Assembly (NCBI GenBank): GCA_009667805.1
Contig: CM019072.1
Coordinates: 35,581,519-35,645,518 of the forward strand
DNA length: 64,000 nt
Direction of reading: 5' to 3'
Source of the DNA: Leptobrachium leishanense
Taxonomy: Eukaryota > Chordata > Amphibia > Anura > Megophryidae
Position numbers and translations under genes: made by a program. The notes under the pieces were generated by a model. That model made no database searches, had not been told where the DNA came from, and saw only the letters and a program-made list of their open reading frames with translations. Positions 1 to 64,000 of this stretch are shown here, in pieces (positions within the stretch are counted from its first letter, which is position 1; every line of letters begins with the position of its first letter).

Positions 1-417
1 GGTCTTAGCAATTTTGAGTGCCGAGTCCACTGGTCCAGACCCAATTAACACTCCTTAGAATGTCTGGGCTTGTAACGTGTCTGCACAGCCACCCTATAGG
101 AATGACCTTTGGATAGATAGAAATAGACGCTATGAAAGAGGGAGAGGACAGAATTGCACGTAGATAGTAGTTGAGACAGGCCAGGTTGATACGCAGGATA
201 CAGACAAGGGAGTAGTCATGGAAAAGCCAGATCAGTACACATGGTTATAGATCGGAGAGAAGTCATGGACAAGCAGATCTGTACACAGGCTTTCAGACAG
301 GAGAGTAGGTTTGGACAAGCCGAGTCAACCTTAGACAGTAGCAACAACAAGGAACGTACTATTGGGCTAATAACTAACCACAACAAGGCAATGAGTCAAG
401 CTTAGGTTTATATACAT
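1..417. other. Flanking DNA without a recognised gene
   Basis: I see no coding frame or RNA gene here. The stretch contains loose internal similarity (repeated 'agtacacatgg/tgtacacagg' and 'tcatggaaaag/tcatggacaag' words between 215 and 320), which suggests degenerate repeat DNA, possibly the edge of an LTR element. I could not assign it to a family. Confidence 0.4.
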
Positions 418-1032
418 GGTTATTCAAAGAGAGCCGATCTGGCCCCGAAATGTAACCGGACACTGAAATTCAGCGTAAGGCTACCTTTCGGGGCCATTCG
501 GCTATTCAGAGAGCAGGCAGTTTGCCAAATATTGGCTAATTACCTGCATGTACGGTGCCTGTTCGAATGCTTTGTCTATTCAGAGAACAGAAAACAGCAC
601 GGAAAAGTTGCCGAAATGCCCTGCTGTTCGGTAGTCTCATTCAGCAGGTTTATTCAGGAGAATCCCATAGGCTTCAATGTTAAAAATATTCCAGTTTCAA
701 TTCAATATTTGGAAAACCGTTTATTATATTCTGCAGTAACAAGTCTCTTTATTCATAGATTTTTTAGGATCTTTTAGTCATTTTTGGGGATTTTTTGGCA
801 AACTTTTTTCCGTTTTATTATATTTTCTGTCCTTTTTATTATCATTCATAGGATCTTATGTGTAAATTCCAGACATTTCCAGTAGTTTTTTTGCAAACAG
901 CGTTTCAATTTTCAAACTTTCAAGCGTACTGTTTATTTTGTTTTTTTTCACCTCGTTCGTCTGCGTGTCAGCTTTTTCTGGCAGGTTCTCGATGTCACGA
1001 CAACTATGCGTGCCGCAGCGAAAGATGCAGAG

Positions 1033-1390
1033 TTAAGCAACTCACTATCTGTCTATCCTAGACCCAGATAATGACTACGCGGACAACAATCCCCCGCGCG
1101 CTTACCTAACCATCCCCAACAGCACCTCCGCTCGTGACAAGCACGTAGAGCATGATGAAGTTGTCCCAGGATTGCAATGCCGTACCCATCTTCTCTCGAC
1201 CCGGGGTAGAGACTACTGTTCCCACAATCCCTACAGCCACTTTCTTACTCTATTCGTTATGCTGTCACCAGTTCTCATGAACACTACGCGCGCTGCCGGC
1301 GTGAGACGTGGGGTTAAGTAACTCCCTGTCTATCCTAGACCCAGATAATTACTACGCGGACAACAATCCCCCGCGCGCTTACCCAACCGC
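1033..1390 (+). repeat. Direct repeat pair, 281-bp spacing
   Basis: Two copies of about 77 bp, at 1033-1110 and 1313-1390, share 'ctgtctatcctagaccc', 'actacgcggacaacaat' and 'cccccgcgcgcttac' with few differences. They could be sub-repeats of an LTR or of a satellite unit. Confidence 0.6.
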
Positions 1391-2139
1391 CCCAGCGACC
1401 GCAATTCACAGTTTAGTAGATACTCGAGCTTAAATCAACAAGCAATAATTGAGTCTCTTCAGTTAGCGTGGATCAAATCAGCCAGAAGCAGAACTTAAAT
1501 AAGGTTATAAAATTATATATCACGGTGCATTTTGGTTACAGAAAAATGGGTATGATAAATCAATTAATTACATATTACACAGCAGATAAAAGAAAAAGAT
1601 TAAAACACAGAGCCTTACTTACACCCCAATAAGCTAAGCAGACCGTTGTGACTCCTGGGGGCCTGGAGATTTGAAGCATGGACCGATCATCACATCGAAT
1701 GAACCCCCTGTGATCAGCAAGAGCCACATGGCATGCTCCAGAATATACAGGGCTTCCTGGTCATTCAAAAAACACCCATAAATGTGGCAGCCCCCTGCAC
1801 TACAGGTCCCAGCCTGCCCCGTTCTGGGCACGCTCAGTGCGCTTCTTCATTAAGTTTAATTGCCCAAAGAAATCAATCCTCCCCAAAGACCCCCTCTAGT
1901 GATCAAAAGATATGATTACTTCTTTGAAAGGCAGGACCACGTATACCTTGGTGCCACGGTGTCTGCAGCCAGGACTCCAAGGTGTGAATAGAGGACACAG
2001 GACTTTCCAGTTCACCAAATGGGTTATTGCTTTTATTCACACCTTTCGATGGCTTCACAGAGAAAACGGTCACTGGCCGGTTAATTGCTTCCTCCAGCAG
2101 GCTAGCAACTCAGGCATTGATCATTTAGGCCAGCTGCCT

Positions 2140-2280
2140 ATAGATATATATATATATTATAGCTATCGCAATAGATATACAGATATGTATATATGTATCT
2201 ACCGGTGTCTACCTATCTATATATCTATCGTGATATGTATATATGTATCTACCTATCACGAGAGATATACAGATCTAATC
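2140..2280. repeat. TA/GATA-rich microsatellite
   Basis: Alternating 'tatata', 'agatata' and 'tatctatc' words run through this stretch, with partial inverted symmetry. Confidence 0.7.
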
Positions 2281-2819
2281 TGTCACACTCTGCGCTGTGA
2301 TTGCCGGCTAGTCAGGTTTCTCTGGCAGGTTCAGCATGGTTAATCCAGCTGTTTCTGCGGGTTTCAGTGAGTGTTCGTGGGTTTGAAGTGAGTGTTCGGT
2401 GTGTTTTGCAGCAAGTTTTCCCTGCACTACGGGGTGTCCTGCGGTGCTTGCTGAATACACCGCAGGGTCGGCAAATTAGGATTGCTGAATCGCCCTGAAG
2501 TGCGGGGAACGAAAAGTCACCGAACGTGCAGTGACTTTTCAAATCTCTTTGAAGAACCCTGATTGTCACTGACACATCCCCTCCTGCTGATGCAGTGCCA
2601 GCTGGTGACATTTCAAGTTGGTGGGTCGCCAGACTGGAAAAAATAATGGTTTTAATTATGAATATTTTATTTAATTCTGGGATAATGTAAAGAAAATTCT
2701 TTGAAAATTATCTCTAAAATGTGCTCCAGATGCTAAAACCATTTGAAGAGCTGGGACTCTGGGCTTCTAAAAAAATGTAAGAGTGAAAGTGTAGGTTCAC
2801 TGAAATCAGAGTCAGAGGT

Positions 2820-4130
2820 GTTATTAACTGAAGATTGAGATAAGGCCGAAATTTTGAATTATTATTTTTCTTCAGTATTTATCAAAGAGTAACCTATGAC
2901 AAGAGACATGCAAATCAATGGCAAAAACCTACAAATAAAATGTGATTGGCTGACTCAAGAAAAGGTGTTGCAGCATCTAAACAAAGTGAATGTTAACAAA
3001 GCCCCAGGGCCGGATGGAATTCACCCATGAGTACTGAGGGAGCTAAGTGTAGAAATAAGCAAACCTCTGTTTTTTATCTTTCAAGATACTTTTCTTCTTT
3101 TAAGAATCACACCAGAGAATTGGAGAAAAGCTGATGTAGTCCCTATATTCAAAAAAGGTTCAAAATATCCGCCAGGGAATTATAGACCTGTGAGGTTAAC
3201 ATCTGTGGCTGGGAAAGTACTAGAGAGGTTACTAAGCGATAGTATTCAGGAATTCTTTGGTAGGTATAACGCTGTCACGGCTTGCGGCAGGGGATCTGGA
3301 GCCCAGGTGCAGAGGCGGGAGAACAGTCTCAGGATCGCGGTACAAAAGGGTTTTCCAAATATCGTAGTCGTGGTCAGAAGGGTGGTCAGGGACAGGCGGC
3401 GAAACAGGAAAGGTCGAAGGGTAAGCCAAGAACTGGTACACAGGTAGCACATGAATAAGCTTCTCAATTAGTAACCACTGGAAGTGATACAACGCTGAAG
3501 CGAGGACTGAGTGTGACAGAAGGGTTTATATACGTGGTGGGGTTTGTCTGTTCACCAATTGGCTCCTCTAGAGAGGAGAGCCAATCAGGGCCTGAGTGGG
3601 TTTTGGTGCTGTTCCCCATCAGGTCCACCCAGGGCTGAGGTTCCTCCCCTTGGGCCTGTTCCACCAATCCTGACCTCTGTACCCGCCCCTGTGACGTCAG
3701 ACGCCGGGAGCCGCCATGTCCCACGTGGAGACAGCGGGGCTGCGGCGCTGACTCTGTCAGTGCGGGCGTGGAGAGGGCCGCAATGGACCGGGCAGGGCCC
3801 TGGAGTATCCCCAGCCCTCGAGCCACGCGCCGGGGACGCCGGCGCATCGGACCGCCACAGCCAGCCCTCGTGATGGGCAAGCCTCCCGGCTGTTGCCGCA
3901 TCGCCGGGCGGCGTAACAGCCGGCGGGGTGGCCCGTCTGAGCCTGCGAGAGGTGAGCCCCCTGTTCGGCGTGACAAACGCAATTAGCAAAAAGCATGGTT
4001 TTATGAAACACAGATCATGTCAGACTAACCTAATTGCATTCTATGAAGAAGGAAGTAGAAGAACAGGTCAGGGGGGCACAGTGGATGTGATTTACTTGGA
4101 TTTTGACAAGGTTTTTCACTTTGTGAGTAA
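2820..4130 (+). pseudogene. CR1-type LINE reverse transcriptase fragment, split by a solo LTR
   Basis: Translation of 2841-3272 gives an endonuclease-RT linker (KAEILNYYFSSVFIKE), then KAPGPDGIHP, WRKADVVPIFKKGS, GNYRPVRLTS and VAGKVLERL. These are the usual order of motifs at the N-terminal side of a CR1/L2-clade LINE reverse transcriptase. The frame resumes at 3981 with KHGFMKHRSCQTNL and VDVIYLDFDKVF, the latter being the RT motif holding the first catalytic aspartate. An in-frame TGA follows HP in the first part, and the element is truncated on both sides, so it is dead. The 703-bp interruption at 3273-3975 is a clean insertion, because the protein reads through once it and one AACGC are removed. 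Family assignment to CR1 is confident at clade level only. Confidence 0.85.
3273..3975. mobile_element. Solo LTR, Ty3/gypsy-like
   Basis: The element begins TGTCACGG and ends CGTGACA, giving TG...CA ends with a short inverted repeat. It is flanked on both sides by the 5-bp duplication AACGC (3268-3272 and 3976-3980). No internal coding region is present, so it is a solo LTR left by recombination between two LTRs. A 5-bp duplication and the TGTCACG start fit Ty3/gypsy chromovirus LTRs; this family call is inference. Confidence 0.75.
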
Positions 4131-4317
4131 ACACATACTTTGTAATAAAATAAATCGTTTTGAACATACAATACTGTGCCATTATGTGTCCCTTTTTTCT
4201 GTTTTCCAATGAGCAATAGATTTGATTACATAATTGTATCGATGAGGAGCTGATGTTGCCCGTGGAGACCTGTGTTATAGAGAAGTAACTGTGTTCTTTC
4301 TGTATACACATCAGGAG

Positions 4318-5796
4318 CATAGGCGACTCTACAGGGGGGCAAGGGGGGGCAATTGCCCCCCTAGGTTATTCCTTGCCCCCCCATGTGCCCCCCCAGCAAA
4401 AATCAGCATCCATCTTCCCGCACTTCTTCGGACCGCTGTATCTCCGTGCATCGTATATGGAAGATCTTGGTGTCATTGTAAAGGGCTGATTCTGGCCTTT
4501 CCAATGATATCCAACATGACCATATTCAGTGTGAAGTAAAAGTCATAAAACATTAAATAATAACGGCCACTTAAACTTAAACATTTTCACAGGGTTGAAA
4601 TGGCTCAGCAGTGAAGTGGTTAATGTTCAGACTATACATTACATTGTGTATTACGTTAGTTTTTTTCTTGGTTTAGTCGTATATTAAGGGTTAATGGGTA
4701 GGCTTCATCCCTCACAGTATACATTTCATTTTTTCCTTGAGTAATGGCATTGTAGGGGTTAATGGCCCGGTGTCCTGCCATTGGAGCGAACTTGCCATAA
4801 TGGCGAACTGCATCACTTCCGGTGCACCTACGTCACTAAAAATGATCAAAAACAGCTGTGTACAGCATCCGGAGGTACAACTGTAGAAACGCCCTGTCCC
4901 TTTAGAAACGCCCTGTGCCAGCACCTCTCCTCCCCCTATCATACATGCTGGAACACAGACAGAAAGAATTAACCATCTCAGCGTCTCCCCCAACAAATCC
5001 CCCCCCCGCCCGCTCAAGTTAATCAGCCGCCCTGTCTCAGCACTTCTCCACGCACCGAGCATCACTGACTCCGGGGAGGGATTGCTCTATTCTCCCCAAA
5101 GGACCCCTGGGTCTCCTGCAATGGAAGGTTCCCCCGGGGAGAATAGAGCAATCCCTCCCCGGAGTCAGTGATGCTCGGTGCGGGGAGAAGTGCTGAGACA
5201 GGGCGGCTGATTAACTTGAGCGGGCGGGGGGGGGGTTTGTTGGGGGAGACGCTGAGATGGTTAATTCGTTCTGTCTGTGTTCCAGCATGTATGATAGGGG
5301 GAGGAGAGGTGCTGGCACGGGGCGTTTCTAAAGGGACGGGGCGTTTCTAGAGTTGTACCTCCGGATGCTGAACACAACTGTTTTTGATCATTTTTAGTGA
5401 CGTACGTGCACCGGAAGTGATGTGGTTCGCCATTATGGCAAGTTTGCCATTATGGCAGAACACCGGCACTCTGCACTAGAAAAAAAAAAACAGTTCTATC
5501 CTGTACACAACCGCATTAGCGCTGGGTCTCAGCCCGGGTCTTAGAGTTTTCCTAGCATGCGCCAAACGACCTTGTTCATGGACTACTGCAGACAAGGTGA
5601 TCTGTTAGTAGTTCGTCAGGCACTACGTTTTAGTGACTCGCGCTAAATTTTTCATTTAGCGATGGTGTTTTAGCTCACACCAGGTGATAGTTTTATTCAG
5701 TGATATGATTTAGTGGTAAAATTATTAGTGCCCCCCTAGTTTTGACTGCGGTATCTTCTGTGCCCCCCCTAAATATTGTTCCTAGAGTCGCCACTG
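4318..5796. mobile_element. hAT non-autonomous element (fold-back)
   Basis: Terminal repeats are CATAGGCGACTCTA (left) and CAGTGGCGACTCTA (right, reverse complement). The flanks carry the identical 8-bp duplication ATCAGGAG (4310-4317 and 5797-5804), which is diagnostic of hAT insertion. No transposase is encoded, so it must have been moved in trans. Most of the interior is a single large palindrome (4767-5465). Runs of C/G near both ends ('gcccccc') are inverted relative to each other. Confidence 0.88.
4767..5465. repeat. Inverted repeat, ~331-bp arms, 38-bp loop
   Basis: The arms 4767-5097 and 5136-5465 are near-perfect reverse complements. For example, 'ggagggattgctctattctc' on the left matches 'gagaatagagcaatccctcc' on the right. 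The 38-bp spacer includes 'acccctgggtctcctgc'. Open frames on either strand here are mirror images of one another and are not taken as genes. A transcript across this stretch would fold into a long hairpin. Confidence 0.92.
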
Positions 5797-5934
5797 ATCA
5801 GGAGTATTCACTGTATTTGAGTGCGCTCTCACAAAGATATTTGTACTGAATGGTGTATATGTAATTTGCATGTGAGGGATACACGTGGGTGGATGAGCTG
5901 CACTGGTGGGTTGAGTTTGCCTTCGATTGACTAA

Positions 5935-6778
5935 GGAGTTATTCAGAGAGCACCGAAATGTCACCGACATTACAGTTGTTTCTCGTTCCCCATGCTTCCC
6001 TGCAATTCAGGGAATCAATGTACCCCACCCTGCGGTGTATTCAGCATTCACCGCAGGGTCCCCGAAGTGCAGGTAAAACCCACCACAAACCCCCCAAACA
6101 CCCACCAAAAACCCGCAGAGACTGCCGCAAAAACCACGCCGGAAAAAGCTGCCGATCACAGCGCAGACCAGCCATCTGAAAAAGCCGACAAGCCGACGAA
6201 CGGTATAAAAAAAAGTACGCTTGAAAGTTTCAAAATTGAAACGATGTTTGCAATAAACTATTGAATGAAAATGTCTGTAATTTACATATAAGATCCAGTG
6301 AATGATAATAAAAAGATCTGTCGCAGAAAAAAAGAAAGATTTTTTTTTTAAAAGACGGGAAAAAATATTGCTGAAAAATGCCTCGAAGATCCTAAACAAA
6401 TCTATAACTAAAGAGACTTTTTAATGCATATTAAAATAATAAATGCAGTTTATTAGATATTGTAGTAAAATAAAACAGGCATATTTTTAACATTGAAGTC
6501 TATGGGATTCGTCTGAATAAACCTGCCGATGAAAGCCCCGAACATCAGGGCATTTCACTGATATTTCTCTGCTGTTTGGTGTCTCTGAATAGATTAACCA
6601 TTGCTTTTCTATGGGGTATTTCACTGCCGTCGAAAAGCACCGTATGTACAGGCAATTTGCCAAAATTTGGGGAGCGGCCTGCTCTCTGAATAGCCGAATG
6701 GCCCCGAAATGTAACCGTACGCTGAATTTCGGCATTTGTATACATTTTGGGGCCAGATAGTCTCTCTGAATAACCCCC
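5935..6778 (-). mobile_element. MITE-like element, TAA family copy A2 (complete)
   Basis: This 844-bp copy has inverted ends GGAGTTATTCAGAGAG and GGGGGTTATTCAGAGAG (right end as complement) and is flanked by TAA (5932-5934 and 6779-6781). It is in the opposite orientation to the copies at 418-2571, 22778-24308 and 46215-46724. There is no transposase. TAA duplications with G-rich ends suggest PIF/Harbinger-type mobilisation, which is inference. Confidence 0.72.
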
Positions 6779-6823
6779 TAATTCTGTGCCATTTCACTCT
6801 TGAGACCCTTAATGGGTCTAGTG

Positions 6824-8632
6824 TAGCGATGAGCCGAAGTAACCCCTCTGTGGTATTGTGGAAGAGTGCAGTGGTGGAGGTTTTGGTAATGCAGAAGAGA
6901 TCCCCGATCTATTCAGTTACATCAGCAGCTCTAACAAAACCGGGTCAGCAATGTTTAGGCACTTGTACTGCGCTACTGTATATGGTGAGAATCGGTGCAC
7001 ACCAGTAGCAACAGGATGCAAACAGAACAGGCAGGGAATACACAGTGAGAATAGTCAAATGGCAGGCAAAGTCGGCAACAGATCGGGTCCTCAGAACAAG
7101 CAGGGTCAGTAACAAGTATACAAACTGATTCGGTAAGCTAGCGATGCGGGAATAAAGGCTGAGACACACTGAGCATGTAGCGACGCACAGCGTAGCGAAG
7201 TGAAGAGAAGCAAACATTTTGCAGGCTTGACTTCACTCCGCTCTGCCTCGCAGCTTGTCTACACTGCATTACGTTTGCTTCTCAACGCACTGGACAGGAA
7301 TCCACTAACTAAATTAAAATGTACACACAAAACCGTTTTATTTTCACAAAGCACATGTTATATAGGCAAAAAAAGTTTCTACTGAATAAAATACATCAAA
7401 AATGACTGTTAATTTAATAGGAATAGTATAAAAATATAAAAAAAAAGGTAACCCCTGATCATATATATTATAGGGACAGGAGCGCTGTGTATAGAGTAGG
7501 TATGCATTGATACCACCACACACAGACATATATGTACATATCAACACGCAGACCTATATATACGTATATATCAACACGCAGATATATATATATACACCCA
7601 CCCACAGACAATATATACACATACGCACATGGGGGGTGGCATGTGGACAATCTCAACTAAATGTGCCCCCCCCTCCCCATTAGGCTGATCCCTCCAGAAG
7701 AAATGTTGAACCAGACAGAGCAGAGAATATATATATTATTTTCTGCTCTATCAGGTTCAACATTTTTTCTGGAGGGATCAGCCTAATGGGGGGGGGGGGC
7801 GGCAATTAGTTGCCAAAATGTGTGTGTAATACAAGTCTGGATATATAGATTTATAAGAATGTAGATATATATCTTATCTATCATACCTGCCCTTACCTTC
7901 CCCTATAAATTTGCTAAAAATATGCACACAAAAAAAAAAAAAACACTGCCTGAGACCCCGTGCAGACCACATGCCACCCCCCTCTACCTGGCTGAATGTA
8001 TCTAATATATATAATTAAATACATTCATCAAGGTAGAGAAAGAAAAAAGTTTTATTTTATGTTCCTGGGGACATTTAAAAATGTCCTCGGATTTTATTTT
8101 TTTTAGAAATGTGTCGCCTTACCTTAGCCTGGTGGTCAGTGGGGGGGCTCCCTGGATCCTGGTTGTGGGGGGGGGGTCTGCTGTGGCCGCAGGTGCAGTG
8201 GCTCCCTCCCTGCGCCGCCTGTCTCTGCCACATGCACCCGGGCGGCTAGCCCGCACAGTCGCAGCTTTGTCATCCGGCGGCCGCATGCTCCTCAAGGGGA
8301 TCTTTGGGAGGCCCCGGCAGGCTGCCCTCTACAGTGCCTGATTAGAGGGCCGTGTCTGCCTGATGTTTTAGTAACAAGAATGTTTTATCCCATAGGCTTC
8401 AATGTTAAAAATATTCCCGTTTAATTCAATATCTAATAAACCGTTGCTTATAATATTCTGCAGTAAAGAGTCTCTTTATTTCTAGATTTTTTTAGTATTT
8501 AAGCATTTTTTATACTTTTTCAAAAAAACATTTTTTTCGAACTTTTGGCGGACGTCCCAAAAAGTTTGAAGTTCGCGAACTTTCGAACGACCAATGTTCG
8601 AATCGAACTCCGAACCGAACAGCTCATCCCTA
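6824..8632. mobile_element. hAT non-autonomous element, TAGGGATGAGC ends
   Basis: The left end TAGCGATGAGC and right end TAGGGATGAGC (as complement) are flanked by the exact 8-bp duplication GTCTAGTG (6816-6823, 8633-8640). The element is 1809 bp with no transposase. Inside it are a CA/TA microsatellite (7510-7625), an inverted repeat (7653-7797) and a piece (from 8386) matching the middle of the TAA MITE family, so the interior is a patchwork of older repeats. Confidence 0.87.
7653..7797. repeat. Inverted repeat within hAT element
   Basis: The left arm 'cccattaggctgatccctcc' is matched by 'ggagggatcagcctaatggg' on the right. The centre is AT-rich ('gagaatatatatattatttt'). Confidence 0.85.
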
Positions 8633-8640
8633 GTCTAGTG

Positions 8641-9351
8641 TACATTTAAATTATTTTAAGGCTGACTCCGCCACGGTCCATGCACTGGCAGATGCCCTTC
8701 CTTACTGTCTGCCCTGTTCCTGTTTATTAATAAATGCCATTCTTTTCAGACTTCCTATTGTAGGTTCCTCTTTTTATACACTTTTACAGGATCTATCACA
8801 TGATTTTCTCGAGGCTGGCATTATCGTTGAACCATCAATAAACTGAACAGTACGAGTCCGTGTTTCCTCTTCGAAGAGGTCAGGCTCTTGCTAAATGAAG
8901 CTGACACAACATCCCAATGTCAAAAGTCACTGGTTCCCCTTTCTTGCACAATCTATACAGATAAATCACTTTGAGCTGTGTTCAACAAAAGGGAATTATA
9001 GTGACTTTTTTTAACCCCTTCACTCATGATGGTGTATACACGATCAATAGTAGCAGACACAGCAGCACAACAGTGTTGTGTTAACACAACCTAGTGCTAT
9101 GCTGTACTATTTCAAGTGAAATTCATTTGCATTTGGGCTCTAGAAGGTGCCCCCCAATGTTATAGCATCGTGGGCATGATGCCTAAGGTGATACCACTTT
9201 TTAAGACCAGCTGGGGATTGTCTCTAACAGACATTTCCCGCTTTGATTCTACATGGAGCTCAGAATTGCAGTAACTCTTTTTGGCCAGTAGATGGCGACA
9301 TCTGTCTGCCAAATTGGGGATATTCCCAAATAGGTTTTACTGTATAATTAA
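8641..9351. other. Intergenic stretch without a recognised feature
   Basis: I see no gene and no repeat with clear ends in these ~700 bases, which lie between a hAT element and the piggyBac element. Confidence 0.4.
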
Positions 9352-10019
9352 TTAACCCCTTAGTGACCGGGCGGTTTTACACAAATCCGTCCTTTAGTGA
9401 CCGCTGCTGTTTTTACGTTTCTGCGCTGTTAGTGTTTACGTCAAATTTTCCTCTTACTCGTTTATGTAACCCACACATATTTTACACTGTTTTTCTCGTC
9501 ATTAAATGGACTTTATAAAGATACCATTTTTTTCATCATTTCATATAATTTACTATAAAAAATATTGTGAAATATGACACAAAAATTGAAAAAACACCAC
9601 TTTTTCGAACTTTGACCCCCAAAATTTCTTATGTATCAACAACCGTCAAAAAAAATTAATTCCTTAGTAGTTTCTAAATTTAGTACTGAGTTTAGCAATA
9701 CCCAATGTTTACATATTCCTCGCTTTTTTCCTTATTTTATGCAACAATAAGTGCAAGTAGCACTTTGCCATTTCCAAAGAGTTTATTTTCAAAACTAGTG
9801 CTAGTGACATTGTAACACTGATATCTGTCACTAATTCCTGAATAACCCGCCACATATACATATTTTTTTAAAGTACACAAATCAAGGTATTAAACTTGGG
9901 GTATTTTGACTCTTTCCATGCAAACCATTTTACCACAAATCTATGCCAAAGTTGAGAAAAAAAAATTTTTTGGTGATTTTTTTTTTTGAACGCAATTTAA
10001 GAATACATGTACTGTGAAC

Positions 10020-12785
10020 TTTAAGGTTTACTGCCAAAGAGCACCCCAAAATATGTTCAGCAACATCTTCTGAGTAAATTGATACCACCCATGTATAGGT
10101 ATGTCGGGTCATTTGGGGGCTAATAGGCCTTATTTGGGGGGTGCGCATTTCAGTTTTCCAACTTGGAATTTTCACATTTCGTCATCATGCACCCATGTCC
10201 TATTTGGGACATTTTTGAAGCCGGCCAAAGTAATTTACCCCCATCAAACCATATATTTTTAGAAAGGGCACACCCTAGGGTGCTTCAAAGAGTTGTATTT
10301 TAACACTTTCCATGCACTAGCTCTATGTCAAACTTTCAGGTAGTCACTTTTTGGGTTATTTTTTTCACACACATTGTACTTTAGGCATGAATTGTCAAAT
10401 CCAGTTATGGGTTACTGCCAAAAAACACCCCAAAATATGTTCAGCAACATCTTCTGAGTAAATTGATACCACCCATATATAGATTTGTTCTGTTGTTTCT
10501 GGGGTGCTACGCCAATCTTTGACATGTGCTTGTCAATTTTCTAATTTGACATACAGTATCTTCTTTGCTTATCTTCTTTTTAGGGGCCTTTTTACATACC
10601 CCAGTTTTATGAACGTGCATATATTTGGTAAGCTAACACCCCAAAGTATTGTAAATGGAGTGTTTTTATGCTATGGATGCAACCGTTTGCTCCAAACAAA
10701 TTGGATACTGTTTGGTGGTCATTTTTCATTTTCACACCCACATCAGTTTTGGACTGTGATTTAGGAGACACGGTTGTTTGTTACTGCATGAAAACTCTCC
10801 AGGTTGTTTTCTGCAAGGTCTCCTGAGTACACGCATGCCCCCCATGCATAGGTTTGCCAGGATTTTGGGAAGGTTCAAATACAATTTTTATGACTTTGTC
10901 ATTGGAGTTGAAATTGAGATTATTTCTTCAGCTAGGCCTAGCTTTGGTTTTGGGTCTACCGCATACCCCAGTTTGAATTATTGCCAGAAAATTGTTTATA
11001 TTTGTTATATTGACACCCCAAGGTATTGCATATGGAGTGCTTTGATGCCATGGATGCAACGGTTTTAGCCAAAACATTTGAGAAGGTGTGTGGTGTAATT
11101 TTTCAATTTTCAGATTTTCACACCCACATCAGTTTTGGACTGTGATTTAGGAGACACGGTTGTTGTTACTGCATGAAAACTCTCCAGGTTGTTTTCTGCA
11201 AGGTCTCCTGAGTACACGCATGCCCCCCATGCATAGGTTTGCCAGGATTTTGGGAAGGTTCAAATACAATTTTTATGACTTTGTCATTGGAGTTGAAATT
11301 GAGATTATTTCTTCAGCTAGGCCTAGCTTTGGTTTTGGTCTACCGCATACCCCAGTTTGAATTATTGCCAGAAAATTGTTTATATTTGTTATGTTGACAC
11401 CCCAAGGTATTGCATATGGAGTGCTTTGATTCCATGGATGCAACGGTTTTAGCCCAAAACATTTGAGAAGGTGTGTGGTGTAATTTTTCAATTTTCAGAT
11501 TTTCACACCCACATCAGTTTTGGACTGTGATTTAGGAGACACGGTTGTTTGTTACTGCATGAAAACTCTCCAGGTTGTTTTCTGCAAGGTCTCCTGAGTA
11601 CACCCATGCCCCCCATGCATAGGTTTGCCAGGATTTTGGGAAGGTTCAAATACAATTTTTATGACTTTGTCATTGGAGTTGAAATTTAGATTATTTCTTC
11701 AGCTAGGCCTAGCTTTGGTTTTGGGTCTACCGCATACCCCAGTTTGAATTATTGCCAGAAAATTGTTTATATTTGTTATGTTGACACCCCAAGGTATTGC
11801 ATATGGAGTGCTTTGATGCCATGGATGCAACGGCTTTAGCCCAAAACATTTGAGAAGGTTGTGTGGTGTAATTTTTCAATTTTCAGATTTTTACGCCCAC
11901 ATTAGATTTGGACTGTGATTTAGGAGACACGGTTGTTTGTTACTGCATGAAAACTCTCCAGGTTGTTTTCTGCAAGGTCTCCTGAGTACACGCATGCCCC
12001 CCATGCATAGGTTTGCCAGGATTTTGGGAAGGTTCAAATACAATTTTTATGACTTTGTCATTGGAGTTGAAATTGAGATTATTTCTTCAGCTAGGCCTAG
12101 CTTTGGTTTTGGGTCTACCGCATACCCCAGTTTGAATTATTGCCAGAAAATTGTTTATATTTGTTATGTTGACACCCCAAGGTATTGCATATGGAGTGCT
12201 TTGATTCCATGGATGCAACGGTTTTAGTCCAAAACATTTGAGAAGGTGTGTGGTGTAATTTTTCAATTTTCAGATTTTCACACCCACATCAGTTTTGGAC
12301 TGTGATTTAGGAGACACGGTTGTTTGTTACTGCATGAAAACTCTCCAGGTTGTTTTCTGCAAGATCTCCTGAGTACACGCATGCCCCCCATGCATAGGTT
12401 TGCCAGGATTTTGGGAAGGTTCAAATACAATTTTTATGACTTTGTCATTGGAGTTGAAATTGAGATTATTTCTTCAGCTAGGCCTAGCTTTGGTTTTGGG
12501 TCTACCGCATACCCCAGTTTGAATTATTGCCAGAAAATTGTTTATATTTGTTATGTTGACACCCCAAGGTATTGCATATGGAGTGCTTTGATGCCATGGA
12601 TGCAACGGTTTTAGCCCAAAACATTTGAGAAGGTGTGTGGTGTAATTTTTCAATTTTTATTTTTACGCCCACATTAGATTTGGACTGTGATTTAGGAGAC
12701 ACTGTTGTTTGTTACTGCATGAAAACTCTCCAGGTTGTTTTCTGCAAGGTCTCCTGAGTACACCCATGCCCCCCATGCATAGGTG
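10020..12785 (+). repeat. ~387-bp tandem repeat array inside piggyBac
   Basis: The word 'ttaggagacac' recurs at 10761, 11147, 11532, 11920, 12307 and 12692, giving periods of 385-388 bp and five complete units plus a partial sixth. Units are nearly identical, although some carry 'acgcccacattagatttgg' and others 'cacccacatcagttttgg'. Two clearly related but diverged units precede the array, with 'gttactgccaaa...cacccc' at about 10029 and 10410 (380 bp apart). A 96-residue frame repeated in each unit is a by-product of the repeat and is not a gene. Confidence 0.93.
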
Positions 12786-12887
12786 TGCAAAGATTTTGGC
12801 AAAATACAGCACCAATTGTAGAACATAAAAATGTACGAATAAAATGTAAAAGTCTGGTGCAGTAAAAGAAAAAAAAACTAAACTGAA

Positions 12888-14642
12888 CTAACTAACTGGA
12901 GTGTGAGAAAAAATAGAAAGGAAAAAAAAATCACAGATCACCACAGTGTGATATATCTTGAAACAGTCCCCAAGACACAGACCGGGTTGTCCAGGGCATT
13001 CTGGGCAGTAAAAGATTGTGTCTCTCCTCTGCCCCCTCTTGAAACACACCCTGCACCTTTTTTGGGGTTTCTGTTTGCCCTCAGTAGGGGGGATTTTATA
13101 AATAAAATGCGTAGCCCCAACTCTGTCCCCCATCACCGCCCGGGGAGCAGGTGCATCCTGGTACAAAAGCCCCGAAATGACCTGGAGCTGAAACTGTAAA
13201 AAGGACAGCGTCACTCCGGGGTTTGCCTTTTTGCAGAGCAAAAAGGCATTGTGGGTTGCAATTTGCATCAGGTAAATTGCAACCTTTTTGTACCAGGCCC
13301 TTGACTTCCGCATAATCTGGTAGGGCTGGAGCAGCTGATCTGCCAGATCAACCCCACCCATATGCCGGTTATAGTCTTTGATGCACACTGGCTTCCTGAT
13401 GCGCTCAGCTCTGCCACGTACAGAGACCTCCACAGACCTCTCAGTGTGGCTGGTGGATAGAAGGTATACATCCTTCTTGTCTCTGTACTTGACCGCCAAC
13501 AGCTCCTCTTGGCGCAGAGCTGAGGTCTCCCCCCTTTTTAGCCGGGTGCGGACAAGCTGTGCTGGGAAACCTACGTGGTTCTTGCGAACAGTACTGCATG
13601 CTGCTGTATCAAAACAATACAGCAGCTTGAACAAAGGGACACTTGTATAAAAATTATCAACATACAAGTGGTACCCTTTGTTCATCAGGGGAAAAAGTAG
13701 GTCCCACACAATCTTGCCACTGGTTCCCATGTGTTCTGGGCAACCTGGAGGGTCAAGGCTACTATCCTTTCCCTCGTACACCCGGAAGGCCTGAGTATAC
13801 CCACTCTCGCTGTCACAGAGCTTATACACTTCACTCCATACCTGGAGCGTTTGGAAGGAATATACTGCTTGAATCCCAGCCTTCCCTTGTATTTCATTAG
13901 GGATTCATCCACGCAGATATTCCTTCCAGGTGTATAAGCCTCTGCAAACCTGGCGGCGAAGTGGGTAATCAAGGGCGGATTTTATACAGCCTGTCAAACT
14001 GGGGATGCTCTCTAGGAGGGCACAGGCTGTTGTCACTGAAGTGCATGAAACGCAAAATGTTTTCATACCTTCTACGTGACATTGATTGGGGGTAAATGGG
14101 GGTAGAGCAGATGGGGCTACTGCTCCAGTAGGAGCGAATTGAGGGCTTCTTTATGATGCCCATCAGCATAGTAAGTGCCCAGAATTTCAGAAATTCTGGC
14201 ACATCTAGCGGGGTCCATTGCTGCCTTGCCAAGTAGGAGTCTGGCTTCGCAGCACAATGCTGATGGGCATACAGATTTGATTGGGCCACGATGTGGCCCA
14301 ACAAATCATCCCCCATAAACACCTGCAAAAACTGTGTGGCGGTAAATCCTGCAACATCAATATTGATGCCAGGATTTGCCGTGAAAGGAGGGATATCTGG
14401 CCTCTGGCGATGAGGCACTACCCACTCCTCAGCTGGAGCTGTGCGTCTCCTGCTGGCAGGTGGTGACCCAGGATCTGCATCAGAAACATCACTAGATACA
14501 TCAGCCAGCGTAGATGATGTATCTAGCGACGTCTCTGAGCAGTTGCGGGGTCAAAATCAGGGTCGGAGTCTGACGCAGATGCCTCAGATTCTGATGCCAG
14601 GATGGCATATGCCTCCTCGGCGCTGTAGACCCTCTCAGACAT
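12888..14642 (-). pseudogene. piggyBac transposase, frameshifted
   Basis: This is a DDE_Tnp_1_7 family transposase, which cuts and pastes DNA at TTAA. It starts with an acidic N-terminus (MSERVYSAEEAYAIL, ATG at 14642-14640). The core follows: RRRYENILRFMHFS, then CVDESLMKYKGR (first Asp, codon at 13909-13907), then YHLYVDNFYTS (second Asp, 13658-13656), then DYNRHMGGVDLADQ (third Asp). A cysteine-rich C-terminus follows (CRVC, CPEC, CLGDC), as in functional piggyBac proteins. All three catalytic aspartates survive, but the frame changes at least three times (near 14520-14530, 13970 and 13832), consistent with single-base indels. It is therefore inactive as written. Few lesions and conserved motifs indicate moderate age. 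It supplies the strand and family of the surrounding 6.7-kb element. Confidence 0.92.
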
Positions 14643-14744
14643 TATATATAATAGATTATAAAATGTTATAATTATTATATATAATAAGCGGATTGTTGGT
14701 TCTTAGAAGAACCGTTGGGTTTCACAAGAAAATACAAATAAACA

Positions 14745-14895
14745 CCTAAATCTCTCTAAATCACTCTAAACCTGCCTCAATTCTTCTAAATCTCCCTAAA
14801 ATCTCTCTAAATCTGCCTAAATTTTTCTAATCTCACTAAAATCTCTCTAAATCTGCCTCAATTTTTCTAATCTCACTAAAATCTCTAACCTGTCA
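14745..14895. repeat. Short tandem repeat, 'aatctctctaaatctgcct'
   Basis: Imperfect units containing 'atctctctaaatctgcct' and 'ttctaatctcactaaa' are repeated several times immediately upstream of the transposase start. Confidence 0.7.
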
Positions 14896-15417
14896 AATCT
14901 GATCTCTCTCTCTCGCTCACCAAAACACAAGTGAGGAGAGGGAGGGAGAATCACAGAGGTCAGAGCCAATATTTACAAAATATTGACCTGACCTGACAAA
15001 TTAGAAATTTTATTTTGATTTTTTTTTACTTCTGATTGGATGTTGCTAGCCTGCCTCTCTGATGAGGCAGGCTAGGAACATCCCACTCAGCCCCAAGATG
15101 ACCCTGCCCTTAGAAGGGCAGCGCCATCTTGGCTGTCAGTTTATTTTATTTTTTATACCTTTTTATAGATTTTTTATTTTTACTTTTTTTACACTTTTTT
15201 TACTCTGCTGGGTGCCTTGATCCCTCGAGGCACCCAGCAGAGCACCTGATCACTCATGTGATCTTTTTGTACTGAGTGCCACGATACCTCGTGGCACTCA
15301 GTACTTCCTGCCGCTACCGTAAGTGATCGCTCGGGGGAGCGATCACTTAGCGGACCGGCGGCAGGTAAGCATATTGCAAGGATGCCTCGATGTCGAGGCA
15401 TCCCTGCAATATACACA

Positions 15418-15960
15418 GAGCAGCTGGAAGCGATACCGATCGCTTCCAGCGCTCTCTAGAAGTGCCGGGCACCTCTCCGGTGAAACCGGATGTTGATCGC
15501 TCCCGGGGCGATCACAAGGTGCCCCGGCACTTCTCACCGCCATTGCACGGATGCCTGGACTCCCAGGCATCCTGCAATGGCGTTTGAGCTGCTGGAAGCG
15601 ATCCGATCGCTTCCAGCGCTCTCTAGAAGTGCCGGGCACCTCTCGGTAAAACCGGATGTTGATCGCTCCGGGGAGCGATCACAAGGTGCCCCGGCACTTC
15701 TCACCGCCATTGCACGGATGCCTGGACTCCCAGGCATCCTGCAATGGCGTTTGAGCTGCTGGAAGCGATCCGATCGCTTCCAGCGCTCTCTAGAAGTGCC
15801 GGGCACCTCTCCGGTAAAACCGGATGTTGATCGCTCCCGGGGAGCGATCAAAGGTGCCCCGGCACTTCTCACCGCCATTGCACGGATGCCTGGACTCCAG
15901 GCATCCTGCAATGGCGTTTGAGCTGCTGGAAGCGATCCGATCGCTTCAGCGCTCAAAAAA
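15418..15960. repeat. ~167-bp GC-rich hairpin tandem array
   Basis: 'gagc(a/t)gctggaagcgat' recurs at about 15418, 15585, 15752 and 15920, giving three full units and a partial one. Every unit contains several perfect or near-perfect palindromes, such as 'gatcgctcccggggagcgatc'-type and 'ggatgcctgg...ccaggcatcc'. More hairpins (15200-15330) precede the array, and a stem based on 'gacgtaccatgtacgtc' (15966-16030) closes the transposon end. Open frames across it are artefacts of the repeat. Confidence 0.92.
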
Positions 15961-16077
15961 CCGCAGGACGTACCATGTACGTCAGCGGGTCTAAAAGAGA
16001 CCCGCTGCAATGACGTACATGGTACGTCCTAGGTCCTTAAGGGGTTAAAAGGATTTTGGGGAAAAAAACATTGGTTA

Positions 16078-16225
16078 AAAAACGGGGGGGGGTGATTTTT
16101 TGTTAGAGTGTCCCTTTAAGGTTTATTTTTATTTGGGGAAATCGATTGGTAGTGAAGGGGTTAAAATAAACCTTAAAGGGACACGCTAACAAAAAATCAC
16201 CCCCCCCCCGTTTTTTTAATCCTAA
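16078..16225. repeat. Inverted repeat of ~50-bp arms
   Basis: 'ttgttagagtgtccctttaa' on the left is matched by 'ttaaagggacacgctaacaa' on the right, with poly-G/poly-C blocks outside. It resembles the folded end of a MITE. Immediately downstream (16390-16525) are two more palindromes, 'cttacgtgagaagcgcgc' and 'ggctccctctgag', the second with a 'tgttgcgcgca' inner stem. Confidence 0.8.
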
Positions 16226-16749
16226 CCTATCCCTATTCCCTTAATAAATTGTTATTATTTGCTTTTGTTTTTGTAACTGTAATACTTACCCTAAAATCCT
16301 CTTGTTTCCAGCGTTTTTTTTTTTTATTTTTTTTTATACTCACCTCCCTCCTCTTCCGCTCCCATCCTTCTTCTATCCGACTTGCCTACTGGTTTACGTG
16401 AGAAGCGCGCATGCGCGCCTCTCACGTAAGCCAGCCAATCGGCAGGCTTCCTCCCGGCTCCCTCTGAGTATTAGTGTTGCGCGCAAGAGGATGCGCGCAA
16501 CACTAACCCTCAGAGGGAGCCGCCAGCTTCTGCGGTGAGTTGGAGACGTCTTTTTTCAGATAAAAAAGTAAAAATAGCTCATCTTGGCAAGTCAATGATT
16601 ATACAATGATATAAAGAGGACCACGATGGAGTTGATAGTAGATTCAATACAGCAGAATCAGAATATCCCTTTGATTTTAGATGATAATTTATCAACTGAT
16701 ATGTTTGCTATGTGATCATTTTTAAAGGAATGACATTACTTCAAATAAT

Positions 16750-17133
16750 TTGCATAAATTACATAATTTCTACTTAGCTCTAATGATTGTATTTCATCAT
16801 CATTTGGGTCTTCTTGCTTCTCCTCTATGTCATACTCTCAATCAGGACCACAATAATCCTCTCACCTCACTCATACTGTATAATTCAATCGTGCAAAATT
16901 GTGCATTGGCATCATGGGGATGGTGCTCGACAGCAGCTGTGTATGAAAATAATACATCATTCACAGGAATTATGATCCTCTGCACCTGTAATAATGTGTA
17001 TGATCACCCATCCAGCCAATGGAATTTTTCAAGCAGTCTCGAGACAGATACTCACTATAAAGAAGATTTGTGGGTCTTATGGGAAAATAGTACAAGATGT
17101 TCAATAGGCTTAGATATTCTCGGTATTCACTGA
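16750..17133 (+). other. Unrecognised 127-residue open frame
   Basis: This frame encodes a protein with a hydrophobic N-terminus (LALMIVFHHHLGLLASPLC), several cysteines and three N-glycosylation sequons (NNTS, NFSS, NSTR). That composition would suit the start of a secreted or envelope-like protein. I do not recognise the family. The stop falls at the edge of a Tc1 remnant, so the frame may have been truncated by that insertion or may be chance. No splice signals were assigned. It could be an exon, a decayed envelope fragment or noise. Confidence 0.25.
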
Positions 17134-17200
17134 TCAGCCACAACATTAAAACCACTGATAAGCAAAGTCGATAACATTGATAATCTGGTTACAGTGACAC

Positions 17201-18114
17201 CAGGGCCGGCCCAAGACATGGTGCTGCCTGGGGCGAAGGATGAAAAATGCTGCCCCCCAAAAAAACACATAGTGTGTATAAGCGTATCACAGTGCGCCAC
17301 ATTGAATTTTACATACTCAGCAGAGCCCAGTGTTTCACATACCCAGCAGAGCATACCCAGCACAGCCCAGTGTTTCACATACCCAGCAGAGCATACCCAG
17401 CACAGCCCAGTGTTTCACATACCCAGCAGAGAATACCCAGCACAGCCCAGTGTTTCCCATACCCAGCAGAGCATACCCAGCTGAGCATACCCAGCACAGC
17501 CCAGTGTTTCACATACCCAGCAGAGCATACGCAGCAGAGCCCAGTGTCTCACATACCCAGCAGAGCCCAGTGTCTCACATACCCAGCAGAGCCCAGTGTC
17601 TCACATACCCAGCAGAGCATGCCCAGGAAGGAGGGGGGAGAGAGAGATGGGAGTGCAGGAAGGAGGGGGGAGATGAGCATGAGAGGAATGGATGCGGGGT
17701 GAGAGAGACTTGTACTTACCAGCAGGTTCTGTCTCCCTCCGGCCTCCATGCAGCCCAGCTCCTGCTTCCCCCAATCTGTGAACTTCCGTGTTCACTCACT
17801 GTCCAGGCGCCATCACAGGAGCATTGCATGTGGGGAGGTGTAGTTTTAGATTGGTTCTCTGCAATAGTCAGTAATCCAGTCTAGAACTACACCTCCCAGC
17901 ATGCAATGGTCTGGTGATGCCGCCAGGCAGCGCCCAGACAGGGAGTGAGGCCGGATGTTCGGCTCAGAGCGGCCCCGCTGCGCTAGTCTCCAATAGATGC
18001 CGGCGCAGCTTAAAAAATAGTGCAGGGGGCTCAGCGGAAAATAATTTGCTGCTCCCCCTAATTCTGCCGCCTGGAGCGGTTTCTCCGAACCGCTCCAATG
18101 TCGGGCCGGCCCGG
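17201..18114. mobile_element. hAT non-autonomous element nested in Tc1 remnant
   Basis: The ends are CAGGGCCGGCCCAAG and CCGGGCCGGCCCGAC (right as complement). The flanks are AGTGACAC (17193-17200) and AGTGACAG (18115-18122), an 8-bp duplication with one mismatch. Removing the element restores the Tc1 sequence across the junction. It contains a 40-bp minisatellite and no transposase. Confidence 0.82.
17325..17625. repeat. ~40-bp minisatellite within hAT element
   Basis: Units of the form 'cccagtgtttcacataccca' plus 'gcagagcatacccagcacag' are repeated about seven times, with shortened units toward the right. Proline/serine/glutamine-rich open frames (for example 17247-17884) are translations of this repeat and not genes. 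Confidence 0.9.
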
Positions 18115-18510
18115 AGTGACAGGTGTTAAGGCGTGGGATATATTAGGCAGAAGGTGAAAACTCAAGTCTTGAATTTCATGTGTTGGAAACAGGAAAAATG
18201 GGCAAGTGAAAAGATCTGAGTGACTATGACAATGGCTAAATAGTGATGTCTAGACGGCTGGGTCAAAGCATCTCCAAATTGGCAAGTCTTATGAGGCGTT
18301 CCTAGTATGCAGTGGTTAGTGCTTACCAAACGTGATCCAAGGAAGGACAACCAACATCAGGGTCATGGACACCCAAGGCTCATTGATGCACGTGGCGAAC
18401 AAAGGCTAAACTGTCTGGTCCGATCACTCAGAAGAGCTACTGTAGCTCAAATTGCTGAAAACCATAACGCTGACCATGATCGAAAGGTGTCAGCACACAT
18501 GTGACTCGCA

Positions 18511-21015
18511 CCTCTTACCTAGATGTCTATTCGTCCTGGTACCCATCTCTTGTTTTTTAAGAGCTACAGCAGAATGTGGAATTTATTTATGTATAACAGG
18601 ATACAGTAGTATTACGCCTAAAAATGGCTGCAGGGCATGAAATAATTTGTGTAGATAAGATTTTTGTGTTGTCGTACTATATGATTTATCACATTGCATG
18701 TATGGCACCCGTCTATCAGGCTGTCAGCAGATCTTGACATCATCCTAACAGTACTTTGAGCAGCCCTGGTCCCTGGCCGCGTCAACAGGCACGCTACAAA
18801 AACAATAATATCATTCTTTAACTATCCCACATGTGGTGTGATGTATGTTTGTTTAACATTTATGATATGCAAAATTCCTACATACGACAATGTTATAATG
18901 AAGAATGCCTTCGGGCCCTGTGAATGTGCAACTGACATGTCTTTGACGTCTATACGCCCCCTTGGGTTATTCCGTCGCTAGATACTTCTATTCTTTTTAA
19001 AGGACTCTACTGGACTAAAGCACTACTGAACCAATGAAAAAGTAGCGCAGAGGTTGCAACATACTAGAAACTGATTCACAGGTGATGGAATGCAGAAAAA
19101 TTCCTACCTAGCTGATGACAGATCAGCATCTGCTGTTTGCACTCCCTGGTGATAATCTTAACACTTTATTCTCCACCGAGCTATCTATTAGCTGGAACAT
19201 ACAGCTCTGAAGCCCTTCAGACACAATTTTAGTGTGGAACACTCAATATGCACTTAACCCAACCATTCATCATGCAAATTTCATATCAATGTTTCAAGAT
19301 AAATATTGGTTGGGTTTAGGAAATCTTTATGATAACTTTCATTAAACGAATACGGGTGATTTAATAAGGAAACACAAATGGAACCTCATAAAAGTCTGTG
19401 CCAAAAGGGAACGCTGTTCCGTCTGAGAAAATTGATGGGGAATTGCGTTCCTGGTCACACTTTCAGGACTCAAGAATATGGGAGACCCTCAATGGAGGTC
19501 TCTCTTCCTGAAGGCTATTCTATCGTGGTCACACTTTCAGTAATATGGGGGACTCCCTTTGTGTGGTCGCATCTGTGGAGGTCTCGCTTTCCATTGCCAG
19601 TCATATGGTATGGTGGTCTCTGTGTAGCCCATTCTATGAAGGTCACACTTTCCGCAGTCTGGTATGTGGCCTTGCTTTGCAGAATCCTGCTTGTGGTGGT
19701 CTCAGTTACTGGAGTCCAGTCTGTCCTGCTTTTTCCAGTCTCACTGTTCCTGAAATAAACACTACGTCATAGCTTTGCATCCATGCTAGAATCAGCAAGA
19801 GATATTTGCTGCACTAACTCTGATGTCTGGAAATGCTGCAATCGGTGTGTCAGGTCAATGACTGGTGTGCTGGATCCTAAGTCATCATTTTCTTCAGAAT
19901 CCAGAACGATGTTTGTATGACGTTTGAGCTTCACAAGCAATGGCGATGATTTTACATTCTCACAATTGTTCTGAATCATGGAAAGAGACTGGGAACATCA
20001 TAACCTGTGCCATAAAGTGACACTATCACTTACATAAGCATTAACTAGATTACTTGTACTTCTTAAATAAAATCACTTTATAAAAACACATGCTGCTGGG
20101 TTTTTTCTTTGTCGGAAGTAATTGCATGAAAAATAGGAAAAATATAGTTAGGTATTTTATCTCTTTCCATGATGCAACATTTACCAAAAGCTTTTTGGCT
20201 CTTGTTTATTTAATCTACAATATCTACAAGTTAATGAGGTGTAGGAGGAAATGTTTAGATAAGGCTGCAGGGGGTGTATAGTGCAGTGTAGGCTACATGA
20301 GATAAGAGGTGGCAGCTGAATGAGATAAGACATGGAGCATAAAAGACTTCTAAACTACCCCCTTGTGATGTCCTTTGAATACATCCCACACAATACAATA
20401 ATTCGAGTTGGCTGCCTGATCCATTCAGTCCATTCTATGGACAAATTCACAAAGTGAGGACCAAGTGAAGTAAAGATACTGGGTGGGGGGGGCAGTTTAC
20501 AACACAAAATATCACACAATGGATGCACCCAATGACACATATAGAGGAAAATATATTTATTAACTAAACGTACAAGAGAAAAACAAAGCACATGTAAGAT
20601 ATCGGCAACATAAAATAAACACAATAGGGACAGTTCATTTTTTGGTGGTAGTGGCCCTTTAAGACAAACCTTAATGACATCATTACTGCCACTTTTTATC
20701 TATTTTTTTCGTTTGTAAAAGTAATTTCCCAGAGTCTGTTTATTCATAAAGGAAACCAAGCTGGTTCAAAGATGTGACGTTAGGAAAGTGTCATTACTGT
20801 GGCACATCCTTATATGCTTTCACTATGTCTATGTTTTCTATACATGATTCTGTTCAGTCAATGATTTATTGTCAGTTGGATTCCACAAAGTCACCAGAAA
20901 ACACACAAAGGAACTGGGTCAATATGGCTCAAATATCCTTGCTTAGACACATACGTTATCGGGTGCCCAATGGCTCCAGTGGGCTCTGTCCCTTGCCAAG
21001 CCTTGCGTAGGTTGT
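18511..21015. other. Anonymous intergenic DNA
   Basis: No convincing gene is present. Around 19460-19720 there is weak internal repetition ('ggtcacactttc' three times, 'ggaggtctc' twice) that creates an open frame of 126 codons. Its protein has no recognisable domain, and I treat it as non-coding. Confidence 0.4.
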
Positions 21016-21330
21016 CTATGTGGCACAGATGGAAGGGTCCCTCCATACCCCCCAGGACTGGTCCACCAAGATATCAACAAATTTCCTGGTGGGCCCGCAG
21101 CATCTGGCGCTGGAAAGAGCACTCAGACTCATGACTGAGGGAGCGATTAGTAGGGTCTGCACCAGGTAGAGTTTCAAACCAAACCAAATGTTCCCCATTC
21201 AGGGAACACTTTTTATATCCTTGCTGGACCACCACTCCCTATAATATAAAGTTAGAAGAGGAGGCAAAATGTTTTATGTTTACTGAAATGGGAAGCTGAT
21301 CGAAGAGGACCTCCGGCCAGTGATTTATTA
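21016..21330 (+). repeat. Dispersed repeat, copy 1
   Basis: This stretch shares 'accaacaaattt'-type words, 'caggactgg(t/c)cca', 'agaggaggcaaaatgtttta' and the overall order of blocks with 62160-62450 in the same orientation. The family is unknown to me, and no coding sequence is seen. Confidence 0.65.
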
Positions 21331-22777
21331 AGGGGCTCTTAGAATTGTAATGGCAGCCCTGTCGATTATTATTTTAACTTTGGCCTCGTAAATGGTTGCA
21401 TACCGCCGTGGTAAGATTCGTGAGGCAAAACATGTGGGCCCTATTCCAAGGTTGACGTTAAACTAAGTGCTCAAGTCCTACAACATAACGGCTCAAGAAT
21501 TCAGCTTAATGTAAACTTGTCCTAAACCAACCAAGATGCAAACTTGGACCTTGCATCTCCTTATTTTATCTACGAGTCATTAAAGGAACACTCTACTGAA
21601 AAGTAAAGTGTCCCATTTCTACCCTTAAATAATTGGGCAGAGGCCTCTGTCAGCCTTTGCCCAATTTTTTTTTTTTATTTTACCGTATTTTACACAACTT
21701 TTTCGCCGTTACCAGTTGCAGCTCCTCCTCTTTGGCTGAGGGATTCCCGAACCCAGAAGTCCCTGAGGCTTTTCCACGCAATTTGTGCTCTGTTTGCTAC
21801 TTGCGTAGTGTAGGAAGTTGCGCACCGCAACAGGACTTCAAAACGTTACGTACGCAAGTCCCGAAGTGCTGGCGTAGAATAATGAATCGTGGAGTGTCGG
21901 AGACCGATTGCTAACGTGATTGGTCTGACAGATAGTGACGTTGGCAAACTCCCTGCCTGCTGATATCACTAGTAACCGAGCAGTAACTGGCAACTGGGAA
22001 ATTCAAATTCCCTGGCTGCTGGTGACGCTGGGTGGGGTGGAACAAACTCCTCCACTTTACCCAGCATTCTAGGCAAAACAGGGGGGGGGGAGCACTCCTC
22101 ACATCTTGACCATTTAAAAAATACAATGTGGTCAGGATGTGCAGCGTGTTCCTTGAATGTGCAGGTCGCAGATAAAGAACAAGCTATTACAACGTTGCTC
22201 GTTCTTCATTTGTACCAGCATTTATTTAGCAATAAAGAACAGACTCCTAAACCTTGGTATTAAGTGATTTTGTAACAGCAAAATCACTTAACACATTATT
22301 CAATCCTAGAAAACCCTTAATTACCTGAGATCTCACGGGAGAGAGCAGCGCAATCTGCCGCTTCCATACGCAGCTGAACACCGGAAAGAAATTGTTTCAA
22401 GTGTTCTTCTTTGAATCCTTTCACTGGTCAAGCATGACCCCACTCGTTCGAGTTCCTGCAGAGATCAAGTGGGGTCGCACTTGGCTCTGTGGAGTCTTAC
22501 AGACTCCTGAAACTGATAATAACAGTGGTGCGGTGCCACTCTCGTTATCCACCGGTGACTCCGAAGAATAACAACTAGAGCTGCTGACAAAGATCGACTC
22601 GGATACAGCTGTTAATGGTGAGATGCTAATGGTTATCGGCCCGTGCAGAAGTTTAACATTAGCGTCTCACTGTTCTAGTCTCGGTTGGACTCAGGCCCAG
22701 GGTCTGTATACTCCATCAAACTCAGACTTTATTTTTACATTAACTATTTTTTTTCCATTACGAATTAACTTATAATG
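21331..22777. other. Anonymous intergenic DNA with a TTAA-type repeat edge
   Basis: Near 21583 the sequence 'ttaaaggaacactctac' resembles the end of a frog TTAA-type MITE, but I could not locate its partner. A small hairpin, 'taagtgattttg'/'caaaatcactta', lies at 22261-22290. No gene was recognised. Confidence 0.35.
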
Positions 22778-23059
22778 GGTTATTCAAAGAGCGCCGAACT
22801 TGCCACCGAACGGTGAATTTCACCATACAGTGCAATTTCGTGGCAGTTTGGCTATTCAGAAATCTGTCAATTTGCCAAATACTGGCGAATTGACATTGAA
22901 ATATGGTGCAGTTCGTCACAGATCACCCCAATTTGGAGGTCTTCAAAAGCAGTGAAATAGTCCCTTAGAGAAGTAATGGTTAATCTATTCAGAGAATGCC
23001 GAACTGCCCTGAAGTGTTGGTGAAATGGCCAGATTTTTGGTGATTCAGTTCGACAGGTT

Positions 23060-23938
23060 TAGACTAGCGTCAGACGAACGCAGTGATCACGTCCGTGTCG
23101 TCGCACAGTTTAACGTCCATCGTAGCATAGACTCATGATCAACAGAGACCCACACACAAAGTACATGCGCACCAAACTGCACACGCACAACACACGTGGC
23201 AAACGGACCCAAGTTAGGCAAGAACATATAACCGCTAAGGCTAGGGTCAGAAGAACGCATTTTTCACGTCTACCGTCAAAATGTGCGTTGATGCGTCCGA
23301 ACGCATTTTTTCACAGAAGACGCGATAGCGGTCATACGATGCGCACTTTTGGCTGTATTTTTTTACGGAGCTATAAAAAACAAATGGACGTTATGTTGAC
23401 CGGACATGTCCACAGTCTGACCACATGCTGCTATGCCGACGCAGGGCACTCTGTGCTTCAGTACTAGCGGTTCCACGTTCTCGAAAAAATGCGTTTGTTT
23501 GCCGCTTGCGTTGCGCGGCCAAACTTTCGTGCGGCCGTACTTCGTATATATTGCCCGTCATTGGACGTCATTTGCTGCTACTACGGCCGTAATAAAGTGC
23601 GGCTCAACGCACGTTTGCACTGCGTTCGTCTGACCCCAGCCTAAGACGGACACGCAGAGTGCGCCACATCCGCGTAGCGATCTGTGTGCATTAGCTGCGA
23701 AGTCAGACGCAGCGCATTTGCGACGTCCATAACGTTGACGCGCAGAAATTTTTATGGTCTGGCTGACTGTACATGTATTTTAGTTATAATTGATTTTGTT
23801 TCCCATAATTCCCTTTTTGTTCTACAGCCGTCAAAAAAACAGACTGTGTGGTGTCTACAGTATCTTCCGTCAGTATGTACGTCCGTTATGCACGCACGCA
23901 GAGTGTGCTCAGACTGCGTTCATCTGACATTAGCCTTA
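23060..23938. mobile_element. CpG-rich MITE with nested copy
   Basis: The ends are 'gactagcgtcagacgaacgc' and the complement of 'gttcatctgacattagcc', near TTTA/TTAA flanks. The outer sequence aligns in the opposite orientation with 59514-59977. A second member of the family (23239-23641) is inserted inside it. CpG content is much higher than in the surrounding DNA. No coding sequence. Confidence 0.75.
23239..23641. mobile_element. CpG-rich MITE, inner copy
   Basis: The ends are GGCTAGGGTCAGAAGAACGC and GGCTGGGGTCAGACGAACGC (right as complement), flanked by TAA (23236-23238 and 23642-23644). It is a close relative of 56250-56654. The undisturbed sequence at 59514-59977 shows the site without this insertion. 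Confidence 0.82.
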
Positions 23939-24304
23939 AACAGGTGAATCCCATAGGAATCAATGAAAAACAATATCATCGTTTTTTTTTCAACTGTTTA
24001 TACTTTTCATTTTCAGGAAACAGTCTGTCTATTTATTGTTTGGAACATTTTGCTGTATATTTTAGGCAAACTTTTGATTCCCATTTTTTTTTTTCTTCAA
24101 GGCTTTTTTTTAAATTTATTCTGTAGCAGACCATATTACAGGACCTTTTTTTATTATTCACTCACATTTTCATTGCTGTTCTTCTAAAAGGTGTTTGAAC
24201 CAGAGTTCAGGGTTTTTTTCTCTTCAGTTCGGCGATCTATTCGGTGCTCCTCATCCAGCGCACTTCGAGAATCCTGCAGTGAATGGTGCATTCACCGCAG
24301 GGTC

Positions 24305-24308
24305 GATG
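24305..24308. repeat. Target-site duplication GATG, left
   Basis: GATG directly precedes the TG of the 5' LTR and recurs at 31940-31943 directly after the 3' LTR. Confidence 0.85.
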
Positions 24309-24730
24309 TGAAGTGGAATCAGGCTGGAAAATGGTCGCTATTATGAGCCAAGCGGCCATCTTGTTCAGAATATTGGTTCACTTGCAAATAACTAGAGTAG
24401 ATTTTTGTAGACATTAGAGACGAAGCTTACATAGAATCTTAGGAATGTGGTTGATTAGGAGAACTAGCAATAAAATGAGGAATAATCCGGCCAGCGCTTG
24501 GCACGGAAAGACAGGAAAGACGAATGGTTACTACAAGGTCACATAGACCCGCAGTAAAACAAAGAGAGCGTAGAAACCAGGCCGTGCTCTAATCTATGAC
24601 AAACAAACACAGCCTTTAGGGAGGTGGGCACGGCCCAGGTCGAGTGAAGAAGCAAATCACAGACTGTCAGAACATTTGCCAATTTATTACCAATGTATGG
24701 AATTTCTTTGTACTAACGAGGGGAGGTATT

Positions 24731-24772
24731 AGCCCACCTCCCGATGACACTTTATTCCACCCCACGTGGGTT
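24731..24772. other. 42-bp segment inverted relative to the 3' LTR
   Basis: This segment is the exact reverse complement of 31687-31728. Its edges form a short inverted repeat ('ttagcccac' ... 'gtgggttaa'), which is the type of structure that promotes hairpin-mediated template switching. Confidence 0.97.
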
Positions 24773-24804
24773 AATTGGGATGTACCTAATTACGTATTTT
24801 GGGG

Positions 24805-24809
24805 TATAA
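24805..24809 (+). promoter_or_regulatory. LTR TATA box
   Basis: TATAA within 'ggggtataagacccc' lies about 80 bp upstream of the AATAAA signal, the expected place for the U3 promoter. Transcription would start around 24830. The same box is at 31761 in the 3' LTR. Confidence 0.75.
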
Positions 24810-24882
24810 GACCCCTGGTCGGGGGGGAGACGGGGCTCACTCTTTGCGATTCAATCCTGTGTGAGCATTTGTGTGACGACAC

Positions 24883-24888
24883 AATAAA
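24883..24888 (+). terminator. LTR polyadenylation signal AATAAA
   Basis: AATAAA sits in 'gacacaataaagtttgcc'. The counterpart in the 3' LTR (31839-31844) would direct 3' processing of the proviral transcript. Confidence 0.8.
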
Positions 24889-24987
24889 GTTTGCCTTTCC
24901 TGAAGAGACTCATGTTCAGACAATCCTTGCTTGTGTCCGGTCCGGCGCCGTATTGAAAGTGAACCTGATTGACTCCGGTAACATTTT

Positions 24988-25008
24988 TGGGGGCTCGATA
25001 GCCGGGAT
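24988..25008 (+). other. Primer-binding site, tRNA-Pro-like
   Basis: TGGGGGCTCG starts four bases after the 5' LTR. This is the expected complement of the CCA end of tRNA-Pro. The rest ('atagccgggat') matches the continuation only if about three extra bases are allowed, so the primer assignment is probable but not perfect. Confidence 0.65.
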
Positions 25009-26091
25009 ACGGGCCTTTTGCCGGGCAAAGCAACGGCTGCTGAACACTGTAGCGGTTGACTGCAGGTGCGAGTGATCCCGTCGGTTGGGCGTCCGTTGAA
25101 GGTGAGCTGACATCTGCAGGCGCCGAGCAGGATTTCCTGTTCAGTGGACCTCGTCTCGTCCCAAACGGACTCCCGGCCCAGGAACCTGGGACACCACCGA
25201 GTCCGAGGAAACAGCGAGCAGCGCCGGCGATAGGTAAAGTGTCTTCTATGTTTGTATGTCTGAAGGAGATACCGGTATAAAGGGAAACGTCTGACTGATA
25301 GTCGGATAAGGAGACCCGATGGCCTCGGTCTCGTTGGTATACCTAGCCCGCCGCTGATAGCACGGACAATGCAAAAGAGCCAGAGTGGCTATCGCGTGTC
25401 TGGATTCGGGGGAATTGGATGCCAACCAAAGGGTAGTTCTGTAAGAGAGGGAGAAGGTAGCCACGTGGAGTTGCATAGTCATAGTCAGTATTTGTAAACA
25501 AAGCTTCGCCACGTGGATTGAAGGAAAGGAGGAGGGATTTCTGTGACTGGGCTTAGAGCCCTGAGTCAGTGCTAGTGTGTACATCGTGTAGTGAAGAGGG
25601 CTTATTAAAGCCAGTGGTAGCTGCAGAGGTAGTGGTGCCGGGTGGGTAGATTATCCATAGGCAAATTGGAATTGCAGACGGGAGTATTGTTATAGAACGG
25701 GGTGCACATAGTCACAAGCAGGCAAGAGTTAGAGTTCAATAAACGGGGTATAAGGAGCCAAAAGGAGGGACGGCGTGCCCTCGGCTAGTAGAAAGAGTTG
25801 AAGTGTTTATGTTCTGTTATGTGCTGAAAGTATCTGGTACAGTATGTGCTGTGAGTGAATTGATTCGAGTGCTGTGAGTGAACACGCGCCTACTCGCCCC
25901 GCGAGGAAGCAAACTCGAGAGTTGACTCCCGAAGTACGGTTCCGGCTCAGGCGACTGCAGTCGGCTACTGACAGAGGAAGCGCCCCAGACACGCAAGAAT
26001 TGTTGGCTGAAGTATCAGACTGTAGATTCTAATTGTCATTGTTAAAAGTAATATCTGTGTTGTAAGAAGGTTACTGTTTTCAAGAGTAACA
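25009..26091 (+). other. Proviral 5' leader
   Basis: About 1.1 kb lies between the primer site and the gag start. This is where packaging signals and the major splice donor are expected. A plausible donor is AG|GTAAAGT at 25232-25240. No long frame on the + strand begins with a good initiation site before 26092. Confidence 0.55.
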
Positions 26092-27905
26092 ATGGGTAAC
26101 GGGTCATCAAAGCCCAAGAAGGTGCAGAAGGGTGAGACGCCCCTAGAATATATGGTGTGGAATTTCGAGGCGTTATATGTAACGCACGACTATGGTGTAG
26201 AATTGACAAAGGAGAAGCTAAAATTAATGTGTACAATTGTATGGCCATTGATAGTCCCAGAATGGCCAGAGCAGGGGTCGATGGACCCAGAGCTAGTACA
26301 GAAGGTGCATTCCCAAGTCACCGGGCAATGTGGACATCCTGAACAGTACCCGTATATAGATATATGGAGGTACTGTATAAAAAGATAAGAGTCATTTTAT
26401 AATGATAGCGGGGAAAAACAAGAGGCAGGTACCCCCAAATAATGAGGAAAGAGGGAGACCGGTGTTGGTAGAACAACCGGAAGAGAGTGATTCTTTGCCC
26501 CCAACCTATCCATCGAGTTATGGGGCAGCTAGAGAAGCTTTGAGTGCCGCGGCTGCGCGGGCGGAGAGGAGGGGGCAGGCAGCTGCTGTTCCTCAGTCGG
26601 GCTCCCTCGGCTCCGTCACGCGGGGTTGCGGAGGAAGAGCAAGGCGCAGCGGGTGGAGGGGATGGAGAGGCTTCACCAGAAAAGATTGAGATGCCCGATG
26701 GGAGCGTATATAAATTAGTATCCCACAGAGGAGGTGATAGTGAGAGAGAGGATGAGAGACAGGGAGCCACCACTCGCGCAGCGAACAATATACATAAACC
26801 CCGGGATCCATACCAACACGATCCCTATAGAAGTAAGATGCAAATGCCTTTGCGGGAGGTGCCAGGCCCTCCACTAGCCGATGGAGCACCGGGGCCGGTG
26901 CAATACACTTATGTCCCATTCACGACAACAGATCTTTTTAACTGGAAAACACACACACCACTGTATTCCACAAATCCTGCAGCAGTGGCCAGTATGATAG
27001 AGTCAGTTATGCTCACACATAACCCCACATGGGCAGATTGTCAGCAATTAATGTTGACAATGTTTACTACGGAGGAAAGAGCCCGGATAAATAGTAGCGC
27101 GCAAAAGATTTTACTCGCCCAGGCTGTAGCAGACGCAAAGCCCCAGCCAGAAGCGTGGGCAGAGGAACACTACCCCAAATCAGATCCCAAGTGGCCGTAC
27201 AACACCCCGGGAGGTATTGCCCATCTGCAGACGTACAGAACAGCGGTAATAATGGGTGTTAAAGCAGGAGGGAAGAAACCCACAAACATGGGGAAAATAG
27301 CGGATGTGATACAAGAAATTAAAGAATCCCCAAGTGCATTCTTGGAAAGGTTGCTGGACGCATACAGAATGTATAGTCCTATTGACCCTGAGGCAGCAGA
27401 AAATCAGAGGTTAATTAACTCTTCATTTGTTGGTCAATCACAGAGGGATATACGGAACAAAATACAGAGATTAGATGGGTTTTTGGGGAAAGGTATTAGC
27501 GAATTAGTTGAGATCGCCAATAAGGTGTATCATAACCGGGATCTAGAGGAAATAAAGAAACAGAAAGGATATACTGGTGTGGTCGGATATATGGGGAATG
27601 GTGGAGGACGAGGTGGCCCAGATAGAGGGAGGGCAAGGGGTAGGGGGGCTAGAGGAAGAGGTAGGGGAGCCCCTAGGGAACCCCTAGGACCCAATCAGTG
27701 CGCCTGGTGCCAGGGTGAAGGTCACTGGAAAAACGACTGTCCTGCATTTTTGGCTAAATTTGGGGGACAAGGGGAACATGGGGAAGCGGGAGGTCAAGCC
27801 TCTAACGGCCAGGTAACAGACGGCAGGTATGAAAGAAATGAGGGGGCCGGAGCAGGGTTTGTGGGATTAGCGGGAACGTCATTTGAAGGGCAGGATGCAT
27901 ATTGA
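26092..27905 (+). pseudogene. gag: gag polyprotein, disrupted by two frame changes
   Basis: Gag builds the virus core at the membrane. The matrix part starts at ATG 26092 (MGNGSSKPKK) with glycine 2 placed for myristoylation, and stops at 26386-26388. A second frame from about 26402 carries a PPTY late-domain motif (26498-26509), used for budding through ESCRT. The third frame (within 26544-27905) holds capsid: FTTTDLFNWK, then the major homology region PSAFLERLLDAYRMYSP (about 27327-27380). Nucleocapsid has an RG-rich stretch and one CX2CX4HX4C zinc knuckle (CAWCQGEGHWKNDC, 27699-27740). The frame changes lie near 26388-26402 and within 26545-26689. It ends in TGA at 27903-27905, with pol continuing in the same frame, as in gammaretroviral stop-codon readthrough. 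Confidence 0.92.
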
Positions 27906-29114
27906 CAAGGACCTGGACCCATCCCGCTCGGTAACCACGAGCCCACGGTCACTATGAGAGTGGGAAATAAAGATGAAATTTTTATGGTTGACACCGGTGC
28001 CGAATTCTCTGTTGTAACAAAGCAAATTGCACCCCCAATGGGAAATGAAGTTGATATTATGGGAGCAATGGGAGTGTCTGCTAAATATCCCTTTCTTGCT
28101 TCTCGAAAATGTAGTGTGGGTGGGCATAATGTTGAACATGAATTTTTGTATATGCCCGAATGTCCCATCCAGCTCCTGGGGCGGGATATCCTTTGCAAAT
28201 TGCAAGCCCAAATTACGTTCCTTCCCGGGGGACACGCTCAATTAGACCTGCCTGAGAGTGGCAGCTCTGCTCGGCAGCATAACCCAGCCAGCCAGCACCC
28301 CCAGTCTGTGAAAATTGCGGTGATTATGCCAAGAGAGGAGGAATGGTGCACGGCACCTACTCTACCGGCCGCGCCGGACCCGCACGCACTACTCCTTCAA
28401 ATCCCTGGGGTATGGGCGGAAGAAAACCCGCCCGGACTCGCTGTAAATATACCCCCGGTATACGTTGAATTAAGACTCGGTGCAACGCCTGTGGCTCTAA
28501 GACAATATCATATCCCACAAAAAGCCAAGCAGAATATCCAGACACATTTACAGAGACTCAAAGATCACGGCATATTCAAATTCTGCGTGTCACCATGGAA
28601 CACACCCCTTTTGCCAGTACTGAAAGAGGGCACACAAGAGTACCGCCCTGTTCAAGATCTACGGGCTGTCAATGAGGCCACAGTAACCCTACACCCTGTG
28701 GTTCCTAACCCATATAATTTGCTGGCATTAATTCCCGGAGATACAAAATATTACACAGTGCTTGATTTAAAAGACGCTTTCTTTTGCATCCGTCTGGCTC
28801 CTGCAAGCCAGCCCCTTTTTGCATTTCAGTGGGAAGAGTCCACCACGGGGGCGCGCCATCAAATGACGTGGACACGCCTCCCTCAAGGTTTCAAAAACTC
28901 GCCCACAATTTTTGGGTGCGCGCTCAGACAAGATCTCCTCGCCTTCAACGCTCAGCCAGACGAAGTTGTGTTACTCCAATATGTCGATGATTTATTACTG
29001 GCTTCCCCCACGGAAAAAGACTGTTTATCTGCCACAAAAGCCTTGCTACATCTACTGTGCCAAGCAGGTTACAGAGTTTCCAGAAAGAAGGCAAAATATG
29101 CAAACAAAGTGTAA
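27906..29114 (+). pseudogene. pol: pol: protease and N-terminal reverse transcriptase
   Basis: This frame continues directly from gag after the TGA. An aspartic protease comes first, with active-site VDTGAEFSVV (Asp codon 27990-27992) and the LLGRDIL flap-side motif. Reverse transcriptase follows: YRPVQDLRAVNE, YTVLDLKDAFFCIRL (first metal-binding Asp), LPQGFKNSP, and the catalytic box LQYVDDLLLA (YVDD from 28980). The frame closes at 29112-29114 inside the palm/thumb, while the protein clearly goes on in another frame (29057-31216). A one-base loss in an A-run near 29090 best explains this. All catalytic residues seen are conserved, so the damage is slight. Its product would be made as a Gag-Pol fusion by readthrough. 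Confidence 0.93.
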
Positions 29115-31216
29115 AGTACCTGGGTTTCCAGTTAACAGGTACCAAACGAGCATTGGGGGCTGAAAGAAAAGAAGCAGTATGCCGAATACCCCAGCCAAAG
29201 ACCAGAAGACAAGTCCGTGAGTTTCTGGGAGCTGCAGGCTTCTGTCGCCTGTGGATCCCCAACTTCGCAGATATTGCCAAGCCCCTTCATCAAGCCACAA
29301 AGGGGGGAGAACAAGACCCCTTCCATTGGGAAAAAGAGCAAACAGCAGCATTCCTGAAATTAAAAACTCTGCTAATGGAAGCTCCTGCACTGGGACTGCC
29401 AGATCACAGCAAGCCCTTCCAGCTGTACGTGCATGAACACAACCAAACAGCAACAGGAGTATTGATCCAAAGTTTCGGCTCCTGGCTAAGGCCTGTGGCC
29501 TATCTCTCCAAGCAACTCGACCCTGTGGCTTGTGGCCTACCCCCATGCCTGAAAGCAGTGGCAGCCACCGCAATGCTGATAGCAGAAGCAGACAAGCTGA
29601 CCCTTGGACAGGTTCTTCATGTCAAGGTGCCCCATGCTGTCAAGGCCCTGCTGGATGTGAAAGGAAGCTACTGGTTCAGCAACAGCTGGATGACGAAGTA
29701 CCAAGCCATGATGTGTGAAAACCCACGGGTTCATTTGGACCTCATCGCTACCCTGAACCCTGCTACTTTACTGCCTGACTGTGAAGAGGATCCAGATCAT
29801 GAATGCCTCCAAGTCATGGAAGAAGTGTTCAGTAGCAGGCCAGATCTGAAAGACGTACCCCTAGACAAATACGATCTACAGCTATTTACTGATGGTAGCA
29901 GCTACATGGATGATGGGAAGAAAGTCTCCGGCTATGCAGTAGTCTCAGCAGAAGAAATTATCGAAGCAAAGCCACTGCCAGGCCACACATCTGCACAATT
30001 GGCTGAAATAACGGCCCTAACCAGGGCTCTAGAAATCTCAGAAGGCAAGAGAGTAAATATCTACACTGATTCCAAATATGCCTTCATGACAGTCCATGCA
30101 CATGGTGCACTCTACAAAGAAAGAGGCCTACTTACTTCTTCAGGACAACAAATCAAGTATGCAGCTGAAATCGCGGCCCTCCTAGAAGCTGTATGGAAAC
30201 CAAGCGCCGTTAGCATCATGCACTGCCGAGGCCATCAAAAGGGCCATGATGAAATTCCAAAATGCAACAGACGTGCTGACCAAGCTGCAAAAGCAGCTGC
30301 GAAACCAATACTAACTGAACAAGCCAAGGTTCTACTCTGCAAGCAAGAGCCCCAACCTCCCATGCCGAACTACGAATTCTATATGAATTGGAGGAAATTT
30401 GAACCCAAAGGCGAATTCATTGAAACAATACTGCACAAATGGCAAGATGATTTCGACCTACTAGAACTCAATCATGATTACATCCAATGGCTATTTCCTA
30501 CCCGATGTCAAGGCCGAAATTTCTATTCCACTCCTCTGAACCCTCAAGAGACACATCTAATGATTGACACCTCAGAAATTCAGCAAAGACTACGCAAAGC
30601 ATACAAAATGATGCTGAAGTTCTTCGGCGTAAAAATAATGGGGGAGTGTGGAGAAGACACAAAAGTAACCGAAGTTGAACGAGCAGAAAATTTCGCCTCA
30701 CGTTTTGAAAATCTGACAATCAACACTCATAATAATCTGCGGATTACACGAATACTGCAAAGTTTGGGAGAATTGGGAGCAGAAGAATACCAAGCCCCGT
30801 TGGTAAGGTTCTTCCTCAAGGAGATCCTTATCAAGAACAGAATGCCAAGAATGAAGAAAAGTGCAATGGACTTTTTCATACCAGCAGTAAGAGATACACA
30901 AGACAGACAAGATCTACTGTTCTTCGCATGGCGCTATTATTTTCCAAAGGAGGAATTCGTCTGGGGAAACCATGGAGAATGGTTCGGATCCATCTTGAAA
31001 TTTATTTCACAGATTGGATCCATGATACTGATGATAGTGGTGGTCTTGATCATAGGGATACTGATATACCGCATAGGGCTATGCCTATGGCCACTGTGCA
31101 AGGCAGCACTGACGCCCACACAAACACAAAAGATACCACTGATAATTCCACATGATATGTTCCCAACGGGAGTGGGTCCCCAAAGGTATGAGGAGTTTCA
31201 GAATAGCAGGGTGTGA
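29057..31216 (+). CDS. RT C-terminus, RNase H, OGFr-family domain and membrane anchor in one frame
   Basis: About 719 codons are open to the TGA ending at 31216; the true start is by frameshift from the preceding RT part, and the GTG at 29057 is not a start. Residues 1-230 are RT thumb and connection (KQSVKYLGFQLTG, VREFLGAAGFCR). RNase H spans about 270-416 with catalytic D279 (LFTDGSS), E317, D338 (YTDSKYAF) and D408 (RRADQAA). Residues about 438-640 match the OGFr conserved region: FIETILHKWQDDFDLLELNH, DYIQWLFP, HNNLRITRILQSLGELG, YQAPLVRFFLKE and FVWG. Residues 641-719 hold a strongly hydrophobic helix (MILMIVVVLIIGILIYRIGL) and a short tail, like the end of a retroviral envelope. No integrase domain is present. 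The frame is fully open through all three parts. Confidence 0.9.
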   Translation: MPSRLQSFQKEGKICKQSVKYLGFQLTGTKRALGAERKEAVCRIPQPKTRRQVREFLGAAGFCRLWIPNFADIAKPLHQATKGGEQDPFHWEKEQTAAFLKLKTLLMEAPALGLPDHSKPFQLYVHEHNQTATGVLIQSFGSWLRPVAYLSKQLDPVACGLPPCLKAVAATAMLIAEADKLTLGQVLHVKVPHAVKALLDVKGSYWFSNSWMTKYQAMMCENPRVHLDLIATLNPATLLPDCEEDPDHECLQVMEEVFSSRPDLKDVPLDKYDLQLFTDGSSYMDDGKKVSGYAVVSAEEIIEAKPLPGHTSAQLAEITALTRALEISEGKRVNIYTDSKYAFMTVHAHGALYKERGLLTSSGQQIKYAAEIAALLEAVWKPSAVSIMHCRGHQKGHDEIPKCNRRADQAAKAAAKPILTEQAKVLLCKQEPQPPMPNYEFYMNWRKFEPKGEFIETILHKWQDDFDLLELNHDYIQWLFPTRCQGRNFYSTPLNPQETHLMIDTSEIQQRLRKAYKMMLKFFGVKIMGECGEDTKVTEVERAENFASRFENLTINTHNNLRITRILQSLGELGAEEYQAPLVRFFLKEILIKNRMPRMKKSAMDFFIPAVRDTQDRQDLLFFAWRYYFPKEEFVWGNHGEWFGSILKFISQIGSMILMIVVVLIIGILIYRIGLCLWPLCKAALTPTQTQKIPLIIPHDMFPTGVGPQRYEEFQNSRV
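30368..30976 (+). other. Host-derived OGFr-family domain (captured sequence)
   Basis: The ~200 residues from PNYEFYMNW to FVWGNH cover essentially the whole OGFr N-terminal conserved region. Cellular OGFr (opioid growth factor receptor) binds Met-enkephalin and restrains cell proliferation at the nucleus. OGFr and OGFr-like genes are spread over several exons in vertebrates, yet here the domain is continuous with no intron. That fits capture from a spliced mRNA. An in-frame ATG (30362) stands just before the domain and could allow separate translation from a spliced message. The repeat and polymorphic C-terminal regions of cellular OGFr are absent. Domain identity is by recognition of conserved motifs, not by a search. 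Confidence 0.88.
30977..31213 (+). other. Env-like transmembrane segment and tail
   Basis: After the OGFr part the frame continues through EWFGSILKFISQIG, a hydrophobic stretch of about 22 residues, then LCLWPLCK and a polar tail of about 35 residues. Position before the polypurine tract and composition fit the C-terminus of a retroviral TM protein. The surface unit, fusion peptide and ectodomain are missing. The juxtaposed cysteines could be palmitoylated. If translated, this would anchor the OGFr domain in a membrane. Confidence 0.7.
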
Positions 31217-31254
31217 TGCTACAAGCATCAGGAAAAGAACCTGAGGCTTGAGCC

Positions 31255-31264
31255 AAGGGGGGAA
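31255..31264 (+). other. Polypurine tract
   Basis: AAGGGGGGAA lies directly against the 3' LTR and would prime plus-strand DNA synthesis. Confidence 0.9.
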
Positions 31265-31939
31265 TGAAGTGGAATCAGGCTGGAAGATGGTCGCTATTAT
31301 GAGCCAAGCGGCCATCTTGTTCAGAATATTGGTTCACTTGCAAATAACTAGAGTAGATTTTTGTAGACATTAGAGACGAAGCTTACATAGAATCTTAGGA
31401 ATGTGGTTGATTAGGAGAACTAGCAATAAAATGAGGAAAAATCCGGCCAGCGCTTGGCACGGAAAGACAGGAAAGACGAATGGTTACTACAAGGTCACAT
31501 AGACCCGCAGTAAAACAAAGAGAGCGTAGAAACCAGGCCGTGCTCTAATCTATGACAAACAAACACAGCCTTTAGGGAGGTGGGCACGGCCTAGGTCGAG
31601 TGAAGCAGCAAATCACAGACTGTCAGAACATTTGCCAATTTATTACCCATCTATGGAATTTCTTTGTACTAACGAGGGGAGGTATTAACCCACGTGGGGT
31701 GGAATAAAGTGTCATCGGGAGGTGGGCTAATTGGGATGTACCTAATTACATATTTTGGGGTATAAGACCCCTGGTCGGGGGGAGACGGGGGCTCACTCTT
31801 TGCGATTCAATCCTGTGTGAGCATTTGTGTGACGACACAATAAAGTTTGCCTTTCCTGAAGAGACTCGTGTTCAGACAATCCTTGCTTGTGTCCGGTCCG
31901 GCGCCGTATTGAAAGTGAACCTGATTGACTCCGGTAAAA
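31265..31939 (+). repeat. 3' LTR, 675 bp
   Basis: It is collinear with the 5' LTR. It ends GGTAAAA where the 5' copy has GGTAACA, so the canonical CA end is mutated here. It has TATA at 31761 and AATAAA at 31839-31844. The 42-bp block 31687-31728 is in the opposite orientation to that of the 5' LTR and places an additional AATAAA on the plus strand near 31703. Confidence 0.97.
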
Positions 31940-32091
31940 GATGAACTGGAATCTAATGTATTTCCTTAGGCAACATTTGAAAGAAAAGAATAGACTGTAT
32001 TTAGTGACAAGTGTAATAGAAGCCTTTCAAGGAATTTCTTTTTCCCCTCTGTTTATTTGCATGTCCCAAGGCCATCTGTAACTGCCTGTGA

Positions 32092-32700
32092 ATTATTATT
32101 ATTATTATTCTTTATTTATAAAGCACCAGCGTATTCCGCAGCGCTGTACAATGGGCACAATATAGACAGGGTTACAATACATTGAATGACATTTTGACAA
32201 ACCAGTACAGGAGGAAACTAAGGGAACTTACAATCTAGAAGGGTTGAGGGTGGAAACAGGAGGAGAGAACTGCAAGGTGAGAGTGATGGGCTGCAAGGTG
32301 GGAGTGATGGGCTGCAAGGTGGGAGTGATGGGCTGCAAGGTGAGAGTGATGGACTGCAAGGTGAGAGTGATGGGCTGCAAGGTGAGAGTGATGGGCTGCA
32401 AGGTGAGAGTGATGGACTGCAAGGTGAGAGTGATGGACTGCAAGGTGAGAGTGATGGGCTGCAAGGTGAGAGTGATGGACTGGTGGGAGTCAGTGAGTCG
32501 GGTGGTAGGCTTCCTTAAATAGGAATGTCTTAAGGGACCGTTTGAAGGAAGGGAAACTAGGGGAAAGTCTTACCATACGAGGGAGAGCGTTCCAGAGGAT
32601 TGGAGCTGCGCGTGAGAAATCCTGCAGTCTGTCATGGGAAGAGGTGATGCGGGGAGAAGCTAGGCGCTGGTCACTGAATATTATACTTCTTTAGTGTACA
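32092..32700 (-). repeat. Retroposon tail with minisatellite and associated frog repeat
   Basis: 'tttataaagcaccagcg' and 'ttccgcagcgctgtaca' are the reverse complement of the tail seen at 49540-49580, with an ATT microsatellite at its end. The following block ('gggagagcgttccagaggat', 'gcgtgagaaatcctgcag') is of a type that recurs in anuran genomes. I infer a 5'-truncated LINE or SINE-like retroposon in minus orientation. Confidence 0.55.
32264..32486 (+). repeat. 21-bp minisatellite, about 10 units
   Basis: Units of 'ctgcaaggtgagagtgatgg' plus one base are repeated with single-base variants (gagag/gggag; ggg/gga). Because 21 is a multiple of three, repetitive frames are open on both strands. 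These are not genes. Confidence 0.95.
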
Positions 32701-33701
32701 GAGGTGCTGTGATAGATGGATGTAAGGTTCTTGGATATTTTAGTACGGTTTAAGATAATTATATGTAAAAACAATTATAAAACATACTTTCTGTTTGTCA
32801 ATCAAAATATCTGTATTGTAATGTCAGCATCCTTGGCCCTCCAAGGCATTAGAACGACCTCTCCCCTGATGTTCGGCCACTCCTTAGGTACAGTAGGTGG
32901 ATTCTGAAATGCGGAAGAATCTGAAATCTGGAATACTCGGGGTCCCAAGCATTCCAGATCGCAGTTGCTCAGCCACCATACATACGTTCATGTATGTGAG
33001 TATGTATTTGGGGTAAGACTGGGTGGGGAATGTGGGAGTTTGAGGTTTGCTCCAAAACCAGGTCTCAGACTTGACCCCACAAATTTTAATGGTCTTTCTG
33101 CATTCAAATAAATATTGATTTTGGAGATGGCTCACCACAGTGTTTGTAATATGATACTGAGTGTACATGATTTTTTTTCTGTTCCACCTACGCTTGGAGG
33201 ATTGTAGAAGGGAGTGGAGAAATCTATTTCCCCGCTTACACAGGGTAAACCACCGCTTCATCCAAAAAAAAGATGAAGTCTTTGTTTGGGTTTTGTGTCG
33301 TAATGTGACTGAAACTGCGTGGTGGAAGTTATATATTATTATACTATTATTGTAGCTTGACAGAAAGTGCAAATATTTTTATTTTGTGTTCCTCAAGTGA
33401 ATTTATGACATTTTCATGTATATATATATATTTTATCCATCAAATGTCAGAGGTGTGTGCGATTGTGGCATACCAGAAATATGTCACCGTAGGTTTGAGC
33501 CCATCCTTAAACTCATGCTTTAATTTGCCTATCTTTGCCCGGTTCCTAGGACTCTATAAAGAAAAAATATCTATATTTAGTAACCCTTTTCAAAGATTAA
33601 AAGAGAGTCAGTGAGCAGAAGATAGGTAGATAGTAGGTGTAGGCAGTAGATGTAGGCACACATATTGCCCAGGCACACCCTAGTGTAGTCCTGCAACAGA
33701 C
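32701..33701. other. Anonymous intergenic DNA
   Basis: No gene or bounded repeat was recognised. The minus-strand frame at 32884-33372 has no recognisable domain and an unremarkable composition. Confidence 0.4.
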
Positions 33702-34199
33702 TTAAGGGCCAAGTCTATTGTCGTCCCCCACCATGTAGTTAGTTAAAATGAAAATCTTACATAGCCTTCCATCAGGTGGAAACAGTCCAAGCTCCATCTG
33801 TAGGAACTTCTGTATTCTACCTTCCACCAAACAATGAACTGGTCCTTGTAATAGTCTGCAATACTGTCCACAAGCTAGACCCAAAAAGACCCAATGTACA
33901 AGCCAATGAACTGTAGCCATATCCAATGCAAGTCCAAATTGTATCTGGAAAGCTGGACCTAGAGTTAATGGGGGCACAGTGAATGAATGATTGGCCAAGT
34001 TCCAGACTCTGCAAAGGCAGCAATGACCTGGTCCTGCAAGCAAATGTGTTAACGGAGCCTGGAGAGCAGCTCGAATATTAGGAAAAAAACGAATATAATA
34101 CCCTACTAAGCTAGATGGGCCTTTTAAGGGCAAACAGCCCTGCATTGTCAGCTGTAATACAAGGATATTGATTGACAAACCCATACAAACCAGTAGCAA
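33702..34199 (-). pseudogene. Possible degenerate Ty3/gypsy pol fragment
   Basis: The minus-strand frame contains SLVGYYIRFFPNIRAALQAP followed by LTHLLAGPG. This resembles the 'GYYRRFIPNF...APL..LL' segment found between the RT and RNase H of gypsy-like elements. Beyond that, the match fades and other frames contain stops. I offer this as a weak identification. The region also includes one copy of a 140-bp direct repeat. Confidence 0.35.
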
Positions 34200-34580
34200 T
34201 CATACCCAACAACCCTGACCTTCATGCTTGACTGGTAGACTAGGCAGCCCCAGATGATGACATGTCTTTAAACATGCAGAAGGAACACCTTAGACCAGCT
34301 GATTTGTACTCCTGGCAGCCAGGCCAACAACCAAAAAAGGTTCGAGACCATGATACGGGCCCAGATCTACATCTAAAATCGCACTCGTTCGTCAGATGTA
34401 ACAAGATAACATTGGGGAGCCCCACCAAGGCCAGGCAGCCTGCAATACTGTCCACAAGCTAGACCAAAAAAGACCCAATGTACCAGCCAATGAACTGTAG
34501 CCATATCCAATGCAAACCCAAATTGTATCCATGAGAACCGGACACAGAGTTAACGGGGGCACAGTGAATGAATGATTGCA
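33856..34580 (+). repeat. 140-bp direct repeat pair, 584-bp spacing
   Basis: 33856-33997 and 34440-34580 share 'ctgcaatactgtccacaagc', 'aactgtagccatatccaatg' and 'gggggcacagtgaatgaatg' with about 90% identity. This may be an internal duplication of the gypsy-like remnant. Confidence 0.8.
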
Positions 34581-34906
34581 AAGGCATCGTCTTCTAACTA
34601 AAACAAAAAATCGTCAACAGGGACAAAACAACAATGAATCATCAAAAATGGAAGGGCAAGGGGAACTCTAAGAAAGGTATTGGAATCAGCTGAGACGCAG
34701 CACACACAATGGTCAAATGTAAATAAAAATAAACACAAAGGAAAGTTCAGGATAAAGCAGAATCACCAATATTTGACAGCAGCATTCAGCCAATCTTCCG
34801 ACCATTCACAGTATAACATAAAAAAGAACTCGACAGTGTGAAACTCTGCAAAGGTCCATAACCGTTAAATTATACAATTGGGACTCTTACATTGCGTGTT
34901 CACAGT
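34581..34906. other. Anonymous intergenic DNA
   Basis: A-rich DNA with nothing recognisable between the repeat pair and the Tc1 element. Confidence 0.4.
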
Positions 34907-36521
<1,615 letters not shown>

Positions 36522-37108
36522 TATTGATATGTTTCCTTTTTGAATTTTTACCTTTTGGAACTTTTTTATTTCGCAGATGACCTGCACAGGCAAACGTAAC
36601 CCCACAGCACTAGCGGTCTCACCAATACAAAAGAAATGGGTGGTGGTGGGGTGATATGAAACCCATCCAACCCTGCTTGCTGGATGGCACCCCTCAATAT
36701 CCAGGCCAACTGAAACAGTTAAGAGCCATCCATATGAATGAGGAACGGAGAGGACACAATGAGACAGACAGAAATGGATCAACTAACACAACCCAGCAGA
36801 CCTCAATGGCAAAAGACACAGAAAGTGTAAGCTCAAATACCCTTGCCTCCTGAATCTGTCTTAGACCTAGAAATAAAGAGAAGGATCGCACAAGGGGAAA
36901 TTGAAAGATGATATAATTGAATTCCACTGCCTATTTCTGTAAGTGACAAAGCAACAAGCTCCCACTCACATAGTGCATCACAAAATCTGCATAGCAAAAT
37001 AAGGTAACCTCCAATGGGAAGGAACAAACACAAGGCAGAGTCTGTAACAATTCATAGAAACTAAAAGAGAATGACCGGCTAGGTACCATCAAACTCCTGA
37101 ATGTAATA
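36522..37108. other. Anonymous intergenic DNA
   Basis: No gene, RNA or bounded repeat recognised. Confidence 0.4.
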
Positions 37109-37531
37109 TAGGGGTGTGTAGACCGGAAAAATTTGTTTTGGGTGAGAAAAATTTTGTCAAAACTAAATAAAATTTTCTAATGATTAGTAGCGTCCAAGAT
37201 TTAATTGTGTATTTCGGAATGATTCAAATCAATTCAGCACCACCAGCAATGGATAGTGAAATATGGTGCATTTCGCTACACTTCGGCGATCTGTATATAG
37301 AGGATTCATTTAATAGGGACAGTTTTGGTGCCGCTGAACTGCACTGGCTTTCACTGTCCATTAGCCTGTGGTGCTGAATCGATCCTAAGCGATTCACTAC
37401 ACATCGATTCGGTTAGTTTTGGATGATACAAATTAGGAATCACATATATGTAAGTGCATCCGGAATACGAATTGCTGAAATTTTGGACGAAATGCGATTA
37501 ATTTTGAAACAAAACAAATCACACACCTCTA
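37109..37531. mobile_element. Small hAT-like MITE
   Basis: The ends are TAGGGGTGTGTAGAC and TAGAGGTGTGTGATT (right as complement). The 8-bp flanks ATGTAATA and ACGTAAGT agree at only five positions, so the duplication is eroded. It is AT-rich with no coding sequence. Confidence 0.55.
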
Positions 37532-40500
37532 ACGTAAGTCGTAGCCAACCTTTTAAAATTTTGTGCAATTAAACCTTAAATGTTGGGTTGGGCTTATGTC
37601 TAAGACCATGCATCCCAAGGCAGACAAGTGACACTGCAACATGGCTCCGGGTTTCATAAAAGCCCACAGGGTGAATATTTCCAATAGGAGCCTTGAACTC
37701 TAACCTGATGGGCACGGAAAAACTGAATCTAATACCTCCAATAGTTTAAGTACATGGTCTTGGTGATAGGTACCAAGGAAGTTCACAGAAAAGGGAAACG
37801 TGGTTTTCAGGATCAATCAGCTGCCAGAGAAAGGAACGGACAGTCAGTGATGAATTCATTGGCCCATGCCTCAAACACATGAAATGGGGTCAATCAAAAA
37901 AAGAAAGGTTATGACAGCTGGTGCTTGACAACCATCATTGTGCACAATGGCCACAGTATGTGGGACCTGCCAGCAAAGGCTTGTCAAGATAGTGTAGCAG
38001 AGAATCACTACCCTAAGCCATGGCGACAGCCCAGTGCAAAATGAACTGAAAGCCTTCAAGAAAGGACATGACACCAAGCAGCCCATAGGCAAGCAAAGCT
38101 TGTGGCAAGGTCAAAATAGCAGATCAATCTGTTAAAGGCTGGAGCTGTTAGTTGTAACAGCTCCAGCCATTATCTTAATGGTAGGGTAGGAATGTGGCCC
38201 CCAGAATCATTGAACCAAATGAAGGTGTATCTTGATTTGACTCACTAACGGCAAAGCATGTCAGGCAACGCCTGCTTCTTCAACACCTCCTGATGCGTCA
38301 TCTCCTGCCTAGCACCTGTGGATGCCAAGTTGAAGGTCCAGCTGCAACATCAGGATGCAAATCAAAACAACAGGCAGACATCAAAATAAGCATATCCTGG
38401 AAAGCAGAAGACAAGTCCTTGTGTCCAGGTATGAAGAATAGTTGCTCCTGGGAGAGCACAGTGGGATTAGGGGGGAAACACACAGGGTCTTGAGGGGTAG
38501 TTGCTCCTGGGAGAGCACGGTGGGTAGATAGGGGAAAGCAGGTCTTTCTGGAGCTTGTATGAGCAGGTCTTATTCCTAAGAACAAGAGACAACAATGAAG
38601 CATGGAGCAGAGAGGGTGTGGAACCTTTATTGATCAGCTTCAGGGGTGTGTCACGTGACCTGTGGTGTGTGTGTTTTAACTGTTAACTGTTCGATGATGC
38701 CAAGAATGCAGGTGCTGACGAAGGGCAGCACCTTTCATGTAGCTGCCTCATGCTGGTAGTGGTGCAGGAACGGATCCTGACAGGCATGGGTCCTGACATA
38801 GGATTAGAGTCATGTTAACTGTGTGAGCAACATCAGCCAGTGGTTTAATGGAAGGAGGAGAATGTGATGCTACCAAGTGGGTAATACCATTTCAAGAGGT
38901 TACTGTAGGGATGTGAGGTGCCTGAATGCCACTTGTAACATTTTTAAGAGTAGAGTAGGGCCTGTCTAGCTTGGGTAGGCCTCACAGAGTAAACATTGTG
39001 TGTCAGGTTTCTGCTGTTTAGATAAGGATCAAACAAACTGCATTCCTGGCGACTATTCACACATTAAAAGGCGTCTTTCCTAATAAAAATGATCTCTGTT
39101 GAAAAAGAAATAAGTAAACAAGACATACAAGATGTTTTCATCGTCCAGCTGACATGATTCGTGTGAGTCCGCACACTTTATCATACGTACTGTCAGGTCG
39201 GGGTTCCTGGAGAGGAGTGAGGCAGACCCCAATATGCAAAGCGTGGATATAATGCTCAGGGTATTAATATATATCTGTAGCAAAAGCAAGATACACAAGG
39301 GCAATCCAAAAGAGTAGTCAAGAAGTCATAGCAGAGGTTGAAGGATGGCAGCATGGGTTCATGGACAAGGAAACAAGCCAAGGTCAATACACTGAGTTGG
39401 GAGGCAAAATATAACAAAGGACCTATCTACAGGGAACAGTGTGCTATACTAGAGCATCTATTCAATGTGAGAGTCGAGTTTAAATGGAGCTGGGTTATTT
39501 GCCCCACCCACATGCGGGAACCGGGGCACTGACATCACTTCTGGGTGCCTGAAAGAGTCAGGTTACAAAAGGAGGAGGCATGTCGCATATGCGCCGTAAT
39601 GGGGTCAGTGTAACCGGCGGCCACATATGTGAACGCAGCTCCACGGAGAGGATTGTGATGGTGCCAACAAGGCAGGAATTATTATTAGGCAGTGTAGGCA
39701 TGTGCCTACAGACGCCTGCCACATGGGGGTGCCTTGCTCTTTAAAAAAATAATTACCAATTACAACCATCTAGACCCCTATATCTCTGTATCTCTTGAAG
39801 AACATATGTTTCATTGGAAAGGCCAAATTATGGCCTTTCCAGTGATACCAAACATGACCAGGTACAAATACAATAAAAAAAAAAAATTCTAACGCAGCAC
39901 TATTATTAGGTTTACAATTACAATGTGAGCAATGATGCTGCTCTATCTCACCTTCTCATTTCCCCTACTGTCAGTAAGTGTGGAGGTGCAAAGCATTGTT
40001 TCATCATCAACCTAGACCGCAGCACTGCAGTGAGGAGAGACAAGGGGACTTAGGATCCCTGCATCTCTGATTTTTTTTATAGCACACAAGGTATCACTGA
40101 AAAGGCCAGAGCATGGCCTTTCCAACGATAACAAACATGACCATGTAGTGTGTAAAAATAAAACATTAAAAAAAAAATGCAAAATGTACTTTTTTCTCTG
40201 TTCTATGGCAGAGGTATTATGCGATTTTACTTATAAATCAAACAATGGGGGGGGGTGTCCGGCTCTGAATGGGAGCAGAAGTGTTCAGACAGAGCTCCGG
40301 GTGAGATTGCTTTGGGGGCAGGCCAGTCTTCAATATTAGATTGGGGGGTTGTCTGTGGAGGCGCTAATTTATAGGTATATGATTTTGGGGTTGCAGCCTA
40401 CAAGGTGTTGCATATAATCTCAACAAAATATGCAAATAGGATAAAGGGAACAGTATACGGTCCTAGAGGCGCAGTAGTGTTACTATAAATATTATTAACC

Positions 40501-41579
40501 CTGGCCTTAAAAAGGCCCTTTGAGTGCTTGTACGGGAGTCTGGGGTCTATATGTGTCGCCAAGAACAGTCAGGTCCCGAGATACATACACTTAGCAAAAG
40601 AAGTGCAAATGGCAATCAATATGAAAAATATATGAAATACATAAAATCACGGTACATAGTTCAGTTGATAATGACACAGCCCGAAAACATGCAAGAATTG
40701 TATGTGGCAATAAAGTGCATGTGCTTGTTAAAACCGTTACTCAGTAAAGTGCATATGCAGATTGTGCGTCACGGCGCAAAAGTGCTGATAGTTCTCTGGA
40801 AGGTAAAACAGTCAATAAGTCCTAGACCACAGTAAAGTGCACGTGCAAAAATATGAAAAACTGGGAAATCTGTGGCCGCTATGGCAGTCATACTTCAATG
40901 GAGAAGAGTGACATATCATTTGGACAATACTGCAGTGGGAGCAGTGATGAACTATTTTTCAGCTTGCAACTGTTGCGGCTCCTACAATATTCAATAGAAT
41001 ATATATTGTAAGTCAGTGTAAGTTATGGGTGAATTCACTTAAAAAGTGATTGCATTTTCTTGATTACAAGTGGAATGGTTCAGGCGGGAAGCACCAGCTG
41101 CAGAACTAATAGGATAGAAATGAACAGAGGACAAAGTTGTACGTGCTGTGTTGGTATTTAGTTAGGCAACACAACGCACATATATAGAAAACAAAAGTGG
41201 GATGGAGCCATGTCGGCTATATCATTTCTATTCCTTCACCAAGGTTAGAAGAACATTACTGAACATTTTCACATTCCACAAATGCTTCTAAAAAGGATTT
41301 AGAAAAGTTCACACACCCTATAATAAACCTAGGTCGGTGATGACAGAGTAGCTAAATAGCTTACTAGAACAATTTGCAAACATTGTACACCATGTAATAT
41401 TTTAAGGCGACATCCATCATGCACGTTTCAAGGTTTTCCGTAGGAGTTAGTCAGCAAGAAATACAAAAGGAGGGAGGGGTACTATTCAGTAATATATGGC
41501 TGGAGGACAATCAAGTAGTACTATGCAACAGACCATCTAAAACGGTCCAGGAAGCATGCAGTGAAGTTATCGCATTACA
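37532..41579. other. Anonymous DNA with scattered repeat fragments
   Basis: No gene is recognised in these 4 kb. A 23-bp word beginning 'tagttgctcctgggagagca' occurs at about 38437 and 38497. At 39190 'tgtcaggtcggggttcctgg' resembles the start of a gypsy-like LTR, but its end and a duplication could not be found. Around 39820 and 40105 are the 'ggaaaggcc'/'ggcctttcc' palindromes shared with other elements. Open frames here are short and lack domains. Confidence 0.4.
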
Positions 41580-43193
<1,614 letters not shown>

Positions 43194-44356
43194 CTATGCC
43201 AGATGTGGCACTTAACAGTGGACCTCCTCCTCCCTGTGCCTTTTTTGTCACAAGATAAAACAAATATTTATTGGGGTACTGAAATGACTAGGGCTTCTGT
43301 CAGGATTCCAGCCCTGACTCGTATGTGATCTAATCTGGGTCAGCTCTTATTGCTTGCCCTGCCATTCCTCCATTCCAGTCCAGGAGTTTCCTTGCCATCA
43401 GCTCTCCTCAAAATCACCTGTCTGTGCAGGCACTTACCTAGACCCCTATATATTGGTTTTTCTCCCATGGTGCTACACTCTTTGATATGAGTCATTACCA
43501 GTGTGTTTCTCTGTGATCCTGCTGCTAGCAAGCTCCTCTGATTTATTTGTATATTTTGTCCTGCTTTAATTTTGGTTTCTTGTTTTCCCTTGCCTGATTG
43601 TCCCTCTATTTCTCTTGTCTTTGTTTTATTTGTCTTTACCTTGCCCTCTGGTTTATATTTAATTTTTTGCCCCTGTTTTCCTTGCCTTTGTATACATATA
43701 TTTTTGTTTATCTCTACACCTTGTTTTACCCTTCCTGCTCCTGTATGGATACTCTGTGAACCGACCTTGGCTATTTCCTATAGGCTCATGTCCTCCATCG
43801 GCACTTTCTCTTCATCCCTCGCTACAACATGCATGCCAGTCAAGCAGCATTTTTGTCTAGAGCACCAAAGTTGTAGAATAACCTTCCAGAAGCAATAAAA
43901 TTGTCCAGGAGCCTGAGATCTCTTGAAAAAATGCCTCCCAGTTTCTACAATCAAACCAAACCTGCAACAACTGTAAACTATAATTCTTTGAATATTTATT
44001 GCAATGGAATGTATGTAAAACACCAACAAATGATTCTGCTGGCAATCCTAGGAGATACCTGAAAGTGAGACAAATCTGAATCTCTTAATTCTTGGTAAAA
44101 TATCTTGCAAATAAATAAACCAAGTACATTAGCAATTTAAACTTTTTACGCATTTTCTTTCTACAACACATTGATCCTGTAGCCTGTCACACTTCTTGGT
44201 TCACAGCTGAGGATAGAGCACATGAATGCTCTTTGCTGTCACTCTGAGAAGGGCTTAATTTCCGTATCAGAGAATTCCATAAATCTCAGCTGCTTAAACC
44301 ATTTCGAGGTCTGTGGGTGCTCCTTGCACCGTATCCAGTGGAAGGCTTTTTGGTGG
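43194..44356. other. Anonymous intergenic DNA, pyrimidine-rich
   Basis: Near 43298 'tgtcaggattccagccctga' looks like the start of a gypsy-type LTR common in frogs, but I found no matching end or duplication. A T/C-rich stretch follows (43550-43740) with no domain in its frames. Confidence 0.35.
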
Positions 44357-44569
44357 GTTGAGGACAGGGCAGCCATCAGAAATGATGGGGCCCCTTACTA
44401 AACCTCACGATGGGGCCCCCCCCGGCTCTCCCTCAAACTCTAACCGCTTTTCTCCCCCTTCAAAAAAAAGGACATAACATAGCACCACAGCAATAAAACT
44501 CCCCAGTAATGTGCGGTGTGTATGAAGGTATCACAGAATCCACAGCAATAAATCTCACAGTAACGGGCT

Positions 44570-45690
44570 GTATATGATGGCCTCTGGGTCTGGGCCTGGT
44601 CCCTGGGTCTGGTTTGGGCCTTGGGGTCTGGGCCTTGGGGTTTGTGCTCTGGGCTAGGCTTGTGCACCGATTTTTTTTTCGGTTCGATTTGTTCGATTCG
44701 GCTCGTTTCGACCGATTTCTGTTTCGATTCGGTTCGGCTCGTTTTTCGTGTACATTTTTTTTTCGGAATATCGACCATTTTTCGTATTTTAGGGTCACTT
44801 TGCTCGTTTTTTGTATCGACTTTTCGGAAATTTTCGTTTTTTCGGAACTTCTGTTCTCCTCGTTTCAAAGTGCCTACGATAATTCTGGCGATTCTATCGT
44901 GTTTTTTTTTATTGAATAAAGATCCCTTTTTTCTTATGAATAATTGAATATACATTTCACAACTTTATTTAATCATATTAAAATGGTATGAAAGCCAAGG
45001 AACAAACAAATGAACAAAACGATTAAAAAAACGCTAAACTGACCCGAATGCCACAAGAAACAAGTGATACGCATTTACAAATACAAAATTTACAGAATCA
45101 GCGATATAACTGATAATAGTTAAATATACGATTTACAGAATTACCGAAATGGAACCGAAATCACGAATGGAACCGAAATCATAAATAGAGCAAAAATAAA
45201 TTTCGATTTGACACATTTCAAGTCCATTCGAAAAATCCGAAAATTTTTCGTTTCGGCTCGGAAAACTTTTCGGATCTATCGGTTTTCGGGTCCGACCCGA
45301 TTCGGAAATTCGGCCGAATCCGAAGACACGAATCGGGAAATTTCGTGAAAATTCCGAAATTCCGAAACCCGAAACGCACATCCCTACTCTGGGCCTTGGG
45401 GTCTGGGCTGGGCCTGGGGGTCTGGTCTGGGCCCTGGGTTTGGTCCCTGGGATTGGGCCTTGGGGTCTGGTCCCTGTGGTCTGGGCCCTGAGTCTGGTCT
45501 GGGGTCTGGGCCCTGAGTCTGGGTCTGGGCTCTGGTCCCTGGGTCTGGGCCTTGGGGTCTGGTCCATGGGGCTGGGCCTTGGGTCTAGGCTGGGCCTGTC
45601 CCCTGGGTCTAGGCTGGGCCTGGTCCCTGGGGTCTGGACCCTGGGTCTTGGGGTCTGGGCCTTGGGTCTGGGCCTTGGCTCACCACTTCG
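44570..45690. repeat. 'ggtctgggcct' minisatellite, split
   Basis: Units of 11-14 bp built on 'tctgggcctt ggg' and 'tctggtccctggg' cover 44585-44654 and 45395-45680. The glycine/leucine- or proline/arginine-rich open frames across it (for example 45133-45882 minus, 45440-45961 plus) are repeat translations. Confidence 0.92.
44655..45386. mobile_element. hAT element nested in the minisatellite
   Basis: The ends are TAGGCTTGTGC and TAGGGATGTGC (right as complement). The exact 8-bp duplication CTCTGGGC (44647-44654 and 45387-45394) is drawn from the minisatellite unit. The interior has 'ttcggttcg'-type words inverted between the two halves. No coding sequence. Confidence 0.88.
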
Positions 45691-46214
45691 CTGTCTTTTC
45701 TTCACTCTTTTTTTCTTCTCTTCAATCTTCAGTCTTCTCTCTTCAGCCTGGTCCCTCCAGCTCAGGCGCGCAGATTCACTGAGTGGAGGGGCGGAGCCAA
45801 AGCAACGTGCTTGGGAGGCCCGCACACGCTGCTTGGCCCCGCCCAGCCAGGAAGTGAAGCTGCCAGGAGCCGGAGGAGACACAGTGTCTCCTCTGGCTCC
45901 TGCAGCAGCAGCAGGGACACAGCTCTGGATTCGGACTCCGAGTCTGATACCGGAGCTGTAAGAGGGCGACGCCGCTGCCGAGGAGGGCCCGGGCCCCTTA
46001 CGGCAGCATGGGGCGTAGTGCCCTGATGGCGGCCCTGGTTGAGGACGGTCTGTATTATCCTTTTTTAACAGGGATGAATATTATGTATATGTTATGTAAA
46101 CTTTTTTGTTTGGACCCCTCCAGGTCCAAAATGTCAACTCCAGACAATCAGTGTCCCATTTTTTTCCAGGTCCAGTATGACCACTTCAGTCCATTCCATT
46201 TTTAATGTACTGTG

Positions 46215-46724
46215 CATTATGCATCTTTCTGGATTTTTTTTTTATAAAAGTCTTTTTTTTCTTTTAGTTTACTTATTTTTTCTGTAACAGCCCTTTTTAT
46301 TATCATTCCATGGAACTCATATATAAATTTCAGACATTTTTGCTCAGTAGTTTCTTTGCAAACAGCGTTTCACTTTTCAAACATTCAAGCAAACTGTTTT
46401 CCTAATTTATTCACTACACTTGTCTGCGGTGTCGGGTTTTTCCAGCGGCTGCTCTGCGTGTCAGCGGCTCCTGCTCGGGTTTTTCCCAGAGTCTTCGGCG
46501 GGTTAATCCAGATATTTTTGCGAGTTACGGCGTGAATTCGCCGGGTTTTTGCGGTGACTTTTCGTCGGGTTTGCGGTAGCTTTTCCCTGCGCTTCGACGG
46601 CCCTGTGGTGCTTGCTCAATACACCGCAGGGTTGCCGAAATGGGATTGCGAATCGGCCCGAATTGAAGAGAACGAAAAGTCACTGAACATGCAGAGACTT
46701 TTCGATTCTCTTTGAATAATCCTG
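46215..46724 (+). mobile_element. MITE-like element, TAA family copy A4 (right half)
   Basis: It shares 'ttattatcattc', 'gcaaacagcgtttca', 'cttgctcaatacaccgcagg' and the end 'ttctctttgaataatcc' with copies A1 and A2. The left part of the family sequence is not present. Confidence 0.65.
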
Positions 46725-47211
46725 TATGAGTGAGCAAAAGTAGGTGAAGGCCCTGAGAATTGACAATGTCACAAGGTTTATGAGGGTCCCAAGAAAGGGC
46801 AGTGTCACAAGGTTTCAGAGAGTCCTGACTGAGAACAGGACATAGCATACGTAGCCTGCCCTTTATAATGCCGCAAATTAAAATTTTCATCTGACACTTT
46901 AAATTTAGTCATACAGTCTAACGAATAAGTTATAAAGTTGTGGCGGGAGGGGGAGGAAGTGGATGTGGTGTGGAGCAGCTGATGGATGGGATAAGAAGTG
47001 GCGAATACTTTTATACGGTTTACACATCTTGGAACAGGAATGATTATTTGTTATTTTTCTTTAGTTAGTTGATGGTGATGGTCATTGAGGAAGAAAATCG
47101 TGAACATTGTGGCATACAACCAGGGGAGGACTGAACCATCGGTCACTCGGGCACTGCCTGAGGGCCCGCGGGTCAGTGGGGGCCCGGTTTTGGCTGGCGC
47201 CGTGGACTTCT

Positions 47212-47441
47212 CCTCTGCCAGGCCCCTCCTGCAAAATATTGCCGGCCGCCGCGTGCTTTCTACGAGCAGCCGCTGGCTTGAAACTCTGCCGCTCACGTGG
47301 GTTCCACCAGCCAGCCACGTGATCTCGCGAGATCACGGCTTTCTGGTGGGACCCACGTGAGCGGCAGAGTTTCAAGCCAGCGGCCGCTCATAGGAAGCAC
47401 GTGGCAGCTGGCAATATTTTTCAGGAGGGGCCTGGCAGAGG
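47212..47441. repeat. Inverted repeat of ~110-bp arms
   Basis: 'ggcttgaaactctgccgctc' on the left is matched by 'gagcggcagagtttcaagcc' on the right. The centre is the perfect palindrome 'tgatctcgcgagatca'. Confidence 0.92.
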
Positions 47442-47489
47442 AGAGGTGAGCTGGGGGCAATATATATCCATGTGTGAGCTGGGGCAAAA

Positions 47490-49143
47490 TACAGTCAGGT
47501 ACAGAAATATTGGGACATCTACACAATTCTAACATCTGTGGCTCTATACACCACCACAATGGAGTTGGAATGAAACAAACACAATGTGATTTAACTGCAG
47601 ACTGTCAGCTTTAATTTGAGGGTATGTACATCCAACTCAGGTGAACGGTGTAGGACTTACAGCAGTTTGCAGATGTACCTCCCACTTGTTAAGGGACCAA
47701 AAGTAATGGAACAATTGGCTTCTCAGCTGTTCCATGGCCAGGTGTGTGATATTCCCTCATTACCCTAATTAAAATGTGCAGATAAAAGGCCCAGAGTTCA
47801 TTTCAAGTGTGCTATTTGCATTTGGAATCTGTTGCTGTCAACTCTCAAGATGAGATCCAAAGAGCTGTCACTATCAGTGAAGCAAGCCATCATTAGGCTG
47901 AAGAAACAAACAAACCCATCAGAGAGATAGCAAGAACATTAGGCGTGACCAAAACAACTGTTTGGAACATTCTCAAAAAGAAGGAACGCACCAGTGAGCT
48001 CAGCAACACCAAAAGACCCGGGAGACCACGGAAAACAACTGAGGTGGATGACCGAAGAATTCTTTCCCTGGTGAAGAAAACACCCTTCACAACAGTTGGC
48101 CAGATTAAGAACACTCTCCAGGAGGTAGGTGTATGTGTGTCAAAAGTCAACAATCAAGAGAAGACTTCACCAGAGTGAATACAGAGGGTTCACCACAAGA
48201 TGTAAACCATTGGTGAGCCTCAAAAACAGGAAGGCCAAATTAGAGTTTGCCAAACAACACCTAACAAGCCTTCACAGTTCTGGAACAAGAGCCTATGGAC
48301 AGAAGAGACCAAGATCAACTTGTACCAGAGTGATGGGAATAGAAGAGTATGGAGAAGGAAAGGAACTGCTCATGATCCTAAGCATACCACCTCATCAGCG
48401 AAGCATGGTGGTGGTAGTGTCATGGCGTGGGCATGTATGGCTGCCAATGGAACTGGTTCTCTTGTATTTATTGATGATGTGACTGCTGACAAAAGCAGCA
48501 GGATGAATTCTGAAGTGTTTCGGGCAATATTATCTGCTCACATTCAGCCAAATGCTGCAGAACTCATTGGACGGCGCTTCACAGGGCAGATGGACAATGA
48601 CCCAAAGCATACTGCAAAAGCAACCAAAGAGTTTTTGAAGGGACAGAAGTGGAATGTTATGCAATGGCCAAGTCAATCACCTGACCTGAATCCCACTGAG
48701 CATGCATTTCACTTGCTGAAGACAAAACTGAAGGGAAAATGCCCCAAGAACAAGCAGGAACTGAAGACAGTTGCAGTAGAGGCCTGGCAGACCATCACCA
48801 GGGATGAAACCCAGTGTCTGGTGATATCTATGCATTCCAGACTTCAGGCTGTGATTGACTGCAAAGGATTTGCAGCCAAGTATTAAGAAGTCAAAGTTTG
48901 ATTTATGATTATTATTCTGTCCCATTACCTTTGGTCCCTTAACAGGTGGGAGGCACATCTGCAAACTGCTGTAAGTCCTACACCATTCACCGTACAGTTG
49001 GATGTACATACCCTCAAATTAAAGCTGACAGTCTGCAGTTAAATCACATTGTGTTTGTTTCATTCCAACTCCATTGTGGTGGTGTATAGAGCAAAAGATG
49101 TTAGAATTGTGTTGATGTCCCAATATTTCTGGACCTGACTGTA
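47490..49143 (+). mobile_element. Tc1/mariner element 3
   Basis: TA flanks both ends (47490-47491 and 49142-49143). Inverted repeats of about 215 bp start CAGTCAGGTACAGAAATATT and CAGTCAGGTCCAGAAATATT. It is inserted in the ~30-bp repeat of the surrounding hAT element. Confidence 0.95.
47850..48886 (+). pseudogene. Tc1-family transposase with frame lesions and an altered first catalytic residue
   Basis: It starts at ATG 47850 (MRSKELSLSVKQAI). DNA-binding helices follow in shifted frames (TKTTVWNILKKKE, RPGRPRKTTEVDD with the GRPR-type linker). The frame changes at least three times, near 47900-47945, 48130-48150 and 48270-48320. The C-terminal catalytic part, 48320-48886, is open: GGGSVMAWACMA, QMDNDPKHTA (second Asp), PDLNPTEHAFHLLK (Glu) and ending GFAAKY with a TAA. 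In the segment normally reading W-T-D-E-T the codons at 48296-48310 give W-T-E-E-T, so the first catalytic Asp is Glu (GAA, 48302-48304). The copy is inactive by frameshift regardless. Confidence 0.92.
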
Positions 49144-49394
49144 TATCCATGTGTGAGCTGGGGGCAATATATATCCATGTGTGAGCTGGGGGCAATATAT
49201 ATCCATGTATGAGCTGCTGGGGGGAATATATATATCCATGTGTTAGCACAATAATATACATGTGGGTGTTGTGTTGTAGGGGGTGGGGTTTTATGGGTGT
49301 GGCCTCCTGTGGGTGCGACTCAAGGGGCCTCATGATCTCCTATTGCCCGGGGGCCCCATTAGTTGTCAGTCCGCCCCTGCATGCAACTCGCTAC

Positions 49395-49580
49395 TTCACT
49401 TACCCTATTCAACCTCACCTAATGTGTCACCCCTCTCCTCTTAGATTGTATTTGTAAGCCCTCGAGCAGGGTCCGCTCTCCTTCTCTTCCATGTGTGTAA
49501 TGTGTATGTATATTTGTTATTCTGTCTCTCCCATTGTACAGCGCTAAGAAATTTGATGGCGCTTTGTAACTGTAACGGGC
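49395..49580 (+). repeat. LINE/SINE-type retroposon tail
   Basis: 'ttagattgtatttgtaagcc', 'cgagcagggtccgctctcc' and 'ttgtacagcgctaagaaatt' followed by 'tggcgctttgtaa' form the 3' tail of a retroposon common in frogs. The same tail occurs in reverse at 32092. The body upstream is missing. Confidence 0.6.
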
Positions 49581-52500
49581 TTGCCAGATATCTGTGAATA
49601 TGGCCATGGTGGTAGGCATTGGCAGTGGGTCTTTACGGAACAATGACACGTAAGAGCATAGTATGGAAAAGGAGATCAGGCTAGAAGGCACATTTCAGAG
49701 TCATTAAGTAATTGAAAGTGTTTATTAACTGAGGTTATAGTTTTACTTGCATCATCTTACAGCTGTACTAGCAATATATTTCATTCTGATTAGTCAAAGG
49801 AAAAACTTCTGTTTTTCCCTAGTGCCCAGCACTTCCCCTATTGGTCATCCCACAGAGTGTTCAGTAATAATTATGCCCCACACAGCACTCCCCGGGTCAC
49901 ACTTCCTCTATTTCCTGCCTTACGCTTACCATTTAGACATGTTAACCCCTTTTTCTTTCAAGCATAGGATTAAGCAAATTGAAAACATATGGATCACTGA
50001 TCCAAAAATTCAAGTGAGGAAAATGAAAAAATGCAAAGAAATAAAAATTCAAAATTTATTGACATAAGGAAATTGTAGAACACACATCAAAAAAACAACA
50101 GTGCAAAAAATGAGAAAATACAAAAAAATACACAAGGCCTGACCACAAAGAAGATAAAAACCTACATCAATCTGGAAACTAACAATGAAAATTTGGAATG
50201 AATGAACTACCACCCTGATATGCCCATCACATTATGTTAAGAGTCATGGGGAGATTCCAGAAAGTGACGTGTGCCTGTCTAGAGACCAAAAAATATAGAC
50301 CGATTGGGATGATCAAAGCTCAATAATGGAGAGAAAAGTATTAAAGCTTAAAGAGCCACATGCCCTATTTCCTGCATGGTCATATATACACATGAATAAG
50401 TTACAGTTTGCACGAGCCGATTGTCTAAATTAGCACAACAAGGCAAGTGCAGTAACTCATAGTAAAAAATCAAAACAGTGTTCACAGATCAACTGCAGCA
50501 GTGGCTCAATAGAACAGTCTCCCCAACAGGCTAAAAACAAAACACAGATGGATCGCCTTAATATAAATGTAAAGTGCCCAGATGGGGTAGATCCCCGGCG
50601 GCAAATGCCCAAAGACTTAGCATAACACACTCATCAACATAGTCATGCTCGGGAATCAATTGAAAGAGGGACCTAAATTGTGAAAACCACGTCCGACCCA
50701 CGTTTCGCGTAAGTATGCTCCTAGGATTAAGCAAATGCCTTTATCTGGCATGCAATGTACCTAATTAGTATTTAAGAAATTGTTGCGCCCCACCAATCTG
50801 CCGCCCAAGGCACAGGCCTAGTTAGCCAATATCAAGAATAAATCATTGGAGTTACCACTGGGCCCACAAACTGTAAAGTTTGTGTTATTTAGTAGTTTAG
50901 AATATGGTTCCCTGTTCAGTGACAATAATTACGTGATATTCGATGCTAGTTATATAAAGATGCTTTTTCATATTGGCAATTTTATTTCAAAAGAAAGGGG
51001 TCATTAGAAAACAGACAGGACAGCTCAGCGCCCACGCAGGGCCAAGTATCAAAAGCATAATAAAATAGCAAGATTACAGAAAAATGGCTAAAAAAAATAT
51101 AGAAAATATGGCAAGGGCAACAAAAAAATACATCTGAAATAAAAAGGAAAACAAAAAAACGGGAATACACACCGAAAAAGTACACCGGGACCCAAAAATA
51201 AAGAAATAAAAAAATAAATATATATATTTAAAAAAAATAGGTGAAAAAGATGGCGAAGGCCCAAATGTGACCTTCCTGGCACACTCCCGGGAGCCCAAAG
51301 GACAATGGGAGGCCAAGGAAGAGTGCAGGTGACAAGGCCAGGGCACTCGAGGGCCAGGTATGGCGGGCAGAGCCATGGTGGCTGGCACACCCTGAGGTAG
51401 CCCCGTGATGCCAAAAAAGGGGGGAGGGGGCCTGTAGTACGATCCGGCATGTCAAAATTAAATAAAAGGGGGTATGACAAAAAAATGGGGAAAGAGTCCG
51501 CTAGAGAAACAAATAGGAAAAGTCACAAAGTGTCTCAAAAAAACAGCCTGGAGGGGTCACATCAATAAGTGGGGGGGTAGTGTCATCAGAAAAACAAATG
51601 GGGGGGATCTCTCAAATACGTAGAGCATAAAACACAGGAAGTCTCTTCATCTTGTGTCCACCAACGGTTGCAGAATGGCAGCAGGCAGAGCATTGCACAG
51701 CAGGTGAAGATCGCAGGGCAGGTAGGTCACAGATCTTGAGGCCCCCATCATCATATCCTCTGGGCCTTGGGAGAAAACCGGGTGCAGCACCCTCCCTGGA
51801 ACCGGCTCGATGAACCCAGACATCACCTCTGCCGCGGGCAACAGGGGAGCACACTGTACAGTCTCCAGGCACCACCACCTTGGCAAGCGCCACTCGGGGA
51901 AGCAGCTGGCATCCAGCAGGCAGATAGTGTCATCAGGTCAAGGTGTCGTCGCCAAAGGCAGAGGCCAGCCATAACTCTGCATCGGGGCCACTGCAGACAG
52001 CTTGCCGCTCTGTAGCTTCCTCCACCAGCAGATTACCAGTTGCATCATGCCTGCTCGGGGCAGCAGCAGCTCTCACTCCCTGGCCAGTCCGAAGCGCTGC
52101 CATCATCTGGCAAAGCTTCCCTCTCATCACCGGGCTCTCCACATCCCCCTGCAACATAGCCAGCCAAAGGTCGATGCCAGATAACACGGACGAATATTCA
52201 TCCGTGGGAGAGGGGGAGGTGGGTCAACTTGGTGCCCACCACCAGACTTGTCATCCACTCCTGCCATCTAGGCAACCAGCAGACACGGGTCCGCCAGCTA
52301 CGCAGCCCGATATCTCTCTATATTAGCTCTTATCTACTTTACAACATTGACACATCCTATGTTTTTATGTTTGCACAGAGTACTCTGACTATTAGTTTCT
52401 ATATTTGTGGTTCTTTCCTTTTTAATGTGTAGCGCTCACTCCCGGAGGAGCCGCTGAATAAACCTCGGGTTAGTCTCACCGCACTAGGAAATAACTATAC

Positions 52501-55500
52501 ACCAGCACTGTTGTGGATTTTTATGTATTCTATTCTTTACTGATCCCAATAAAGCAGCATATATTACGTACATACGGTATTTAAATGACAAGAATTCGTA
52601 ACGCGGGAAAAACACGCGGCGGCAAAAGAAATGGTTAACCCCCTCAGTTCTGGAGTGTAAGTCCCGTGAATAATAGCTCAAAAATTTGTATGTGTATTGT
52701 CTCGGGTACCCGCGTACTGTATTCAAATGGCCAGTGAATGAAACAAAACAATCTTTGACTAGTCACCGTTGGGGCCCTGTGGATTTAAACAATATTGCAG
52801 CGTGCGTTTCTTATTTGGGAACTACGGCCTGGGAGGCCTCTCACCCATCCGATAGACGAAACTGTCCATCACCCGATCAAAGATCTTCTCCGCTGTGTAC
52901 TGGGACTCTGCGCCACTGGATCCGCTCCCTGCTTGCCGAATCTCCGCAACTGGAACAATGATCCAACGCCTGCACTCCCAATCGATCAGCGTGGTCTCCT
53001 AACTCGGGGTCCAGCCGGAACCAGCTTGTCATCCAGACCTCTCTGCGCTGCGTAGGTAGGTCTCCGCACGGTCACTGTCCCGATCTCCAGCACCAGTGAG
53101 ACAGGAGACAGCGTCTGTACTCCGGCCTGGTCACGATCCTTGACAGCTCTCACGTGCGTCCTCCACCTTTCACTGCTCTGCTCACTCTGACCTTTCCTTC
53201 CACGAGGCCGCTGATCTCCTTCCTCCTCCTATCCCACCCCCTTCCTGTCCTCCCGCAAAGGATGATGGTAGGGGTAGTTCAGTTTTTGTCCAGCATAGTC
53301 CACTATGTCTCTGTCTCCCTCTGGTGGCCATAATATTTAAATGCAGCAGAACACAGTCTTTAAAGCAGCGCTACAAATGAATCAATAAAGGTTATATTAT
53401 AGTAATCACGAGTCCATTACCTGCTTTAGTTTTTTTTTGTATACCAGTTATAGGCCCTTTTGCCTACGGTTATCCCCATCAATGGACTTCTATATTTGGT
53501 GACGTGAATCCCTATCCATGAGGTACATACAGTTGTGGCATTCCACGTCATAATCTATAGTGCACGTGTAAATAATGGAACTAGGATGTTCAGCATCATC
53601 CAAAATGGCACGAGAACAGGACAACGATGCACGGAGAACCGAGTAGCGATGCAGAGCTACAGACCAGGCAGTAGAATGGCTCTGAGGGGTGACATTATGG
53701 CGTAAACCCTCACAATCCCTCTCTTTCATACATACAAATTGGTGGTATTAGTTAATTGTCTTATTTTTTTTCTTTCAAACTCTCATTAAAGGGGTTTTTG
53801 TTCTTGAACTGTTACTATTTCCTGACTTTGTCACTTCACTTTTTTCTTTTTTTTAATGTTATTTTAGATTTTGTTAGTTTACTCTCCACTTTATATTGTA
53901 AATCTTTCCAGAAACCGTTGGGACTATATTGTTACATCCTCGGCCCCCGCAGCGCTGCCTGGGGGGTCTGGGAGCCCAGTGGTGTCACTGGCTGGTCGAG
54001 TGCCAGCAGTTGGTAATGGCCGATCGGCGTCTGAGGGGGCGGGGCCTAGCGTGGTCACGAGGAGCCGCCGAGTTTAAAGCAGGGCACAAGATAATGCTCG
54101 TCGCCCTGACGTGGAGTAAAGTTCCCACATCGCCTGCTGTCAGTGTCTAATATCATTGCTGATTGATTACCCAATTGCCGACTTGCTTGTACGAGGACCC
54201 TGTATACGTTCTGATCTGGCTATTCCCATTGACCATTCTCTTGCATACTCCCTTTGTGTTTTGTCTGTGCAGCTCACACTTCATGTTTTTGTTTAACCGC
54301 ATGTTTGCAGGTCTGCCCGCCTGTTTGGTAAACCCATTGCTCGCCCAAGGTCTCTGTTAGCTAAACAATCTGGTTTGAGTCCTAGTCGTAAGGCGTCCGA
54401 TTGTGTGTCTAACCGCCACGTCATGAGACCAAATCATTGCACCAGTTGTTTATTGTATGTCCCTTCTGGTTTCAGCGTTAACCACAGGTTTTGCTGATTT
54501 GGTGACTGCCCTGCAGGCTGCTCGATTAACCAACCTCGCATACTACTTGCTTGAAAACAAATCTACAATTGATTACGCTTCTATCATACCAAGTCATGCT
54601 TATGTCTCCAGGCTATGTATCTATGTGAATAGCGTCTATGTGTTTTCACTCAGCAGTCTCTTGGTCTCAAAACCAATTGGGCTTAAGTGGTATTCAGGAT
54701 CATGTATTACCTCCCTGGCTTGGGATACTAGGTATTATAGTCCTCATTGCTTTGAAATTTTGTATCAGAGAAATCTGTCCATTAAGATCTTAACAACGCT
54801 TATCCAGGGTGATCGCCATAGCACCCGTTACATATATATAAAGAACAGTGATAATAATAGCTGTATTGTAAAACAAACTCTATAAATAAAGTCTGCCTTA
54901 ACTAATCCGCTGCTGAGTATCTTGGAAATTTACCCAGAAATACAACCGCAGATTCAAATACCACAATGATCTACACAGTACTATTGTTGACTTGAGTAAA
55001 TATTCCTGTAATTCCTTGTTCTTTTAGAGTATACATAAAACGACATGTCAAGCAAACAATGGGCAAAAAAAGCACTGAAAGTAACCGTGAAAACGTAATG
55101 CTACGAAACTCTGTTTAATCCTGAACAGCGGTGTATTTAACACAGTATTTATGTTAATCCACTCCCACGGAGATACGGTCCCTTTAAATATAGAAAGAGA
55201 AATACAAATAGGGGAATTTTGAGGGCGTGAGCGAGGAAGGCTGCGGTGGGTGTGCCTCTCCTCGTACTGTACGAGTTCCAGTCACATGACACGATTCATG
55301 TCTCTCTGCCACTTCCAGGTTGTTTACTTTCTGCTCTGCATACAATATCTCCAGATCACACCGTGGCTTGATTTTCGTGGCTGAATCGCCCGATTTGGAT
55401 CCAGTAAGCTGTTAAAAACAATCTATTTCAAGGATGAAAAGCTCTTTTGCATCTTGGGATGAGAGAAGTCCAATGGTAGATTTATAGCAAGAAGACAGAA

Positions 55501-56245
55501 TATCAACCCTCTATAAGGTAGGTCTAGATCTTCTTAATCCTCACGTCCTAGCCTTTATGTATATGTAATGAAGCGCAAGGCTAATCGCGTAGCTGGGAGT
55601 CGTCATGAGTCGAAATCTGAAAAATCAAGCAAAAATGTTTGTGGTGGAGAAACCGTTGTGGTGGAAAAAAGGTCAGTTCGGCTTTTTTGACCAAATACTT
55701 TCAATTCCCTAAAGCGTTCACAGTCTCGTGAATAAATCCAGAGGTCTGGAGATGGGAAAGGCAATATAATTACAAGGTTTGGAGGTATGGTCCCCTATTT
55801 GCAAAGGGAAACAAAACGTATCAGACCCTCTTCCACGTGGCAACAACAATTAATGATTAAGTGACATATTTGATTATGTTTTAGATGTTGATTTTAGGGG
55901 AAATTTAGACGCTCGCTTCCTCTTGGCACCTTGAGAAAGAAAGGAACTTTCAATATTGATTGCCAGGGGAACTTGACTTCATGGGTCACGTGGGCACTCT
56001 TGTTGGCATGAGGGTTGGGCATTTCAGTCACACTAAACCTTTAGGACAGTGATTTCCATCCATTGTGCACCGATATACTGGAGTCCTGCGAAGAGTCCGA
56101 AGGTCTACTGATGCCGAGGGTATTTTGGTGGGTGGTCATTTATTTTGGGTCACCGTCCAAAGCAGTGGCACAATGGCAGAATGTGAGAGAGTAATGGGGT
56201 AATGAGGGATGACGTTATTGAATTAAACTTTAACTGATCTCATTA
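49581..56245. other. Anonymous intergenic DNA
   Basis: No gene could be supported in these 6.6 kb. Points of note: 'cccacgtttcgcgtaag' at 50697 resembles a motif of frog retroposons; 51000-51240 is A-rich; 51620-52300 is GC-richer with overlapping short frames on both strands but no domain. At 53920-54080 a CpG-containing patch is seen. 'tataaataaagtctgcc' at 54882 looks like an LTR polyadenylation region. 55200-55525 has moderate GC and ends in a splice-donor-like 'aaggtaggt' (about 55517), which might mark a promoter and first exon but could equally be chance. Confidence 0.4.
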
Positions 56246-56249
56246 TTAA

Positions 56250-56654
56250 GGCTAGGGTCAAACTAACGCATTTTTCGCATCGGCCGTAAAAAGTGCGTTC
56301 GAACGCATTGACGTATTTTTTCACGAAGACGCGAAACCGGTCTTACGATGCACATTTTCGTTCGTGATTTTTGACGGAGCTATTAAAAACAAATGGACGT
56401 GATGTTGGCCGGACATGTGCAGCGTCTGACGTCTCCTAATCACGCACACATGCCGCTCTGCCGACGCAGCGCACTCTGTGCATCAGAACTAGTGGTTCTA
56501 CGTTCTCAAAAAAATGCGTTCGTTTGCCACTTGTGTTGCGCGGCCGAACTTTCGTGCGGCCATTCTTCGTATATTGGCCGTCATTTGCTGCTACTACGGC
56601 CGTAATAAAGTGCGGCTGCACGCGCGTTCGCACTGCGCTCGTCTGACCCCAGCC
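56250..56654. mobile_element. CpG-rich MITE
   Basis: The ends are GGCTAGGGTCAAACTAACGC and GGCTGGGGTCAGACGAGCGC (right as complement), flanked by TTAA on both sides (56246-56249 and 56655-56658). It closely resembles 23239-23641. The interior includes 'gcgttcgtttgccact' and 'tgctgctactacggccgt'. Confidence 0.85.
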
Positions 56655-57078
56655 TTAACGGTAAAATATGTACCTAAAGATCTAATTGTGTGTCTTGGAA
56701 GTTTTAACCCTAGTTTACATTCCTGTGTGATGAGAAAAGAGTTCCAAATTACTGCTATACAGGCACGTTGTATGGATCGGTTGTTCCCCTGACATATTCT
56801 TTGAAATTTCTCTTTTTTTTAAAAAAAAAACCCTATTCAGCAATTTCAAAAAAATGTATTAAAGCTCCTTGTTGAGTGGAGTTTCCCGATTGAAAATAAT
56901 TGAAATTTTTTTTGCTTGTTTTATACAACTCGACACCTATAAAAATACACTATAAAGGGTTGGCAAGGTAACAAGAATGCAGTTTAACGGGGGAAGGGGT
57001 TCACGAGTTCCTTACGGTACGGTCCCTCATTCACTTCGCATATTTTCACTTTTGTTTCTACATGAATAGGGTAGTCGG

Positions 57079-58155
57079 TAGACATGTGCATTCGTTTTAG
57101 TACTAAAACGATTTAGTCCGAATTTTGGGATAATTTAGTTTTCGTATGACTCAAGAGAAACGAAACTGCTCAGTACAAAAAACGAAAGAAACTAAAATAA
57201 AATGCACTACATTTTAGTTTCAGTTCTTTTTGTGATATTACATTGATGAGTGAAGGAGACCAGCAATGAAGAGCGCAACATCGCAACATCCGAAATTCTG
57301 CACCCTCCACATGCCAATGCAGTAGGATGTTCTATACAGAGAGGGGCATTAATTAATGCAGGAGGATGTTCTATACATTATACAGAGAGGGGTATTAATG
57401 CAGGAGGATGTTATATACATTATACAGAGAAAGGTATAAATTGAGGAGGATGTTCTATACAGAGAGGGACATTAATTAAATCAGGAGGATGTTCTATATA
57501 TTATACAGAGAGGAGTATTAATTAATGCAGGAGGATGTTCTAAACATTACACAGAGAGGAGCCTTTTTTTTTTAGCCCTTTAAATCCAGTGGCTGTGAGC
57601 GCTGAGATTGGCTGCTTGTTACATTATCTCTCAATACAATGTATCAGGCTCAGCTGTTACAGTAACTGACTGTAACAGCTCTGAGTTTCAGTAAAACAAG
57701 GAAATAATATTGTTGTAACCTCTTATATATAAAAATATTATTTACTAGTATTACTGAAACTCTGAGCGCTGTGATGAGCAGCAGTCAGTTACTGTAACAG
57801 CTTTGCCTGACACGGGCAGTATTACAATGTTGGTGCTGACTTAACCAGAGCTGTTGTAAACTGAAAACCTCCATAGGCTATAATGCCTCTGGGAAGTTTA
57901 CAACAGCACTGGTTAAGTTAGCACCAACTATGTAATATGGCCCATTGTGCTGAGAGTGAGAGATGCTGTAACGAGCAGCGATCTCAGCCTTCTGAGGAGC
58001 CACTACAATAGTAATTGTATCCACTGGTTTTCGGATGAATGAAATTAGTTTTCATACTAAATAACTGAAAACGAATTTCTTTAGCAACTAAATAAATTGC
58101 ATTTTAGGACTAATCCATTAGTTCAAAACGAAATTTTGTGCTGTGCACATGTCTA
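57079..58155. mobile_element. hAT non-autonomous element with internal repeats
   Basis: The ends are TAGACATGTGCATTCG and TAGACATGTGCACAGC (right as complement), with the exact 8-bp duplication GTAGTCGG (57071-57078 and 58156-58163). Inside are five or so copies of an 'aggaggatgttctatacatt' unit (57320-57560) and a series of palindromic words around 'gttacagtaactgactgtaa' (57650-57960). No transposase is present. Confidence 0.9.
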
Positions 58156-58665
58156 GTAGTCGGCTCTTTTCAGCTACGAGTGAAAACTCTTTGCCACGGG
58201 ATATCATTTTTTTTTCTTGATCGGGTTTCGAGCAAACAAAATTGAATGTCAGCCATTCATAAGGGTTAAATGTATTTAAATGAATTTAAATATTTAATTT
58301 AATAATATTAATTGGTTAAATATTAATTTAAATATTATGCAAGAGATATTTCTTTAATTCTAAAATCTTCCTTTATTAGCGCTTAGGATTTCCTTGAAAG
58401 GGGAAGTAATGAGTAATAAGGAAAGCATCCCGTTAAAAATTGGTTATGAGCAGAATAAATATCAAGGAACAATACAGTGATCTAACCACAATCTATTTTT
58501 ATTCCCTTTTGACCTAAAATTACCTTTCGACAGACTAAAACAGATGGAGGCTATAGCAGAACCCCAAGTGGGCATAAAGTCAGCTTCCTCCGCTACTCCG
58601 ACTACTGAAACCCTGGCTTGGTATCGCTTTTACATCTGGAAATCAGCCCGAAGCTTGATGTAGGG

Positions 58666-59465
58666 CAGTGACGGTGAACCTTGGTACCCCAAATGTTTAG
58701 AAACTACAGACGCTATTACAATCTCAGCGCAAATGCGTTCGCGCAGCGCAATATTTTTTGCGCACCGAAAAATGCGTTATCGCGCGAAAATTAAAGCGGT
58801 ATTACGATCAGAGCGCATTTTTTCAGCCTTCAAGTTTTCCCGTGCGCAAATCCGACGCGCAAAGGAACGTTGCGTGCAGGAATCGGTGGGCAGACTGTTT
58901 TTTCACGGGATTCAGCCAATCAGAATTAGGAACCACCATTTTCTAGGTTTCGGTTGTTGCGCCTGTCAAAGTTAATCTGCGTATCTGTGCTGCAGCAAAA
59001 AAATATTTTGACAAATTATTACATTTTAATGTCTGGGTATGTGTAGAATGTGTAACTGTACTGTGCTGTATTTTTTTTTTCGTGCCGGTGTATTTTGTTC
59101 CGGCCAGAACGTTCAGATTTGCAGTTAACACCAGGTTGTCAAAAAAGTTAAAATTATGCGCGCAAACGTCGTTCGTAGGAAGTTGCGCATCGATTGTAAT
59201 ACCATCCGCTTAACGCATTTGCGCTCATAAAGTTAAGTATAGGATGCGCGCACGCACTTGCGCTCGGTTCGCGCAGGGTCACTCGCGTTGGACTTTAACG
59301 CGCATCATTTGCGCGAACGTCGTAATACGCACACGCAAATGCGCAGCGCGAATAATGTAATAGGGCCCTACATGTCCCTTGATGCTCTGACAGCTTTATC
59401 CCTGACTAGGCATTAAGGAACATGTAGTTCCCAAACATCTGAGGTGCCAAGGTTCGCCATCACTG
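58666..59465. mobile_element. hAT non-autonomous element with nested insertion
   Basis: The ends are CAGTGACGGTGAACCTTGG and CAGTGATGGCGAACCTTGG (right as complement), flanked by the exact 8-bp duplication ATGTAGGG (58658-58665 and 59466-59473). A second element (58709-59367) interrupts it, leaving only about 140 bp of hAT sequence, so this is a very small MITE. Confidence 0.88.
58709..59367. mobile_element. CpG-rich MITE nested in hAT element
   Basis: The ends are GACGCTATTACAATC and GGCCCTATTACATTA (right as complement), flanked by CTACA (58704-58708 and 59368-59372). The interior is filled with 'gcgcaaatgcg'-type words. The 5-bp duplication is unusual for hAT or Tc1, and the superfamily is unassigned. 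Confidence 0.7.
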
Positions 59466-59513
59466 ATGTAGGGTAATGCAGCTTCACCCAAGAACCAGTT
59501 GAGACATGGCTAA

Positions 59514-59977
59514 GGCTAATGTCAGACGAACGCAGTCTGAGCGCACTCTGCGTGCGTGCATAACGGACAAATGTACTGACGGAAGATACTGTAGACACGA
59601 CACAGTCCGTTTTTGTTGATGGACGTAGAAAAAAAAAAGGGAACTATAGGAAATAAAATTAATATGAAAAATAATAATTTGAAAAGGATATGAAAAGCCA
59701 TTGTGTGCGTCAAGGTGCTGGACGTCGTAAATGCGCTGCGTCTGACATCTCATCGCGCACACAGAACGCTACGCGGACGTGGCGCACTCTGCACGTCCGT
59801 GGTAGCGGTTTTACATTCTTGCCTAACTTGCGTCCATTTGCCACGTGCGGTGTGCGTGCGCAGTTCGGTGGGCACGTACTTTGTGTGTGGGTCTCTATTG
59901 ATCATGATTCTATGCTACGACGGACGTTAAACTGTGCGCAACGCGGACGTGATCACTGCGTTCGTCTGACACAGGCT
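59514..59977. mobile_element. CpG-rich MITE, uninterrupted relative of 23060-23938
   Basis: The ends are 'ggctaatgtcagacgaacgc' and 'gcctgtgtcagacgaacgca' (right as complement), next to TAA at 59511-59513 and 'ttaa' at 59977-59980. It matches the outer part of 23060-23938 in reverse and lacks the nested copy. Confidence 0.78.
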
Positions 59978-62159
59978 TAAGGCTGGTGATATGACTGTCT
60001 TCTAATTGAGTGCACACATATTTATATCGAACCTCCCCACAGTACAAGTCTCAGGAGAAAATCCCATCAACAAAGAACAAACAAATGATTCACAGGAGAA
60101 TATCTTCACATTCCAGGAGAACAATAGAACAATCATACAGCAGATTCATATTTTATCAGTATCTGACTGATCACTCACGTCACACAGGGATTATATCACA
60201 TTAACCTAATAACAAACAAAGAATACAAAGCTGAGCCAACAAACCTGTATCTTCCCCGAAAGCAGGAAAATCACACAGAAGAATAAGGTCTGCCATAAAT
60301 GTAACCAGGTGCAAATAATCTGAGACGTTAATTCTTTTGTAAATCCAGATTTGATGAGAATTAAAAGCAACTGGAACCCCAAATCCTTCGCAGAGGCGTC
60401 AAGGTTGGGAGGTTTCCTTTTTTTTTAGTTATTTATTCGCAGTTATTTAAGGACACAAACACACTATAAATTGTAGGTAATAAAGCCATATCGGAGATGT
60501 TTTCCACCTTATAACGGAAATAATGGAATTAGGTGGCCCCGGGCTCAATATTTTCATAGCACCGTATCAGCGTTACAGCACAGAAATGGAACTTGGCCCT
60601 GAATATTGTGTCTCCTTGTTTGTCAGGGGACAGGGTGTGATGATCATTGGGTCTGATGGAGTTGTAGCTTCTGGCCCAATCCCTCAATAGATCCAGACAA
60701 CTAGTGTTAACTATTATGGTACCAATGGATAGGGAGAGGATAAAACCAGAAAAAGTGACCACAGGAAATGAGAGAGATGGGGCACAATGGCCATGTGGCT
60801 GCTCCACAATAAATATTTTTATATGGTCAAGCTCCTAGTGTGACCTGCTGATTTTTGGTATGTGCTGAAAGTTGGCAGCTGTTTTTTTTTTTTGTTTTTT
60901 TTTAAAGATGGGGCGTACTGAAAGATGGGACGTACCGAATGCTATTGGTCATGTATACGTGACCATTTCAACCATTAACATGGTCCAGGATCCAAATTCC
61001 ATCCTATATGATATACTAAAGTCACACTTAAATTTTTGTGGAAATAAAAGGGACACATACATTTCGTGCACAGAGTTCCTTCACAGTGAGGGTTATCCAC
61101 CAAATGTTTATTGTTGTTGAAACCACGGTAAATTTTGGGGAACATCAAAGAATGGCAGTGGAAGCTTCATTGACGAAAATTCTCCTGCCATTCTTTGTTT
61201 CCCGTCTGCTGATAGTACTAAGAGAATAAAACAACAACAAAAAAAACCTTGACTACTAAACCTATACAAGGAGGAGGAAAACTTATAAAAACATAATTTT
61301 ATTCGTATTCTTAATAAAATTCCACATGAGTGTTACAAAACGACAGAAACCCAGACTCAGTCTCCCAGGACACCGATCTACGATCTCATTCTCATTAGAT
61401 CTGGGATTGTATCCCTTATTGGGATTGGTATGGAGATATAAGATGTTATCCAATAAGTGCCGGTGTTTGCGGGTGTTGCTAAAATCACCGGTATTGCAAA
61501 GCCGAGAAACGCAGGCGCTTCTCAAAAACTAAACAGCAAAAGGAGAGGCTTTACTGTAAAGGCTCTCCTTTTTCTGATAAACACCAGTGTTTCTTGGCAC
61601 TGCAATATTGGCAAATTTAGATTCTTTTTTTATGCCTATACAGAGCATCTTAGTGAATAACCCCCCATAGTATAAGTATCCAAGAAGATGTGGACCATGA
61701 ATGACTTTAAATTGTGACACATTGATGGTGTAGATTTTGGAATGGCGTGCTCTCCCCTTGGTGTACAGTATCCAAGAAAAGAAAGGGCAAGTAAAGGACT
61801 TATAACCCTTTTGAGGAACATACACACATAAAAGTTAATGAGTGATTGCTTAATTATAACTGATGCTGTTGTAGCTACACTTTCACAAGACAGGAATACC
61901 GCTCTTTTTCTGATCGACCCATTACCCACTAAACCCTTATGGACTTCCTCATATGCACATAGTATATTAAACGGGCCAACATCGAGTGCTTACGGCACCG
62001 GCAATTTGTAAAAGTTACTGACAATATAAGCCTGTCTGCAAAATGCACCAAAGGAGGCTGCTGCCCACAGGGCCACCATCAGGGGGTGACCACCCATGAT
62101 ATGTTCAAGGGCCCAGGGGGTCCTGGCCCTTAGACAAGTAGCACAGGGTTTGCCAAGTG
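59978..62159. other. Anonymous intergenic DNA
   Basis: I recognise no gene. There is a short inverted repeat at 61530-61575 ('aaaaggagaggctttac' / 'gtaaaggctctccttttt') and a T-run at 60881-60903. Confidence 0.4.
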
Positions 62160-62450
62160 CCAGTGATATAAGGACCCCCCTCTGTGCCACCCAGGACTGG
62201 CCCACAAGATACCAACAAATTTCTCGCCGGGCCGGGCATCTGGGGCTAGTAAGAGCACTCTGACTTCTCACTGAGAGAGCAATGAGTGTGGTGGTAGACT
62301 GAATGTTCTCCCACTAGAGAACACTGTTTATCCTCTTGCCGGCCTGTCAGGGATTTAGCCCACTCCCTGTAAATCACAATAAGCAGAAGAGGAGGCAAAA
62401 TGTTTTATTTTGAAACAGTTAACTGAAATGGGCATCTGGTGGGCAACCCA
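62160..62450 (+). repeat. Dispersed repeat, copy 2
   Basis: Matches 21016-21330 in the same orientation ('ataccaacaaatttctcg' against 'atatcaacaaatttcctgg'; 'agaggaggcaaaatgtttta'). The family is unknown. Confidence 0.65.
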
Positions 62451-62715
62451 ACCAGTGGTTCAATATGGGGTTCCATGATTCTGTCCAGGCTGGAGAGTCA
62501 TCTTGGGTGAGGAGTCCACTTTTTTGTTTGCGATTCTATATAGTCATTAAGGTTAGAGGACACACTTAATCCTAGTAGTAAGGATAGGATTATGAGATAC
62601 ATCTTGGGTTATTTTACACTTTCTATGGTAGAGGTTATATAAATTAGGGTTTAGACTGTATTGGCATATGGATGGTTTTGGCTAGTCATTACAAGTCAAA
62701 TAAATGGGAGAGACT

Positions 62716-62973
62716 TTAACCCCTTCACTGCTGAGCCATTTCACGTCTTAAAAAAAACAACTTTTTCTTTTTTTCTTCTATTTTTCTTTACTTTAAACAT
62801 GGTCATTTTTGATATCATTGGAAAGGCCATTCTCCGGCCTTTCTAATGATACCAAACATGACCCTGTTAGCTTCCAACAGTCGGGAGATATCGGTGTTCA
62901 AAGGAACCCCCTATCTTTCCTTAGGAGTCAATGAGGACGTTCCCCACACGTCCTCAGCAGTGAAAGGGTTAAA
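62716..62973. mobile_element. piggyBac-type TTAA MITE
   Basis: TTAA is present at both ends. The inverted termini are CCCCTTCACTGCTGAG and CCCTTTCACTGCTGAG (right as complement). Length is 258 bp including the duplications. The centre is the palindrome 'ggaaaggccattctccggcc' with 'tttctaatgatacc' after it. Confidence 0.88.
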
Positions 62974-63839
62974 GACAAGGCAGAGGTGAAAGCGGCAAAC
63001 ATTGAGTTAAAAATCTTGACGGGTATGTGAAAGTGGAGCTTGGGCATCTTTAAGAGCATCTCTCATACGTTCCTGTTGGGTGCTGCCATTACTGGATTCC
63101 AATAGGCTGTCTCCTCTGTTCTCACTTGACTGGTAAACATTGTCTGCTCTGATTGGACCTCAGATTTCTATGCTACAATGTGTGCAAAAAAAAAAAAAAA
63201 AGAGAGATGAAAAGATGAACAGAAAGGAAAAGAACTGCACCCCAAATCAATCTTCTGAACCTTTACAAAAATTTTCCTCAGACTTATGTAACTCCTAATA
63301 GATGTCTAACTTGAATAGGGGACAATTTAAGATAACCACCTTTATCCTGAGATAATTAGGCAGACTGTGTGAATTCCTTGGTTTGTTTACCCCGTGCTAT
63401 TACATTGTGGCCTATGTGTTGGCAGTAGCAATGCATCATCAGGCAGTGCACAGGTTAAAATAGTCTTGGTTGAGGTCACTTTGCCGCCAGCCTTTCCTGT
63501 TTCACTAGTTACTTATTGTTAGAGGCTGAATCCCTCTAACCGGCTCTATTTTGTAACTGAGCAACAGAAGTGTGCTGGGTTCACACACATCTCACCCATT
63601 AGTTTTTCTGGATCAATTCTCCACTATTATCAAAACGATGAGGCAGTTGGATAAAGTGACCCTTCATATGTAAATAGAACTGTAGAGTATATCTTAATAA
63701 CACTGTGATAATAATTGTAAGTGTTTAGTCAGGGCAGGTATGTTGCTGGATGTCAGTAAATGTTCAGTACTAGGTTTTCAGGTATACTCATTGTGATGCT
63801 ATGTATTCAGAGTAATCAGCTACATAGAGCGTATTACCC
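62974..63839. other. Anonymous intergenic DNA
   Basis: No gene or bounded repeat recognised. A short A-run lies at 63186-63202. Confidence 0.4.
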
Positions 63840-64000
63840 CTTTGCAGTCTGTAATTAATGCTGGTGCCAGGCTCATTTTTCTAACCAGACGCACCTCGCG
63901 TACCTCTCCCCTCTGCCGGTCCCTCCATTGGCTTCCTGTACATTTCAAGATACAGTTTAAAATACTGATGCTCACGATCAAATCGCTCAATAACTTGACC
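63840..64000 (+). pseudogene. LINE ORF2 C-terminal fragment, running off the window
   Basis: The frame is open from 63840 to the end of the window: QSVINAGARLIFLTRR, then SLHWLPVHFKIQFKIL and LTIKSLNNL. 'LHWLPV...FKIL' is the conserved segment near the C-terminus of CR1/L2/Rex-type LINE reverse transcriptase proteins. The upstream RT core is absent, so the copy is 5'-truncated, as is usual for LINEs. Whether it remains open beyond the window cannot be seen. Confidence 0.75.

What the first reader, a model, noticed from the sequence alone, without database searches (positions are those of the whole stretch)
24309..31939. Endogenous retrovirus that has transduced an OGFr-family host gene
Seen: a provirus bounded by 675-bp LTRs and a GATG duplication has gag, protease, RT and RNase H, but then a ~200-residue domain with the signature motifs of the opioid growth factor receptor family (YIQWLFP, NNLRITRILQSLGELG, QAPLVRFF, FVWG) where integrase and env should be. 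Known: acutely transforming retroviruses replace viral genes with a captured cellular sequence, and cellular OGFr restrains proliferation. Inference: this is a defective transducing retrovirus, the capture was made from spliced RNA (no intron in the domain), and it may have acted as a dominant-negative or decoy for the host receptor. I am not aware of a described OGFr-carrying retrovirus.
Basis: partly seen in the sequence, partly recalled or inferred. Interest (0 to 1): 0.96.

Follow-up and report, generated by a model that had tools for sequence, protein, structure and literature searches.

The report
Frog retrovirus carrying host receptor domain
A family of endogenous retroviruses in the genome of a frog (probably the moustache toad Leptobrachium leishanense) carries, inside its polymerase gene between RNase H and integrase, a domain whose closest relative found is the frog's own growth-receptor gene OGFR; a seven-residue signature of that domain matches at over three thousand places in the genome, and the domain was likely kept because it helped the virus, whereas the copy found here is a one-off that lost its integrase and most of its envelope gene.

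Summary
In detail: window 24309-31939 is a provirus with 675-bp LTRs, a GATG duplication and gag-PR-RT-RNase H, followed by an OGFr_N domain (Pfam E 1.3e-72). The reading needs correction. This is not a one-off transducing virus in which a captured gene replaced integrase and env. In 45 of 45 other places read, OGFr is followed within 42 nt by integrase: an addition to Pol, in the slot where non-primate lentiviruses carry dUTPase. An intron-free OGFr signature matches 3,138 genome places and one form of the RNase H-OGFr junction 486. The window's OGFr-to-envelope junction occurs once: a private deletion at a GGAGAA repeat. Viral domains form one clade (100/99), set apart together with the frog's own OGFR (99/97), which has introns that the virus lacks. 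One capture of spliced OGFR RNA, then amplification under purifying selection (median dN/dS 0.12, in a sample that leans low), is well supported. The viral function is inferred: most likely a virion-carried OGFR mimic acting early in infection. Among the listed rows of three protein searches, OGFr joined to Pol appeared only in this frog species.

The parts
24305..24308 (.). target-site duplication GATG, 5' copy
   Evidence: sequence
24309..24983 (+). 5' LTR, 675 bp, TG...CA
   Evidence: direct repeat with 31265-31939
24728..24775 (.). 48-bp stretch inverted relative to the 3' LTR (31684-31731)
   Evidence: 100% inverted match
24988..25010 (+). primer-binding-site-like stretch just after the 5' LTR (tRNA not identified; label recalled, untested)
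   Evidence: sequence
26092..26388 (+). likely start of gag (ORF beginning MG; label by position), in another frame than the rest of gag
   Evidence: ORF
26544..27905 (+). gag: Gag_p30 and a weak CCHC knuckle; ends in TGA in the same frame as the protease ORF
   Evidence: Pfam; frame and stop
27954..29114 (+). protease and reverse transcriptase
   Evidence: Pfam RVP and RVT_1
29876..30301 (+). RNase H
   Evidence: Pfam RNase_H, residues 274-415 of the 719-aa ORF
30302..30361 (+). linker between RNase H and OGFr (low-confidence linker in the model of the relative P0122)
30362..30973 (+). captured OGFr_N domain, intronless
   Evidence: Pfam E 1.3e-72; AlphaFold pLDDT 90.5; groups with the frog's OGFR in the tree
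30974..30979 (+). GGAGAA at the deletion junction, present on the OGFr side (L010, L011, L045) and the env side (L010) of other copies; integrase and most of env are missing here
30980..31216 (+). tail that looks like the C-terminal end of Env TM with a membrane span (about 31013-31069), fused in frame to OGFr; stop at 31214-31216
   Evidence: no Pfam Env match
31254..31264 (+). purine-rich tract next to the 3' LTR (label by position)
   Evidence: sequence
31265..31939 (+). 3' LTR, 675 bp
31940..31943 (.). target-site duplication GATG, 3' copy
   Evidence: sequence

Best explanation
A gammaretrovirus-like virus of this frog lineage likely captured spliced OGFR RNA once, and its descendants in the genome, at least hundreds and likely thousands of copies, carry the intronless OGFr domain between RNase H and integrase of Pol, where it would travel in the virion and is predicted to mimic or block the host OGFR brake on cell division. 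Shown by calls: the position between RNase H and integrase, one open frame with them in database proteins, a single viral clade that groups with the frog's own OGFR gene, lack of that gene's introns, and genome-wide recurrence. Shown: the window copy is a private deletion derivative in which OGFr is fused in frame to an Env-like tail. Inferred: packing into virions as part of Gag-Pol, release by the viral protease at the flexible linkers, and action early in the newly infected cell as an OGFR mimic or decoy that loosens the OGF-OGFr brake on the G1/S step, useful to a virus type that needs dividing cells. The function step alone I hold at about 0.3; the anatomy and origin at about 0.95.
For: Position: OGFr is followed by the integrase zinc part on the element strand in 45 of 45 distinct fetched places (48 pieces; L004, L008 and L023 repeat other places), at most 42 nt away; L051, fetched later, agrees. 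RNase H end to OGFr start is 42-378 nt in 40 of 42 places where RNase H was found, over 1 kb in the other two. Database proteins show OGFr with RNase H and/or integrase in one chain (P0001, P0008, P0013, P0029; P0121-P0123). Addition, not swap: gap at most 42 aa in 114 of 114 OGFr-less pols with both flanking domains, 204-238 aa in three OGFr pols. Numbers: YIQWLFP-coding pattern 3,138 places, reversed control 1; an intron cuts this signature in both host genes read. RNase H-OGFr junction pattern 486 places, control 0; the same anchor leading straight to an integrase-start codon pair, 0 places. Origin: 18 viral rows one clade 100/99; a branch with 99/97 sets them apart together with the frog's OGFR from 22 other host rows; grouping with OGFRL1 p-AU 0.030. 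A 34-row viral set was also one clade, SH-aLRT 100. Pol tree: 14 OGFr rows one clade, SH-aLRT 100. Selection: median dN/dS 0.12 over 122 pairs with dS 0.3-1. Protein distances of OGFr follow RNase H (r 0.95), RT (0.93), integrase zinc part (0.86) and core (0.72). Fold: pLDDT 90.5; in P0122 the domains are confident blocks with linkers under pLDDT 50 on both sides of OGFr.
Against: The fetched places come from the 150 best OGFr-profile scores of 5,871 first-look candidates, which favours conserved copies, and 12 of 46 rows with stops were left out of the dN/dS. OGFr evolves faster than RT, RNase H and integrase at dS 0.3-1 (0.12 against 0.039-0.079), so the constraint is weaker. The 3,138 and 486 are pattern counts, not read one by one; the junction pattern's gap is not held to whole codons, and the anchor's own count did not complete, so there is no denominator. 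The OGFr-less pattern is strict and would miss diverged copies. The host OGFR row was pieced by me from tblastn matches read as five exons. Before it was added the donor was unresolved (p-AU 0.23 for OGFRL1, 0.15 for mammal OGFR), and the tree is unrooted. No expression, cleavage, ligand-binding or virion data exist here. The nearest pol outside this genome (Pelobates fuscus P0235) skips the slot in its gene model, so whether it has OGFr is unknown.
Confidence: 0.8

Rival explanations
1. The OGFr domain stays attached to, or next to, integrase and serves as a targeting or tethering module: it would guide the pre-integration complex to the nuclear envelope or chromatin, as chromodomains do in some retrotransposon integrases (recalled).
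For: In 45 of 45 places the domain abuts the integrase N-terminus by at most 42 nt; [quoted passage not shown]
Against: The linker to integrase is predicted disordered (P0122, stretches 358-361 and 363-373 under pLDDT 50), and FIV, a lentivirus with dUTPase in this slot, cuts it free (PMC3230847, passages). Integration sites were not compared.
Confidence: 0.25
2. The domain is a passenger: captured by chance, without function, and carried along because the copies descend from a few master viruses.
For: At dS 0.3-1 OGFr is the least constrained of the five Pol stretches compared (median dN/dS 0.12 against 0.039-0.079), in a sample that leans towards conserved copies.
Against: dN/dS well under 1 over 122 pairs, and pN/pS 0.33-0.37 between three subfamily groups with near-saturated dS; intact predicted fold; no match to the pattern in which the RNase H end leads straight to integrase.
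Confidence: 0.08
3. One reading: a defective, acutely transducing retrovirus in which captured OGFr replaced integrase and env.
For: True of the anatomy of this one copy.
Against: Integrase follows OGFr in 45 of 45 other places; the window's OGFr-env junction is unique in the genome and sits at a 6-nt repeat shared by both parent stretches.
Confidence: 0.02
4. The OGFr part is an independent processed pseudogene or an assembly artefact inside an ordinary provirus.
For: Intronless, as a retroposed copy would be.
Against: The same position in copies on many contigs, one viral clade, one open frame with RNase H and/or integrase in database proteins, and 486 junction matches with 0 in the control.
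Confidence: 0.01

Closest known systems
dUTPase of non-primate lentiviruses (FIV, EIAV, visna, CAEV)
   Same: An extra, cell-like domain encoded in pol just upstream of integrase: PMC8278194 (passages) says upstream of IN in non-primate lentiviruses; PMC3230847 (passages) lists RT, RNase H, dUTPase and IN as separate products of the FIV protease.
   Different: The domain is OGFr_N, not dUTPase; the backbone is gammaretrovirus-like (Gag_p30; PF18697, the MLV-type integrase C-terminus by my recall of the name, in P0121); the donor is traced to the host lineage's own OGFR.
Acutely transforming (oncogene-transducing) retroviruses
   Same: Capture of a spliced cellular gene from the host (recalled for the class; lack of introns tested here).
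   Different: No viral pol domain was given up in the family: RNase H and integrase flank the OGFr domain, and the form is present in hundreds to thousands of germline places.
Gammaretrovirus-like (class I) ERVs of reptiles, birds and amphibians, such as P0125, P0126 (Podarcis), P0198 (avian reticuloendotheliosis virus) and P0235 (Pelobates fuscus)
   Same: RT, RNase H and integrase homologous (RT 72% with P0235 and 68% with P0125).
   Different: The RNase H-integrase gap in 114 OGFr-less pols is at most 42 aa; P0235 itself cannot be judged.
Vertebrate OGFR and OGFRL1
   Same: The whole OGFr_N domain, 24 invariant columns in a 35-row alignment of viral and cellular rows.
   Different: The two cellular genes read here split the domain by introns; the viral copy is intronless and lies inside Pol.
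OGFr protein of Marseillevirus LCMAC202 (giant virus)
   Same: Only fold match at E 0.001 or better in BFVD: E 2.4e-7, TM 0.68.
   Different: A separate 186-residue protein of a DNA virus at 20% identity.

Membership tests
Gammaretrovirus-like (class I) endogenous retrovirus | paired LTRs with a short target-site duplication | tested here: met
   675-bp LTRs and GATG
Gammaretrovirus-like (class I) endogenous retrovirus | Gag_p30 capsid and CCHC knuckle | tested here: met
   Gag_p30 E 3.5e-56; zf-CCHC only E 0.0045, 17.5 bits, under its cut-off of 20.8
Gammaretrovirus-like (class I) endogenous retrovirus | gag and pol in one frame separated by a stop codon | tested here: met
   TGA at 27903-27905, protease ORF in the same frame; read-through not shown
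Gammaretrovirus-like (class I) endogenous retrovirus | pol groups with gamma-like pols | tested here: met
   39-row tree of RT+RNase H+IN core with 25 OGFr-less rows that I picked from the 116 listed; PF18697 in P0121 and P0123. No betaretrovirus or spumavirus row was in the tree.
Gammaretrovirus-like (class I) endogenous retrovirus | gamma-type Env features | not tested
   only a tail is left in the window; env of other copies was not read
OGFr_N domain family | Pfam OGFr_N above its cut-off over most of the profile | tested here: met
   244 bits, cut-off 22, profile 6-204 of 208
OGFr_N domain family | binding of [Met5]-enkephalin | not testable with these tools
   no assay
Acutely transducing retrovirus | captured cellular sequence lacking introns | tested here: met
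Acutely transducing retrovirus | cellular sequence replaces viral genes, so a helper is needed | tested here: not met
   for the family: integrase follows OGFr in 45 of 45 places; the window copy lacks integrase and most of env by a private deletion
Acutely transducing retrovirus | tumour induction | not testable with these tools
   no assay
Retroviral dUTPase-in-pol | extra domain between RNase H and integrase | tested here: met
Retroviral dUTPase-in-pol | the domain is a dUTPase | tested here: not met
   OGFr_N is the only family found at 30362-30973; no dUTPase among the four families found at E 0.1

The most novel reading that the evidence does not exclude
A retrovirus lineage turned its frog host's own growth-restraining receptor into a permanent Pol domain: each virion would deliver a host-derived OGFR mimic from the dUTPase slot, pushing the newly infected cell towards division before integration, and the frog genome now holds thousands of copies of this stolen receptor domain.
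Probability: 0.3. Interest if true: 0.96.

Novelty: new variant of a known kind. Interest (0 to 1): 0.88.

Why it matters
Host genes captured by retroviruses are known mainly from short-lived transforming viruses that gave up viral genes, and from dUTPase (recalled). Here a domain traceable to a named host gene, with donor, slot and intron loss all visible in one genome, became part of Pol and was kept while the virus multiplied. It offers a capture that can be followed in detail, makes the question of what the dUTPase slot is good for testable with a second domain, and provides many natural variants of OGFr_N, a domain for which neither a sequence search nor a fold search of solved structures found a relative.

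Tried and rejected
Searches for a solved OGFr relative gave only a weak E 0.02 hit to a fusion protein, taken as chance, and no PDB fold match at E 0.001. IMG/VR viral contigs: no match to six peptide patterns; records of this genome may be left out there. Rfam on the window: nothing. The donor tree without the frog's own genes was undecided. The first OGFr-less pattern (gap 18-48 nt) was too narrow for a P0125-like linker (about 64 nt by my count), so it was repeated with 48-78 nt; both gave 0. A count of the RNase H anchor alone was asked for and never answered. Pelobates fuscus P0235 as an OGFr-less sister was rejected as evidence, because its gene model skips the slot.
Full report
What is in the window. 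Window 24309-31939 is a provirus with two 675-bp LTRs and a GATG duplication. Pfam finds Gag_p30, protease, reverse transcriptase, RNase H and then OGFr_N at E 1.3e-72. RNase H, the OGFr domain (30362-30973) and a hydrophobic tail share one 719-aa open frame. The tail looks like the end of an Env TM protein: matching tails lie downstream of integrase in L014 and L032 and of a cut-short integrase in L010, though Pfam names no Env family here. Gag lies in two frames and pol in two frames, so this copy is defective. The LTRs differ at 9 of 673 aligned positions, with a 48-bp stretch inverted in one LTR. At an assumed 1-2e-9 changes per site and year (a guess, no frog rate was looked up) that is about 3-7 million years.

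Whose genome. The window lies in an unnamed 3.54-Gb assembly. The 15 best rows of the protein search are UniRef entries of Leptobrachium leishanense, and that species has a published 3.5-Gb genome (PMC6895153, passages). I take the host to be this toad; that is an inference.

It is a family. The OGFr_N profile gave 150 scored matches, all over the cut-off, out of 5,871 first-look candidates. A pattern for the YIQWLFP signature matches 3,138 places, against 1 for the reversed pattern. In the two host genes read, an intron falls inside this signature. A pattern for the RNase H end followed 78-108 nt later by the OGFr start matches 486 places, control 0. The same RNase H end followed by an integrase-start codon pair 18-48 or 48-78 nt later matches 0 places. 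These are pattern counts; the places were not read one by one, the gap is not held to whole codons, the OGFr-less pattern is strict, and a count of the RNase H end alone did not complete.

Where the domain sits. I fetched 48 pieces covering 45 distinct places out of the 150 scored matches. Domain by domain, OGFr is followed by the integrase zinc part in 45 of 45, with 42 nt or less between. L051, fetched later, agrees. RNase H was found upstream in 42; the spacing is 42-378 nt in 40 of them and more than 1 kb in two. A database search with a natural RNase H-OGFr-integrase stretch scored 7,990 candidates, found 361 and listed 120. Of these 120, 4 carry OGFr plus pol, all L. leishanense, and 116 are pols without OGFr from lizards, snakes, caecilians, birds, bats and others. 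Among the 116, 114 have both flanking domains, and the gap is at most 42 aa, against 204-238 aa in three OGFr pols. In P0125 about 11 residues lie between the two matched domains. So the domain was inserted into the linker without loss of RNase H or integrase. In the first protein search (120 of 609 rows listed), 25 rows carry OGFr plus pol sequence, all listed as L. leishanense; named rows of other species are mostly labelled OGFR or OGFRL1, and some rows are unnamed. In a third search with the Pelobates pol (120 of 646 listed), OGFr appears only in P0121 and P0123, both L. leishanense. So within these capped lists no other species shows OGFr joined to pol; unannotated genomes of other frogs were not searched.

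The window copy is a later deletion. The OGFr side in L010, L011 and L045 reads through GGAGAA into the linker to integrase; the env side in L010 reads through GGAGAA into the tail; the window joins the two at that repeat. This junction occurs once in the genome with up to three mismatches allowed, at the window itself. Copies with OGFr 97-98% identical to the window (L011, L045, L047) all have integrase.

Origin of the domain. A fragment of OGFRL1 found the frog's own OGFRL1 on C4 at 80% identity. The region shows introns with GT-AG-like borders after YIQW, after EIE and after LNE. A fragment of frog OGFR found a match on C12 (67%) and a second 15 kb away (64%). In the first, the domain is spread over four tblastn matches, the last with two in-frame stops in the middle, which I read as five exons with splice-like borders. 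With both genes added, 18 viral rows form one clade (100/99), and a branch with 99/97 sets them apart, together with the frog's own OGFR, from the other 22 host rows. The tree is unrooted, and the other frog OGFR-like rows next to them are not well resolved. Grouping with OGFRL1 is disfavoured (p-AU 0.030); an earlier tree without these rows left the donor open (p-AU 0.23 for OGFRL1, 0.15 for mammal OGFR). Viral rows are 51-63% identical to the frog's OGFR and 42-48% to its OGFRL1. One capture of spliced OGFR RNA in this frog lineage is the simplest reading. The pol tree agrees: 14 OGFr rows form one clade (SH-aLRT 100), with Pelobates fuscus P0235 as sister (98). P0235 cannot be used as an OGFr-less sister, since its gene model, like those of three caecilian pols, jumps from RNase H into the integrase core.

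Selection. Of 46 rows, 34 have an OGFr stretch without stops. Among these, pairs with dS 0.3-1 have median dN/dS 0.12 (122 pairs), against 0.052 for RT (30), 0.039 for RNase H (82), 0.079 for the integrase zinc part (62) and 0.052 for the integrase core (81). Between three subfamily groups, with dS near saturation, OGFr pN/pS is 0.33-0.37. Protein distances of OGFr track RNase H (r 0.95, 190 pairs), RT (0.93, 55 pairs), the integrase zinc part (0.86, 153) and the core (0.72, 210). The sample was drawn from the best profile scores and leaves out rows with stops, so these values lean low.

Structure. The window domain is predicted as a mostly helical fold with mean pLDDT 90.5. No PDB fold match reached E 0.001, and the only viral match at that level is an OGFr protein of a giant virus. 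In P0122, RNase H, OGFr and integrase are largely confident blocks, with stretches 136-151, 358-361 and 363-373 under pLDDT 50 on either side of OGFr, as expected of separate domains on a string.

How it may work. dUTPase lies upstream of integrase in non-primate lentiviruses (PMC8278194, passages); in FIV it is cut out by the protease and matters in non-dividing cells (PMC3230847, passages). By analogy an OGFr domain in this slot would travel in the virion and act early. OGFr is placed at the nuclear envelope and nucleus, and OGF restrains proliferation through p21 in pancreatic cancer cells (PMC2253554, passages). A virus-borne mimic could sequester ligand or partners and ease that brake; gammaretroviruses need dividing cells (recalled). 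The step from anatomy to function is inference. The main rival is a tethering role next to integrase.

Novelty. Ten full-text searches of an open-access library (some lists were capped) showed no title on an OGFr-carrying retrovirus; those that held OGFr terms together with retrovirus or mobile-element terms are. The L. leishanense genome paper has no 'opioid' or 'OGFR' in its main text, and PMC10435555 lists this species among threatened vertebrates with recently invading ERVs, with no 'opioid' or 'OGFr' in its main text (passages). Subscription papers and supplements were not seen.

Noticed in passing
24728-24775 and 31684-31731: 48 bp of the 5' LTR are inverted relative to the 3' LTR with 100% identity; which LTR holds the original orientation is not known.
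   Followed up: partly
L010 2827-3033 and 4531-4701: Another copy shows only the first part of the integrase zinc domain and then the Env-like tail; no integrase core was found, perhaps a separate loss.
   Followed up: no
G000 C12 about 9481306-9481530 and 9496677-9496901: Two OGFR-like exon matches 15 kb apart, possibly a tandem OGFR pair in the host; only the second region was read (L050).
   Followed up: partly
L021, L024, L025, L031, L035, L036, L037, L040, L046: Nine copies have a longer RNase H-OGFr linker (240-378 nt against 42-127 nt in 31 others); seven of the nine fall in one viral clade.
   Followed up: no
P0235, P0241, P0251, P0252: Automatic gene models of Pelobates and caecilian ERV pols jump from RNase H into the integrase core, so the slot cannot be read from the proteins.
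   Followed up: partly
P0016: A Clarias magur protein holds two OGFr stretches in tandem.
   Followed up: no
10728-12799: Tandem array of a 387-bp unit, 5.4 copies, 97% matches.
   Followed up: no
32270-32482: 21-bp minisatellite, 10 copies, about 330 bp beyond the 3' LTR.
   Followed up: no
35205-36155 (-), 41909-42972 (+), 48320-48886 (+), 12888-14418 (-): ORFs that look like Tc1/mariner-type and piggyBac-type transposases (by eye, not tested with a family search).
   Followed up: no
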